64,000 nucleotides of DNA from Gymnopus androsaceus JB14 (taxonomy: Eukaryota; Basidiomycota; Agaricomycetes; Agaricales; Omphalotaceae), in NCBI GenBank assembly GCA_009733575.1, contig ML769654.1, positions 1 through 64,000 on the forward strand. The letters run 5' to 3'. Shown one piece after another: positions 1 to 64,000 of the stretch (position 1 is its first letter; every line of letters begins with the position of its first letter). Made by a program: the position numbers and the translations under genes. The notes beneath the pieces are model-generated. The model saw only the letters and a list, made by a program, of their open reading frames with translations. It was not told where the DNA came from and searched no databases.

Positions 1-275
1 ATATACTGATACTAAATATCTCACCTTAACCGATTCAACTTGCGATATTTGGTAAATCATTTACCGTTTCAGTAGCTATGATACGTCATAATTCATCCAT
101 TTTTTTATTCCATCTGAATACTGCACCGATATGTACATTTTCACTAAACTAAGTAGCCCGACTGAATGATAATTTTTCACTCAAAATTTCACTCATGAGC
201 GATTTATTGTGTGAAAAGTTATATATTAGTCTATTTTTCATTCGAGCTGATTTTTTTGTACTTTTGGCGTGATTG
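1..275. repeat. Diverged end of a long-TIR MITE
   Basis: From about 140 to 275 the sequence is a diverged copy of the right terminal inverted repeat of the element at 12827-13320. Both share the Cys-poor, AT-rich order ACTCAAAATTTCACTCAT, then an AT stretch, then TTCATTCGAGC, a run of T, and an end close to GTGATTG. Bases 1-140 show no gene and may be the interior of the same element. The left boundary lies outside the window. Confidence 0.5.
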
Positions 276-432
276 AGACTATGGACAAATGGGCGTCGGG
301 GTCAAGTCGTGGTTAAGCCGGCTTTCCGCTTTCCAGCACGAGAAGTCACGTCCTGTGACACACTACGACGGTAAGCAGAACCGAAATCGATTGCACTTTA
401 TACACTACTCAAAAAATCTACCCATCACTCAC

Positions 433-3400
433 TCACTCATCATTATCATCCTCGCCCTCTCCATTAACATTCATATCCAACTTCCTCTTCCTCCCAGGCA
501 TTTCCCTCCCAGCACCAAACCCAACCCCCGCCTTTTTCCTCAACGCATCCAAATCCTGCTCCGCTTCCTCCGCCCACTCCAACACCAAATGCCTCCCAAG
601 CAAATGTGTATGCCTGAGAGCAGCATAAGCATTCTCTGCTTCATGCCGCGAAACAAAATCAAGGAAAGCAAATCCACGAGTACGAGAATCGAATTTCTTT
701 GGGAGACGGACGGATTTGAGTTGGCCATGAGATCTAGGGAAAAGGGTATTATAAACCCCAAGCAACAACACAAAAAAAAACATTGCTACAACATACCCGA
801 ACAAATCTCGTATATCCTTCTTCGTAGCCTCGAAAGGCACATTCTTCACCAACATCTTGGTAGTCCGACTCTTCGACCCCACCCCATCCGTACCTTTACC
901 CTTATCCGCACTCTCCTCTGCTCCACGTCCAGCAAACTTGATATGCAAAGCATGTCCATCGAGTACGAACCCCTGCATGCTTTTCAACGCCTTGCGCGCA
1001 CCCTCGACATCCTTGAACCCAATGAACCCGTACCCCATACTCAATTTTCCATCTGGTTTCTTGGGATCGGGCTTCATCTGCACCCGTGCAAAAGCGAACG
1101 AAGGAAGGTTTTTGAACATCTGGTTTAACCTCTCCGTTGTAGTGGAGAAGGCCAGATTTTTCACGAAAAGGGTGGTGCCCGCAGATAACGCAGGGGCCGA
1201 ATCTTCTTCCTCCGCCTCCTCGGTCGCTTCCTGCTCGGGGATTTTGATGGCATGAGCGGGAATGCCACCAGGGGTTGCTGAGTAGGTGGAAGAGGAAGGC
1301 GGCGGTGCATCCGAAAAGATACCAATAGGTGCCTTTTCGAGGTATATAACCGAGTTGCCCAATCGTCGGTACGCCACAGCTCTAAAGCCTCGACTAGCTT
1401 CATCAGGTTTATCAAAGTCCACCACGGCAATAGTACCTGCAGGAGGTACCAAGACCCGGGATACGGCTCCATGAGGTTCGAAAAGTTCCCGAATCTGCGT
1501 CTCCGACGTTCCGTAGGGTATGTTTTTGACTAGAATAGTAGTATCCGAACGTGTAGTGCGAGATGAGGAGAAGGATGAGAGGACAACACCGTTGGATTCG
1601 AGGTAAGCTTTTGTTTCGTTGATTATGTGGGTCTCTGCGAGAGCGAGCTTGACAGCGGGATTCGTAGATGAAGTTGGGTCCTCGGAGTCGGGGTTGAGGA
1701 TATCGGCTTTGGAGATATTCATCCTGTCAGCGATGGACGAAGCAACAGCGTCGCTCTAGAGAAGGACATGCTGAGTGAAGATCACTACCGAATGCGCAAA
1801 GACACGTACATTCATGTATAGCATACTCCAATTGAACTCTTTTCCAGCCATCGATTTACGCTTAGCATTCTTTTCGTCCTTGACGCTTCGTTTGGCGCCT
1901 TCACCTTCCTCGACTTGGAACTTGCCCTTGCGGTCAACTGCTGGAAGGATGTGAACCAGTCGACCTTGGAAGGACGTCTTGTCGAGAGTTTCATATGCGG
2001 TTACAGCGTCGGCTGCTTTCGCAAAAGTCACATAAGCAAGACCTTTGGGCTGTCGGGTTGATGGGTCAACAGGTATGTGCACCTAGTGGAAAGTGAGGAT
2101 GTAAGAAATAGCGTTCGGGAAGTAGAGGAGAAAAGAGAGTTCAGAAAATATTTCTACTATCGGATTTCCACAAGAGGATCAACATTCCCGAAGGTCTGAT
2201 GTCCCTATACAAGTTTTCATCCTCAAAAACATTAAGAACTTGATAATCACCTGTAGGAGAGCGATGGTCAGTATTGTGTTGATCGAAGGACGAGGAGAAT
2301 AAAATATCAGAAATTATTTCTACTATCGGATTTCCACAAGAGGATCAACATGCCCAAAGGTCTGATGTCCCTATACAAGATTTCATCTTGGAAGAAATCG
2401 GAAAATAATAATCACCTGTACGCAGAAAAACAAGTCAGCATTCATATCGGACATACAACAAGGACATAGGAAGAATCAGGTAAATCCCTAATCCCGAAGG
2501 ATCACCATCCTCCATAACAGGAGGTCTGATAATCGAACACATTTGAATCATCTTGTGCCTCCGTAAATGGAGGTGGCGGCGAAGAAGAAGAAAATAGTCG
2601 ACAAGAATCTCACCTGAGTTAATTCACCAAACCGACCAAACAGCGTTGAAAGCTCAGACTCGGTACATGAAAACGCGAGATTGCGGACAAACAACCGCGA
2701 GGTTTGAAGGATGGTTTGTATTGTTGGGTCCATTGGCTCTTCAGCCTGGTTTATCGAGGGCTTGGGCTAATTCTAAATAAGCAAACGAGCGACGAAGAAA
2801 AAGAAGGTAAGTACCTCGAGATCAACTTGTTCAGCGTCACCCTCATCGTCCGACTGCTGGTAAGCCTTTTCAACGAGGTCGGCTTTTTCCGTCATCCTCC
2901 GTCGCATCCACTCCAAGTCGGATAGACCTTCTTCCCGCGCTGGCTCGTCGACGACCATGGGTTCTGGATCATCGAGCTTTGTAGCGCTAGTAGATGCTTT
3001 AGGCTGAGCTTCGTTCGCCCATGAAGGACCCTTCTTCGTATGCATAACCTCCAAGAATTCGTCCATCTGAGTGTCCTTTTTCGACTTTATTGTCGAGTCA
3101 GGTTCACCCTTGGTCTTCTTGTGAGGTTCCTCGACAGCAGTAGCGTCAAGACGCGGTCGTTTATTCGGTCTAGGCTTGGGGGCATCTTTAGCACCCTAAA
3201 AACTCCAGAGTTCAGTCAATAACCCTATAACAGAAGGAGAAAAAAACACTAGACTCACATCGACAACATTTACGCTAATTCGCGTAGAATCTACAAAGGT
3301 TTTGTCGAACCATTGCTTTGCAGCAAGAGCTTCCTCGTCTGTTTTAAAACCGACAAAGCCAAACCGGCGAGAAGTGCCGTCATTTTTGTGAGCAACTTTA

Positions 3401-3504
3401 ACGTCTGTGAGGGTGCCAGGAGGAGCGCCTTCTTGTTCGAAATGTTGTTGAAGGCGAGCTGGGGTCACATAGGAAGGCAAATTTTTGACGATGAGGCGAG
3501 ACAT
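433..3504 (-). CDS. MRD1: Multiple RNA-binding domain protein MRD1 (RBM19 family)
   Basis: Nucleolar RNA-binding protein required for U3-dependent processing of pre-rRNA to 18S rRNA. Six exons: 3259-3504, 2815-3195, 2614-2766, 1810-2082, 797-1755 and 433-733. They sum to 2313 nt, giving 770 aa. All introns are GT-AG. Five RRMs are readable: RRM1 about residues 3-85 (starting MSRLIVKNLP, the usual MRD1 N-terminus), RRM2 about 235-310, RRM3 about 422-500, RRM4 about 545-630 and RRM5 about 650-740. RNP1/RNP2-like motifs include RLFVRNLAF, GLAYVTF, TTLFVKNLAF, GYGFIGF, MLVKNVPF and RGFAFLDF. An acidic, Lys-rich linker separates RRM1 and RRM2, and the conserved WSMLYMNSDAVASSIADR segment follows RRM2. 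The C-terminus is acidic. The start is the first ATG before RRM1. Five-RRM architecture and length match the fungal family. Confidence 0.96.
2141..2420 (-). repeat. Duplicated segment inside the 531 bp MRD1 intron
   Basis: The third MRD1 intron (2083-2613) is about ten times longer than its neighbours. It holds two direct copies of an approximately 110 bp block, about 2141-2255 and 2307-2420. On the gene strand each copy begins with a pyrimidine-AG signal (CTACAG or GTACAG followed by GTGATTAT), which looks like a 3' splice site, and then runs through a near-identical stretch. Neither copy codes for a recognisable RRM segment. Confidence 0.7.
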
Positions 3505-3598
3505 CAAAAAGTAGAAAAATTGCAGTCGATATTTAAGCGCTTTAGTTTCAAAGTCCGTTCTTCGGCAGGCATAATTCGCTGCTTCTTGCTTCTCCAAA
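3505..3598. promoter_or_regulatory. Bidirectional intergenic region MRD1 / prefoldin 3
   Basis: Only 94 bp separate the start codons of MRD1 (minus) and the prefoldin subunit 3 gene (plus). Promoters and 5' UTRs of both must lie here or overlap the opposite gene. No clear TATA box is visible. Both genes are housekeeping genes, so co-expression is a reasonable inference. Confidence 0.6.
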
Positions 3599-4455
3599 AT
3601 GGCCTCTGATTCTGTTCTGAGTGAAGAACGAGGTGCAAGAGGAATACCAAAAGCTCCGTTTATTGTGTGTTTCTACTCTACGAGCCTGGATATCTGCTTA
3701 CTTATTTCTACCTAGGAAGATGTCGAGAAATTTCTGGGGAGCGCAGATGCAGAAGTTGAGGGACCACTCAAAAAGATTCAGGATGCCATAGCGTACGCGT
3801 TTCGTTGCCATATTCCAAGATCCCAGCGCGATCGACTCGCGGGCTCACCAGTTTTGCACAGCAAGTATCGCTATATGGACGCAAATCTAAATCAAAGACG
3901 GCTGGGCTTGGAAGAAAAGATCCCTGATATCAAAAAGACGTTGAGCATGGTTGAGTATTTGCAGCAAAGACGAGTACGCTAGGATTCATGTTCGCGAATA
4001 CACTCTCATCGTCTGCTTAGGAAGGCAAGAGCTCGCAATCCGAGGACGATCTAGAGGACGATCTAGAAGAATCCCCAAAACCTTTAAAAACGACATTCGA
4101 GCTCAACGAAACACTATTTGCAGAGGCCGAACTTGAAGATACAGATACTGTTTTTCTGTGGCTAGGAGTACGTGTCTTCTATCGGATCCCATCTTGAACT
4201 TATTCTCTCATCCAGGCCAACGTCATGTTATCGTACAAGATACCCGCTGCCATCGAACTTTTGCGCGCAAAGCTTCAAGCCGCCGAGGCTAACGTAGCAA
4301 GTTTAACAGAAGATCTCGAGTTTCTACGTGAACAGCTGACCATGATGGAGGTTAATATGGCTCGAGTGTATAATTGGGACGTTAAGAGGAGACGAGATCG
4401 GAGATTAGAAGATGAAAAGACTGGCAAGGGTGCATCGGAGAGAGAGGGTGGTTAG
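3599..4455 (+). CDS. PAC10: Prefoldin subunit 3
   Basis: Alpha-type subunit of the hexameric cytosolic prefoldin chaperone that delivers nascent actin and tubulin to the TRiC/CCT chaperonin. Five exons: 3599-3664, 3716-3792, 3862-3973, 4021-4167 and 4216-4455. They sum to 642 nt, giving 213 aa, close to the usual length of Pac10/VBP1. Diagnostic segments are RGIPKAPFI followed by EDVEKFL in the N-terminus, YMDANLNQRR and LEEKIPDIKKTL in the first coiled-coil helix, TVFLWLGANVMLSY in the central beta-hairpin region, and a C-terminal coiled coil of heptads ending in a basic/acidic tail. An internal direct repeat encodes EDDLEDDLEE in exon 4. The ATG is the first in the transcript and sits 94 bp from MRD1. 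Confidence 0.95.
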
Positions 4456-4831
4456 ATTCTAGTATGTTCATTAATAAGATTCTTTTCTTGCCATTAATCC
4501 TTGGAACGCCGTACCTGTCTTGCTCGAGAGGTATAGACGCAAGACTGTGGCGGCGGCACCTGGAGCAGATTCCTCGGAAAGCTATCTCCTCTTATCTATT
4601 GCCTTCGGGGCTCCGCTGTATTACACACATCCAGTCTGACTGTCATCCTGCAATCTTACTGTCGTCCTCAGTCATCACGTCGGAGACTGGAGCGTGTCCT
4701 TCTCTTGCCCTTTTTGGCCTTCTTACTGATCGTCTGATTCCGATCACCTATCCCCGAACCGGGTATAAATAACGGATAGATTTTTTCGACGTGATTCCGT
4801 GACTTTCCATCCCCCTCGTGTCCTCTCTTCC

Positions 4832-6951
4832 ATGGCCAGCTATCAAGTAGAACTCCCCTCGCAAGATTCAAAGGAAGCGTCGCGAGAGCCTAGCATCGCT
4901 GATCTTCCTGCTGCTCCCGACCAAAAAGTCGCTTTGGATGACCTCTACGCTGGTGACGACGATGGGACCATAGATCAAGTGTATCAGGCAAAGGCACGAA
5001 TCCTCAACAACGCCATCCAGGAAATTGGGATGGGCAAGTACCAAGTGTACTTGTTTTGTTGCGCTGGATTCGGATGGTTCGCGTGAGTCAGCTTGCTCCT
5101 CATCTTACAATCTAAACTAAATGTTGGCTTGCAATTCTCAGTGACAGTGTCTGGCCGGTAAGCTTTAACCTGAGCCCCGTAGATGGCTGATATCGATGTC
5201 CTCCAACAGATGATTACTAGTCTCATTCTAACCCCGGTGATCAACGAATTCCACTTTAACGCACCCTTCCTCAGTCTTGCGGCCAATATCGGACTGTTTG
5301 TTGGTGCTGTCGTCTGGTCTTTTGGTTGCGATATTTGGGGTCGACGGTACGTTGTAACTGATACTCGCTAGTTTCTCACTAAACTGGCTACATAGATGGT
5401 CTTTCAACTTGACACTCCTCATAGCTGGAATCTTTGGTCTTGCAGCGGGTGGTTCGCAAAACATGGTCACCCTTGCTTCCTTGATCGCTACATTGGGAGT
5501 AGGAGTCGGCGGAAATATGCCTGTAGATTCCGCTGTATTCCTTGGTATGTGTCGTACTACCACTAGTCCTCCATTCTGATTCTGATTAAATTGGGTAGAC
5601 TTCATACCCGGAACTCATCAGTACCTTCTTACTGTATTGTCAATCTGGTGGTGCTTGGGCCAACTTTTCGTAAGCTTGGTGCGTATTCGGTATCCCTCTC
5701 CATATCCATCGTTCAAGCTAACCTTCTTTTTGCTTAGCTCGCATGGCCACTTATAGCCAACTTTTCTTGCGCCTCTGCGGAAAACTGCACTCGTGCCGAG
5801 AACATGGGCTGGCGTTACCTCATCTTCACCCTCGGTGCTATAACGCTCCTCTTATGGGGTATCCGCTTCTTTGTCTTTAAATTGTTCGAAAGCCCGCGTT
5901 TCCTCGTTGGGATAGGCAAGGACGCTGAAGCAGTAGAAGTCATCCGAAAGATTGCAGAATTCAATGGAAAGACCACGAATCTGACTGTGGAGCAATTGGT
6001 TAATGCTAGTGGGATGGATCCCGAGAAGGAGCGTCAAGAGAATACTGTAACGAACGAACGTACGAGGGTGTTGAGCAAAAGCTCGTACCTTGGATGGAAA
6101 CATGTCAAGGCCCTGTTTCGAACCAGGAAGATGGCATTTTCAACGTCGTTGTTGATCTTTTTGTGGGGTAGGAATACTTTATCGAACTGCGTTAAGCTTT
6201 CGGCTCATTACTTTTTGTACAGGGATAATTGGATTGGCCTCGACATTGTACAACAGCTTTTTGCCATTCCTACTCGAAAGCCGTGGTAATGCTTTTGGAG
6301 ATGGCTCTCTGTTCATCACCTACCGAAACGTAAGTAACAAACAATATTTTCCATCCATAGACTCATCATTTCCTGTTGCACAGACCTTCATCCTCAGTGT
6401 CATCGGTGTACCCGGAGCCTTCCTCGCAGGATGGGCAGTCGAACTACCCTACATCGGGCGCAAAGGCACACTAGCCATTTCATCGGGCAAGTATTCGATT
6501 CTCTCTCAATGGTCTTTCCTTATTCAACGACCCCTCGCGAAAGACAGGGCTCACTGGTGCCTTTCTTTTCGCGACTACCACCGCGCGGAGCTCTAACGCC
6601 CTGCTCGGCTGGAACTGTGGATACACGTTCTTCTCCAACATCATGTATGGGGTTTTATACGCTATTTCGCCAGAGATTTTCCCTGCGAAGGATCGTGGGA
6701 CGGGGAATGGATTGGTGTCGAGTGCTACGCGCATATTCAGTGTTATTGTATGTGGTGAACTTCACTTTTGGTTCTTTTGGTTTTACGACTGATATGGATA
6801 TGATCTCTCTCTTTCTTAGGCACCTATTATTGCGCTCTACGCTAACCTTGAGACAGCAACGCCCGTGTATATCTCTGGTGCGCTTATCATTCTTGCTGGG
6901 CTCGTGGCACTTTTGTTGCCCTATGAACCCAGGGGAAAGGCATCGATTTGA
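4832..6951 (+). CDS. MFS transporter (SV2/SVOP-like, sugar-transporter superfamily)
   Basis: Plasma-membrane major facilitator; the substrate cannot be told from sequence. Ten exons: 4832-5082, 5142-5157 (a 16 nt micro-exon), 5210-5346, 5396-5544, 5599-5678, 5738-6167, 6223-6329, 6384-6486, 6548-6747 and 6820-6951. They sum to 1605 nt, giving 534 aa with all phases consistent. Family marks include GCDIWGRRWSFN after the early membrane helices (MFS loop 2-3 signature), GVGVGGNMPVDSAVFLDFIP in helix 4, a Cys-bearing extracellular loop (SCASAENC), FESPRFL after helix 6, and ELPYIGRKGT in the C-terminal half. Intron 8 starts with GC (CGG|GCAAGT) and ends in ACAG, so it is a GC-AG intron. The same feature is present in the pseudogene copy at 22.3-23.8 kb. 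A cytosolic acidic N-terminus of about 65 residues precedes helix 1. Confidence 0.9.
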
Positions 6952-7424
6952 GTGTTAGCTTCTTCGGAAAGGAAGGTATAGTAAATTTCTTCTTTGATTT
7001 GGGTGATGGTGTAGATAGAAAATCATGTACCGTACTGCTCTGTATGCGTACATGTATGAATGATGAAGACCCTTCTTTCTTGACTATGGATAATCCTGAG
7101 AAAGATTCTCGATTAGCTGTAGTGAAGCACAGTTCCTCCGGAACCTGCTCCAACCCGTCTTATCCCTTAACGTCTGCGGTCTTTCATTCGATGATAATAT
7201 GTATCTTACAATAGCTTGAATAAGTAGTCGGGACTTGCGTCAGTGCATAGTATTAGCCTTTCCAAATAAGGCATCTGACCACTTAAGCCTCCACGGAGAT
7301 ATGAACCGGGATCCCGGACCTTGACACCCGAATGAGACAGCATCGGTGTCAATCTGTCAACAACGCTCTGTTCACGACTCCCATCATCAGTATCTACGTG
7401 TCAACGAGCAGCTAATTTTCAAGA
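6952..7424. other. Intergenic region between MFS gene and NLR
   Basis: No coding sequence was found. Bases 6958-7160 are the MFS 3' flank and are repeated, with small indels, after the pseudogene copy at about 23820-24040. Bases 7260-7370 contain a strongly self-complementary stretch (CCGGGATCCCGG; GACACC pairing with GGTGTC) of unknown origin. Confidence 0.6.
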
Positions 7425-10400
7425 ATGTCGAAGCTTGTAGCCAAATCAAGAACACTCTGCCAGTGGGTAAAGATCACTCACAAGGACAAGAAGGAGACCG
7501 GCGAAATCCCATCAGGTGTTGACTTGAGTCACCTCAAGATGGGACTCAGTGCACTTTCCAGTGGTGCAGAGATAGCAGGATTTACTCCGCTTGCAAAGAG
7601 TGCTGAGATAGTCAAGGTGATAGTGGAGATAATAGAGGTGTGTTCCATGGTTTGACAATGATTGAGAATCTTCACTGAAGGCTGTCCAGAAAAAGGCGGA
7701 AAATACAGAGGACATCAAGGAATTTGCTCAATCTACATCCCATCTCTTGCAAGTTCTGAACGGAATTATATCTAAAACTGGCAGTCAACAAATGAATGAT
7801 GATTTGTATCAAAATGTTGAGGATTTCCGGCAGTAAATATTTCCATTTCACATTTAAATTTTGGTGATACTGAATTGGAGAAATTAGAGGTCTTGAAGAT
7901 ACTCTGAAAACTCTGGAGAAGCTTGCCGAATGTACGACATTCAAGGCATTCTGGCATGCTGAACAGGATGAAAAGGTTATTGTTGGATTTAAAGAAAAAA
8001 GTGACAGGTTTATTGCATCACTGAATGTAAGCATTGCTACATTTGCAATATTTTTATTCAAACTCAAGATCCTACAGCTCCAAGTGGGGCTTGAAATCCA
8101 CCATCTAGTATCAGCTGGGGGCAAGGGCAGACAGGTAAATTTTATGTTCAAATTCTGAAAATCCATAAAGGCTGACTAAAACTTACTGTATAGAATGTAA
8201 CAATCACTTATGAGTATGTAAAAGTCCCAAATCTCTGTGATTGAAATGATTACCTTTCCATACAGAAACATCAAGCTGGCTACACCCTTGAAACCTGGAG
8301 TCTTTACTGGCAGAGATGAGCTAGTAACTGAAGGTGTTGAGAAGTTTTGCAGCAGAGATCAGGCATATTTGGCCATCTTGGGTGCAGGAGGAATGGGAAA
8401 AACCTCATTGGCACTGCATATTATGGAACATGCAGATGTGAGGGAAAAGTTCCAAGAGCAAAGATACTTTGTTCCTTGTGAGGTGCTGCCAGATGCTCCT
8501 TCTCTCATCCAAGGACTGCTTCAGATCTTGAAATTACCTATCTCTGAGGGAAAAGATGGATATGAAATCTTGGAAGCATATCTGCAGTCATCTCAGAAGC
8601 CAATACTTCTTGTGTTGGACAACTTTGAAACACCATGGTATTCCTCCAAAAACCAAAAAGCTGTTCAGAATCTTATTGAAAAGGTGCATGATCAGAGAAA
8701 GGTCTCACTCATCATAACAATGAGAGGAGCAGAGGGACCAGGGGATATTAAGTGGGACAAGTTAGGTGGAAAGTCTGGATTGCCACCTCTTATATTGGGA
8801 GCAGCCAGGAAGGCTTTTCTATCAATTTCTCCAGATGCAAAGGAGTGTGAAGAGCTAAATGACCTTTTGAAGAAATTGGATTGCATGCCCCTGGCTATAT
8901 GCCTGATGGCTCAGCTCTCAAAAAGGATAGCATTGAATATTCTGATTAAGAACTGGACCAACAGCAAGACAAATATGCTAAAAAATGGAAATCAAGCCAG
9001 TCAACTCACAAGTATGAATACTTCAATTGATTTGTCCTTGAAAATGGTAGCATCTCGAGATTACGGATCTGTAAAGATTCTTCCATTGCTAGCATATTTA
9101 CCGAATGGTGTGCCATTCTGGTCTTTGAATTTGCCTCAATTGTCTCCAGATTTTGGAAATGATCTTGAAATGAGTGTAATAAATATGATTGATTCAGGAT
9201 TGATATATGAAGAAGGAAAATCACTGCAAATGTTATCACCTATTCGGGAATATATTCAAACAAAACACCCAGTTACCAAGCATCACTTAGATCAGATCAG
9301 CAATTTCTATGTCCATCTCCTGCAGAATCTTCCTCACAACCAAATAGAAGCTCAGGACCTACTTGAAGTACATACCACCAATATTTCAACAGTTTTTACT
9401 AGATAGTTTGACATAGCTTCTCAGCAAGCACATTTACAAGCTGTATATCATTTTGCTGACTTTCCCAAAATTTATCCCCAGATTGTGCCAATGCTTGACC
9501 AAGCATTAACTCAGGAGTGGAATAGTAGACAGCAAGAGCATATTAAGATAAGATTCCTGAAGGCACAAATTCTCCAATGGATGGGATACCATCAGAAGGC
9601 AATATTGGAAATTCAGAAAATACAAGCTACAATTGGCCAGGTCAAACTTGAAAGCTGGAAAAAATATCTTCCACAGAATCTTGAAAATGTCTGGAAAACT
9701 GAAGCAAGGACACTAACAAAATGTGATCAGGAAATGGGAAATATTTACTACAGGCAAGGTGAATACCCTAAGGCTATAAAAAAGTTCAGAGATGCTAAAG
9801 TCCAGTTCAATAAAATTGGGAAATTTTGGGAGGCAGCAAACTGCTTGAGAAGTTTGGGAGATATTCACTACATTCGAGGTGAATATATCCAGGGCATGCA
9901 AATATTCACATCTGCAAAATCCCAATTTGAGAAGATTGGGAGTCAACTAGGGGCCACACAGTGCCTGCAAGGTTTGGGAAATATTCACCGCATGGAACAT
10001 GAATACCCTGAGGCCATACAGAAGCTCACAGATGCAAAATCCCAGTTTGAGCAGATTAGCAATCGACTGGGGGCTGCACAGTGCCTGAGAAGTTTGGGAG
10101 ATGTTCACTACATGCAACAAGAATATTGTCAGGCCACAGAAAAGCTTACAGATGCAAGATCACAGTTTGAGAAGATTGGGAGTCAGCTAGGTGTTGCACA
10201 GTGCTTGCAAGGTTTGGGAAATATTCACCTCATGCAAAATGAATATCCCCAGGCCAGGGAAAATCTCACGGATGCAAGGACCCTGTTTGAGGAGATTGGT
10301 GATCAACCAGGAGCTGCACACTGTCTGCAAAGTTTGGGAAAGATTCACTACATCCAAGATGAATACCATCAGGCCATGGAAAATCTCACAAATGCAAAGA

Positions 10401-10630
10401 ACCTATTTGCAAAAACTGGGCTTCAAGATGAGACTGCACATTGTTCAAAGATTTTGGACCATATTCATCTAAAGCTGTCAATGAATTCAGCCTCCTTCCC
10501 AGGCATTGGGACTCAAGAAAGCTTATTAGAATTGGAGCGAATTTACTCAATTTACTCATTGCCACGCATGGTACATCTCGCATCATGTTACCAACCACGA
10601 AATGGAGATTTGGAGTGGGATTGGGAGTAA
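7425..10630 (+). CDS. NLR: helical N-domain, NB-ARC, TPR; interrupted by in-frame TAG
   Basis: Signal-transducing STAND ATPase of the fungal NLR type, thought to act in non-self recognition and regulated cell death. Exons: 7425-7637, 7690-7832, 7888-8026, 8078-8134, 8194-8213 (20 nt) and 8266 onward. Residues 1-165 are helical with a short hydrophobic, Gly/Ala-rich helix (GAEIAGFTPLAKSAEIVKVI), resembling HeLo/MLKL-NTD-type domains; this is inference. NB-ARC runs from about residue 190: P-loop GAGGMGKTSLA at about 228-238, Walker B-like ILLVLDNFE, RNBS-like SLIITMRG, GLPL-like CMPLAICLM and a late SPIREYI motif. A TAG at 9404-9406 ends the open frame at 570 aa. The same frame continues at once with FDIASQQAHLQAVYHFAD and six 40-residue TPRs to a stop at 10628-10630. 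Either the TPR half is lost, the stop is read through, or it is a recent nonsense mutation (978 codons if open). Confidence 0.85.
9722..10480 (+). repeat. Tandem 120 bp TPR-coding repeats of the NLR
   Basis: Five units begin with a Cys-Leu codon pair at exactly 120 bp spacing (9842, 9962, 10082, 10202, 10322). They follow a more diverged unit at 9722 and precede a partial one at 10442. Each encodes a 40-residue TPR of the kinesin-light-chain/NPHP3 type with the pattern CL-x-x-LG-x-IH, EYPxA and SQFEKIG. Units remain highly similar at the DNA level, as seen in repeat-swapping NLR sensor domains. Confidence 0.9.
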
Positions 10631-12826
10631 GGAGCCTAGGACACAGATATTGTATACAAATTACATTACAATTGTAGATAGTATCAATGTCTACAAATTT
10701 ATTACAACTGTAGGTTCCATCAATATTATCAATACTATTACTCTATATATACAGTTGGGCGCACAAACTTTGGGCCTGCCTCCACTTCCCTCCCCTCCCT
10801 TGCTGCGCTCGGGGGTCCCCTGGGCCGGGAAGTTGTTGGCAGGCACTCTAAAGCCTTGTTTGCGCTTATTCCAAGAGGCTGTAACCCCTGACCCTAACCC
10901 CAGCCCCTAACCCCTAACCCAGCACATTTGGCAATGCCGGACTAGCTCTCTAATGTTGGGGTTCAACAGAAAGAAAATAACTGTATAAGTACACCAGTGT
11001 TTCAAATGCTCATTGCCAGGTATATAATTTATCACATGTATCCAATTTGGTGACCAAGAATACTGCTTTGTCATCAGGCGCTAACAAGCTGTGGGTCTGT
11101 TGGTTCAAATAGTGTAGAGCAATCAACACTAAGCGATCGGAACACAGGGGGTTTGGCTATCAATTTAAATAGCGAGGGTGCATTGTCAAAGGTTCCGCAA
11201 AGAAAACACTCTATCTGTCTCTCAAAAGTGACTGGTGTTTCTTGAAGTGATGCTGGTAGATGATTGAAGGATAGGATCTCCTTTTCTAATCAATCTATAC
11301 TGATTCGGGGCAATGATAGGGGCAACAATATAACAATGACAACAAAAAGAACCACCAACAATATGGCTTGGTTCAACAAAGTGATTCCCAACAGTAGGGC
11401 AAAACCACTCAGGACAACAGACAGTTTGTTTCCTGTACACCTGAGCTCAGTTGCAACAGATGGTCGTTTCTTGGTGGTCACACTAGATTCCTCAAAACTA
11501 AAACAACAATTTGACTTGGTATAAGTCTGGGGTTTTCACAGTTGTCAGGATTATAAGTCTCTAATGCTGGGCGCAATAAAGAACTCTTTTCCATACCACA
11601 CGAAGTATTACTTTGGTTCACAAGGGAGTGGTATCTTTCCTGTCTCAGCTGTAGCTATGTCAACGAGGATTCACACTAGCAACAAATGAGGTCCAAAGGT
11701 AACTTGTTTTGCAAAGGAAATATAGCTAGGCTTTTATACTACTCTCGGCCAGACGCCGGTTAAATAATAAATAAATAAATAAAGTACTTTGAGAATCCGG
11801 AGAAATGGTACAACTTGTTCAGAAAAGGAGAAATTATAATAAAGTAGTCCGTATATGCATATATCTGCAACCCTAATGTCCATTCATCTGCTTCTTATGG
11901 GCATTATACCCTATTTCTATCTGGGTTATACACCTTTGGTCCTTTCCTGGGCGACATGTACTGCTATGTAGCTGACGCATGTCCAGTGCTGTGCTCACTA
12001 ATCCCATCATAGTTCTGTTTCTCGTTGTAACTTATTGTGTCCTCCTTTCCTTCTTTTGTATTATCATTCTCCATCATTGTAGCTTTCCAATCATACCCAT
12101 ATCTCTATATCCTTGCAGTATATTCATGCGGGAAAACACCAACTAATGTATGGTGTTATTCTCCTAGCTTGAATCTCTGTCTATTACGTGTTGTTTCTTC
12201 CATTTCTCGGCAGACACATATGCCTTCCGATACTGGTACACGTCACTTCGAGGGTCTATGTATACTCTCTTGGCTTTGTCAATCCTCCTGTTCTTGTTTC
12301 ATTCTTTTGGCATATGCTGTTTATCCGTTTGTTCGGCACCAAACAGATTATTAGCGCTTCCTCGGTATCGAGCTTCAAAGTACCCTTTGGCTATCATGAC
12401 AATCTTGGCATCAGCCCACTGGAATTGGTTCTGTCCCGTTTTGCGAAGTCTATATCCTTCCATAATCCCTGAGTTACTTGTTTTCAGAGTGTATCCTTTG
12501 GAGCTCGAGTCTATGTGGGCGATGTGCCTCTTTTAATATGAGTTCTGGCATTGACATGCCAGTAAGACTCCGCTACCGGACTACGGATTCCTACAAACTA
12601 CTTAGAGCTGATATTCAGTTCAATACCATGGCTCTGTTGGTCTGAGTACTTCCACACTTATTAGACTTGTTACAGCTATCAGCTTGGGCTCACTATAGCT
12701 CTCTTATACTGTCTCTAGAAGTGAACTTGTCAAGAATCGCGTTCTTGAGGTCTTGCCAAAAATTTGGCATATTAGCGCATGTAATGGGATGTTGTAATTT
12801 AATTATACTATATTGCTGCTGTCAAT
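10631..12826. other. Gene-free repeat-rich interval
   Basis: No supported coding region on either strand. Bases 10640-10750 hold imperfect ATCAAT/ACAATTGTAG repeats. Bases 10868-10922 hold degenerate telomere-type CCCTAA-like repeats (ACCCCTGACCCTAACCCC, then CCCCTAACCCCTAACCC). A very similar block lies inside the MITE at 47438-48066. The remainder is AT-rich with only short random frames. Confidence 0.6.
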
Positions 12827-13320
12827 TCACACCAAAGGTGCAAAAAAATCTGCTCAAATGAAATATTAATTGATTTGCTAATTTTCATGTAAAAAATCAC
12901 TTATGAGTGAAATTTTCAGCAAAAAATAATCATTCAGTTGAGCTATCTATGTTAATGAAAATATACTTATCAGTTATATATTCAGTTAAAACTGAAAAAA
13001 AGACTGAAATATCTGCTACACTAGCAGCAAGAACAGATGGGCCCCCCAAGTCAGGTATTGAATCACAGCCAAATAAGATCTGGCCCTTCAGTAGGTTGCT
13101 GGGGGTCCATCAGGTCTGGCTGCTTGTGTAGCTGATATTTCAGTCTTTTTTTCAGTCTTAACTGAATGCTCAACTGATAAGTATATTTTCATTAAGATAG
13201 ATAACCTGACCGAATGGTTATTTTTTGCTCAAAATTTCACTCATAAGCAATTTTTTACATGAAAGCTGGCAAATCAATTAGTATTTCATTCGAGCGGATT
13301 TTTTTGCACTTTCAGTGTGA
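12827..13320. mobile_element. MITE with roughly 130 bp terminal inverted repeats
   Basis: Left arm (12827-12965, from TCACACC and GGTGCAAAAAAATC) and right arm (13180-13320, ending GCACTTTCAGTGTGA) are inverted copies over well over 100 bp, including the blocks ATTGATTTGC, CTTATGAGTGAAATTTT and AAAATATACTTATCAG. The unique centre is about 200 bp and non-coding. No transposase is present. A target duplication is not clear. A relative lies at 1-275. Confidence 0.8.
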
Positions 13321-14000
13321 TTGTAATTCATTTGTTGACATTAATTACAATTGTAGTTGTTTGTAAACAAATCCAATGCCGTAGGTTGGAGTAAGTATCA
13401 CGACAGAATACTAGGATACTTCAGCTAATTAACTTAATTATGGTGACTTCTTCTCCTACTGCTACTGCTCCTTTTTCCTCTTGCAAATTCAAACAATTCA
13501 AATGCAAACACCTTCCCCTTCTCCATATCCCATCTTCCATCCTCCATCTTGCCTCTTCCATTCTCACACCCATCTTCCTCCCTTCCTCCACCACTCTGTA
13601 CCAGCAGCTCTTGAGATGAGAGTGGAGGATGTATGTGTACTGTGCAGTGTATGTTGTATTAACCTTAGGTGTTGAGATATGTATAATCCAAATGCATAGC
13701 CTGCTCTGCATTTTAATTTTAATTTGCTTTACTTTGCATTGATCACTTATTTATTTACTCAGAATTCAACTTGCCCAATGTCTACCAATTAACCCACCTT
13801 CTTACTATCCAACCTTACCTCCAACAACTTCCAAAATCCTCTCCTTCAAGCTCCTCTGAGTCTCTCTGCTATTCCCTTAGCTCTTGCTACTTTAATAAGT
13901 TTAATTTGGCTTTGATATTAGATCTGTGTTTGAATTTTGCATATGTATGCATCGGATTCGACATACAGATATAAATATGAATTCAAATGGTGTCTAGCTG
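13321..14000. other. Gene-free interval
   Basis: Nothing coding was recognised. A CT-rich simple stretch (13440-13600) gives short open frames of low complexity only. Confidence 0.5.
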
Positions 14001-14020
14001 GTAAGCTTTAACCTGAGCCC

Positions 14021-14107
14021 TAGCAATCCCTCTAAGAGGTAGTCGGAAATGAGAAACCTCGTTATTCCTTCCATTGTCAACCTCTTAGAGGGGACTGCTT
14101 TAGGCCT
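14021..14107. mobile_element. Tiny 87 bp inverted-repeat insertion in the MFS pseudogene
   Basis: Relative to the intact gene, 87 bp are inserted into intron 2 sequence and the 10 bp ACCTGAGCCC is present on both sides (14011-14020 and 14108-14117). The insert has internal inverted repeats, CCCTCTAAGAGGT near the left and ACCTCTTAGAGGG near the right. A 9-11 bp target duplication is typical of Mutator-like elements; that assignment is inference. Confidence 0.65.
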
Positions 14108-15413
14108 ACCTGAGCCCCATAGATGGCTGATATCAATGGACAATTACTAGTCTCATCCTAGTAACACCGGTGATTAACAAATTCTACTTTAACGCACCCT
14201 TCCTCAGTCTTGCAGCCAATATTGGACTGTTTGTTGGTGCTGTCGTCTGGTCTTTTGGTTGCGATATTTGGGGACGATGGTACGTTGTAACTAATACTCG
14301 CTAGTCTCTCACTAAACTGGCTGCATAGATGGTCTTTCAACTTGACACTCCTCATAGCTGGAATCTTTGGTCTTGCAGCGGGTGGTTCCATCAGCACTTT
14401 TACAGGTGTATGGAGGTATGGTACCATACACTCCATACAAAATCCATACATGCTCACAATGTATGGCAGCCACAGCATTGCAAAGTTTCCATACTCAAAG
14501 TATGGAGCCTTCCATACAATCTCCATACCTTATTTCCATGCATGGAATCCAAATCATAGGCTTGCTCGCACTTGCTCACACAACAAATAGTACTTTATGA
14601 AAGCATTTCATTGAAAATATGACATAGATACAATTATCTGTATATATATAAGTACTACATGAGCAGACTTGGAACAATCGAGATTTGCATGGACATTGAA
14701 TTGCATAAAACATAGAGATATTGTAAGCAGGAGGGAGAGAACAGTTGTCACTGGAGAAATGCTTCACTAGAGGAACACGATGGCGTAAGCTTTAGGAGCA
14801 GATGACAGAAGGCAGCAAGACTTACGAGACGTTCCGAGAAACTTATTAAAAAATGATCCAACTACAGGAAATAAAACGACGTAAGCATTAAAAGCCAACA
14901 AAACAATGGAATCAAGACTAACAATAGTTTACAGTTTGTTGCTAGCCATGGAAATAGTCGGAAGGACAAGGACTACTCAGCATTGAAAGGTGAACAAGGC
15001 GTACAAGAATTTACAGAAAACCATCAATATCAACCATAATGATACAGTGAACACTGAAAAAAGGCATATGATCATTAGCAGACTAGAATAAAGACCAAGA
15101 AATAAAGACACACCAGTATAGGTAGAGATCGACAAAAAACACACGAAAACAAGTGTATATCTGAGCAAACTTATACACTCCACTTCTAGGCTAATACTCA
15201 AGATAAAAAAACCGCAACTCTTGCAAGTTCTGGAGGTTTAAAAACGGAAGACTCGAGAGAGATGAAGGAAGTGGAAGAGAGATGATTCGGACAAGCGCCA
15301 AGAAAAGAATCCATCATTTTCGATGCACGTGCAACTATATAGCTGCGGAGCTTGAAGTGCGGAGATTGACTTGACTTATGTTGTTAACAATATACAAAAT
15401 GACTTGTACATGT

Positions 15414-15516
15414 ATAAGCTATGTGCACTCTAATGAGAGTGAAGTATATATATAAGGAGAGTTAGTACTAATAGTATGAGTATTCGGACAGAGGGGTTTG
15501 GCTGGGGCTTGGCCCG
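15414..15516 (-). repeat. Ngaro split direct repeat B2
   Basis: 103 bp, from ATAAGCTATGTGCACTC to GGCTTGGCCCG, differing by about one base from 15774-15876. It forms the 3' outer end of the element. Confidence 0.9.
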
Positions 15517-15632
15517 CGCGGGTGGGCAAAAATATTTTTTTAAATTTTGTAACCGCATGGTCAAAGCCGGAACGTCGGGAGATGCTGGTGTTTAGAATTT
15601 AACGATTTATAGAACCGGGGTGGATGGGTGGG

Positions 15633-15770
15633 AGGTTCAAAATAAACTGATGTAGGAGCAACAGCTATGAGAGTCGACTCCAAAGGAAAGATAGCGCTTA
15701 ACGGCGCGCTGCTGACTCTCAGGCCGTGCTTAGCTTATCCTCTGATAAGCGCGCTCTGCTAGCTTATCGC
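15633..15770 (-). repeat. Ngaro split direct repeat A2
   Basis: 138 bp, from AGGTTCAAAATAAACTGATG to AGCTTATCGC, repeated at 21217-21354 with a handful of differences, mostly C/T or A/G. It contains inverted GCTTATCC/GATAAGC motifs. Confidence 0.9.
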
Positions 15771-15773
15771 AGA

Positions 15774-15876
15774 ATAAGCTATGTGCACTCTAATGAGAGT
15801 GAAGTATATATATAAGAAGAGTTAGTACTAATAGTATGAGTATTCGGACAGAGGGGTTTGGCTGGGGCTTGGCCCG
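15774..15876 (-). repeat. Ngaro split direct repeat B1
   Basis: Second copy of the 103 bp B repeat, three bases from the A2 copy, at the 3' side of the recombinase gene. Confidence 0.9.
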
Positions 15877-16054
15877 TGCTCCCGCCCGTGGACTCCAAGT
15901 GCTCGTAGCCCCAACCAGAGCAGAGCTCCAACCCAAGAGCACGAGTAGGAGACCAACCAAAGGGATAATGGGCCAAGAGCCAAACAGAGGTATGCTCTGG
16001 AAAAAGTTGAACATAAGTATATACAAATGATATAATGGAGCTAAAAAGACTGGA

Positions 16055-17575
16055 TTACTCTAAGTCAAGGTTGATACCATTAATACATGCAGTAATAACC
16101 AAGTCCGGTATCTTGTGCGCTTTCTGGAAAGTATCGATAGATGACTTTAACCTCGAAATCTGAGAGGAATCATATGCTTTAAGTATATGAATGGGTAAAA
16201 TGTCTTCGAACCACCTCCAATAGATAAGAAAAGCCAAAGAGGTCTAACCGCCAACTGCGGCGACCACCTCGGGGGAGACACCTGCTAGCAGGAGCTCAAC
16301 AGCTCCGCTGATGCGGAAACTGTGGCCCTGAACCAGTGGAAATCCTTTATCCGACCATATTTTGTCGCAGAAGGCGAGGAAAACGGACTTGACCATATGG
16401 TGTGGTTGGCCAAGGTTGTCAATGTATCCAAACAAAGAGAAATTGCTGGGAATCCTGGAGTTTGCCCTGACATGCATCTGCATGGCATTGAAGGGACAGA
16501 ATAATTTCAGCGCTGATGTCTGGGCTGTGGCCATGACTGTGGCTCCCACTTGCTTTGTTGTCTTTGTCCAGGGGATATGGAAAGACACGGCCTTGGGTGA
16601 GTTGTCAGGATGGAGGGAGAAGAGAATATGGGTGGATCAGGATGCGTGGTAGATAGGGTTGAAAGCCACGATGGATTTCATGGTGAGTTCCCCGAGTCTG
16701 CGGCAGCCCCAGAAAGCGTTGCACGTGACTGCCCATATAGAACAATGAAACGGGATAGAGAATTTTAGTGCGACAAAGAGTGCAAGCATGTGGTTGATGG
16801 AAATAGGATTGCGGATTGGGCATTTGTGGTGTGCCCCAGCAACACGGGCACCTGCTCTGGCAAAGCGGATGAGCCTTGAGTTGGCAGGCCAGGGGGCACC
16901 TTTGAGTTCGTGCCAAGCTCAAAGAGCTGACAACCAACTCTTGGCGCAGGACCCACTGACTTTACTCATATGATAACCGAGGAATCCAACAATGAGATGC
17001 TTGCTGGCCGGCATATGCTGGTCCTCCGAGATGTCGAGCATGTCACAGAATTGGTTGAACCTAAGGAGCCCGGCACCATAGGCCTCCTTGGTCGAATTTG
17101 CGAGACCTGCTATGGTGAGCTTTTCTCCCCACTCTATAACCTCGGGAGGAAGAGTGAGCAAGTGCTCAGAGCATTTTGAGTTAGCATAAGGGCTGCTCCA
17201 TGTGTGGATTCGGTCTTTAGCGCGGATGTTGGGATGTAGCTCATTGTGTATAATGGCACAACCTGCTTTTGGACGTCTGGTAGCGAGTTCAGAATGGATG
17301 TGATTGGGAGTGTGGGAAGTTGGGCCAATTGTGGTGGATTTAGGGATTGTAATTGGCGTGTCCACTGGTGTATGGCAGATAAATGAGCGGCCGAATAGAG
17401 TGGGGGAAAGTTGATTTGGGATGGGATTGGTTTTAGTTGGGGCCAGCGGTTTTGTTGGTTGTGGTTTTGTTGTGGGTCCAAAGCGGTTGCGAAAGGAAAC
17501 ATTGGAGATATAAAAGTCTCCTGAGCTGGTCACACCATGGCTCTGTGGAGGCATGGTACTAGTGGAGATGACCAT
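16055..17575 (-). pseudogene. Ngaro tyrosine recombinase
   Basis: Integrates the circular cDNA of the element by site-specific recombination. The frame reads through a SAM-like core-binding part (LANSTKEAYGAGLLRFNQF, then the segment ending CAKSWLSAL) into the catalytic part. Catalytic residues are visible: the first Arg in CRRLGELT, the HxxR box in GHSFRISGA and the Tyr in SLAFLIYWR. Three in-frame stops interrupt it: TGA after WLSAL, TGA in HAS*STHI and TAG in AVGG*TSLAF. Each is one transition away from an expected Arg or Trp codon. The N-terminal 100 residues are Pro/Thr-rich. Confidence 0.85.
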
Positions 17576-17637
17576 TTGGGTTCAAGAACTATTGATTATG
17601 TAAATACTTGCAGGAATACAATAGCATATCTAAATTA

Positions 17638-18110
17638 GACGCGTATAATGGCCTCGACAAGTTCGTCGGGCAGTAGAATGGTATATGGTAAACGGGATTC
17701 ATTGGGACCCATTATACCCCTTGACAGAGAGTCAGCGGGGTTGTCAGCGGAAGCAATATAAACAAGTTTTGGTTCAATTAGGAGAGAAGTAAAGGTCGCA
17801 TAAGTGCAACAAACGGATAAGTTGATCCATTGATTCGGGCTATGCTGCTTTAGCATCGCCCCAATAGTGCCCTGGTTGTCCGAGTGAATTAAAAGATAAG
17901 CGTTTTGGAAACCCATGGCTTCGAGGAAATAGATGACAAGCTCGATTGCAACTGTCTCGAGCCAGCAGATGTCCCGTCCCTCGATCTTCCAGGCATCTGT
18001 TAGCTGGAAAGCTGCCCAGTATCCCTGGATCCAGAATCCGATTCCCCAGTCGGTAGATGCATCCGCATATATTTCGAGGTTGATAAGTGGGCCTCGAGGC
18101 CGTAACTGGC
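17638..18110 (-). pseudogene. Ngaro RNase H domain
   Basis: RNase H of the pol protein, degrading RNA in the RNA:DNA hybrid. Readable as DASTDWGIGFWIQGYWAAF, then CWLETVAIELVIYF with the catalytic Glu, IHSDNQGTIGAM with the catalytic Asp, and the terminal YIASADNPADSLSRG block typical of DIRS/Ngaro RNase H. The stop at its end separates it from the recombinase frame. Confidence 0.8.
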
Positions 18111-18185
18111 AATAGATGAGAGGGTCCGAAAGTTGGTCAGACCACTAAAGCAGTTCCCTTACAAGGGCGGTGGTCAGGAACTTTC

Positions 18186-19870
18186 CTAATTCGAGTTCTC
18201 GTCCTCGGTAGGATGCCATAAAGTTGGATATTGCCGGGAGGTGCAATGTCCTTCGGTATGGATGAATATGATATAACAGAGTGTGCCGTGAATCTTTTCA
18301 ACCCAGTTAAGTGGTGTTCTTTGTTGTTTGGGGTCAGGGGGAGGTTTGCAGGTGCTGATGAGAAGTGGATGGGAGATAGGTGGACCGTTGGTGTTGGCGG
18401 TAGCTAGTGAGGCCAATGCCGATTTTGGACCAAATTTTGTGAGAAAGAGTTTAATGTGGTAGAGGTATTTAAGGCGTTTTTTATCTGGGAGACTGACCCG
18501 TTTAAGGGGCATGTCCCAAAGTAGGCCTATGTAGATGAAGATGTCAATGAAGAAAGGATCACCTTTCTTCTGAGGAGGGTGGAAAGGAGTGCCGAGTGGG
18601 TGGATCAATTCAAGGACTGCCTCTCAATCATGATTCATACGCATATACAAAATTGGCTGGGTCTGCATCGGGGTTGAGGGGTACGCAGAAAACCGCCAAA
18701 TCATCTTCGATCTTGGCTACGGGGAAGACCCCTTTAGTGAATAGTATATCTCGGACAGCGGCGGAGATCATTCCCGAGCAGCTGCTGGCACCTGCCCACC
18801 CGAAACAGTCGCACATGTCAATCCAAAAGTCGCCCTTTTTGTCGCAAACAACCAGGAATTGCTTGTGATTGGGGTTAACCGGGACAGTTCGATGGAACTT
18901 GATAATGTCCATGGTACATGCCTGAGTACCTGGCGGGGCAAAGATGATCTATAGATTTGAAAAGGGATTTTAGTATTAGAGACTTCCAGTTGGAGCAGAC
19001 ATAAACATGAAGGAGCTATGACCAGTTGGCCAAGCAAATGTATAGCCAAAACCAGTTGGTCCGGCACCATACCACCGCCAGTGGTAAGGATAAACTGCAG
19101 CCAGTTGGCTGAGCAAATAGGACAGTACCACTAATGTGGCAAAGATAGCGCTGCAGCCAGTTGGCCAAGCAAAGGATACAATACCACCAATGTGGTAAGG
19201 ATAGAGCTGCGGCCAGTTGGCCAAGCCAATAAACGGAAATAAAAAATATAAATTCTGAGGGGAAACTCACAAATTCTGCGACATTGCTGGCTGAATCAAA
19301 TGTAGTGGGGAACAACTCCTTTTGCACGTAAGAGTTTACGGATGGAGTTGTTCTGCCCTGTGAATCTTTCCCTCCCTTGGACAAATTGCGGCAGACCCTC
19401 AGCTTTGGCAGCTGGTCTGGTCCCTGTGATGATTCCGCCACAATGAGTGGTGAAGCCATGAACAGTCCATGGAGTACCCGCTCGACCTGCTGTTTGGTGA
19501 AAGGACCTGCCATCCGGCCTGCCGTAGATTCCTCTTCGATGTATTTTTGCATGGCTTCTGGATATGTGGAGACTGAGGAGTGATTGGGTATGATGATGGT
19601 TTCGGTGAGGACCGGGATATCGCCAAGGGGAAAACCGTTACTGAGGTAGTTGAGCAGGATAGAATAGCGGTCAGAGAGACCGTGAATTGCGAGTTTGATG
19701 AAAAAAGTGTTGATATCATATGGAGTAATGATTCTTTCAAACAGCTCGTTTTCAAACGGCGTTGAATTAGTAAGTGGGTAACGGGGAACTATAATCGAGG
19801 AGAAATCATGGAAAGGAAGAGCACCTGGTCTGAAGAAAGAATCAAGCTGACGTTGGGCAGGAGGGGTCAC
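18186..19870 (-). pseudogene. Ngaro reverse transcriptase with an intron
   Basis: RNA-dependent DNA polymerase. The upstream part reads from about 19870 (SFFRPGALPFHDF) to NVAEF at 19271. A GT-AG intron (18949-19270, 322 bp) follows in phase 0. The second exon starts IIFAPPGTQACTMDIIKFHR and goes on through FHRTVPVNPNHK, FGWAGASSCSGM and VAKIEDDLAVF (the catalytic Asp pair is kept; Tyr or Phe is usual before it). After YAYES at about 18628 the frame shifts, and the connection domain LLWDMPLKRVSLPDKKRLKYL resumes at 18608-18186. Frameshift and stops make it inactive. Confidence 0.8.
19018..19226. repeat. Minisatellite inside the Ngaro RT intron
   Basis: About four imperfect units of roughly 55-65 bp, each with GCAGCCAGTTGGCCAAGCAA-like and ACCACCAATGTGGTAAGGAT-like segments. 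It lies wholly within the 322 bp intron, so copy number can change without affecting the pol frame. Confidence 0.8.
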
Positions 19871-21183
19871 GGGCGTAGTGGGAACCACCACATAGTGAGC
19901 AGATATGGGAGGAGGAATGACAGCCCTTCTGGCATTTGCCCCAGCAGTTGAATGCAATGCAGATGGCTGCGTTGGTGGGTGAGAGTAGTTGCCCATTGAC
20001 CAATTTGGCGAAAGGAAATTTCCCGTGCACACCTCGGTCATTGAGTTTGTGCCCCTGGAGGCTGCAGCCAAGGCAGCGAGGTCTGGGGTCGACCTTGCCG
20101 CCCTCCAGAAAGGGCACCGAGTTGGGAAAGTGCGGGTTGTCATGAATATAAGGCTTTGTCTGGTGCTTGCTCGAAGATGAGAAAGGCAGGGCAAAGCTGC
20201 ATGGCTGCTTAGCTAGAAGCATCTCTGCATTCAATATAGCCTGGACCCGGGTCCAAGCCGTATCGTATACTGATTGTTTATATTCTGTATCCCACTGGAG
20301 ATGAGCGCTGCGCAACTTCTCTTCCTGGATCTTCCAGATTCGAAAAAATCCTTTGGAATCTCGTGGTAGAGGAAGAACACGAAGTGTTTAGTGAAAAACA
20401 GTGGGCGTGAGGCAAGGGTGCCGTCAGCGTACCACGCTACCATGAACTGGTAGTAAAAATCGGAAGAGTTCTGGAATTGCTGAAAAGTGAAACTTGGCTT
20501 GTCAACGGGCTTGCCCGCCGTCATTAGTTTCTTTAGCATTTCGGCTGTATTTAGGATGATAGGTTTGTCCGCAATGTGAAAGAGTTTGATAGTGGGAATC
20601 AACGCAATGTTTGCATTGATCCACTCAAGATTGGAGGGGAGAAAGCACTGAAAAGGAATGTTGTGTTTGTGTTTGGCGGTGCGGAGCATTATCTCAGGGA
20701 AAACTGCTGTCGGGGCAGCTGTAGGATCAATGGAGGAGAGGAAAATGTCTGGTTTGCGAGCGAGGGCGGCAGTAGTAATTCGCTGGGCATCCTGCTGCCT
20801 AGATGCAAGTCTGGCCTGGGTTTCTTCGTCAATCCTATCAGTCTTGTTCATGTTGTTCATGATACCAATAGAGATAACATTGAGAAACAGTTTAAATCCC
20901 CGGAAGAGATCCTGGTCCCGTCTGACCGAATGGAATTCCTGGTCCAGGATAGATATGACAGATTCCGCGTCCAATTCGGGGTCGCCTTTGGCAGCTGTGA
21001 GTTTCTTCAAAATACGCGCATCATTGTGTGCAGCAATGTCGAAGTTGGCCTTAATGGGGAAACCCAGGGTAAGCCTTCTGAGATGTTCTCAGTCCTGTGG
21101 GTTTTCGGTTTGCGTGCAGGATCGTCAAGCGAAGTGTCGTGAGGGAGAAAGTTCGAATTGTGTCTCAGAGTGAAGGATACCAT
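19842..21183 (-). pseudogene. Ngaro gag-like protein
   Basis: Capsid-like first ORF. Start ATG near 21183 (MVSFTLRH), helical body through 20330, then a frameshift. The second frame, to 19842, ends in a zinc-binding tail with Cys/His clusters (CLGCSLQGHK; CIAFNCWGKCQKGCH; ICSLCGGSHYARDPSC) as found in basidiomycete Ngaro gag proteins. Confidence 0.7.
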
Positions 21184-21216
21184 GTGAAGAACTCCGGTAG
21201 CAAAAAGAAGGTGTAA

Positions 21217-21354
21217 AGGTTCAAAATAAACTGATGTAGGAGCGACGGCTATGAGAGTCAACTCCAAAGGAAAGATAGCGCTTAACAGTGCGCTGCCAAC
21301 TCTCAGGCCGTGCTTAGCTTATCCTCTGATAAGCGCGCTCTGCTAGCTTATCGC
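21217..21354 (-). repeat. Ngaro split direct repeat A1
   Basis: 138 bp outer 5' repeat of the element; partner of 15633-15770. It fixes the right edge of the insertion at 21354. Confidence 0.9.
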
Positions 21355-21634
21355 GGATCTATTCACAATATATTGTAAATGTTCGGACTAGTGTGTGGCT
21401 CGGGTCAGGTCGGGTGCCCAAAATGCCAACCCGACCCGGACCCGGCACTCAACCCGGGGTCGGTTGGGTTCCCCGTTTGGCCAATCATTGCAATGCTTAC
21501 CATTGTGTAATGAGAGTAAGGTGGAATTTAGTACATTGTAGTGGGTCCGAGTCTGCTAAGGCTCAACCAAGGCTGACTTGATCTGCTGCAAGTCATGGTT
21601 GCACATGTACATGAACATAATATACAACTTTAGC

Positions 21635-22128
21635 CAAGGGGTATGCAAAAATAAAATTTTAGATATCACGTTGTATTTTGACCTTAAGGCTTCCGAGGCC
21701 CCCCCTCCCCCCTTCCTTTATCCTTATATAGTAGTGAATTCCCACGCCCACCTGACATTTTTGCTCTGCCGCTGTTGCCGGAGCCTAATTTTTGGAATTT
21801 TAAAGTGTCCTGAAGACATTTACCCTTTAATGTGATGTTATTTCAGGCCAATTAACATAATTGCACTTTTATTACATCAGTTCAGAGTGAGTCAGAGCTC
21901 TCCACAAACTTTCTCCCATCCACATTAACAGCACATATTGCCTGCAAGGAGGATTTGATGCTCTCTAGTACAGGATAAATGTGGAATTGTACATATATGG
22001 TACTTTAAAGCATCATTCAACATGAAAACAACCACTAAAATGGTAAAAATATTTTGACCTTAAGAGCCTCTGGACCCCCCCTCCCCCCCTATCGTGATAT
22101 GGGCGCTTAAATTTCTACATACCCCTTG
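21635..22128. mobile_element. hAT-like MITE, 494 bp
   Basis: Terminal inverted repeats CAAGGGGTATGCAAAAAT / ATTTCTACATACCCCTTG and a perfect 8-bp target duplication ACTTTAGC (21627-21634 and 22129-22136). It also has internal direct copies of a TTTTGACCTTAAG plus polypyrimidine segment near each end. Non-coding. It is inserted in the CATCAGCA element. Confidence 0.85.
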
Positions 22129-24188
22129 ACTTTAGCTCTAACGAACCACGGTAACTTACAAAAGTGTAATGTATTGCATAAACTCTCCATACATGTATGG
22201 GTTGTGTATGGGAAATATCATGAAAGTATGGAATTTTTTATGAATGTTGTATGGATGAGTATGTATGTATGAGTTTTATACATCCCATACATCCCATATC
22301 CCTCATACTTTTGTGAAACTGCTGATGTCGCAAAACATGGTCATGCTTCCTTGATCGCTACATTGGGAGTAGGAGTCGGCGGAAATATGCCTGTAGATTC
22401 CGCTGTATTCCTTGGTATGTGTCGTACTACCACTAGTCCTCCATTCTGATTCTGATTGCATTGGGTAGACTTCGTACCCGGAACTCATCAGTACCTTCTT
22501 ACTGTGCTGTCAATCTGGTGGTGCTTGGGTCAACTTTTCGTAAGCTTGGTGCGTATTCGGCTCGTCTCCATATCCATCGTTCAAGCTAACCTTCTTTCTG
22601 CTTAGCTCGCATGGCCACTTATAGCCAACTTTTCTTGCGCCTCTGCGGAAAACTGCACTCGTGCCGAGAACATGGGCTGGCGTTATCTCCTCTTCACCCT
22701 CGGTGCTATAACGCTCCTCTTATGGAGTATCCGCTTCTTTGTCTTTAAATTGTTCGAAAGCCCGCGTTTCCTCGTCGGGATAGGCAAGGACGCTGAAGCA
22801 GTCGAGGTCATCCGGAAGATTGCAGAATTCAATGGAAAGACCACGAATTTGACTGTGGAACAATTGGTTAATGCTGGTGGGATGGATCCTGAGAAGACGC
22901 GTCAAGAGAATACTGTAACGAACGAACGTAAGAGGGTGTTGAGCAAAAGCTCGTACCTTGGATGGAAACACGTCAAGGCCCTGTTTAGAACCAGGAAGAT
23001 GGCATTTTCAACGTCGTTGTTGATCTTTTTGTGGGGTAGGAATACTTTATCGAACTGCGTTGAACTTTCTGTTCATTACTTTTTATACAGGGATGATTGG
23101 ATTGGCCTCGACATTGTACAACAGCTTTTTGCCATTCCTACTCGAAAGCCGTGGTAATGCTTTTGGAGATGGCTCTCTGTTCATCACCTACCGAAACGTA
23201 AGTAACAAACAATATTTTCCATCCGTAGACTCATCATTTCCTGTTGCACAGACCTTCATCCTCAGCGTCATCGGTGTACCCGGAGCCTTCCTCGCAGGAT
23301 GGGCAGTCGAGCTACCCTACATCGGGCGCAAAGGCACACTAGCCATTTCATCGGGCAAGTATTCGATTCTCTCTCACTAGTCTTTCCTTATTCAACGACC
23401 CCTCGCGAAAGACAGGGCTCACTGGTGCCTTTCTTTTCGCGACTACCACCGCGCGGAGCTCTAACGCTCTGCTCGGCTGGAACTGTGGATACACGTTCTT
23501 CTCCAATATCATGTATGGAGTTTTATACGCTATTTCGCCAGAGATTTTCCCTGCGAAGGATCGTGGGACGGGGAATGGATTGGTGTCGAGTGCTACGCGC
23601 ATATTCAGTGTTATTGTATGTGGTGACCGTTACTTTGGTTCTTTTGTTTTTACGACTGATATGGATATGATCTCTCTCTTTCTTAGGCACCTATTATTGC
23701 GCTCTACGCCAACCTTGAGACAGCAACGCCCGTGTATATCTCTGGTGCGCTTATCATTCTCGCTGGGCTCGTGGCGCTTTTGTTGCCCTATGAACCCAGG
23801 GGAAAGGTATCGATTTGAGGTGGGCACCTCTTCGGAAAGGAAGGTATAGTAAATTTCTTCCTTGCTTTGGGTGATGGTGTAGATAGAAAATCATGTACCG
23901 TAGTATGCGTACATGTATGAATGATACATGAATGATGAAGACCCTTCTTTCTTGACTATGGATAATCGAGAAAGATTCTCGATTAGCTGTAGTGAAGCAC
24001 AGTTCCTCCGTCTTCAGTTCAAGCCTGCTCCAACACGTCTTATCCACATCTGCAATCTTTCAAAGGTAAAGCCAGAATTTCGATGATAATAAATAGGGGT
24101 ATTAAACTAAACACAAGGAGGGTGTGTAATACTATTGTAAAATTTTCTCTGACCACTGTCCAAAACGACTAAACAAATCCTTGTCCAT

Positions 24189-24995
24189 TCAGAGAGTAAT
24201 GAAAGCCCCAGCCAAAGCACCGCCCACAATCGTCGCAAGACTGACAGCAACTGCTCCAAAGCCTATCGAAGGTGCACCAAAGGCGCTGTTTGAAGACCCC
24301 GTCTGTGTAGGTGAAGTACTTGCACCAGAGCCACTTGTCGGTTGTGAACCGGAGGCAGGCGTCGACGAAGCCGTGCTACCCCCTATGGCATTGCTAGCTG
24401 ACGAGATGGCAAGACTAGCAACCGAGATTTCCTGCCCTGCAAACGAAACAACTTGGCCGGCAGCACTCGAAGCAAGAGTGAGCGCTTCACCACCGCCTTC
24501 GCTGGTAATGACGGTGAAGATCGATCCGGCGTCAGCTATTAGTATTCAGAAACAAACGTCTATTAGTCTCTGTGCTCCATACAAGAACGGAACCAGACGT
24601 ACAAACAACGCTTTCGAAAACCCCTTGACCAACTGATGTGACCCCCCCGAAAAGAGATGTAGCATCTCCGGCAACAGAAGTAGCTGCTACAGCTACGGCG
24701 CTTGTAGCTTGCGACAAAAGGGATGTGGCATCCCCCACAAGCGATGAAGCATCTCCAGCAAGCGACGTAGCTTCCCCAGCTGCGGCACTTGTCGCTGCAC
24801 CAATAAGAGATGTAGCTTCTCCAACAATGCCCTGGCTGCTTGTAGTTGTTGCGGCTGAATAGAAGAGTAGTGAATCAACATGGAGATCGGAGGGGACTAT
24901 AATAAATAAAGCTCACCCTGGCGTTCTTCAATGGCAGCGCCATAGGTAAGAACAGCAAAAGAAGCGAGAAGGCTGATAGTGAGTTGGCGGACCAT
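24189..24995 (-). CDS. Small secreted Ser/Ala/Thr-rich protein with GPI-type tail
   Basis: Probable cell-surface protein. Three exons, 24917-24995, 24603-24854 and 24189-24535, sum to 678 nt, giving 225 aa. It starts MVRQLTISLLASFAVLTYGAA, a clear signal peptide, then EERQ. Residues 30-110 are degenerate repeats of about 14 residues on the theme GDATSLLSQATSAV. A short conserved block (SIFTVITSEGGGEA) and a Ser/Thr/Gly-rich stalk follow. It ends with a hydrophobic C-terminus (FGAVAVSLATIVGGALAGAF), as in GPI-anchored fungal proteins. No known family is assigned. A second copy at 35096-42964 is disrupted. Confidence 0.8.
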
Positions 24996-25520
24996 AATTA
25001 TTATTTAGAACGAAGAACGAATTGTTGACAAAGGACTCGGATTAAGGAGTGTTCCGAGAAAGCAGAGAAAAAAAAACTTTGAACGAAGGCTCAAAAACAG
25101 AGGGTAGGTGGGGATGAAGGATGTCATTTCCGAGTGTTATATATCGTAGTCCTAGAAACCCTATGCGACGGTATCACACAGTACTGACCGGTGATTATAG
25201 TCCGCAATACCGTCCTCCCTGCATCGTTATGCCAAAGCTTGGCGATTAAATGTTCAGATTTTCGCATGTTGATGATTATCCACATTGTCTTGGAGATACA
25301 CTGCAATGTATGGAAAGCCGGAAGGCCTCGCTGTCTCGGAATGATCGGAATCAAAAATTTTCAATAGTTTCTCGGTGATTGAGCTATATCTGGTAGTGGG
25401 ACCTCAGTCACCACATCGCAAGCGCGCAACGGGCGCTCAATCAAATACTTAATAAGTTAATTTACTAACACACGGCACCAGTTCAATTGTTAATGTGGCC
25501 CTTGGGAATAACATTATAAA
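24996..25520. other. 5' flank of the GPI-type protein gene
   Basis: Non-coding. Bases 25000-25260 are shared with 42965-43260, upstream of the second copy, so the duplication includes the promoter. Confidence 0.6.
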
Positions 25521-26445
25521 TGTCGGAAAAAGTTGTTTTGCCTGATCAGGTCTGACGCAACCTGAACGAGTGATCAGGTTTGGTCAGGTTAGGCTGGAAC
25601 AGAGATCAGGTCTCATCAGGCTGGATCAGTGCTGGTCAGTGAACACCCTTAGGTACTATAATCCTGCATATCATATTGGGTGGAATACAACAAAATTATG
25701 ATAACCAGGATGCCGGGGCTGATTCCGGGGCAGATAGGCAGTAACGCAGCACAAATCTGAGGTCTAAATCTGGCAGCATTGATGGTGAAGAGTGGTGAAG
25801 ATGATGACAAGGCAGGGTCAGTAAAACCAACATATGTTAAAGCTTTCATAGTGTACATACACTTGATTCTATTGAGATTTCTGGTCATGTCTGGTAGGAG
25901 CTGGTGCAACATTGTCAAGCTTCATCAGGAGTCAGGACTGATCAGCCAAAATTTAAATGGGTATATATTCGGTATACGCGCCTATGGTATTATAGACAAC
26001 ATGACGCAGTTGGAGCTAGCATCAGTCTGGTTGCTTGAGCGGCCAAGGCCTTCGGTTCAAACCGCAGATGTTACAATTAATGTTAGTGTACCATACTACA
26101 CTACTATATGTACTGTAAGTACAGATGTGGAAAACTATACATACCCAACTTAATGAAGCCTTCATTACATTATAATACTGAAGTATGAAGTGCGACGTGG
26201 CTACTAGTATATGAATGAAGTTAAAGTAGTCTTTATTTTGTATCTTGATTCTCACTAATCACTACTGATCACTACTGACCACCCTGATCAGCCTGATCAG
26301 TGTCCGTCAGGCTGGTCAGTAGTTATAGAGGTTATATGTGAATTTATCGCATTGAGCAGGCTGATCAGTAGGTTTTGCCTGACCACCTGATCAGTGCTAA
26401 TGGGTGTAGGTCAGACCTGATCTCCCAAATCAACTTTTTCCGACA
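25521..26445. mobile_element. GATC-palindrome-rich non-autonomous element, 925 bp
   Basis: Ends are inverted copies: TGTCGGAAAAAGTTG at the left and CAACTTTTTCCGACA at the right. Each arm (25540-25650 and 26270-26430) is dense in CTGATCAG and CAGGTCTGA-type motifs, giving many potential hairpins. No coding region. A target duplication could not be fixed. Confidence 0.75.
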
Positions 26446-27032
26446 AAGATTACAGTGTCAATAGTCATTAAGGTTCTCAATGGATTGAGAACAATTTAAT
26501 TATGTGTAAGGATTTCATCCATAGATTCCATACCCTTGCCTTTTTGACCTCCTCTTGCTTGTTCTTACCCACTCCGCATGTATATATGAGTCTCGGAGTG
26601 TCACATTTAGCCTTCAGGTGCCTGAACTTACAGTGTCATACACACTAAGTCTTTACTTATTTCTTGGGTTGACTACAATTTTGGTAGAATTCTTGATTAC
26701 TACTTACTTACTTACTTACTTCAAAGTTAATACTTTAGAGCCTTACTTTACCACTTTAGTACCATTGTACTTTGTCATCTTATCTTGTTGAATGAACTCA
26801 ACCTCAGGTTCAAGTTACTTATTCCCTTTTAATTGTCCCTTGAGTTTCCATACAAACCCAGAGATTCCTAGCTTGTTATGAAATGGGACTCAACTCGAAG
26901 GATGTACAAGGGGTTAATGGGGAATAACCTGAGTTGATTTGATGACCTAGAACAGAATCACAATGATATTTAAATGGTAAAATAAGGGTCTAAGTAAAGG
27001 AGTTTGTTGTTAATCTGAGAAATTAATGGGAG
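26446..27032. other. Gene-free interval
   Basis: No gene seen. A short TTAC microsatellite lies at 26700-26722. Confidence 0.5.
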
Positions 27033-27130
27033 CATCAGCAAAAACTGTATCAACTGGGACTCTCTGGGAGCACTGGCAAGTGCTCGCCGGCACTGAATCC
27101 TGGCCAGCACTCCCAGAGAGTCCCATGTTG
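27033..27130. mobile_element. Truncated CATCAGCA-family element with hairpin
   Basis: Begins CATCAGCAAAAACTGTATC like the elements at 27687 and 28041. It then has a near-perfect inverted repeat (GGGACTCTCTGGGAG at 27057 and CTCCCAGAGAGTCCC ending at about 27123). The matching right terminus is absent. Confidence 0.5.
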
Positions 27131-27686
27131 GAGATAGAGCCATATCAGGCAATCAAGCTGTACATTCTATCTGGTTCCATTTTTACTTAGTATATGCGCT
27201 TGATGCACCATCTTACTTGTTGCTCAGCAGAGATATATTAGATAGTTCAACCTATTATTACAGTATCTATATAAAGTATCATACCTCTGAATTTATCCCC
27301 TGCATGTTTGCTCAGGCTTTTTGCTATAGACCAGAGTGAATTGATTACAACACATATATTCAATTTATTCCAACACCCCAGTTGATACAGGTTTTCCTAA
27401 TGAAACCTAATGTATATGTGCAAAATCTATGTTCCTGAGACTCCTAAGGAATGGACATGAAGTCCAGAGGGCCATATATGCATACAGTGTCAGTGGAAAC
27501 AGGCAGGAGGACAGTGAAATCCTTACATGCCTCATAGCATCATGGAGATGCTCCAGGAAGCCTCCAAAAGCTCCACTGCATATGCTTCAAGTTAGGATCA
27601 AGAGTCAGATTTCCCCTTGCTACCTAGGCTTTCATCTTTAATGCCTTAAGATTAAACCTCATTACTTGATTAGATAGTACTTGATC
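27131..27686. other. Gene-free interval
   Basis: Only short frames and no recognisable motif. Confidence 0.5.
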
Positions 27687-27816
27687 CATCAGCAAAACCT
27701 GTATTTTTGCTGGAGAAAACCCATTCATTTGGGACATCTCTGGAGCAAGGTAACCTATTCCAGAGACCTCTGGAGATCTCTGGAGACCTCCAGCGAAAAT
27801 ACAGGTTTTGCTGATG
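27687..27816. mobile_element. CATCAGCA-family MITE, 130 bp
   Basis: Terminal inverted repeats of 29 bp with one mismatch, starting CATCAGCAAAACCTGTATTT. A 2-bp duplication TC flanks it (27685-27686 and 27817-27818). The interior is made of GGAGATCTCTGGAGAC-type palindromes. Confidence 0.85.
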
Positions 27817-28040
27817 TCAAGCATTAATCTGCCATGTACATACCAGATCTCAAGTTCAATCTTTACCTTCTTGTCTCTTTTCCCCAACATTGTCTGTGGG
27901 AAACACTGGGAATAAGTTCTTGCCTTCCTTGAAGCTTTCCTGCTCCACATCCATATATGCCTGATAAGTATGAATCAATCTGTAGAAGACTCTAGAATTA
28001 ATCTTGTACAAGTATGCTAATACTACAGTAGTGATACTTA

Positions 28041-28318
28041 CATCAGCAAAACCTGGATAATTGCCATAGATGTTATAGCAAGCCATAGCAGCCATAGAAC
28101 TATGAACTGCTATGAACTGCTATGAACTGCTATGGGTTGCTATGAGCTCCTATGAGCTTGCAGATTTATATTGTGATTTGACATCCATAGCAACCCATAG
28201 CAACTCATAGCAATCCATAGCTCTTGATAGAGGGGGACCTTCCTATGAGTGCTAAGAGTGCTATGACTGCTATAGAAAGCTCTATAGCTCTCTATAGCTC
28301 ACCCAGGTTTTGTTGATG
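28041..28318. mobile_element. CATCAGCA-family MITE, 278 bp
   Basis: Ends CATCAGCAAAACCTGG and, reversed, CATCAACAAAACCTGG. TA flanks both sides (28039-28040, 28319-28320). The interior is filled by TGCTATGAAC and CATAGCAACC repeats in opposite orientation, allowing a long hairpin. Confidence 0.85.
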
Positions 28319-28320
28319 TA

Positions 28321-29040
28321 GACCCCAACTTAACTACAAGTTAAGTAATTGCTACTTACCATTGTTGCTGACAATGTGCATCTTGAGTGTTGTTCCAGCT
28401 TTGATTTGTTGAATATTGATGTCCACAGCTGCTTGCTCCATTTGCACACATTCACATCTTTGCCCCACACTGGCAGTCAACTCTCAAGTCTCAGACCCTG
28501 GAGGATGATTAACCCTTACACAAATATTTGCTTGCATTTGGATTTACATCTCCTTTTATTGACTCCTTATATACTTACTTAAATACTCATGTACTCATAG
28601 ATAACCTTGTAGAACCAACAGTCATTTACTTACATTCCTCTGAAGCCACATCTGCAAGTGCATTCTGGCTACAGGATCTATGCGAGCTACTGTAGAACCT
28701 TGTAGGAGAGTCACGTAAGCCCTGTAGACTCTTGTAGCCACTGTAGCGACTGTAGTAGAGTATCTGTTTCCAGATGCAAACTTTGGAATTGAAGTTTAGA
28801 TTACTTCAGACTAAAACTGCGGCTTTACTACTGAAATACAGACTCCAGAGTTGTCCCAGAGCTACAGTTACAGAATATTCAAGTATAGTTTTCACCTTAC
28901 CGAACTGCAATTGTGAGGGGCGCTAAATGAAGAAAAATATTATGTGATTAGAGGTTTTCCGGGTCCTTGACAGCTGCCATCAACGGAACTGTCAAAAGTG
29001 AGCGAGGCCTTCCGGCTTTCCATAGCAATGGGCAAAGAGT
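28321..29040. other. Gene-free interval with CTGTAG repeats
   Basis: No gene seen. Bases 28680-28765 carry several CTGTAG/CTACTGTAG motifs like the subterminal repeats of the MITEs nearby, so this may be another small element. Confidence 0.4.
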
Positions 29041-30978
29041 CTATAGAAGAGAGCCGAGTGGGTGACCGTAAAGTGATATGGGCTCTCGCCCAAGCGGCCT
29101 AGATTTCTTCAAGTCGTCATTGCTTGCCATTGAAGAAGTGGAAGTAGAAGCGGTTAGAGACTTGGTCAGAGACTTTGAAGGCAGGTGAATCAGTGCTGGA
29201 GCCATGATTTGATCAGTAAGATGGAACACGTTGATCAGGGAGGGAAGAAAAGAGGCGCTGAATAAGTTGAGCTCCCGCAGCTCCAAATTGACTCCAAATC
29301 TAAATCTATCGAAAAGCAGATACGTACTGTATAGAAGAGGCTAAGGATAGACTTCCGATGTGAATATAGAGAGAAATGTAAATTAAAACTACCATTCAGA
29401 CTCAGTAAGATGGAGGGCAACATATAAAAGTAGCACTCAATAGTCTTAGTCTCAATTCGACAGCCTGCAAGCTATGAAAGAACATGGATTTGATCGAAGT
29501 GAGATAAGATTGAATCAGTTGGCAGTACTGTAACACAAATCAGAACAAGAAATGAGATAAAATCGAATCAGTTGGCAGTACTAGTATTGTAACATAAATC
29601 AGTAATGTACTGAACAAGAAAGGATACACTGAAACAAAATTCAGAACTGAATCAGCGGAGTAATTTAAATCAGGATGGTATGCAGGGCGAGTCGAGGTCG
29701 GAGACATACCGGAGGTCAATATAAGGATACCCATCGGAGCTGAATTTAGAAGTTCACCTGGTAGTCCTCAGGCACGCCAGGTCTAAATACAAAGCGATCT
29801 TGTCTGAGGAGTACATTAATCAAACTATAGATCCCTCAGAAGATCATAGATACCTTTGCAAGCACGGTAGTTCTTTCTTGCCTCATCGGCAAAGCCAAAG
29901 AACCCGAAGAATACGATCGCACAAACTACAACGAACCATCTGCTAGTCTCCAGGGAAATCGCCGTACCCTCATTAAGATGCCAGATAACGGAAGGGAACT
30001 GGTCGACTCTAGAAAATCAGAATGGACATCAGTCCAACCATTCCATGGCTCGATCGGCTGCGAAGTGATATTGAGGTAGATAGACCAGCAGCTAAGCGGA
30101 ACGGTGAACACGATCTCAGTGCCAGCTAAACACATCAAGCGGAAGTAGAGGTTGAAGTTGAGCTTGGAATTCGCGAATAGAATTTCCTTGAACTGCGAAC
30201 GACGCTTCATGAAGGCCCTAATGGTCAGAACTAGGCCAGATTAGTGTGAGCTTAGTTCATGCGAATAGCGAGAATGCTCACTGGAATAGGTCGCCGAGAT
30301 ACATCCAATAGCCAAAGGCCAAGTTGCAACAAGAACGTAGGCCACCCAGGTATTGTAGGTGAAGAAGTAACATCCAATATCCTCAAAGATGTCGAATCGA
30401 TGGCCCTGGTCAATGTATTCTATTGAAAGTATGTCATGGAGGAAGAAACTTGAAGATGAGAAAAGGAGACATACGCAAGACCATTTCCAACACAGGAATA
30501 CCGATACCAATGGCCAAGTCAACCATGACAGCACGACGTTTATCAGCCTCAGTAGCTGTGACTGCATCCGCAGTCGTGATATAGTACAAGCGTCGGTTGA
30601 TACAAAGCGAAGCGCACGGAATAGCGACCGCAAAGCCAATCATGAAGCGGGTAGCTGAAGAGTAATCAGTAAGAAAATATCCTCAAAAAGAACCAAACGA
30701 CTCACAGATGTCGCACCAAACAGGAGCCCAGTTGATAACATTGCCAGTCCATACAACCGATTTAATGAATTGATTAAGACAGGCAAGTCCAGTCCAAATC
30801 ATGAAAAGACAAGTCCCAGTGTTCGACGCTATCGAGGGAGTTAAAGCGTTTCATGACCATAAGAGGAGATTAAAAAGCGTTACATTCCAAGTGCCACGGT
30901 AGAGGAATTATTGATAGTACGAAACCAATGAAGGCGAACATGGAGAAGACCCAGTTGGGATAGGTGGATGCTGGACAT
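29041..30978 (-). CDS. STE3-type pheromone receptor (possible frameshifts)
   Basis: Seven-helix G-protein-coupled receptor for lipopeptide mating pheromones. Readable exons: about 30884-30978, 30706-30828, 30475-30654, 30282-30419, 29854-30230, and a C-terminal tail to a stop at 29041. Family blocks in order: FAFIGFVLSIIPLPWHLE (helix 1), TGTCLFMIWTGLACLNQFI (2), VVWTGNVINWAPVWCDIS (3 start), INRRLYYI, DKRRAVMVDLAIGIGIPVL (4), QGHRFDIFEDIGC, AYVLVATWPLAIGCIS (5), then KRRSQFKEIL, YFRLMCLAGTEIVFTVPL (6), and a seventh helix WFVVVCAIVFFGFFGFADEA. Two problems are visible. The only upstream ATG (30978) is one base out of frame with helix 1, and near 30012 one base seems missing between VHSDF and VDQFPSVIW. 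Introns in the cytoplasmic tail are not resolved. Confidence 0.8.
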
Positions 30979-31546
30979 AGGACCTACGTTTGTGGACAGA
31001 TTTGAAGCTTGAAAATCCAAATTTTCGGATTGCAAGTCAGTATGAGGAACAGAGATGAAGAGACAAGGATCGTTTTCCCTGGCTGGGCTGTAGTGCAGGG
31101 CCTTAGGTTGGCTGTGAGCTACAATTGTCATCTCCATAGATATATATTATTTCTCTGTCCTTGAGATCTTTTCATTAGGTCTACACCTATCCCGAAATCA
31201 TCCTCACTGGAGTGCTCGAATTTGATGCGTTTTCCTCCGGTGATTCCTCACCGAATCTCTTCAATGCTTGTGTGCATGCTGCAATCTCTGAAAGGCCAGG
31301 ATAGACCTTCACACCAGAGTACAAATCATTGCGTCCGATGCCTAAGGTCTTGAGAAGGGTTCAGAATAATGCATGTCACAGTACTCGAGTTCGAAGTAGT
31401 TTTATGTACTAACAGCTTTTGTGTACTGAAGATTTGAATGTATACAGCTTTCTTCGTGAAATACTACTGCATTGCTGTTTCTACGCATCTTGGCGTCAAA
31501 TAAGTTTAGTTCATTTAGACAGCTGGCGTTCAAGTTGGGTCTTGTA
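30979..31546. other. Upstream flank of the STE3-like gene
   Basis: Non-coding flank, repeated in the remnants at 34360-34800 and 43975-44600. It is interrupted at 31546 by a LINE fragment. Confidence 0.6.
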
Positions 31547-32400
31547 CGATTTCCTGTGGATGGTAACACATGATGCATATTGGATCGGGACACACTGGCT
31601 GAGAGGCAGCATGAAACCAGAGCTACAAGAACGTGCAATATGTAATGAGTGTGGCAAAATTGATGACTTTAGACATATATTAACAGAATGTGAATCCCCG
31701 GGGCAAGCCCTAATCTGGAAACTAGTTGAAAAGATTTGGGAAATGAAAGACAGAAAAATACCCTGGTCCTTCCTAAGCTTAGGAGACATACTAAGCTGTG
31801 GGTTAGCAAAGACAAAAAAAAACGGGATACAGGCAGGGGAGAACCGCCTATGGAAGATTCTGATATCTGAGTCTGCATACCTAATCTGGACATTGCGCTG
31901 TGAACGGGTAATTGCAAACGAAGGAAGAGCTTTCATTGCAAGAGTAGTAACAAATAAATGGGTCAAAATGATAAATGAACGGCTGGATCTGGACTGTAGA
32001 ATGACTCACCACCGATATGGAACAAAAGCCTTAGCAAAGGGACTGGTAATCCACACCTGGAAGGGTACCCTCAGAAATGAGGAAACTCTTGCCGAAGATT
32101 GGACCAAAGGAAAGCGGGGTTTTAGTGGGTATTACAGGGGGGCAAGATGAAGAGGTAAGTGGTGTTGGTTGAAGGAAAGTGCCCTCCGATGAAATGTAAT
32201 GTTGAGTCCCACACTCAGTGCGTAAAAGCATTTCCTCGCGGAGGCAAAAAAGACTATGAATGATATGATTATGCAGTATACTAGGCTAACAACTGCAAGG
32301 TCTCGATCCTTGCATAAACTAGCGTGGGCACAAGGGACGACTTGGTCGGCTACTTGTTGTCTGTGAAGCGCCCCTCCAAAAAAAAAAAAAAAAAAAAAAA
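31547..32400 (+). mobile_element. 5'-truncated LINE with poly(A) and 13-bp target duplication
   Basis: A 3' end of a non-LTR retrotransposon. The open frame to 32150 encodes the C-terminal zinc-knuckle region (AICNECGKIDDFRHILTEC, then ESAYLIWTLRCERVI) found after the RT/RNase H of basidiomycete LINEs. A 3' UTR and a run of A (about 32379-32400) follow. GTTGGGTCTTGTA lies on both sides (31534-31546 and 32401-32413). Confidence 0.88.
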
Positions 32401-32793
32401 GTTGGGTCTTGTATGAAGTTGGATTTGTACTCGAAGCTTGGATAGCAATAAAAGCTTGGATAACAATAGAACGGGATTGTCGTAGTTGCAAAGGCAGAAA
32501 TGTAATGGATTGGCTGAATTCGTAAGTTATAGGCGTCGGAATCCGCAGCTGTGGTGGGACAGAAAGAGCGCTATCATCATGTTAGGCGCCGAAAATTCTG
32601 TACTCGACGACGCTAGTGAACTTGCTCTTTTATGATCACTTTCAGAGGACAGCTATCTGACCTCGGCCTTCTGGCAATCCGACGAGTGGAAACTCTCAAC
32701 AATAAATGGCTTATTGCAGTTGACGAGAAAAGTCCTTGCTCGAAGTTACGTCGTGGATTCTTTGATCCCGCTGTCTGGGGGCGAATGTAAACT

Positions 32794-32824
<31 letters not shown>

Positions 32825-34075
32825 GGAAGGAGAGGGTATACAAGGAATATGACGGCCCAGAGAGCGTTTTACTTATCACTGTAATCAAGTATTGACTAAA
32901 GCCTTGAGCCTTGTAATCCTAAAAATGTGTCGACTTCATGGAAGAGATTGATACTAGTATGGCGAATGAGCGCTGTGCATGTGTCTACGTCTCGCGATTT
33001 TCTTGTGAAAATGAGAGTTGTCACATCCTCCAATATAAGTAAATTGCAATACTGAGCTCAAAGGCTCGAAGTCATAGATTCCAGCGCCCTTTCGGCCTGG
33101 GTCAATAATACTCAATATTACTTCTTAACCTGAACTTCCATGTTGCAGGATCCAACTCACGCTGAACCAGATATAGTTCCTCGCTGTCTTCAACAATGAT
33201 CTCGTGAGTTTTCTCCTTTTTGGAAAGTACTATCCTGGCTAAAACGAGACTCGCCCAGCTCCAAAGCGCCATTCTGGCGATACTGAACTTTGTTCGATTC
33301 CAGCAGAGCTCTACCTCGAGATTGTCCGCCATCTCGAGCCATCTAATGACGCATATCCTCGAGATAAACAAATACCGACAAAGGGCTCAAAGATATCCGC
33401 ACCTTGTCACTCGTTCGCCCTTTCCTATGCACCATTACTTCACCAATCATCTTCAAACCATCTCCTTCTGCCCAAACACCTTGCTGAACAAGAGAAAGGA
33501 CTATACCTCCTTCTGCAAATCACTCGCTCAAAGTGATCCCTTTGCTAAGTTCCTTGCTTCCCAAGTTGAATGTTGCTTCTTCAGTGGTTGGGTCAGTTCT
33601 TATCTGAAAACCGACCACCCAATGAGAACGGTTTTCGAGACATACGTTCGGAGGCTGGATTGTGGACCGAGTATCTTCACAGCCTAGGGTATGAAGTTGG
33701 CACTTAGTTCACATTTCTTTTGTATTTCAAAGATTATAGTTTTGGATTTGTATTTACTACTACTGTTACTTTACCATTGATTTGTACCATTTCGACTTGT
33801 ACCATTTTGATTTGTACCGTTTTGTACAATGCATCGATTTCTTGAATGAATTAGGACTCTCCGGCTCCGGGTTGGATGCTGAGGACAAGCTAATCCTTAT
33901 CTCCCCTTTATCATATCTTTTAGCTTATGATCGAGAGAATTTGGTGGTTTTTTTTTTGAACGCAAGTGTGGTGTGGTACCAATCCCTTCTGAGCTAGTAT
34001 GCATACCGTATACATTCGCGATTGCGGTTACCTCTCTCGATCCCTCTTGCAAAGTACTCAAGGAGTCAATCAGTG
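32401..34075. other. Interval without a supported gene
   Basis: Bases 32401-32520 continue the STE3-gene flank. A poly(T) run at about 32795-32824 may be the tail of a minus-strand retroposed sequence. Bases 33100-33690 are open on both strands (155 codons plus, 89 minus), but no motif or family was recognised and codon use gives no decision. Confidence 0.4.
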
Positions 34076-34800
34076 AGAACGTTGATCAGGGATGAATGGG
34101 AAGAGGCACTCAGTTTGACCGCAGCCGCAAATCTATCAAACGCAGAGCATAACCGAGATAGAACAGGCTAAGGATAGAATCCTGGTTGGCAGAACTCAAA
34201 TCAGTAATGGAGACGATGACATCAAACAAGAAAGGATAAACCCGGTGCAGTGACACTAAAACTTGGACCTTACACCGGGGGGAAAAGATCAGCGCAATTG
34301 AAGTCCTACTGCCTTGAAGGCAGTTTTATCTTGATCGAATGGTGGAACAAAGGCATGAATGGCATTTAGTACAAAGCTGGCTATATGCATTCTAATAATG
34401 TTTGCCCTTTCATCAAAGGCTTACAACTGCCTTACCCCCTGCATTGAATGCAGTTTATTTTTGACTGTCATGGGCCCTGCCCCCGGTGTTAATACCAGAG
34501 TACAGATCATCCAATGCGATACCACTGAAGGCCTAGTAGAAAAAGATTCAGAGCAATCCATGAGACTCAAATTCAAAGTAGTTGTTCATACTAACAGCTT
34601 TCATGCACCGAACATTGAATGTATATCTTCATAAAGTGCTACTGCATCACTATTTCTGCCATGTAACTTGGTGTCAAATAAGCCGAGTTCATTTAGACAG
34701 CTGGTGTGCAAGTTGAATTTTGTAAGAAGACTCGAAGCTTGGAATAGGATTGTTGAGTGCAAAGAAATGTAATGGATCTCCTGGATCCATAAGCTATAGT
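34076..34800 (-). pseudogene. STE3-locus remnant C (receptor core deleted)
   Basis: Bases 34076-34260 resemble the 3' part of the receptor locus (29220-29470) and 34360-34800 resemble its upstream flank (31190-31545 plus 32401-32520). The membrane-spanning exons between them are missing. Confidence 0.65.
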
Positions 34801-35392
34801 ATGCAAGAAGGTTAGGAAGCGCATGAAGACTTCTGCAGCCATGGAAGGAAGGAAGTTTGTACTAGCCCTGCCAGGGCCTAGCCCTATGTAGTCTCCTATA
34901 AGCAGACTCGAATATACAATGATGATCTGTTGGATATGCTTCTGAGGGGAATCTCTACTTGCGCTCTTGATTGTACTGCAAGTTAAAGATAAGATAATAA
35001 TAAATATGGTTGACCGAGCACAATAAATGCTAAGAATACTATCAGTAATTTTTCTCTAACCACTGTCCAAAACGAATAGACAAATCCTCGTCCATTCAGA
35101 GAGTAATGAAAGCCCCAACCAAAGCACCACACACAATCGTTGCAAGACTGGCAGCAACTGCTCCAAACCCCACTGAAGGTGCAACAAAGGTGCTGTTTGA
35201 AGATCCCGTCTGTGTAGGTGTAGTACTTGCACCAGAGCCACTCGTTGCTTGTGAACTGGAGCTAGGCGTTGACGAAGCCGTGCTACTCCCTTCAATGGCA
35301 TTACTAGCTACCGAGATGGCAAGACTAGCAACCGAGATTTCCTGTCCCGCAAACAAAATAACCTGACCGACAGCACTCTCAGCAAGAGTGAG

Positions 35393-35913
35393 TGTTGAAG
35401 CAGACATATGATTGACAAATGGTGAGATGCAATACTCACATTGGTATATTGCTTGTAGACTGGTCTGGAGGACTAGTTGGAGAGCAAAGAGTTCTTGTAT
35501 AGACAAGTAGTAGTACAACTGAGTGTGCTAAGGAGTACAGTAAATACCTACAGTATTTATACTAAGTACAACTACAACTATACAGTATCATAGTAAGGTG
35601 GCTTAGGGCATAGGGTACGATCATAATGGTTCAACAGCATGTAAGTACAATGTAAGATTGAGTAATTACGTCTACATTCGACTACTATTGTATTGAATAG
35701 TTCATATGCTTCATTAGCTTATGTATCATATTTATATAACTAGTGAATGGCATAATTACAGCATCTAGTATGCTTATTGAGCAAATACAAAGACAGTGCT
35801 GTTGCCTTATGTAGCGCAGCTACAAAGGTGTTTCAAGGAGTATTAACGGGACGAAAGACTCATGTTGAGTCGATCGATGACATCACTATTGTAAGCGTCA
35901 GATCCTTTCAACA
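35393..35913 (-). repeat. copia LTR (3' of the element)
   Basis: 521 bp, the same length as the partner at 41895-42415. The few differences are mostly transitions, many at CpG (for example GTCGATCGATG against GTCAATCAATG). Confidence 0.95.
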
Positions 35914-36014
35914 CTCCCCCTCGCTAAGAGTAGTGATAGGGAATTAAGCTTTAAGGACTTTGAACCACGTTCTAGTTTTTAATATGACTTAGCGTACGGT
36001 CATCGAAGATTTAT

Positions 36015-37590
36015 TCAAAGAAATGTAATGCCAAGAAGGTCTCGGAATTTCTTGAATTTAATCAATGCGAGATTCTTTGTCAGAATATCTGCAATGTTAT
36101 CTTCGGTTCGAACATAGAATAGTTCGACATTTCCATTTTCAATTTTTTCCCGAATATAGTGGAAACAAATATCAATGTGTTTTGTTCTTTGTTCTTGAAT
36201 TGGATTAGAAGCGAGAAAGATCAAACCTTGATTATCACCACATAACGGTAATGATTGAATAGGAAATCCGATCTCATTGAATAAAGATCGAAGCCACTCG
36301 AGTTGTCGACAGGAGTCAGACAGGAGTCAGACAATGCCATATATTCGGCTTCGGTGGACGAGAGTGCAACAGTTTTCTGTTTATGGGAACCCAACAGATT
36401 GGAGCGGCTGCCAATTGTATGATCATCCCAGTATGGGATTTTCGGTCATCTGGATCAGAGGCCCAATCTGAATCACAGTATGCCATAAATCCTTCGTCGG
36501 AGTTATCGTCAAACACAATTTCATATTTCCGAGTATACATTAAGTAACGGACGATATGAAGTGCTTTATTAAGGTGATCCGGGCTTGGATTGGCTGAGTA
36601 TTGACTCATTTTAATGACAGCGAAATCGATGTCAGGGCGTGTGCCAAGCATTAGATACAATAAAGATCCAATAACTTGTTGAAATTTTTGTCGGAGTTTT
36701 GGATCAACTTTTCCGTCGTTTTCACGAGGATTCCATGAAGAAGGTAATGGGGTATGAGCATCTTTAAAGTTTGACATCCCAAATTGTTTAATGATTTTTT
36801 CGAGATAGTCACGTTGATCAAGGATCAACTTCTTTTTAGATCGGTCTCGTTTAATGCGCATTCCTAGGAATTCTTTTGGTTCACTAAGATCGCGACATTC
36901 CCATGTTTTCATGAATTGCTCTTTTTTCTTCATTACCAGGGATTTGTCGGATCACATGAAGAGAGCGTCATCTACATATACAATGGCAATTATGGTTTTG
37001 CCTTTTTCTTTGAAGGTGTATACACCACCATCTGAACTAGTACGCTTGAATCCCAGTTTACCCATGGATCGATTCATTTCTTTCCACCAGGATAAGCCAC
37101 TTTGTTTCAGACCGTATAATGAGCAATGTAACTGCCAAACCTTGGTTTTGTCCTTAACGAAACCTTCGGGTTGTTCCATATAGATCTCTTCATCAAGCTT
37201 GCCATACAAATAAGCCTGTTTGACGTCTAAAGCCTGGATTTCCCAGTCTTCTAAAGCGGCTAAAGCGAGAAGAGTTCTAACGGTTTCGAATCACGCAACT
37301 GGCAAAAACAACTCGTTATAATTGATACCAAATTGTTGTGAAAAGCCTTTAGCAACAAGTTGGGCTTTGTAGCAACCGTCTTTCTTTTTATTAAAGACCC
37401 AACAACATTTGATTGGTTTACGACCGTGAGGGATTTTGACTTCCTCAAATACTTTGTGTTTGCGGAGTCCATCCAGTTCTTCTTTGCATGCATGATCCCA
37501 TTTCACCTGTTCATCAGCAGGTAAATGCCGATAATGCCGAGTAGAACTCCAGGCGTCAGGTGTACTTGAAAGGAAACTTTTAAGTTCCAT
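36015..37590 (-). pseudogene. copia reverse transcriptase and RNase H
   Basis: The RT begins DEQVKWDHACKEELDGL with KCCWVFNKKKDG and KAQLVAKGFSQQ. It continues with EEIYMEQPEGF, LHCSLYGLKQSGLSWW and the catalytic IAIVYVDDALFM. A TGA follows directly, after which the frame goes on through ECRDLSEPKEFLGMRI to the RNase H, MAYCDSDWASDPDDRKS. The C-terminus HIDICFHYIREKIENG, then VRTEDNIADILTKNL, is the usual copia ending. At least three breaks are present. Confidence 0.9.
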
Positions 37591-37874
37591 TTTGTAAGTA
37601 AACGGAATTGATTGCGAAAGTAAGAAGTTCTGTAATTCTACTCCCCCTTCCTGAACTATACGAGAGAAGTTAATCTCTTCGAACCATGGTTCTTCCTGTT
37701 CACCATCATTATGATCTTCATCTTCCCGAATGGGAGATGCCGGTGGAGTGTCAATATCTATAGGAGATGGATGACAATCGGGATCATTGATAGGTTGTGT
37801 ACTTGTACTAGGCTCGTTTGGTTTAGGAACATTGACACGAACTTGACGTTTCTCTTTGATCTTTTTATTTCAAT

Positions 37875-40346
37875 CTACTTTTTGTCTAGTACGAGTGTCA
37901 TAAAGATCTTTGATCTTTTGAGCTTGTCTTTTCCAAGTAGAAGCTTGCAAATGTTTTCGCGAGTGGTAGGAATTAAACCAGGACAAATAGGAGCAGTTCG
38001 GGTGTGGACAGGATTTTTACTTTTCCATTCAGCAATAGCTTCTGGGTTGTACCAATTAGGTTTAGGTGGGACCGGTGGAGGCTGTTCGTGAGGAATTTCA
38101 TTATCATGAGGGGTAGGAGAACGTGGACATTCCGGACTAGCTTCTCGTGATGTGCGCCGAGATGTGGGTGCATTTGTATAAATGTCATCGGCATCATCCG
38201 GATCATTGTCAAAATTTCCTGGCTGTACAGGAGAATGATCTGGTTCATCTGGAGAAGTAAACGGGATATGACTAGGATCAAAAGGATCATTGTCATCTGA
38301 AGATCCATCATCAGCAGGATCATCAGTTGGTCGTGTTGGGGGTTTATCACTTGGTATGATAGGACTAGGTTTATTGGAGGGTTTATGACTCTTGTCAGAT
38401 TTGCGGCAGCGTGGAAACCAATCTTCAATAAAGCGAGCTTGAGCACCATAATATAGCGCGTTATTACTACGCATGAAGATATATCCTTTGCTTCCTGTGT
38501 CGTAACCAATGAAAATCATTGCTTCAGAATGCGGAGATAGTTTATTCTTCCGCTGTGCGCATGGAATGAACATGTATGCACCACAACCAAATGTTCTGAA
38601 ATAAGAAACATCCGGTTTGTTCCATAAGAAGATTTCTATAGGTGTTTTCCAATTCAATCGACGGATCGGAGTGCGGTTGTATACATGCATAGATGTGGAA
38701 TATGAAAATTCCCACCAAGAATCAGGGCAGCAAGCGTGATGGCGCATAGCTTCAGATTTATCTATTAAAGTGCAATGTATGCATTCGGCGCGACCGTTCT
38801 GTTGATGAACATGAGGTTCAGATTTATTAACCTCGATACCTTCCGTTTTGAGATAATTAATAAATTGATCCAATAAGAATTCTCCCCCTCGATCAATACG
38901 TATCTTTTTAATTTTATGTCCAGTTTGCTTTTCGGCCCATGCTTTAAATTGATTAAAAGCGAGGAAAGCTTCGGACTTAAGACGTAGTTTGACAGAGTAA
39001 GTGTAAGAAGAACAATCATCCAAGAATGTGACAATATATTTATATTTACGATATGACTGAATTGGTAATTCTGTCAAATCAAAGTGCACAAGTTCTAGGG
39101 GATGTTCAGCTCGCTTAGACAAAGAGGGGTATGATTTCTGAGGTTCTTTACCAATAACACAACCTTTACAGATGTGTTTCTCAGTAGGAATAGGTACTTT
39201 AGGAAGATCTTTGACGTTAGCAGGAGCATGCTTAAGGATCTCATTGCCTGGATGGGCAAATCGGTTATGCCATAAGTTGTAATCGATAGAAACCATATTG
39301 ACTATTTGTGCCTCAGGATTCAACATGTCAGCGTGAAGCCAGTGGAGCGAATCACCAGTATTATACGGTTTTCCAGTCATAATGATTTTACGATTTGACT
39401 TATTGGGTATCTGACTTTGATCTCCATTAATGACTGTATAGCAGCCATTTTTATTTAATTGACCAATTGAAATAAGGTGATGTGGGCTATCAGGCTGGTA
39501 ATACACCAGGTATAACTTAGTCGTGTGGATAACACCTGTTCCATTTTCATGACAAATATATACCGTTCCAGTGCCAAGTACATGTGAACGAGATTTTTTA
39601 TCAGCAGATACAAGTGGAATTGGATTCTTCCATTCCTTGTAATCGGCGAAATCTTCAATATTCGGAGTAAAGTGGTGTGAAGCGCCAGAATCAAGTAGCC
39701 AAGACGTATCATACGTTGTTGCTTGTATTCTTATATTGTTTTCAGGAAGTTCCTTACTTTCAGTAATTGTATGCATAAAATTAATGTATTTTGCCTCTTC
39801 AAGAGGCTCGGGACTAAGTACAGAATCAAATAAATAAGAACTAGTTGCATGGTACAAATGTTTGTGCAAAGTATCATTATTTATAGTAGAAGATCTATTT
39901 AGCCGATGCAATGAATTAGAGATTTTCTTTTTAAGGAAATTAAAAGGGACTTGCCAGTAAGAGGTACATTCATTACCAGATCCGTACATTTCCTCATCGT
40001 AATCATCGATTCTGGCAAAGCCATTATCGATGATGGATTGAGCCCAATCAGGCGGCAACTCTTGTTCCTCTATCTTCATATCTCTGAGGAGAGGATCGAG
40101 TTTGCCTGTGTAAGGGTCAATATCCTTAAGAGGATCGGCGGAGGATGAGAAAGAGGCGAAGTTAGCAACTGGGAGCGGATTGTCGGTGGAAGCCTCATTG
40201 GCGTGCGGTTTGCCTTTGCCTTTACCTTTCTTCTTCTGATTGCCTTTATCATTGTTGCCGTTATTGCCACTAGGGATGTTTCGGGGCAGCAAATTTTGCT
40301 GCTCCAAATTTTGCTGTAATTTCCAGCAAATTTGGCCGCACTCCAA
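37875..40346 (-). pseudogene. copia protease and integrase region of pol
   Basis: Open for 823 codons. It includes the protease motif WLLDSGASHHFTPN, the GAG-pre-integrase LWHNRFAHPGNEIL with HICKGCVIGK (HHCC zinc finger), and the integrase core Asp/Asp/Glu in VHFDLTELP, VTFLDDCSSYT and HQQNGRAECIH. A GKR-like KTPIEIF region and a Pro/Asp-rich linker toward the RT follow. The N-terminal end abuts the MITE at 40272-40438. Confidence 0.92.
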
Positions 40347-40438
40347 AGAGTTTGCACTACGTCATGCTATACAAAATTTGCCATAAAACTTTGCAAATTA
40401 TGCTTCTGCCACTGGCAAAACCGGCCCGAAACATCCCT
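40272..40438. mobile_element. 167 bp MITE inside copia pol
   Basis: Ends AGGGATGTTTCGGG and CCCGAAACATCCCT, with a likely 3-bp duplication ACT (40269-40271 and 40439-40441). It contains repeated GCAAATTTTGC-like palindromes. It interrupts the gag/pol frame. Confidence 0.75.
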
Positions 40439-40475
40439 ACTGGAGGAAGAAGCCTGTTGGTTCGAACCAGATGCA

Positions 40476-41130
40476 TCAGCGTTTTGCTTTTGCTTCTTTT
40501 GTTTCGACCATGCAAGAAGCGAGTGATGTGGCATTTGAACGGCAACAATTGTATTCATCCTGAATCTTGGGGATGATGGCAGTTAGCGTGAGATTTGTGC
40601 CAGTATGTTGGCTCAACATCGTCATTGCTAAACCATCCCAAGTACGAGGAAGTGCGGCAAGAAGAATCATGGCTTTAACTGGCTCAGTTAATGTAAGACC
40701 AGAGGCATTGAGGTGACCAAAGATCGAGGTTAGAGATGCAATCGGCATAGCCAGATCTGAGTTCTCAGCAATCTCAAAACCAATGGCCTCTCGGAAGATT
40801 CCGAAGAGTCCAGCGGCGCCAGGAGTACCATAAGTGGTCTCAAGGTGTTGCCAGGTCTCCCTAGCAGTGGCCTTGATAGCTGTTTGCCTAATGTGGTTAG
40901 GCAGGCGGAGAGAAATAGCACCGATAGTGGCCACCATTGTTCTCATCCCAGGTATCAAGAGTATCCTGATTGGTAGCAGGATTGCCAGTAGGAGACGGGC
41001 AAACCTTAGTGCCAGCCGCATGTCCGAAAAGTTTTTGGACTTGAAGATAGGCCTTCATTCCAGACGACCAATTGTTGTAGTTGGAACCATTGAAGAGGGG
41101 AACAGCGTTGATTGCAGAAGTGGAAGACAT
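40476..41130 (-). pseudogene. copia gag
   Basis: Start ATG at 41130 (MSSTSAINAVPLFNGSNYNN, LTR-copia gag-like). After WDENNGG near 40950 the frame shifts into AISLRLPNHIRQTA, then ETWQHLETTYGTPGAAGLFG, typical UBN2/gag_pre region. Broken by at least one indel. Confidence 0.8.
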
Positions 41131-41894
41131 TGTGATTCTGGATATGAACTTGTCAGTAACGATCAATTAAGATGTTTGACATGTCCAAGATTATGAATCT
41201 CAGATTCACTTGACTTTGGTGATTACCCATTTAGACTTTGTTGTGGTGTGATCGCAGTTTGTTTATATCCATCCATTTTCCATCTTCTGATCGGGTCATA
41301 CACATCCCGCATCAGCAAATTTGAACCATACTATATACAAAAACCATATGCCAAGAGAAAACTGTTTGAATCATCATAACTTGTGTTTTCGTCACCAGTA
41401 GAATCAATTAAGATTCAAGGTTCAGAAAGCGAGTATTCAGATCTAATAGGTGTTTAAGGGACTTAAGGCAATATGGGCGAATACTACAGTAGGAGGCCAA
41501 GAAACTCTCACGTGTTCACAATTGCCCAGCCTACGCGCGTATGCTTTTGATTATTCACATAGCGGCAGAAGTCTACCTGGGAGCAGGAATTGGCCCGCAA
41601 ACAGTCCTAAGTGAATAGGAACTGCCAAAAGTTTGTTCAACATGGAGTGCCTGTGTATATACATGTAGGTAATAGTTAGTTTGATTGAAGAAGCCTTATA
41701 TATTTTAGGCTCTTCTGGAAAGAAGGGAACAAAGCGAATCACTGATTACCGTTTTACACCCAAACCCAAAGCAACTAATCATTGTGCCTAATGTCTACGA
41801 GGTAGGACCAGATGAGTTCGTTAACGCAATCAACCATTTGTTAAAGACGCAATGGTGTAACAACCTTTGTCGAGCAAATCCGGGGCCCATAACC

Positions 41895-42415
41895 TGTTGA
41901 AGCAGACATATGATCAACAAATGGTGAGATGCAATACTCACATTGGTATATTGCTTGTAGACTGGTCTGGAGGACTAGTTGGAGAGCAAAGAGTTCTTGT
42001 ATAGACAAGTAGTAGTACAACTGAGTGTGCTAAGGAGTACAGTAAATACCTACAGTATTTATACTAAGTACAACTACAACTATACAGTATCATAGTAAGG
42101 TGGCTTAGGGCATAGGGTACGATCATAATGGTTCAACAGCATGTAAGTACAATGTAAGATTGAGTAATTACGTCTACGTTTGACTACTATTGTATTGAAT
42201 AGTTCATATGCTTCATTAGCTTATGTATCATATTTATATAACTAGTGAATGGCATAATTACAGCGTCTAGTATGCTTATTGAGCAAATACAAAGACAGTG
42301 CTGTTGCCTTATGTAGCGCAGCTACAAAGGTGTTTCAAGGAGTATTAATGGGATGGAAGACTCATGTTGAGTCAATCAATGACATCACTATCATAAGTGT
42401 CAGATCCTTTCAACA
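41895..42415 (-). repeat. copia LTR (5' of the element)
   Basis: Partner of 35393-35913, adjoining the tRNA-Met primer-binding region on its internal side. Confidence 0.95.
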
Positions 42416-43369
42416 GTGAGCGCAGCACCACCACCTTCGCTGGTTAGGACAGTGAAGATCGAACCTCCTTCAGCTATTAATATCAAGAAGCAAAACATTT
42501 ATTAGTCTTTGTGTCCATAGAAGAACGGAGCCAAACGTACAAACAACACTTTCAAAAATACCATCACCAACCAATGTGAACTCCCTGAAAAGAGATGTAG
42601 CGTCTCCGACAAGATAAGTAGCTTCTCCAACTACGGCGCTTGTAGCTTGTGAGAAAAGGGATGTAGCATCTCCAACTACGGCACTTGTAGCTTGTGAGAA
42701 AAGGGATGTAGCATCTCCCTCAAGCAATGTAGCTTCTCCAACTACGGCGCTCATTGCATCACCAAAAAGAGATGTAGCTTCTCCGATAATGCCCTGGCTG
42801 CTTGTAGTTATATCAGTGGAAACTATGAGAGAAAATCAGTATGGCCATTGGAGGGACCAAGATAAACAAAGCTCACCTTGGGGGGAGCATTCTTCAACGG
42901 CAGCGCCATTGGTACTAAGAACAGCAAAGGAAGCGAGAATGGCAATAGCAAGCTGGCGGACCATAATTAAAACAAAAGATAAATTATTCAAAAAGGACTC
43001 GGATTAAGGAGTGTACCGAGAAAGCAGAAAAAAAGTGGCACAAAGAACTTTCAACGAAGGCTCAAAAACTGAGGGTTGGTGTGAGTGAAGGGTACCATTT
43101 CCAAGTGTTATATATTGTAGAAATCCGCATACGACGGTAATGTAGGTAACGTTGCCACGTCTGGGTGAAACCTCAGCATGGGTTATGTAGTACGGACGGT
43201 GGTACTGTCCTCCCTGCATCCTTATGCTAGAACTTGGGGATCAATTACTGAATTTCGCATCTTTGATCACCATCCGCTGACATTGTCTTGGAAATACTTT
43301 GCGATATGAAGAGACGTGCATCTAGAAGGAGGGGAACAAGGGAAGTGAGATTAAACCTCACTTTATAAA

Positions 43370-44600
43370 GTGATAACCGCTGCTGGCTCTCGCTCAAGCG
43401 GCCTAAATTTCTTGAAGTCACCATTGCTTGTCATTGCTGATAGAAGTAGAAGTAAAAGCGATTAGAGACTGTACCGTTTGTAGAAAGTTTCACGAATCTC
43501 CTCCAACAAGGCAACAGTGAGCAGGGCTCAGAGGCGCCGAAGCCAAGATTTAATCAGTAATGGAACGTTGATCAGGGATGGAAGAGAAAAGGTGCTGAGT
43601 TTGAGCTCCCGCAACCAAAAATCTATCAAAAGCAGAGCATAACCAAGATAGAACAGATTAAGGATAGAATTCTGGTTGGCAGAACCCAAATCAACAATGG
43701 AGGAGACAAGGTCACTGAACAAGGAAGGAACCCGCTGCAGTGACACTAAAACTTGAACTGAATCAGTGGAATAGTAAGGATGCTATCCAGGGTGAGCCAA
43801 GGTCGGACTGAAGTCGGAGACATAAGGAGAACTATCGGAGCTGATTTTGAAGCTCATCCGTCAGTCCACAAACTCGACCTAGGCAAACCAGGTTTAAATG
43901 CAATCTTGTCAGAGGAGTACACTGATCAGACTATAAATCCATGAGAACGACCATACGTACCTTTGCTAGACGACATAGGACCCCCATCTGTATGGTCGAT
44001 TTAGTACTTGAAAATACCCAAATTTCAGATTGGAAGTCAGTATGAAGAACAGAGATGAAGAGGCCGGATCCTGGAAGGATTGGTGTCCTTCCCAGGGCTG
44101 CTGGGCTATAGTGCATAGTACCTTAGGTTAGATCTAGAGGCGCGAACTTGTTGTGGACTTCAGTTGCCAATCCCATAAATATAAGTATATCCATTGAGCT
44201 CTATCCTCGAGATCTTTTCCTTAGGTTTAAACCTGTCCCCGAGACATCCTCATTGGATTACTCCAAGACAACAGAGTAACATGTTTTCTCTGGTGGTTCC
44301 TCTCTGGATTTCTTCCAATGCTTGTGCATGCTGCAATCTCTGAAAGGCTGGGATTGAACTTAATACCTAGATTCAGAATAATCCATGTCACAGTACTGGA
44401 GTTTGAAGTAGTTGTTCATAATAACAGCTTCTGTGCACCAAAGATTGAATGTATACATATTTTCTTTGTGAAGTACTTGGCGTCAAATAAGTTAGACACC
44501 TGGCATACAAATTGAGCCAAGTTGTAAGAAGACTTGAAGCTTGGAATAGGATTGTTGAGTGATCTTGTAGTTGCAATAGACCTTGCAGAGCCATTACAAT
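43370..44600 (-). pseudogene. STE3-locus remnant B (receptor core deleted)
   Basis: Bases 43370-43965 follow 29041-29860 of the receptor locus, including the Ser-rich tail region. The next bases (from about 43970) jump to the sequence around and upstream of the start codon (match to 30970-31545). The missing part is the whole membrane domain, about 1.1 kb. Confidence 0.75.
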
Positions 44601-44951
44601 GAGTCTTGTATCTTACGGTCATGGTCCGTTACACCGTTCCTCGCAAACCCGCAAGAGTCCTATTATACCTCCCATCATTATATGAGCCCTATGTCCCCAT
44701 TCCATATGACATCCTGTTATGCTCTCTTATCCCAATATACCCTCCTGTCCTGTTATGTCCCATTATGCCCTCCTGTCCCATTACTTTGGAAAGTCTTATT
44801 TGACCGTTCTGTTGCATTAGTCTTTATGTCTCAATTTATGACCCATTTCAATGATAGGTCACATTTCCACTCCCAAGTCCCCATGTGAGCCATACAGAGT
44901 CTGAAGTGAGATCAGTTTGGTTTCAAAGAACTAGGGACTAGTACATGTAAT

Positions 44952-45495
44952 CTAATTGTTGAACAGTTCAAATTCATCATCATCATCTTCCAACTCAACA
45001 TTGCGGCTGCCAGTTGGGATTTCACTCTCTCCATCCAAGTACACAAGTACCCCGCGAACTTGGGCACATACCAGTAGCCACTCCGCCTCCCATACCTGTG
45101 CTTGTTCTTGTTCAATGGCACTTTGTTGCCTTCCATAAGCTTTAAGACTGTCCCTAGCCTCTGCACTGACATTTTGACAGAGATTCACTTGCTTGAGCCA
45201 CCAATCTCCACGCCATTTAGTAAATGCAACAGCATGACCCATCTCTTCATCAATGAGCTTGATCTCTTCCCAATAGCAATGCACTCTTGCACAAGCTTTG
45301 CACCACTCAGCACACAGATCTGTGAGATTTTATCAGAGCTATAGACTGAAAAAGTGCAAATGAATTGTGACTTACTTTCATTGACATTATCCTCCAAAAC
45401 TTCTGAGCCTGAAGCAGTAAACCAAATCCATGATAACATCTGGGGTGATTGACCTAATGCAAGAACCAGGTCAAACTCCACAGTTGCTATGTTGG
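44952..45495 (-). pseudogene. KDZ-associated C-terminal fragment
   Basis: Two exons (about 45376-45495 and 44952-45319) encode a conserved type of C-terminus: LCAEWCKACARVHCYWEEI, LIDEEMGHAVAFTKWRGDWW, AYGRQQSAIEQEQAQVWEAE. It ends in a poly-acidic tail. This pattern is common at the ends of basidiomycete KDZ transposases and related CxC-domain proteins (recalled, not searched). Its 5' part is replaced by the 3' end of the LINE beginning at 45513. Confidence 0.55.
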
Positions 45496-45871
45496 ATAAG
45501 TTATCATCAAGCATTTTTTTTATTTTTTTATTTTTTTTTTGGTATCCTCGTTTATTGCCCGTTGTCCCAAGGGATATGGTAGGCACTACGCTACTGCATG
45601 TATGTATGTGATGTAAAAGCTGGTACGTATATAATATATCTAGAGCAAAATAGTAGTACTGTGTCATAGAGCGTTGAGACTAGAGTGTCTCGCAGCGAAG
45701 AAGTCACCATGGGGTGTGCTGCTCCAACAGGAGCAAGCGTTATTAGCTGGTGTGTATAGTAAGTAGTGAGTAATAGAGAAAGTGGAAAAGATTTGAGAGA
45801 GAAGAGAGAGAAAAGAGAAAGAAAAAGAGAAAAAAAAATAGAAAAAGAAAAATGAAAGGATCCCATCATTG

Positions 45872-46309
45872 CTACTCCTCCTCCTCCTCCTCGGTTTCCA
45901 TTTCGGGTAGTACTCCAAACGTGTTTATGAAGCGACCTGTGTTGTTGATATACTGGAAGAGAGCTTTCAACCTCCCCCTGTCATTCAGCAGCTTCTCCGG
46001 GAACATATTCTTTGAACCGACCTCTGCTCTCAGTCGGGCTCGAGCTCCACAATGTGCAGGACATTGTATTAGATAGTGATGAACCATCTCTGGCTCTTGT
46101 TTGCAGGCTGGATAAAGTGGTGTGTCGATCTTTCCAATGCAATTAAGGTGTGAGTATAGGTAGCAATGACCTGTGCAGAGGTGGACCAGGATGCTGGTGT
46201 GTGGTTTTCTGAGGCCCTTGGTAAGCTTTCTGAACTTCCGAGCTGTCGCTGTCGCATCTCCTTTTGCCACTTTCTGGAATCTGGAAAATCTGGGGGACTC
46301 CCAGAACAT
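45872..46309 (-). pseudogene. LINE C-terminal zinc-knuckle segment
   Basis: The frame ends in a Glu-rich tail. It carries the pattern CTGHCYLYSHL, then YPACKQEPEMVHHYLIQCP, the CxxC-H-C zinc-binding tail found after RNase H in fungal LINEs. A frameshift separates it from the RNase H frame near 46310. Confidence 0.8.
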
Positions 46310-46315
46310 GTCATC

Positions 46316-47425
46316 TCAGATCTTGTTAAGGGACTTTACAAACGTCTTCCAGGTTGCTGAACAACTCTTTGGAAGGAATTTTCGGAGAGTATGGGGCAGC
46401 AGCCGAGTCGGGCTTGACCCGCTTAAGGCTGCTTCCTTGGCTTCCTCATCTGCTGCCTCATTTACTTTGACTCCTTCATGTCCAGGAACCCAGCCAACAG
46501 TGATCTCCAGATCCGGGTGACGATGTTTGACTTGTGAAAGTAGTGCGTGGAAGTGATCCATCAGATAGTGAGCTGGTCCTGACACCGCAGAGTTTGTCGC
46601 CGAGATTGCAGCTGTGTTGTCAATCCAGAGGGAGACTGTTGAGACACTCTGCTCCTTCCGTAGGAGCTCCAATCCCAAAGTAGGTCCCACTGATTCTCCT
46701 TCAAACACCTCGTGCTCAGTTTCCTTCCCAATCTGCATCCGTAACAACAATACCCTCTCCCCTTCCTTATATAGCACCGCTGAACTCCCTACCATTCCTT
46801 TGATTCCCAAGCCATCCGTGAACAACTGGTACTCCCCTTCGTCCTCCTCAATCTGCTTCAGCGCATCTTCTCTGCCTTCCCAAGACCGGATTATTACCTC
46901 CGACTCCCATCCTGCATGTTTCCTTACAGCCTGCCTCTTCTCCATCTTCTTTGGGTTAAGAGCGAATGTGTTCATCAGGTTGTGTAGCAGTGAGAAGTGT
47001 GATTTGATGAACTTTCTGTTTGACGCGTCTTGAGCATGTCGGGTGAGTGGGTGGGTGGTTCGGAGAGCAGCAATTCGGACTGCCACTCTCTGGCGGACCA
47101 TGTCAATGGCCAGAGGCATGGGTAGGAGGTCTGCATGAATGTCCAATAGGTTGGTTGGGGTTGAAGGAAGAGCTCCAGTGACCATTAGAGCAACCTGTCG
47201 TTGGATGGAGGTGAGTTTCCGAATGATGTTGCGACCACCCTCGCGTGTCAGACGGGCTTGACCCTTGGTCCTCTCCAGGTGTCTCTGTGGAGTTAGAAAA
47301 ACATTGGTTGCATACAACATCCTGCTCCTCAGCATTGCAATGTACCACTCCCGGGCAAACATGGATGCTGCCCCTGCCGTTACTCTCGACAGCCTCTTGA
47401 ATTGAGCCAACCCAGCTGATTCCAC
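46316..47425 (-). pseudogene. LINE RT thumb and RNase H domain
   Basis: Begins in the region after the RT catalytic core (GLAQFKRLSRVTAG, RMLYATNVFLTP). It then has an RNase H with the catalytic Asp in QLFTDGLGIKG, Glu in VFEGESVGPTLGLELL, Asp in SLWIDNTAAI, and the late VGWVPGHEGVKVNEAADEEA with His and Asp. The catalytic residues are intact here. Confidence 0.88.
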
Positions 47426-47437
47426 TAAGCCTTTGCC

Positions 47438-48066
47438 AAATATCCCGATAAGTGTCCAGGAATGTTTTGCAATTTGGCCTGATAAATTTGAATCAGTGTT
47501 TTCTGGCCATTAAGTGGTGGCTGTGCAAAGTTATGATGCTGATCCTATTAGGTAAGCCATTCTTTAGCCTTTCTGATGCTTTACGTAAGGTCCGATCAAT
47601 TTTTACAGCCGCTGTGGCCCTGCCAAATTTGGCAATTTTATATCTCAAGAACGAGGCATTGTGGGAAAAAACTGACACCCCCCCTTGGATTTGTCAGACC
47701 ATCCCCTATCCAACCCTTACCCTAACCCTAACCCTAATCCCACTCCTAACCTAGTAATAGCGGGGGCAAGCCCCCGCGCCCCCATTTTTATCCTTAACCC
47801 CTGACCCTAACCCCAACCCCTAACCCCTAACCTATGCGCACCAAAGGTTTGGCAATGTTTTTTCAGGTAACCCTAATTAACCCTAATTCTGATATTTGCC
47901 AAATATTTTGTGATATTTTCCCTGTTTTTGATGAATATTTTGCAAAGAATCTGAAATTCTGCCCCCTATCAGAATATTTGGCAAATAGTCTTCTAGGGCT
48001 GTTTTCTTTTCTTTGATTTTATCGGGTCAAATTGCAAAATGTTCCCTGACACTTATCGGGATATTT
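47438..48066. mobile_element. 629 bp MITE with telomere-like core
   Basis: Terminal inverted repeats of about 48 bp, starting AAATATCCCGATAAGTGTC and continuing through TTTTGCAATTTG; the right arm is the inverse, with a few differences. No transposase. It interrupts the LINE RT. Confidence 0.85.
47706..47832 (+). repeat. Interstitial telomere-type repeats
   Basis: ACCCTTACCCTAACCCTAACC and, further on, CCTGACCCTAACCCC and CCCCTAACCCCTAACC, separated by a GC-rich segment. TTAGGG is the usual basidiomycete telomere unit. A similar block lies at 10868-10922. Confidence 0.8.
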
Positions 48067-48085
48067 AGCTTAAGACTAGCAGCAT

Positions 48086-50381
48086 CTAGTGGCCAACCCC
48101 TACTAGCTTGATTCCCTCCTTCCTCTTTATCACCTTCCCTCCTACCAAGATGTTTCCTCCCCTCCATGGGGTTGTCTTCTTGGATTTTATTGGGTGTTGG
48201 ATCTGTTTCCTGGTGTAGTCGGCCAATTGGAACTTTTCAAGGCCAAAAGAGCAGTTGTGGGATTCGGCCCATTCTAGAACACTGCCAGGCGCGTTCATCA
48301 ACTGTTCAAGTCGAGCGTGTGTTTCCGAAAAAGAGTCTCCCTGGGCTACCAGCTTTGCATTGTCCATAAATAATAAGCCCAGATCCTTCGCCCTACCAGA
48401 GATGAGCTTGAGTAGGCCTGCATTGTAGAAAAGGTATTGGTCCTAAGGGTGGACACGACTCCGGGTCCCGGTTTACCTGGACCTGTGATGCCGGTAACCG
48501 GAGGGCAAAACTAGCGACCTGCGACCGGTTCCAAACCCGTGGGAAACCGGTTAACCGGTACCGGGACCTGTCACAGGTAAACCGGCCAGTACCTGTGTAA
48601 CCTGCCCATACTAGGGCACTCACTAGTAGTAATAATATTTGTACTAACATTAGTACTTATACTGGTACTAGTATGTTTGTATTAGATTCTAGCACCAATG
48701 TTAGTACTAAATTCAAAGACTGGTAAGTATCCAGCCATTATTGGTACAGTATTCAATACAATGTCAGTGGTAATAATACCAAAATATTGATAATGTCTTT
48801 TGACATGGAGATAGGATCCAAATAAGATCTCTATGCTACTGTATGCACTATCACTGCTACTATAGCTGCATATATGCATCTTAATGTCACCTCTATTATC
48901 TTACTTACTATTAATTAAGCTACTATTGGCAAAGTATTAGTACTATTAGTGTAAGTATACTAGTATTAGACACTAATATCAGTCCCAAGCAGAACTAATA
49001 CATACTGTAAGTACTAACCAATAATATTAGTATACTATATTGGCACTAAGTAGTGAAATATGTACCAATATTAAAGCCAAACATTTGTTCCCATGGGTCT
49101 ACCGGTACCAGCCAGTCACAATAAAAACAAAAATGGTGACCTGCAACCGGGCATAACCCGTGGGAAACCGGTACCGGGACCCGCAGGTTAAAAAACCGGC
49201 CAGTATTCCCACAGGTAAACCTGCCGGTACCGGGTCAGGACCCGGAGTTGTGTCCACCTTTAGTATTGGACTACGGCGAAGGCATCCCCTTGGTCTAGGC
49301 CTCCCAGTGGTTTGAATGGGTCTGATGCAAAGTCATCAAATAGTATGCGCGTTTTCCTGTTTGCGTACCTCCGTTTCATCCACTCAACTATCTTTCTTGG
49401 GACCCCTGCCATTCTCATCTTGTGATATAGCACCTCCAGATCCACACTTGGGTACGCCCCTTTCACGTCTAGCACCAGTGCCGATACCACCTCTCCTTTT
49501 CTCCAAGCCTTCTTGACCGTCGAGATGAATAGATGCAACAAGTCCGTCATGCTGTGCCCTGGTCTGCCCCCAAACTGCATCTGCGGCAGTAGCCCATGCA
49601 GCTCTGCTCCCTTGACCGTGATCTCTGATATAACACTGCTCGAAGGTCGCCCCCAACAACTTGTGAGCACCAGGGGTCTCCATACTCCTGGTATACAATA
49701 GTTGGGTTTCCCTGGTTTGCGAGCTGCAAAGGTCTCGTTGATGGACCAGTCTTCTGGGTAGTACAAAAGGGTGAATGTTGCTCGTAAAAAGGGTCCAAAG
49801 CGGGGGGCAATGAGGGCTGCACACTCCTTGAACAGGACGTTAGGTAGCAAGTCACTTTGGGTTGCTTTGTATGGTTTCATCCGCTTGAAGGCTCGGAAAA
49901 CCTGGTGGTCTGTTGGTAGCTGGAACTCCCAGGCTTCTGGTGGATAGACAGGATTGTCAGGTACTAGAGGGTCAGTTGGGGCCGCAGGGAAGAAGGCCGT
50001 TTTGAATGCTTCCGCCTTTCCTGCATTGTCAGATACCATTCTCTTCCTTCCGTTCTCCTCAACCGTCAAGTCCAGCACCCTGGTAAGTCCTCCATCTGAA
50101 AACCCCCTCTTGGCTAGCTTTGCTGCATCCCAATGGTTGTCCTTCCTCAACTCAAGCAAAAACTCCTCCCAGTGCTTCTTCTTCGTATGCTCCATCTCCC
50201 TGGCCAAGTCCTGTCGAAACCTTTGATACTGTTCATGGATTGGGTGATTCAGGGTATGTCGTTTGTTGTGGGATCTTGTCGCCAAGTTCTTCTTCTGCAC
50301 ATTCATCTTTTTCAGCTCTTTGTTATACCAGCAATGCGAATAAGGGGATGGTTTGACAAGCGGTACATGTTTCTGGACCAC
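48086..50381 (-). pseudogene. LINE reverse transcriptase
   Basis: Fingers and palm are readable: YKATQSDLLPNVLFKEC, EDWSINETFAARKPGKPNY, GVWRPLVLTSCW, GGRPGHSMTDLLH, VVSALVLDVKGAYPSV (first catalytic Asp) and LGGLDQGDAFA. After the MITE at 48444-49262 the frame resumes with LLFMDNAKLVAQG, where the usual FxDD pair reads FMDN. The second Asp is replaced by Asn, one G-to-A step away, so polymerase activity would be lost. Confidence 0.85.
48444..49262. mobile_element. hAT-like MITE, 819 bp
   Basis: Ends TAAGGGTGGACACGACTCC and, reversed, TAAAGGTGGACACAACTCC. GTATTGG flanks both sides with mismatches just beyond, so the target duplication is imperfect. Subterminal regions are dense in ACCGGTAACCGG-type palindromes. 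The centre is AT-rich and rich in TAGTACT. Confidence 0.8.
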
Positions 50382-50463
50382 CTTGTTGATGGTTTTGTTG
50401 AAGGCTGAAAAAATTTTGTCAAATTCTCCCCTGGTCTGGATCTCCTGAATTTGCCCAAGTTGA

Positions 50464-51267
50464 TCAAGGTTCTCCGCACTCAGGGACTACATCCAGCGAA
50501 AGAGAGATCTTTGTAATAATAGCGTAGTGATCGGTGAGTGGAGGGCATAGAGTGGGATCAATGTAACAGCTGAGGACCCGGTCCAAAAGCCAAGTGCTGC
50601 AGAAAACATTGTCAACGTGCGTCTTGTTTTTGGTCCTGAGAGCCTCAAGAGTTGGGGTACCAGGGGCTAGAATCATCTGTAAATTGTTAGTAGAAACAAA
50701 GTCAATGAGGAACTCCGCAGCTCTCAGGTTAGCTGGTGTAAAAAGATGCGCATTGCGAGGTTCATCCCACATGGGGTGGTGTCGGTTGAAGTCTCCTAGC
50801 CAGACATAGTTTCGTGGTCCTCGAGTCGTCAGCAGTGCATCCGTGCTTCGCAAGTAATCTCGCAATGACATTAGAGTGTTATCGTGGTCGCCGTCAACAT
50901 ACAAGTTGATAATTTGCAGGGTGCCATAAACACTGGTGAGCTGGACCGCAGTGATGTCGGGATGTCGGATCGGAATTGCTTTCCACGAGCCAGTAGACAA
51001 CTTCTTGTTAATCATCAACACTGACCTTGATTTTGCTCTGCTTTCCTTGCTGTCTAAGTGGGTCACTGGATAAATAGGGTGAAACTTGAAAATGGATTTT
51101 GTATTGCCGAACTTGTCAATATTTGGTTCCTGCATCGCCAGGATGTCGTGGGTCTCGTCGCTGTTGAATAGCATGTTGAATTGAGCCTGAGGGGATTTAT
51201 TGAGGTTTTGCTGCCAAATCGTTAGTTGCTTCACAGGTATGTTGTCTTTGTTTGGGTCGTTATTCAT
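50464..51267 (-). pseudogene. LINE apurinic/apyrimidinic-type endonuclease
   Basis: Nicks target DNA for target-primed reverse transcription. Starts MNNDPNKDNIPVKQLTIWQQ. Motifs in order: NLNKS, AMQEPNID with the catalytic Glu, LTSVYG with Tyr, YVWLGDFNRHHPMWD with Asp/Asn/His, HVDNVFCS, and PPLTDHYAIITKI with the terminal Asp-His. All catalytic residues look intact over 267 residues. Confidence 0.9.
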
Positions 51268-51299
51268 GCTGACGGGTTAGAGCGACGCACTGGGCTAGG

Positions 51300-51985
51300 T
51301 AGAGATGGGCACAAATAGCAAATATTCATGAGTATTCATGAGTATTTAGCCATTCATTACACGAGTACTTACTCGAGTATAAATAGCCAGTTTGATGTCA
51401 CAAATATTTGTGGTACTTTATTCATGAATATTCGTGAATATTTGCCGATATCACGTGCTCTTTAGCACGAGCATGTGAGGTATTCATTACTTCAGCAAAC
51501 ATTCAATATATAACTTAATTCGGCTATGTTTGAATATGTATATAATGTTATTGACATGTAACTGTAATAAAATCTATGTGGCTTAGTGGTTATGGGTGCT
51601 GACTCTGGATTCAGGTCAGGCCTTCCTGTGATAGCTGACCAGCAGAGTTCAATCCTCAGTACTGCCACAATTTTGTGTCATGTAATAGTACTCGGAAATG
51701 TATACAGACTGTATTTATATCATTATTAAACACTAATATAGTACTTCAACATTATTACTTACATGTTCGAGCCTATATTTACTTTATTTGTAATGTTGTT
51801 AATTAATTACAAGTATACTCGAGTATTCATCCTAAAATACTCGTTATTCACGAATATCTATTCATGAATATATGTCTGTACAAATATTCGAGTATATACT
51901 CGAGTATAAATAGTGGATTTGAGGTGACAAATATTTGTACCACGAATAATGAATATACTCGAGTATGTATTCGTGCCCACCTCTA
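51300..51985. mobile_element. hAT-like MITE, 686 bp
   Basis: Perfect 8-bp target duplication GGGCTAGG (51292-51299 and 51986-51993). Ends TAGAGATGGGCACAAATA and TATTCGTGCCCACCTCTA. Filled with ACTCGAGTA, ATTCATGAATA and ATATTCGTG palindromes. It contains a tRNA-like segment at 51577-51669. Confidence 0.92.
51577..51669 (+). ncRNA. tRNA-like Pol III module (possible SINE head)
   Basis: An A-box-like TGGCTTAGTGG at 51579-51589 and a B-box-like AGTTCAATCCT at 51646-51656 are 67 bp apart. GTGGC near the start can pair with GCCAC near the end, and GTCAG pairs with CTGAC in between as a long variable-arm-like stem. A clean cloverleaf with a 7-nt anticodon loop could not be drawn, so it is more likely a tRNA-derived relic than a working tRNA. 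Confidence 0.4.
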
Positions 51986-51993
51986 GGGCTAGG

Positions 51994-53587
51994 TGGTAAG
52001 GATGTGGGTCTCCTCGGGCAGGTCGGCTTGGGACATGTTGTAGTACATCCCGTTGGATCTCCTTTTCCATCTGAGCCCATTCCTCCGCTCCCTGTCTCTC
52101 CAGCTCATCCAGCTCCCTCATTTGGTCCTTGGTTAGTCCATCTCTGCTTGAGTGAGGTCCCATGTCGGCTATGTAGGAATCCATGGTTTGCTGCTTGCCA
52201 AAATTCCGAGGGGCTGTCGGAGTCGGTTTGCTGGTTTGGAAGCCTGCACCTCCTCCTCTTGGTCCGCCCGCCAGTCTGCCTGTTCCTCTCTGTTCGACTT
52301 GTTGCCAGCCCTTGTCTCTCTCTCTCACTTCGTCTCTCCACGTGTTGTTGAATGTGTCTTGTTGGGAGTCGTTCTCAAAAGTCCATGTTTCTGGGTCCTT
52401 GGTCACAAAGTACTTGTACTGTGCTCCTGCTTTGCGGGCACGTAGGGCTGTTAGTTGGCGGGCAAACGTGCAACAGCTTCCATCGCCTACGTTCTAACCC
52501 ATGCATCGAGTTTCATCTCTTTCTTCAACCAGGCTACTCCTTTCATGCTTGCCAAGTAGAGCAGTGCTCCTCCCAGAATCTTCCTTGCTGAAACGAATCT
52601 GAGAGGGGAGGATCCGTCTCTCATGCCCTTTACCCTGACCTCCTCTAGGCTCAGGTTCGCCGTCTCCACCAACTGCTTTTCCGACATTCCATCCAAATTC
52701 CCTTCTCCCCTGGTGCAAATAACGAGCTTTCATTGGTCGGCATCAGCTTCTAGGATGGCTTGGGTGTGTTGAGCTCAGAGGACATTTCCTACAGCCTTGT
52801 CTGCAACTTGTTCCGCGCAGGCTTCAGCTCCTGCTTTTAAGGCTTCCGCAAATGTCATGTTGAGTTCCCCATGGTTGTTCACAACCGTGTCCAGCTTGTC
52901 AGCTGCCTGAATCTACCTGCCAAATAGTTTGCTGTCAATTCCATTCGTGCCCATCAACTTTCCTTCTAGTTCCTTCATCTTTGCCGTTGCCTCTTCCATC
53001 TTCAATGCTGCCTCATTGACTCGTTGGTGTGCCCTGAGCGCAATGTTCAATGTCGAGGATTCCACCTTCTCCAACTTCTTCTCCAAGTCTTTCATGGGGC
53101 CCTCGAGCTGGCATTTGACTTGGTTGCCAATGACGTCGGCAAAGTGGGTTTTCGTCTTGGATTTTGAAAGTAGAGTGGGTTTCTCGAATGACGTGACAAT
53201 GGCATCTGCTAAGCCGTCAGCCAGCCCTTCCAGTATGTCAACAGTGGCTGGGCTCGACCTCATCTCTCCCATTCTTCTCTCTATCCCTTCTGTCACTTTC
53301 AGTGTGATCCTTCCTACCATCTCATCTTCCCATGTCTCCTTGAAACAATCCTTCAGGTAGACAGTGACCCACTGAACTCTCTGCCATTCCTCTTTGCGTG
53401 CTTGGGTGGCTGCATTGCCTTCTGAGTAACTCTTCGCGGTCTCAATCAGTCTTCCTAGACAGTCTGGGATCTCGTTATTGTTGTCGGAAATCCACCCGAT
53501 TCTCTTCAGGTTTCTCTCTGCGTCTAAAGTCTTCAGACTCTGTGTTCTTTGTGTCAATGGTGGTGGGGATGCCATAGTTGATGCCAT
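51994..53587 (-). pseudogene. LINE ORF1
   Basis: Starts MASTMASPPPLTQRTQSLKT. The first 225 residues are charged and helical with a coiled-coil-like end (LEKKLEKVESSTLNIALRAH, then heptads). After a stop near 52913 it continues in other frames (52733-52490, 52406-51994) with Gly/Arg-rich and Gln-rich stretches. ORF1 proteins of such LINEs bind the element RNA; this one is split by at least two frameshifts. Confidence 0.65.
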
Positions 53588-53890
53588 ATTGGTCCGTTCT
53601 TCTCAAGTGTGTTATATTAACTCTGTACCAACTCCTCACCTGTAAGTCCCCACTATAGACTTGTATAAAAGCTGAGGGAGGGTACTCTATGGCTTGTACA
53701 CAAGTGGATAAGGGGAATTCCCCAGGTATGAATAAAACCCACTAAAGTTTTGACTAATCGGACCAGAAATCGGACTTAGGAGCTGTCGGAGCCCTTGGAG
53801 TGCTTGGCGGGCGCTTCCTTCATCAGTGCTTAGAGTTCTTACTAAATAGAGAAATAGGTGTCTATCTGCAGCAACTGAGTAAGGTAGTAT

Positions 53891-56839
53891 TTACAACGAT
53901 TGATCTACAGCTACAGACAGAGCCACATCTAGCTCTCCGTCAAGTTCGTCATCATTGTCCTCCTCCTCTAGCTCACTACCAGGCTCTTCATTAAACCACG
54001 GAGCATCTCTGACCTCAGCATCTCGGGCAAACCCTTGCTTTGCTACCACAACTCCAGGCAAAAAGTATTTGTTGTTACTGAAGTTGAAGCCATCCAAGCG
54101 CTTGATAGAGAGCAGCCTACAGTGATGCTGCTCATTGAAGCGACCTCGCTCCTGCCAATGGAGAGTAATCTGCAGCGCTAAAGCCGGATCAGTTGCCTCA
54201 AGTGATTTCACCATGCTCAATAGCAGATACTCTTCATCTTGCATGTAGGTGAATAATGTCCTCCCATGAGACACGACGGCGAGGAGGAGACAAGGCGATG
54301 GCAGCTTCGTTGTGAGCAGTGATCACGGATTGGATGGTCTTTGATCTGAGCTTTAGGGCATTTGCGATATGCTTCCGCATCTTGTAACCTGGGAGACTTG
54401 CTTCAGACAACATAAGGATATAATAAAAGAAACAAAGGCGCACCAGTACCCGCTACATTCAACCTCGTCATCTCAAACATCCTGGCAACCAGCAGGCCCT
54501 CAAGCTTATCCAAGGCCTTGCAATAAGTAGCCTCCCTCACCATCTTCTTTGTCGCACACCATTTCTCCGAGCCCTCTACCCAACGTTCATTGACCTCCAA
54601 CTTCCACTCCAACACCTGGCAGTCAGCAATGAGCTTACGCTCATTCTCGATCTCATTCCAACACCTCCTTTCCAAGGCAGGGCCTTGATCACAGGCTCCC
54701 GTAGCCTTATAGCCCCACCATGCCTCCCGAACTTCCTTGAGGCAACTCACACATGCGTACAGCCCCTCTAACTTCTGAAAGTACTCCATCTCTAGGGTTT
54801 CTCTAGCCGGAACCTTCTGGAGGCTGCGAAGATACTCCCCCTCCTCCGTGAGCCAGTCGTAGAATGTGTCCGAGGTTACAATCCCAGCCTCCTTCATCCC
54901 CTTAGTGACAGCACCTCTACCTTGAAGGATGCCCAACGCCTGCTTATAATTGTTGTAGATGAATAGGCTTGACTTCGCATAGGTTTTGAAGTTATCTTGG
55001 CGATAAACAAATTCGGCAATAGCTTGGCGGCGACGGAAGATGGATTGGTGGCGAGTTATTCCTGCCAGGGCATTGGCAACAGTGAAGTAGTGTTCACAGG
55101 CTTCACCGTCCTCGATCCCAGTCCCGACAATGTAAAGCATCAGAAACAGCAGCTGGCACTTCCGCTCATGGGTGTAGCCATGCATTGTACCAATAATGGG
55201 AAGGTATCTGCACCACTCAGCGAGATTTCTCAAAGGGCTCCGTTTAACCGTCTTCGAGAGCTTGCAATGAACATCGTATGAGATGGCAAGCTTGCCCTCT
55301 GGCCTGCCTTCGCCAGTAGCTTTACGCTCCTCCGCTTCTCCAGCCATGTAGTGGTGCAGCATAGCCAATGGATATTTCGATCTGAACGGGGGAACCAATG
55401 TCAGCGTCTGAAGGTCAGATAACGCTTGAAAGCCTTACTGCTCCCCGCTACGAATCATGTCGCAACACTTCAACATCATCATATGTCGACAGAGAAACAC
55501 AAACCAACTGCATTCCATGAACTTCCCCACAGATTGTGCAGTCTTCTTATCTTGAGTGTTGTGCCATCTCTCTTCACATTGACCTTCCTCCCACAGATGC
55601 TGCTCCGCAGCGGAAAGAGTGATATCCACCCCCAGCTCATGAACCACATCCCACTTCTTCTCTTCCCACTGATCAACATCACCGGACGCAAGAAAATAAT
55701 CCCCCCCTCCTACATGGTGGTCAGAGCGCTCCCTTGAAGGTGCTACAGTAGGCCCAGCTTCTTCATCAGTAAAGACATTGTGCTTCAAGTCGTCGGTCCT
55801 CTCAACCCTCCGCAAGGAGTTGTTCCCATCAAAGGTCGCTAGCATCCGGACGTCCAGCTTCTCCTCACCCTCAAGACGATACTGACAGGCAGGGCAGGCA
55901 TTCAGCATGCGCCAGCTGTCACCGTTGCATCCGAGGCACTTCCTAACTTCAAGATGAACACCATTAAGGATGGCAACATATAGATCAAACGCAATGGAAA
56001 GCTGGGTGGAAAGATACGGCCTGAACGCCACCCCTTTCATGTCACATAAAGCTTTGGCAAAAGGTTGTATTCCCACCTTTGGGCAGCAGGTGAAGAGGCT
56101 ATGGTAAAGAGAGATGGTTCGAATTGTGATGGCAGTTTTATGGGAAAGAGGGGCCATTGGAAGTAAGCCAGCAGAGATGAGGCTGGAGGAGTCATGAGTG
56201 AGCCCGTCAAGTACTGGAACCTCTTGAGCAAAAGAGCCTGGAGATAATGAGCCAGTGCAATACATATAAAAGGAAAAGCGAACCAAAGATGTCCACTATG
56301 TCCAGCTGCAAGACCTTCATAGTTTTTCGGACTTGCTCACGGTTTTTCCTCTCCATGTAGTCCCAGTCCATGTAGGCAACAACCATCTCTTCCAGCTGAT
56401 TTGAAAACCTTCGCCAAGTGTTATCAGTTCAATCCCGGCGCGTCCTAAAGTCTTTGTGCCGCGTCCTCATGAGCTTCTTCATCCTTTCCTTTGTCTTAGC
56501 AAGGCCTTCATCCCCATCATCGTCCTCCCAATTCAAATTGTTGCCAGCTCCCTCCAAGAAAGCCCCATTATCCTCTGGAAGGTCGTGCTCGTTGACTAGC
56601 ATATCAAAGCCAGGCGCAGCAAAGTCCTCGTTGGCAACAAAAGACGGAGCATCTTTGAACCGTCTAGCAGCTTCTGCAGCGTTGCCCTGTTTTTGAAGCT
56701 TCTAGATAGCCGAATGCCTCAAGGTGCGAGTTGGAATACCGTTTGTAGCCCGGCGTTGAGAGGCGGAGGTCCCTTGAAGTCCGTGGCTAGGCCCTTGCAA
56801 TGAAAATACCCTCCGTGTGTTGGCTCGAGCAGGGGCCAT
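53891..56839 (-). pseudogene. KDZ (Kyakuja-Dileera-Zisupton) transposase, inactivated
   Basis: DNA transposase of the KDZ class, RNase H-like fold. Exons on minus: 56284-56839, 55439-56237, 54444-55381 and 54388 downward; introns of 46, 57 and 55 bp keep phase. Family blocks: AYMDWDYMERKNREQV, LPMAPLSHKTAITIRTIS, CDMKGVAFRPYLSTQLSIAF, the zinc cluster CLGCNGDSWRMLNACPACQY, MLATFDGNNSLRRV, ISYDVHCKL, and GTGIEDGEACEHYFTVANAL with TRHQSIFRRRQAI. Three lesions: TAG at 56702-56704 (codon 46), TGA at 56429-56431 (codon 137), and a one-base frameshift near 54255, after which an acidic C-terminus is read in another frame to 53891. Both stops are one C-to-T step from Gln or Arg codons. Divergent from the TET/JBP gene. 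Confidence 0.9.
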
Positions 56840-57003
56840 CAAGTCGTCAATAGGAGCTTAGAATTTTGTATGGACAAAACAAAGAAATAAACGCCAAAGT
56901 CGAAGGTGAGCAATTGGTCATGCTGAGCAATCATCACATGCTTATGTTTTCCGCGATCAAAACTTAAGCAGCGCCACTCTTACTCTTGCTCTCAACAACC
57001 ATC
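56840..57003. promoter_or_regulatory. Bidirectional region between KDZ and TET/JBP genes
   Basis: 164 bp separate the KDZ ATG and the TET/JBP ATG. CAAT-like and CT-rich stretches precede the dioxygenase start (CTCAACAACCATCATG). No TATA box is evident. The two genes are head-to-head and could have shared one promoter region within a mobile unit. Confidence 0.5.
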
Positions 57004-58631
57004 ATGCCCACCAAGCGCAAGTTTGACCCCAGCCAATTCAAAAGTGAGTAACCCCCTCTGCCATCACTTCTCCCTTTCTTCTATTGCTGCAACCCCGGGC
57101 TCGCCAGAAGCAGCTGCTGAATGCTACCCCAGGCTTGGCGGAGGCGGAACGCGTTTTATTAAATTACCTTTGGCTCCTCTTCTGCGCAATATCCCTTACT
57201 TAGCTAACACACCCTCTAGCTGAATTCCGAGTGCTACACAACCAAAAGCACTTCAGCCCGCATTCCTTCAGCACTGAGGTCACCATAACCCAAGCTGACC
57301 CTCAAGCATTGTTAGCAGGAGGTTTGCTGCGCCAAGAAGCAGCCCTTCAATTTGCTGACATCAATGAGCTGGTCCCTCTCAAGACCTACTCTCTTCCTCC
57401 TCGACCTCAAAAAACGCCACAGCCCCTCCCTCTCTCTCTCCTTTCCTCCCTTCCCTCGATTCCACCTCCGCTGTCCAAGAAGGCCCGGCTAGATGCCTAC
57501 GCTACGCTGCCCACAGGTAAGCCTGCTTGCTATTTGAAGAAGAGGGCTGTGTATCGCACCTCTCGTGCCAACAAACGTGAGAAGGAGCAGCAGGCGGCTG
57601 GCACCATTGTGAAGGCTCACATACGGGGGAAGGTCGAAGCTGCGGCTGCATCTGCGGTCGTAGTCGCCACTGCCAGCTTTGCTGTAGTCCCCGCGGGCCG
57701 TTGGTCTGGCATCCGAGCACCATATAGCCCAAAGGTATATTCCAGCACTGAGGTCTTCAGCATGTTGGGCCTGACATTGGTCCAAGCTAATGGGTGGGTT
57801 TCTTTTTTCCTACTTTTCTCACCTATGCTCATAGCCAAAGCTGTTAGGCGGAGCCAAGTCATTCAAACGTCTGATGGATGTCGAGTCATGGCTCACTTCT
57901 ACCCCTCCAGCACGCCTGGCTGGAGAGGCATTGTCCAGAGGGCAGGCTCGGTCCTTGAGCAGATGTATAGCAAGGTGGTAGTGCCTGAGGCACTCAAGCG
58001 CCAATGCCGGGGCAGCTACGTCTCTCTGCCAGCTGGGTATGGGTTTGGCGGAGGGAGGCACATGCCAGGCTCCTACACCAACACTCCTCACAATGCGCAA
58101 GTCATTCAGCAGGTTCTCAACAACCCGGACATCTGGAGCATTGCCAGAATGGTCAACCGAGGCCTTCTTGCTTATTTTCCCAAGCTGCATGCCCTCGCTG
58201 TTAACCTCGATCACCAGATTGTCAACGTAGATAACTCTCAGATTGAACGCACCTTCCATGGCTGCTGCTACCCAGCGCTGCATTTCAACCTTCACAACGC
58301 CTGGACACTCATACATGAAGACTTCTGGAACCTGGTCTTCTTCATGTGCGCCGTGGCATCCTTTGGGCCATTTGATCATACCTGTGGAGGGCATATCATT
58401 GCTTGGTCTCTGGGGCTCGTTCTAGAGTTTCCTTCTGGAATGGCCATGTATCTTCCTTCAGCCTGCATGCCTCACTCGAACACCCCTGTAGCTTCTCACA
58501 AGTGGCGTTTGTCGATGGCGTTCTTTGTGCCGGCTGGTCTCGTACGCTGGTTCCATAACAGGTTTTGTTTAGACAAGGATTTTAAAGACCATGCGTCTGC
58601 CCAGCAGCTGAGGGCTTGGAACAAGCACTGA
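57004..58631 (+). CDS. TET/JBP-family 2-oxoglutarate/Fe(II) dioxygenase
   Basis: Members of the family oxidise 5-methylcytosine in DNA (TET) or thymine (JBP); the substrate here is inferred to be 5-methylcytosine. Exons 57004-57043, 57220-57793 and 57848-58631 sum to 1398 nt, giving 465 aa. The in-frame 54 bp intron (57794-57847) is chosen because the retained reading inserts a hydrophobic non-family stretch. The N-terminus is basic and Pro-rich (MPTKRKFDPSQFK). A conserved RGSYVSLPAGYGFGGGR segment follows. The jelly-roll core has the iron-binding HED triad pair at His361/Asp363, FGPFDHTCGGHIIAW, MYLPSACMPHSN with His414, and WRLS with Arg425, the expected 2-oxoglutarate ligand. All metal and cosubstrate residues are present and the frame is open, unlike its KDZ neighbour. 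Family call is from memory of motif patterns. Confidence 0.82.
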
Positions 58632-59149
58632 GCTAGCCTCTCGGAGTATGGCATGGGTCTTCTACAATACGCGCTGTAATTGAGCTTGGCCAATTGTTTT
58701 TATACTACCTTGTGCGCCTGTAGATAACGTAGCAATGAACCCTGTACATGCCTGAGATCATGAATGCGCATGAAAGATGGAGTTTGACTGGAAATGTGGG
58801 CGGTACTGCGTTTCTGAGGTGTAGGTACAAAATGTATACACACTCATAAAATAAGGATTTATCACCTAAAACTCGAATTAAAAGAGGACATGTTAATGCT
58901 TGGATTCTAGGTTATTACCAGGTATACTAGCAACCTCTAGCTACAAACTGAGCTATTCAGAATTCACTGGCGATAAGTACAAGTGTATAAAATAAGTTAT
59001 TTTGGTCAGCCCATGAAATGCTAAGATCAAAACGACATTGACACTTACAATCAAATATGATGTTACCCAGCTTTCCTCCAAACTTCGACCATCCTTCAGC
59101 TGGATTTCAACCTTCAGCTTAACTGCCTTATTCAAGCTGTTTATTATCA
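58632..59149. other. 3' flank of the TET/JBP gene
   Basis: No coding region was recognised. Confidence 0.5.
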
Positions 59150-59814
59150 ATGCCTCGATACTGTACCGACTCCGCTATCAAAAAAGCTAAACGCACAGAC
59201 GTGCAGCAAGCCGAAGTTACAAGGGGAAGGCGAATTGGGTATTCTCGCTGGAACCATTGCAAGTAGGTGTTATTCCCCTTATTGCTCTTTCATTTCTCTG
59301 CGGTAAGGTGTGATAAGTGTTTACTAATATTCTTTTCTACTATTTACAGAAATAAAGTCAAGTCCAATGCCAGGAACAGTGCGTGGATGGCAGAGTCAGT
59401 CCGATATCCTGCCTCTCGGGCTTCTACTGCTTTAGGCTAATGTGCATTGGTTAGAAAACGGGCTGGGCTAAATGATCAAGAAATGGCAAAGGCTTGAGAA
59501 CGCCAGAAAGAGGTGTCGAGGAGATCTTACCTCAAGTGTGTTCGCTTTTTTGTTCTATTTCATGCATTGAGTTCATGTTTTGCTTGTTTGCTTACAGGAA
59601 TAGGGATAAAATCCTACTTAAATCCAAGGATAAGAGAATGAGGTTTGTCTTAGCCCCTTCAATTCCTGCTCAGCAGCAACCTCATCTCGATCTCTTTAGT
59701 GAGCATATGAAGAAGTTTGGGCCTGACGCGATTTGGTGGTACAAGATGCACAAGGGGACTCGTACAGTGGGGCTGGACGGCAAAGATGAAGAGCAGGATG
59801 GGGGGGCATGCTGA
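59150..59814 (+). pseudogene. Small unrecognised gene, probably frameshifted
   Basis: Exon 1 (59150-59262) gives MPRYCTDSAIKKAKRTDVQQ, then a basic stretch up to RWNHCK. A GT-AG intron (59263-59349) follows. Exon 2 gives NKVKSNARNSAWMAE, then apparently a further intron. A block reading DQEMAKA and LENARKRCRGDL needs a one-base shift to stay in frame. The last exon, after 59596, encodes NRDKILLKSKDKRMRF, then LFSEHMKKFGPDAIWWYKMH. Basic N-terminus and absence of known motifs; function unknown. Its place beside the TET/JBP gene suggests it may belong to the same mobile unit. Confidence 0.4.
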
Positions 59815-60108
59815 TCTCTAGGATAGTTGAACTTTGCTATTTCGCTATTGTTTTCTGTATTGTTGCGTCTTGCGTGGCATAGGCTTTTACTCCTTAGTCT
59901 ATTTTGCAAGTCACTCTGTGCTACATTTTTTATAAATACAAAATTGCTTGTTGCTGTGCGCTGCCTTTCTTATCTCTTCAAGCAAAAATTTAAGCTAGCT
60001 GATTGATGATGCGTTTCGACATTATATGTTATGTACATTTTGATAGCAATATATGTAAAGCAATAGGCGGTACCAAGATAAGAGCCCTCGAGGAGCAGCG
60101 TAGGCTCG

Positions 60109-60956
60109 CTATGCAAACAGACGCGTCGCTGGAAGATACCTGACCTTTCCCTGCATCTTCCAATGGTTGAACATGGCGCATGCTTGCGAAGCGGTTCCGT
60201 TCAAGGCCATGACAACTCCACCCCACCATCCAAGCCCATCAGACATCATGAGGCCTCTGGAATGAAATCACGTTAGCATTAAAAGTGAGGAGAAAGTAAA
60301 GGCACTAACCTACAAATGTAAACTCCGGGCTTGACACCTTGAAGAACGACATAGACGTCATCGGCCTGTACATCGTGCTTCAGCATGTTGATAACACCTG
60401 TGTTCTTTGCCTCCTGATAATGCAGCTCCGCTTGCTCGAGGTTTGGAAAAGATTTATGCAGGGCATTGTTGTAGTTTCGAATGTGCTGGTCAATGCCCTC
60501 CTGTTCTACAGTAGAATGGTAGATGGTAAAAACGCCGTCAGAATGATCGTGTCCATCGAATAGAATGTAAACTCTGGGCCCTGCATCTGCAGCTGCTACA
60601 GGAGGAGCAGGAGAGGCTGGAGGAGGAGGGCTCTGCTCCGGCATCTGGAAACGACCTCCAGGGATAACGGCTGGTCCACTCGTAGGCTTGGTAGGAGAGG
60701 CAGGGGGGCTTGCTATAGCAACAACTTGGCGGCTGCGGCTGGGCGTGCTAAATGGGCTATCTTCTGGGGCAGCTGGCCCGCTCGTGGGCTTCGTAAGAGA
60801 GGCAGGGATGCTTGCTATAGCAACGGCTCGGCGGCTGTGGCTCAGCGTGCTGAATGGGCTATCTTCTGGGGCAGAGCTGGCTGAACGGCCTGCAAAGTGA
60901 TGTCGAGCCTCATGCATGCTTGTGCATGAATCTCGACAAGTCCTTTGGACTTGCAT
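60109..60956 (-). CDS. Viroplasmin/RNase H1 N-terminal-like domain protein
   Basis: Two exons, 60310-60956 and 60109-60256, sum to 795 nt, giving 264 aa. Residues 1-120 are Ser/Pro/Ala-rich with two near-identical repeats of about 35 residues (APEDSPFST...TKPTSGPA). Residues 125-250 hold two tandem modules resembling the hybrid-binding N-terminal domain of RNase H1 and caulimovirus viroplasmin. The first reads PRVYILFDGHDHSDGVFTIY, then NNALHKSFPNLEQAELHYQE; the second YVVLQGVKPGVYICRG, then GGVVMALNGTASQACAMFN. Such modules bind RNA:DNA hybrids or dsRNA. No catalytic RNase H follows. Assignment is by pattern only. The start is the first ATG (60956). Confidence 0.6.
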
Positions 60957-61053
60957 TCTGATTACCTGATTACCCCTATTCCTGTAGTATTTAAGTAGTC
61001 ACATACGTATTACAAATCAGATTGGCTTTTGTTCGTAACAACCATCTCCTCAG

Positions 61054-61560
61054 CTACGTCTGCTGCTGAGTACGTCTCGACGACGGAACGGGGACGCTCA
61101 GACTCCCTCGGTTTCTCCCCTCGAACTCGCGCAGGTTTGAGCCACGCTCAAAGCTCATTCCGGCGCCACAGTGAGCTGAGGAGTATACGCTGTGTATTAT
61201 TCCTAAGAAGGCGTTAGAGAAGCATGGCTTGTATTGATAAAATTCCTCACCAAAAGCCGACCAAACTCCTTTGTCGACGTTGTCCCATTCTTCCTCTGTA
61301 AATTTGAGGCTTTCGTGGCGGTCATCTTCTAGAAAGAGAGGGGGATATCTCTTGAAGGGCTGTTGTATTTAGGTAAAAGTCACTTACCCATGGCCAGCCT
61401 AATCTGCTCGTCCCGAATCCTACACCCAATTCTACGCTCCTCGTCATCCAGCGGTTTGAGCGCCTTTTGCGGAGTGGTTGGTTTGTTGTCAGGTTTGTTT
61501 TCTGCCGTATGTCGTTGATACGCCGATTTTTTGGCTAAGGCTAGAACTGTGCAGAACCAA
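61054..61560 (-). CDS. Partial hypothetical gene, three exons
   Basis: The minus strand reads LAKKSAYQRHTAENKPDNKP, then LDDEERRIGCRIRDEQIRLA. A GT-AG intron (about 61331-61388) is followed by MEDDRHESLKFTEEEWDNVD and KGVWSAF. A second intron leads to a Ser/Arg-rich end at a TAG (61054-61056). Phases agree across both introns, which supports coding. No start codon was found upstream, so the 5' end is missing or in a distant exon. No family was recognised. Confidence 0.4.
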
Positions 61561-63643
61561 TAATCCTAGGTTCTGTTAGTAACAAAACACGGTCAATAAG
61601 AGAACTATAGTGAGCCCGAGCTGATAGTTAAAATCTACCGAGGACCTATTCTACCCAAGAGGTTGCAGAGTAACAGTACGCGCAATGGTACCATACTTAA
61701 CTTTGTGAATGCGCCTCGATCAAAGTCCTATGCGCGGTATGGTGTAGCGAGGCAAGCTTGCTGGATAACAAGTTGCTGACCAAGGCAAATAAACGAGCCC
61801 ACATACCAGTTATACTAGGCTAGGTCATCGAAGGATATACCCAAGGGATCGAAGTCTTAACGAGGCATCGCTTCCGCGATCAGCTCACCGAGGAGTCTAA
61901 ACGACACTCAAGTTTATTAAACGAAGCAAGGTGGACCGAGATGAGGAAGTACCCTAACGGGTGCCCTCAAAGTTGACGCTTGCTGGAAAGCGTCCAGGCA
62001 GATAGCCGCGGCAGTCCAACGCGGCCACATGACCCACTTGCTGTAGCTACTTCTAGAGCACGGAAGGACCAAGGAGTGTTTCTATCCGAGCCTCAGCGTT
62101 TTACCGAGATCCATATGCTACCAGGCATCTAGACTCGAGACCGCGCGGAACTAGGGATAATAACCAGTCTCCCATTGGCAAGGAAAAACATAGAAATACT
62201 TCTGAGGGCTGTTCTGCTAAAGGAACTGGCGAGCCTTGTAAAAAGGCAAATGACTTGAGTCGATTCGGACCAAAATCCCAAAAGTTGACCCAATCGAGGA
62301 AGACAAACGAACGAGGCAGGAAAACGTCGAGACAAAACCATAGTATACACGCATATATGGACATTATTTATCTTTTTCTATTTTACTTACTCTGTTTCAT
62401 CCTATCTCGCTCAGTTTCTCTCATTTTCCTATTTTCATACATCTCGCTCAGTATATAAGGGTAGCTATTCCATCTCGGAATGACAAGTTAGACTTGATAC
62501 CTGAAACGCAGTTCTATCTTAGGACCTGTAGTGATTCGTACATGCTCAGATGCGTCTGCATCGTCCTCTACAACCTTTGAAACGGGTGGCCTTCTTGTAA
62601 CCTCGATAATACTGAGGCTGTTCATTCTACTTCCCGGCTATTAAGTTGAGCATTCCTGGTTTTCATCTCGAAGAGAGGTCACATCAGTCTTAGGACCGCA
62701 GGTGGAGCCTAACATGCACACCTTGACGAGCCCGTTGTTGATTAGGAAAGGTCTTGGACCCAAGTGTCGGCTTGGTCTAGTTTTAGGGAGGAAGCTTCTC
62801 GGAGTGTTACCTAGCTTTACCAACAGATTCTACCCCTTGCCTGCTCTTCGCTGAGTGTGTTAAAAACGCCTACTCGAGTGACTTGCACGGCGGTCGTATA
62901 AGCTTGCTAGGTAACTTGCGGGAATCCCTGAGAGTTGGAGTATCATTGCGCGGCGACGTAAAGGCTCCCGAGATACGTAAAGTTGTTTGTTGAGTCGGCG
63001 TACTTGACCCGTGCTTTGGGGTTTGCTTTTCCCCTTGATTAGTTCAGCGCGTCGTCGTATGTTAGTTGGCTTTTCAAAACCTCCCTCCAAATATAAAACC
63101 TTGTTCATCGCGCACTATCTGTGTCAACTGTCAAGTGCTTTTTCTCTTCGAATCAATTAGTAGTCGAGGGAACCTTCGACAACCTCCTTCCTTGCATTAA
63201 ATTAAACCTTTTGGATTATATCTGATTGGGGTGATTGTTGTTTGGTTGGTTTTCATACCTAGCACAAATCTAACTCATCATCGTGAGAAGATTTGATTCT
63301 GAGATTAGAATTAGAATGTGATGATGCCGACAAAGCATACCTGTCATTTCTTGTTTCTTAGCTTTGACCACGATCTGCAGCGTAGAAAGAGAAGAGTTGG
63401 TCTTTGCGGAAGATGGAGGGGAAAACCAAGCTGTTGTGTAAGTTGCTGTTCGGCGTTTTGAACCTTACTGACTTACTCACGCCACTTTCAGTGCTTCGCT
63501 TTCAGCTGGCGTTTTGCGATTTTTTGAACGCGTTTCTTACCTTTCAAAAATTTCACTTTGGCTTCCTTCAGTGGATCACTCTCAATCGGTTTTTTGTGTT
63601 CTTTTTGACGCGTTTTTTATCTTTCAAAAAGTTTACCTTGACC
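61561..63643. other. Interval without a supported gene
   Basis: No coding region is supported on either strand. Bases 63470-63640 contain a two-copy tandem repeat of about 75-80 bp (each with a GACGCGTTT-like or GAACGCGTTT-like core and CTTTCAAAAA), lying in the presumed 5' region of the next gene. Confidence 0.5.
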
Positions 63644-64000
63644 ATGTCGATCATCTTCACCGAGCCTATCATTAATGCTATCATGGACGCCTCTGAGCTT
63701 CGTGAGGAGGGTCCGCCGCTAGTTTCTCAGCCAGTGCTCGCATTGATAAGTAGTTTTTTTTTTTCAATTTTGCTTTGAGATCCTTCGTAAACGGTGCTTT
63801 CTAGCTAATTCTCCAGAGAGGCCTACGCCTACAAACTATTGCCCGTGCTCTAGTGCTACTGGCAACCTTCTGACTGCGCTTGGTATGTTTTTTTGATTAG
63901 ATTTTTAATCTCATTTTTATTCACCAGCCCATCCTGCAGCTAATTCTGATCCCGAAAATACACCTCCTACGCGTCCTACTTCTTCAAAAACTAGCTCTGT
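63644..64000 (+). CDS. 5' end of an unrecognised gene, runs off the window
   Basis: Exons 63644-63749, 63805-63882 and 63928 to the edge. Phases agree and all introns are GT-AG. The N-terminus reads MSIIFTEPIINAIMDASELR, then PLVSQPVLALITNSPERPTP, a CPC motif and a Pro/Thr/Ser-rich stretch. Too little is present to name it. Confidence 0.5.

What the first reader, a model, noticed from the sequence alone, without database searches (positions are those of the whole stretch)
53891..58631. Head-to-head KDZ transposase (dead) and TET/JBP dioxygenase (intact)
The sequence shows a KDZ-class transposase divergent from a 465-aa protein with a full TET/JBP-type active site (His361, Asp363, His414, Arg425), 164 bp apart. 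Published work on fungal TET/JBP expansions (Iyer and colleagues, 2014) linked these two families in basidiomycete transposons. Here the transposase has two stops and a frameshift while the dioxygenase frame is open, which suggests the dioxygenase may be retained by the host or be active in trans.
Basis: partly seen in the sequence, partly recalled or inferred. Interest (0 to 1): 0.9.

Follow-up and report, generated by a model that had tools for sequence, protein, structure and literature searches.

The report
Fungal transposon carrying TET-like dioxygenase
This is a complete jumping gene from a litter-decaying mushroom that carries its own DNA-demethylation-type enzyme beside its transposase; both genes are now decaying, so it is a new variety of a known kind of transposon rather than an enzyme adopted by the host.

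Summary
Four other elements show perfect 8-bp duplications. The transposase is KDZ and broken by two stops and a 167-bp deletion. The dioxygenase is TET-like by predicted fold, though Pfam Tet_JBP misses it; its active-site residues are present. It is not intact: it stops about 18 codons early, at a codon that is Arg in 14 of 23 other copies and TGA in four. A frame this open is expected a third to a half of the time under neutral decay. Host retention is unsupported; activity in trans is not excluded. The family differs from the published Kyakuja/AG and PE types: TIRs, 8-bp duplication, Asn and Cys at two base-recognition positions. Close copies differ largely by CpG mutation. Verdict: new variant of a known kind.

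The parts
53629..53636 (.). left copy of the 8-bp target-site duplication CAACTCCT (right copy at 66397-66404, outside the window)
   Evidence: 8 of 8 identical to the bases after the right end
53637..53836 (.). left terminal inverted repeat, starts CACCTGTAAGTCCCC; its partner ends at 66396 on the same contig
   Evidence: 195 of 200 bases match the right end, first 123 without a mismatch; left end found at the same base in 6 of 8 copies examined, window included
53637..64000 (.). the part of the transposon that lies in the window; the whole element is 53637-66396, 12,760 bp
   Evidence: TIRs plus perfect 8-bp TSD
53891..56839 (-). KDZ transposase gene, broken
   Evidence: Pfam KDZ PF18758 3.1e-27 and 2.2e-16; homologues; gene structure
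54252..54262 (-). junction of a 167-bp deletion with frameshift in the transposase
   Evidence: block coordinates against 6 copies; frame change against P0038 and P0040
54389..54449 (-). transposase intron, not a lesion
   Evidence: GT..AG by eye; left out in P0038/P0040, read into by P0020
55382..55438 (-). transposase intron that holds an in-frame TAA, not a lesion
   Evidence: GT..AG by eye; 19 residues absent from P0038, P0040, P0035
56429..56431 (-). in-frame stop TGA in the transposase
   Evidence: sense codon in 5 of 6 aligned copies, TGA also in C346
56702..56704 (-). in-frame stop TAG in the transposase
   Evidence: sense codon in the 6 copies that align there; C406 does not align
57004..58631 (+). 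TET-like dioxygenase gene, 465 aa, exons 57004-57043, 57220-57793, 57848-58631; ends at a premature TGA 58629-58631
   Evidence: frame and splice sites; fold; truncation
58314..58508 (+). active-site stretch: H362, D364, N367, C373, H415, R426 (466-aa unspliced numbering)
58817..59811 (+). third gene of the element, exon borders not settled
   Evidence: blastn/tblastn to C145, C251, C406; no Pfam match for its last frame at E <= 1
60115..60998 (-). fourth gene: Ribonuclease H1 N-terminal (Cauli_VI) domain protein
   Evidence: PF01693 4.3e-05, 24.1 bits over cut-off 21; conserved in C145, C251, C406
61513..63287 (.). nested insertion of a young high-copy repeat inside the element
   Evidence: at least 39 other copies, 28 in one piece and 11 in two, at 93-97% identity; only 40 of 644 candidates were scored
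63386..64000 (+). start of the fifth gene, which runs on to about 65.9 kb on the contig
   Evidence: tblastn to C406 and C251, blastn to C145 and C406; no Pfam match over cut-off

Best explanation
A complete KDZ-class DNA transposon of Gymnopus androsaceus, with long TIRs and 8-bp target duplications (Zisupton/Dileera-like, not Kyakuja-like). It carries at least five genes, one of them a TET-like 2-oxoglutarate/Fe(II) dioxygenase that diverges from the transposase. Shown: boundaries, pairing, residues; fold by prediction. Inferred: in intact copies the dioxygenase oxidises methylated cytosine on the element's own DNA and so relieves host silencing, which lets the transposase be made. The window copy inserted recently and is now decaying, with both genes hit; its dioxygenase was not kept for the host.
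Against: No activity, expression or methylation data could be examined. Pfam Tet_JBP matches 2 of 19 members, at E 0.01 at best, and sequence profiles find no TET chain in the PDB. The models are of middling confidence (mean pLDDT 53.7 and 70.6). For the second model only three Foldseek matches are under 0.001, all NgTET1; FTO comes fourth, before TET2, and CcTet is not among the 50 rows shown; by Z, TET2 leads PHD2 by only 0.5 to 0.9. dS exceeds 1 or cannot be computed in every pair, so there is no sound dN/dS for the window's own branch.
Confidence: 0.8

Rival explanations
1. The dioxygenase of this copy has been kept by the host as its own enzyme while the transposase died.
For: The frame is open over the whole catalytic domain and the catalytic residues are present, while 12 of 25 other copies in the genome have lost the 2-oxoglutarate-binding Arg. 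The transposase has three lesions.
Against: The premature stop removes about 18 residues, most of the last helix of the P0002 model. 9 of 85 conserved columns altered. Expected number of stops since insertion is 0.7-1.1 in this frame, P(none) 0.33-0.50. The element is still bounded by near-identical TIRs and a perfect TSD.
Confidence: 0.05
2. The truncated dioxygenase is still an active enzyme that works in trans on other elements of the family and on methylated repeats at large.
For: Active-site set complete; the stop lies 41 codons after the catalytic Arg codon. Kojima 2025 (PMC12730594, section 26) reports from others' work that oxidised cytosines lie on several transposon types in Coprinopsis and Laccaria, so target choice may be loose.
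Against: Loss of most of the last helix of the model (helix 238-264 of P0002) and changes at conserved sites, such as Trp beside the catalytic Arg, where none of the 16 other members with a residue there has it.
Confidence: 0.2
3. It is an ordinary TET+ Kyakuja transposon with an AG-type dioxygenase, as already described.
For: Same pairing of KDZ transposase and TET-like gene; same order, Agaricales (PMC12730594).
Against: Kyakuja is described with 7-bp TSD and no TIR; here 8 bp and about 200-bp TIRs. The CcTet Asp337 and Gly331 positions carry Cys and Asn (counted without gaps from the HxD motif).
Confidence: 0.08
4. The dioxygenase acts on a protein or on RNA rather than on DNA.
For: PHD2 comes next after TET by Z and FTO is fourth by Foldseek for the second model. 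UniRef names of relatives begin 'Prolyl 4-hydroxylase a' (P0004, P0016) and 'JmjC domain-containing' (P0009).
Against: TET structures lead in Foldseek E-value and in Z for both models. The Asn of HxDxxN and the Phe six residues after the Arg fit the TET base pocket by spacing. The gene sits in a transposon class known for TET genes.
Confidence: 0.07

Closest known systems
TET+ Kyakuja transposons of Agaricomycetes
   Same: KDZ transposase next to a TET/JBP-like dioxygenase in the same element, in Agaricales
   Different: Kyakuja: 7-bp TSD, CA..TG ends, no TIR, AG-type enzyme. Here: 8-bp TSD, about 200-bp TIR starting CACCTG, enzyme without the AG residues
TET+ Zisupton transposons (Auriculariales; Agaricus bisporus; Kojima 2025)
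   Same: 8-bp TSD and TIRs are given for Zisupton; KDZ transposase; TET-like gene
   Different: From the text the Agaricus bisporus ones appear to carry the PE type with HxE (my reading; the type per family is in a figure I could not see); here HxD. Place in the transposase tree not tested
CcTet of Coprinopsis cinerea (PDB 7vpn, 7w5p, 8jkk; PMC11040006)
   Different: The Gly331 position is Asn and the Asp337 position Cys in this family, so 5mC recognition should resemble TET2 (Asn1387) more than CcTet; 13-15% identity
NgTET1 of Naegleria (PDB 4lt5, 5cg8, 5cg9)
   Same: Best fold match by E-value and Z for the P0002 model
   Different: 13-16% identity over 193-197 residues; whether it is transposon-borne was not looked up

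Membership tests
KDZ transposase | Pfam KDZ domain over the curated cut-off | tested here: met
   96.1 and 60.6 bits, cut-off 26.6
KDZ transposase | catalytic DDE triad | not tested
   no reference alignment with marked catalytic residues was at hand
DNA transposon | terminal inverted repeats enclosing the genes | tested here: met
   195 of 200 bases match
DNA transposon | target-site duplication | tested here: met
   8 of 8 bp in 5 of 5 elements read at both ends
Kyakuja | 7-bp TSD and no TIR | tested here: not met
   8 bp and about 200-bp TIR; criteria from PMC12730594 section 18
Zisupton or Dileera | 8-bp TSD (and TIR for Zisupton) | tested here: met
   criteria from PMC12730594 sections 4 and 10
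Zisupton or Dileera | place in the KDZ transposase tree | not tested
   no named reference sequences available
TET/JBP dioxygenase | double-stranded beta-helix fold closest to TET enzymes | tested here: met
   models of middling confidence, and FTO precedes TET2
TET/JBP dioxygenase | HxD..H iron triad and 2OG-binding Arg | tested here: met
   window H362, D364, H415, R426; family counts
TET/JBP dioxygenase | Pfam Tet_JBP over the curated cut-off | tested here: not met
   no hit for the window at E <= 1; 2 of 19 members, best E 0.01. A model can miss divergent members: Kojima reports weak HHpred scores for the PE type
TET/JBP dioxygenase | oxidises 5mC (or T, in JBP) in DNA | not testable with these tools
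   needs an enzyme assay
AG-type TET | Asp at CcTet 337 and Gly/Ser at 331 | tested here: not met
   Cys 17 of 18 and Asn 18 of 18, positions counted without gaps from HxD; Kojima states these residues for Kyakuja, not for AG-type Zisupton
PE-type TET | HxE in place of HxD | tested here: not met
   Asp 17 of 18, Asn in one, Glu in none
domesticated host gene | intact frame under purifying selection apart from the transposon | tested here: inconclusive
   premature stop; terminal-branch selection could not be measured, dS above 1 or not computable; relative-rate tests not significant with 5 of 6 outgroups

The most novel reading that the evidence does not exclude
The family is a fourth type of transposon-borne TET enzyme, carried by a TIR/8-bp-TSD KDZ element in Gymnopus, Rhodocollybia and Lentinula, with a TET2-like Asn in the base pocket (so 5mC- rather than 6mA-directed) and a Cys where CcTet needs Asp337. 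Its carriers are being destroyed by CpG mutation of the very mark the enzyme should remove, including at the codon of its own catalytic Arg, in a subphylum where hypermutation was reported as not detected. This would catch a methylation arms race inside one transposon family.
Probability: 0.35. Interest if true: 0.65.

Novelty: new variant of a known kind. Interest (0 to 1): 0.45.

Why it matters
TET-carrying transposons are known, but which KDZ lineage carries which enzyme type, and whether the enzyme protects its carrier, are open. Here one genome holds a large family with clear ends, a dioxygenase type that the standard model misses, and copies of several ages. That lets one ask directly whether copies with a complete active site lose fewer CpG sites than copies without, and whether the Asn/Cys pocket prefers 5mC over 6mA.

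Tried and rejected
Pfam and PDB sequence profiles for the dioxygenase gave no TET match over threshold; homology to TET therefore rests on predicted folds and spacing of motif residues. The one Tet_JBP match of the genome (C425, E 1e-4, below cut-off) is another protein: profile comparison with this family gave probability 4.5% over 22 columns. A viral-contig scan found 130 pattern matches and no relative. dN/dS: dS was above 1 or not computable in every pair. Relative-rate tests of the window against its nearest protein: dioxygenase P = 0.36, 0.38, 0.44, 0.50, 0.019, 0.86 with six outgroups, transposase P = 0.08 to 0.83 with six; the window has more changes in all 12 comparisons, which are not independent, so neither acceleration nor slowing is shown. 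Deviation from conserved columns, 9 of 85, is high but not unique (P0016 13 of 88, P0003 10 of 91, P0004 10 of 92). CpG depletion of the two genes (0.59, 0.53) is not special: 4-kb blocks of the window range from 0.21 to 1.01. No right TIR of C251 was found in the 13.1 kb read. Left ends of C145 and C614 were not found at the guessed places. The neutral-decay figure for the transposase was computed partly in a wrong frame and is not used.

Seven of the 28 neighbour pairs within 6 kb are not head-to-head and were not followed.
Full report
WHERE IT IS. The window is the start of contig C272 of an 83.3-Mb genome in 934 contigs. Annotated proteins of Gymnopus androsaceus JB14 (BT96DRAFT names) come from contigs of 886118, 328232, 104511 and 29457 bases, the lengths of C5, C41, C241 and C585 here, so I take the genome to be that one.

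THE TWO GENES. The minus-strand gene matches Pfam KDZ on two exons (96.1 and 60.6 bits, cut-off 26.6). Its start codon is at 56837-56839. The plus-strand gene starts at 57004, 164 bp away, and encodes 465 aa once two introns, 57044-57219 and 57794-57847, are left out. The transposase carries two in-frame stops, TAG 56702-56704 and TGA 56429-56431, and a deletion of 167 bp near 54252-54262 (167 against 5 of 6 copies, 166 against one), which shifts the frame and removes about 55 residues. Two other apparent stops fall in introns: P0038 leaves out both, P0020 reads into the second.

THE ELEMENT. Several copies begin at the same base, 53637. The same sequence lies inverted at 66193-66396 on the contig. 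The ends match at 195 of 200 bases, without a mismatch in the first 123. The flanks carry CAACTCCT on both sides, 8 of 8. Four more elements read at both ends, C406, C534, C346 and the 1.69-kb C163, which has no frame over 120 codons, have perfect 8-bp duplications as well: 5 of 5. The element holds further genes: a third at 58817-59811, whose last frame has no Pfam match; a fourth with a Ribonuclease H1 N-terminal domain on the minus strand (24.1 bits, cut-off 21); and a fifth from about 63.4 kb to 65.9 kb. The third and fourth are found in C145, C251 and C406; the fifth matches C406, C145 and, at its start, C251. A young repeat, with at least 39 other copies at 93-97% identity, sits inside the element at about 61513-63287.

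A FAMILY, NOT A SINGLE CASE. Six-frame searches of the genome gave 103 matches to the dioxygenase and 95 to the transposase core. Merged, they make 75 and 68 loci (one transposase row was left out by oversight). 21 dioxygenase loci have a transposase head-to-head within 6 kb, and 7 have one within 6 kb in another orientation. Named relatives of the dioxygenase come from Rhodocollybia, Lentinula and Gymnopus. In Lentinula edodes a dioxygenase (P0014) and a transposase (P0035) both lie on a contig of 7122 bases, which suggests that the pair is conserved across genera; equal length is the only evidence.

IS THE DIOXYGENASE INTACT? No. Relatives run on for about 18 residues in a final helix (residues 238-264 in the P0002 model; the stop falls at P0002 residue 248). 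Of 24 sequences read at this codon, the window included, 14 have Arg, 5 TGA (window, C127, C172, C227, C803), 2 Trp, and one each Lys, Gln and Cys; C227 and C803 are close copies. The window departs from consensus at 9 of 85 conserved columns (P0002 4 of 90, P0001 1 of 90, but P0016 13 of 88). With 1.25% divergence since insertion, half of the TIR mismatch rate, and the CpG bias, the frame should have gained 0.7 stops, P(none) 0.50; with 2%, 1.1 stops, P(none) 0.33. An open catalytic domain is therefore no sign of retention. Family-wide, third codon positions differ most (19/12/46% at positions 1/2/3 for the transposase against C534, 22/14/53% for the dioxygenase against C241), so both proteins were constrained while the family was active, and dN is lower for the transposase in the 5 of 5 copies where both were compared.

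HOW COPIES DIE. Among 25 other genomic copies read over the active site, the catalytic Arg is replaced in 12 (Cys 4, His 3, Gln 2, Gly 2, stop 1), while H362, C373, H415 and F432 are kept in 25 of 25, and D364 and N367 in 24 of 25 each. Eight pairs aligned at 75% identity or more: in four pairs with 2-8% difference, CpG/TpG-type changes make up 56 of 91, 41 of 66, 69 of 100 and 42 of 119 differences; one pair has a single difference, of this type; in three pairs with 15-23% difference they are 93 of 647, 76 of 611 and 21 of 238. In the first four pairs C/T differences occur at 202 of 711 CpG sites against 63 of 3724 other C sites, with TCG highest (67 of 175). CpG is depleted in the window's two genes (observed/expected 0.59 and 0.53), but so is much of the window (4-kb blocks 0.21 to 1.01). 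[quoted passage not shown] Whether the present pattern is family-specific or general CpG decay of this genome was not tested.

MECHANISM. Most likely the element encodes a transposase and a DNA dioxygenase from one short divergent promoter region; the dioxygenase oxidises methylated cytosine on the element and opposes silencing and its mutagenic outcome. Shown: anatomy, pairing, ends, residues. Predicted: fold. Inferred: substrate, anti-silencing role. This copy inserted recently and is decaying in both genes.

COMPARISON. Kojima 2025 (PMC12730594; abstract and sections 4, 10, 18, 22, 23, 26, 34 read) describes TET+ Kyakuja with 7-bp TSD and no TIR, gives 8-bp TSDs for Zisupton and Dileera, and sorts the enzymes into types PU, AG and PE. 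Its main text names Gymnopus only for G. confluens and does not hold the words Lentinula, Rhodocollybia or Omphalotaceae; its tables could not be read. Searches showed, in the rows listed (20 of 28, 30 of 65, 20 of 50, 1 of 1), no title or abstract start on this family. Iyer et al. 2014 is not held. I therefore call this a new variant of a known kind.

Noticed in passing
window 61513-63287: A repeat of about 1.77 kb with at least 39 other copies at 93-97% identity is nested in the transposon; the longest stop-to-stop frame inside it is 133 codons.
   Followed up: partly
window 49260-53587: Minus-strand reverse-transcriptase-like and endonuclease-like frames and a further frame form what looks like a non-LTR retrotransposon directly left of the element (my reading of the translations, not searched).
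   Followed up: no
L054 (C163:131976-133668): A 1.69-kb apparently non-autonomous relative with TIR ends of this family and a perfect 8-bp TSD; longest frame 120 codons.
   Followed up: partly
C23, C32, C80: Distant dioxygenase and transposase pairs in convergent orientation, perhaps a second architecture of the same gene pair.
   Followed up: no
L006/L011, L016/L017, L019/L021: Strong CpG-type mutation between close copies (C406/C428, C227/C803, C106/C544), highest at TCG, in an agaricomycete.
   Followed up: partly
L001 (C425:9685-9906): The only six-frame Tet_JBP match of this genome (E 1e-4, below cut-off) is a different protein.
   Followed up: partly
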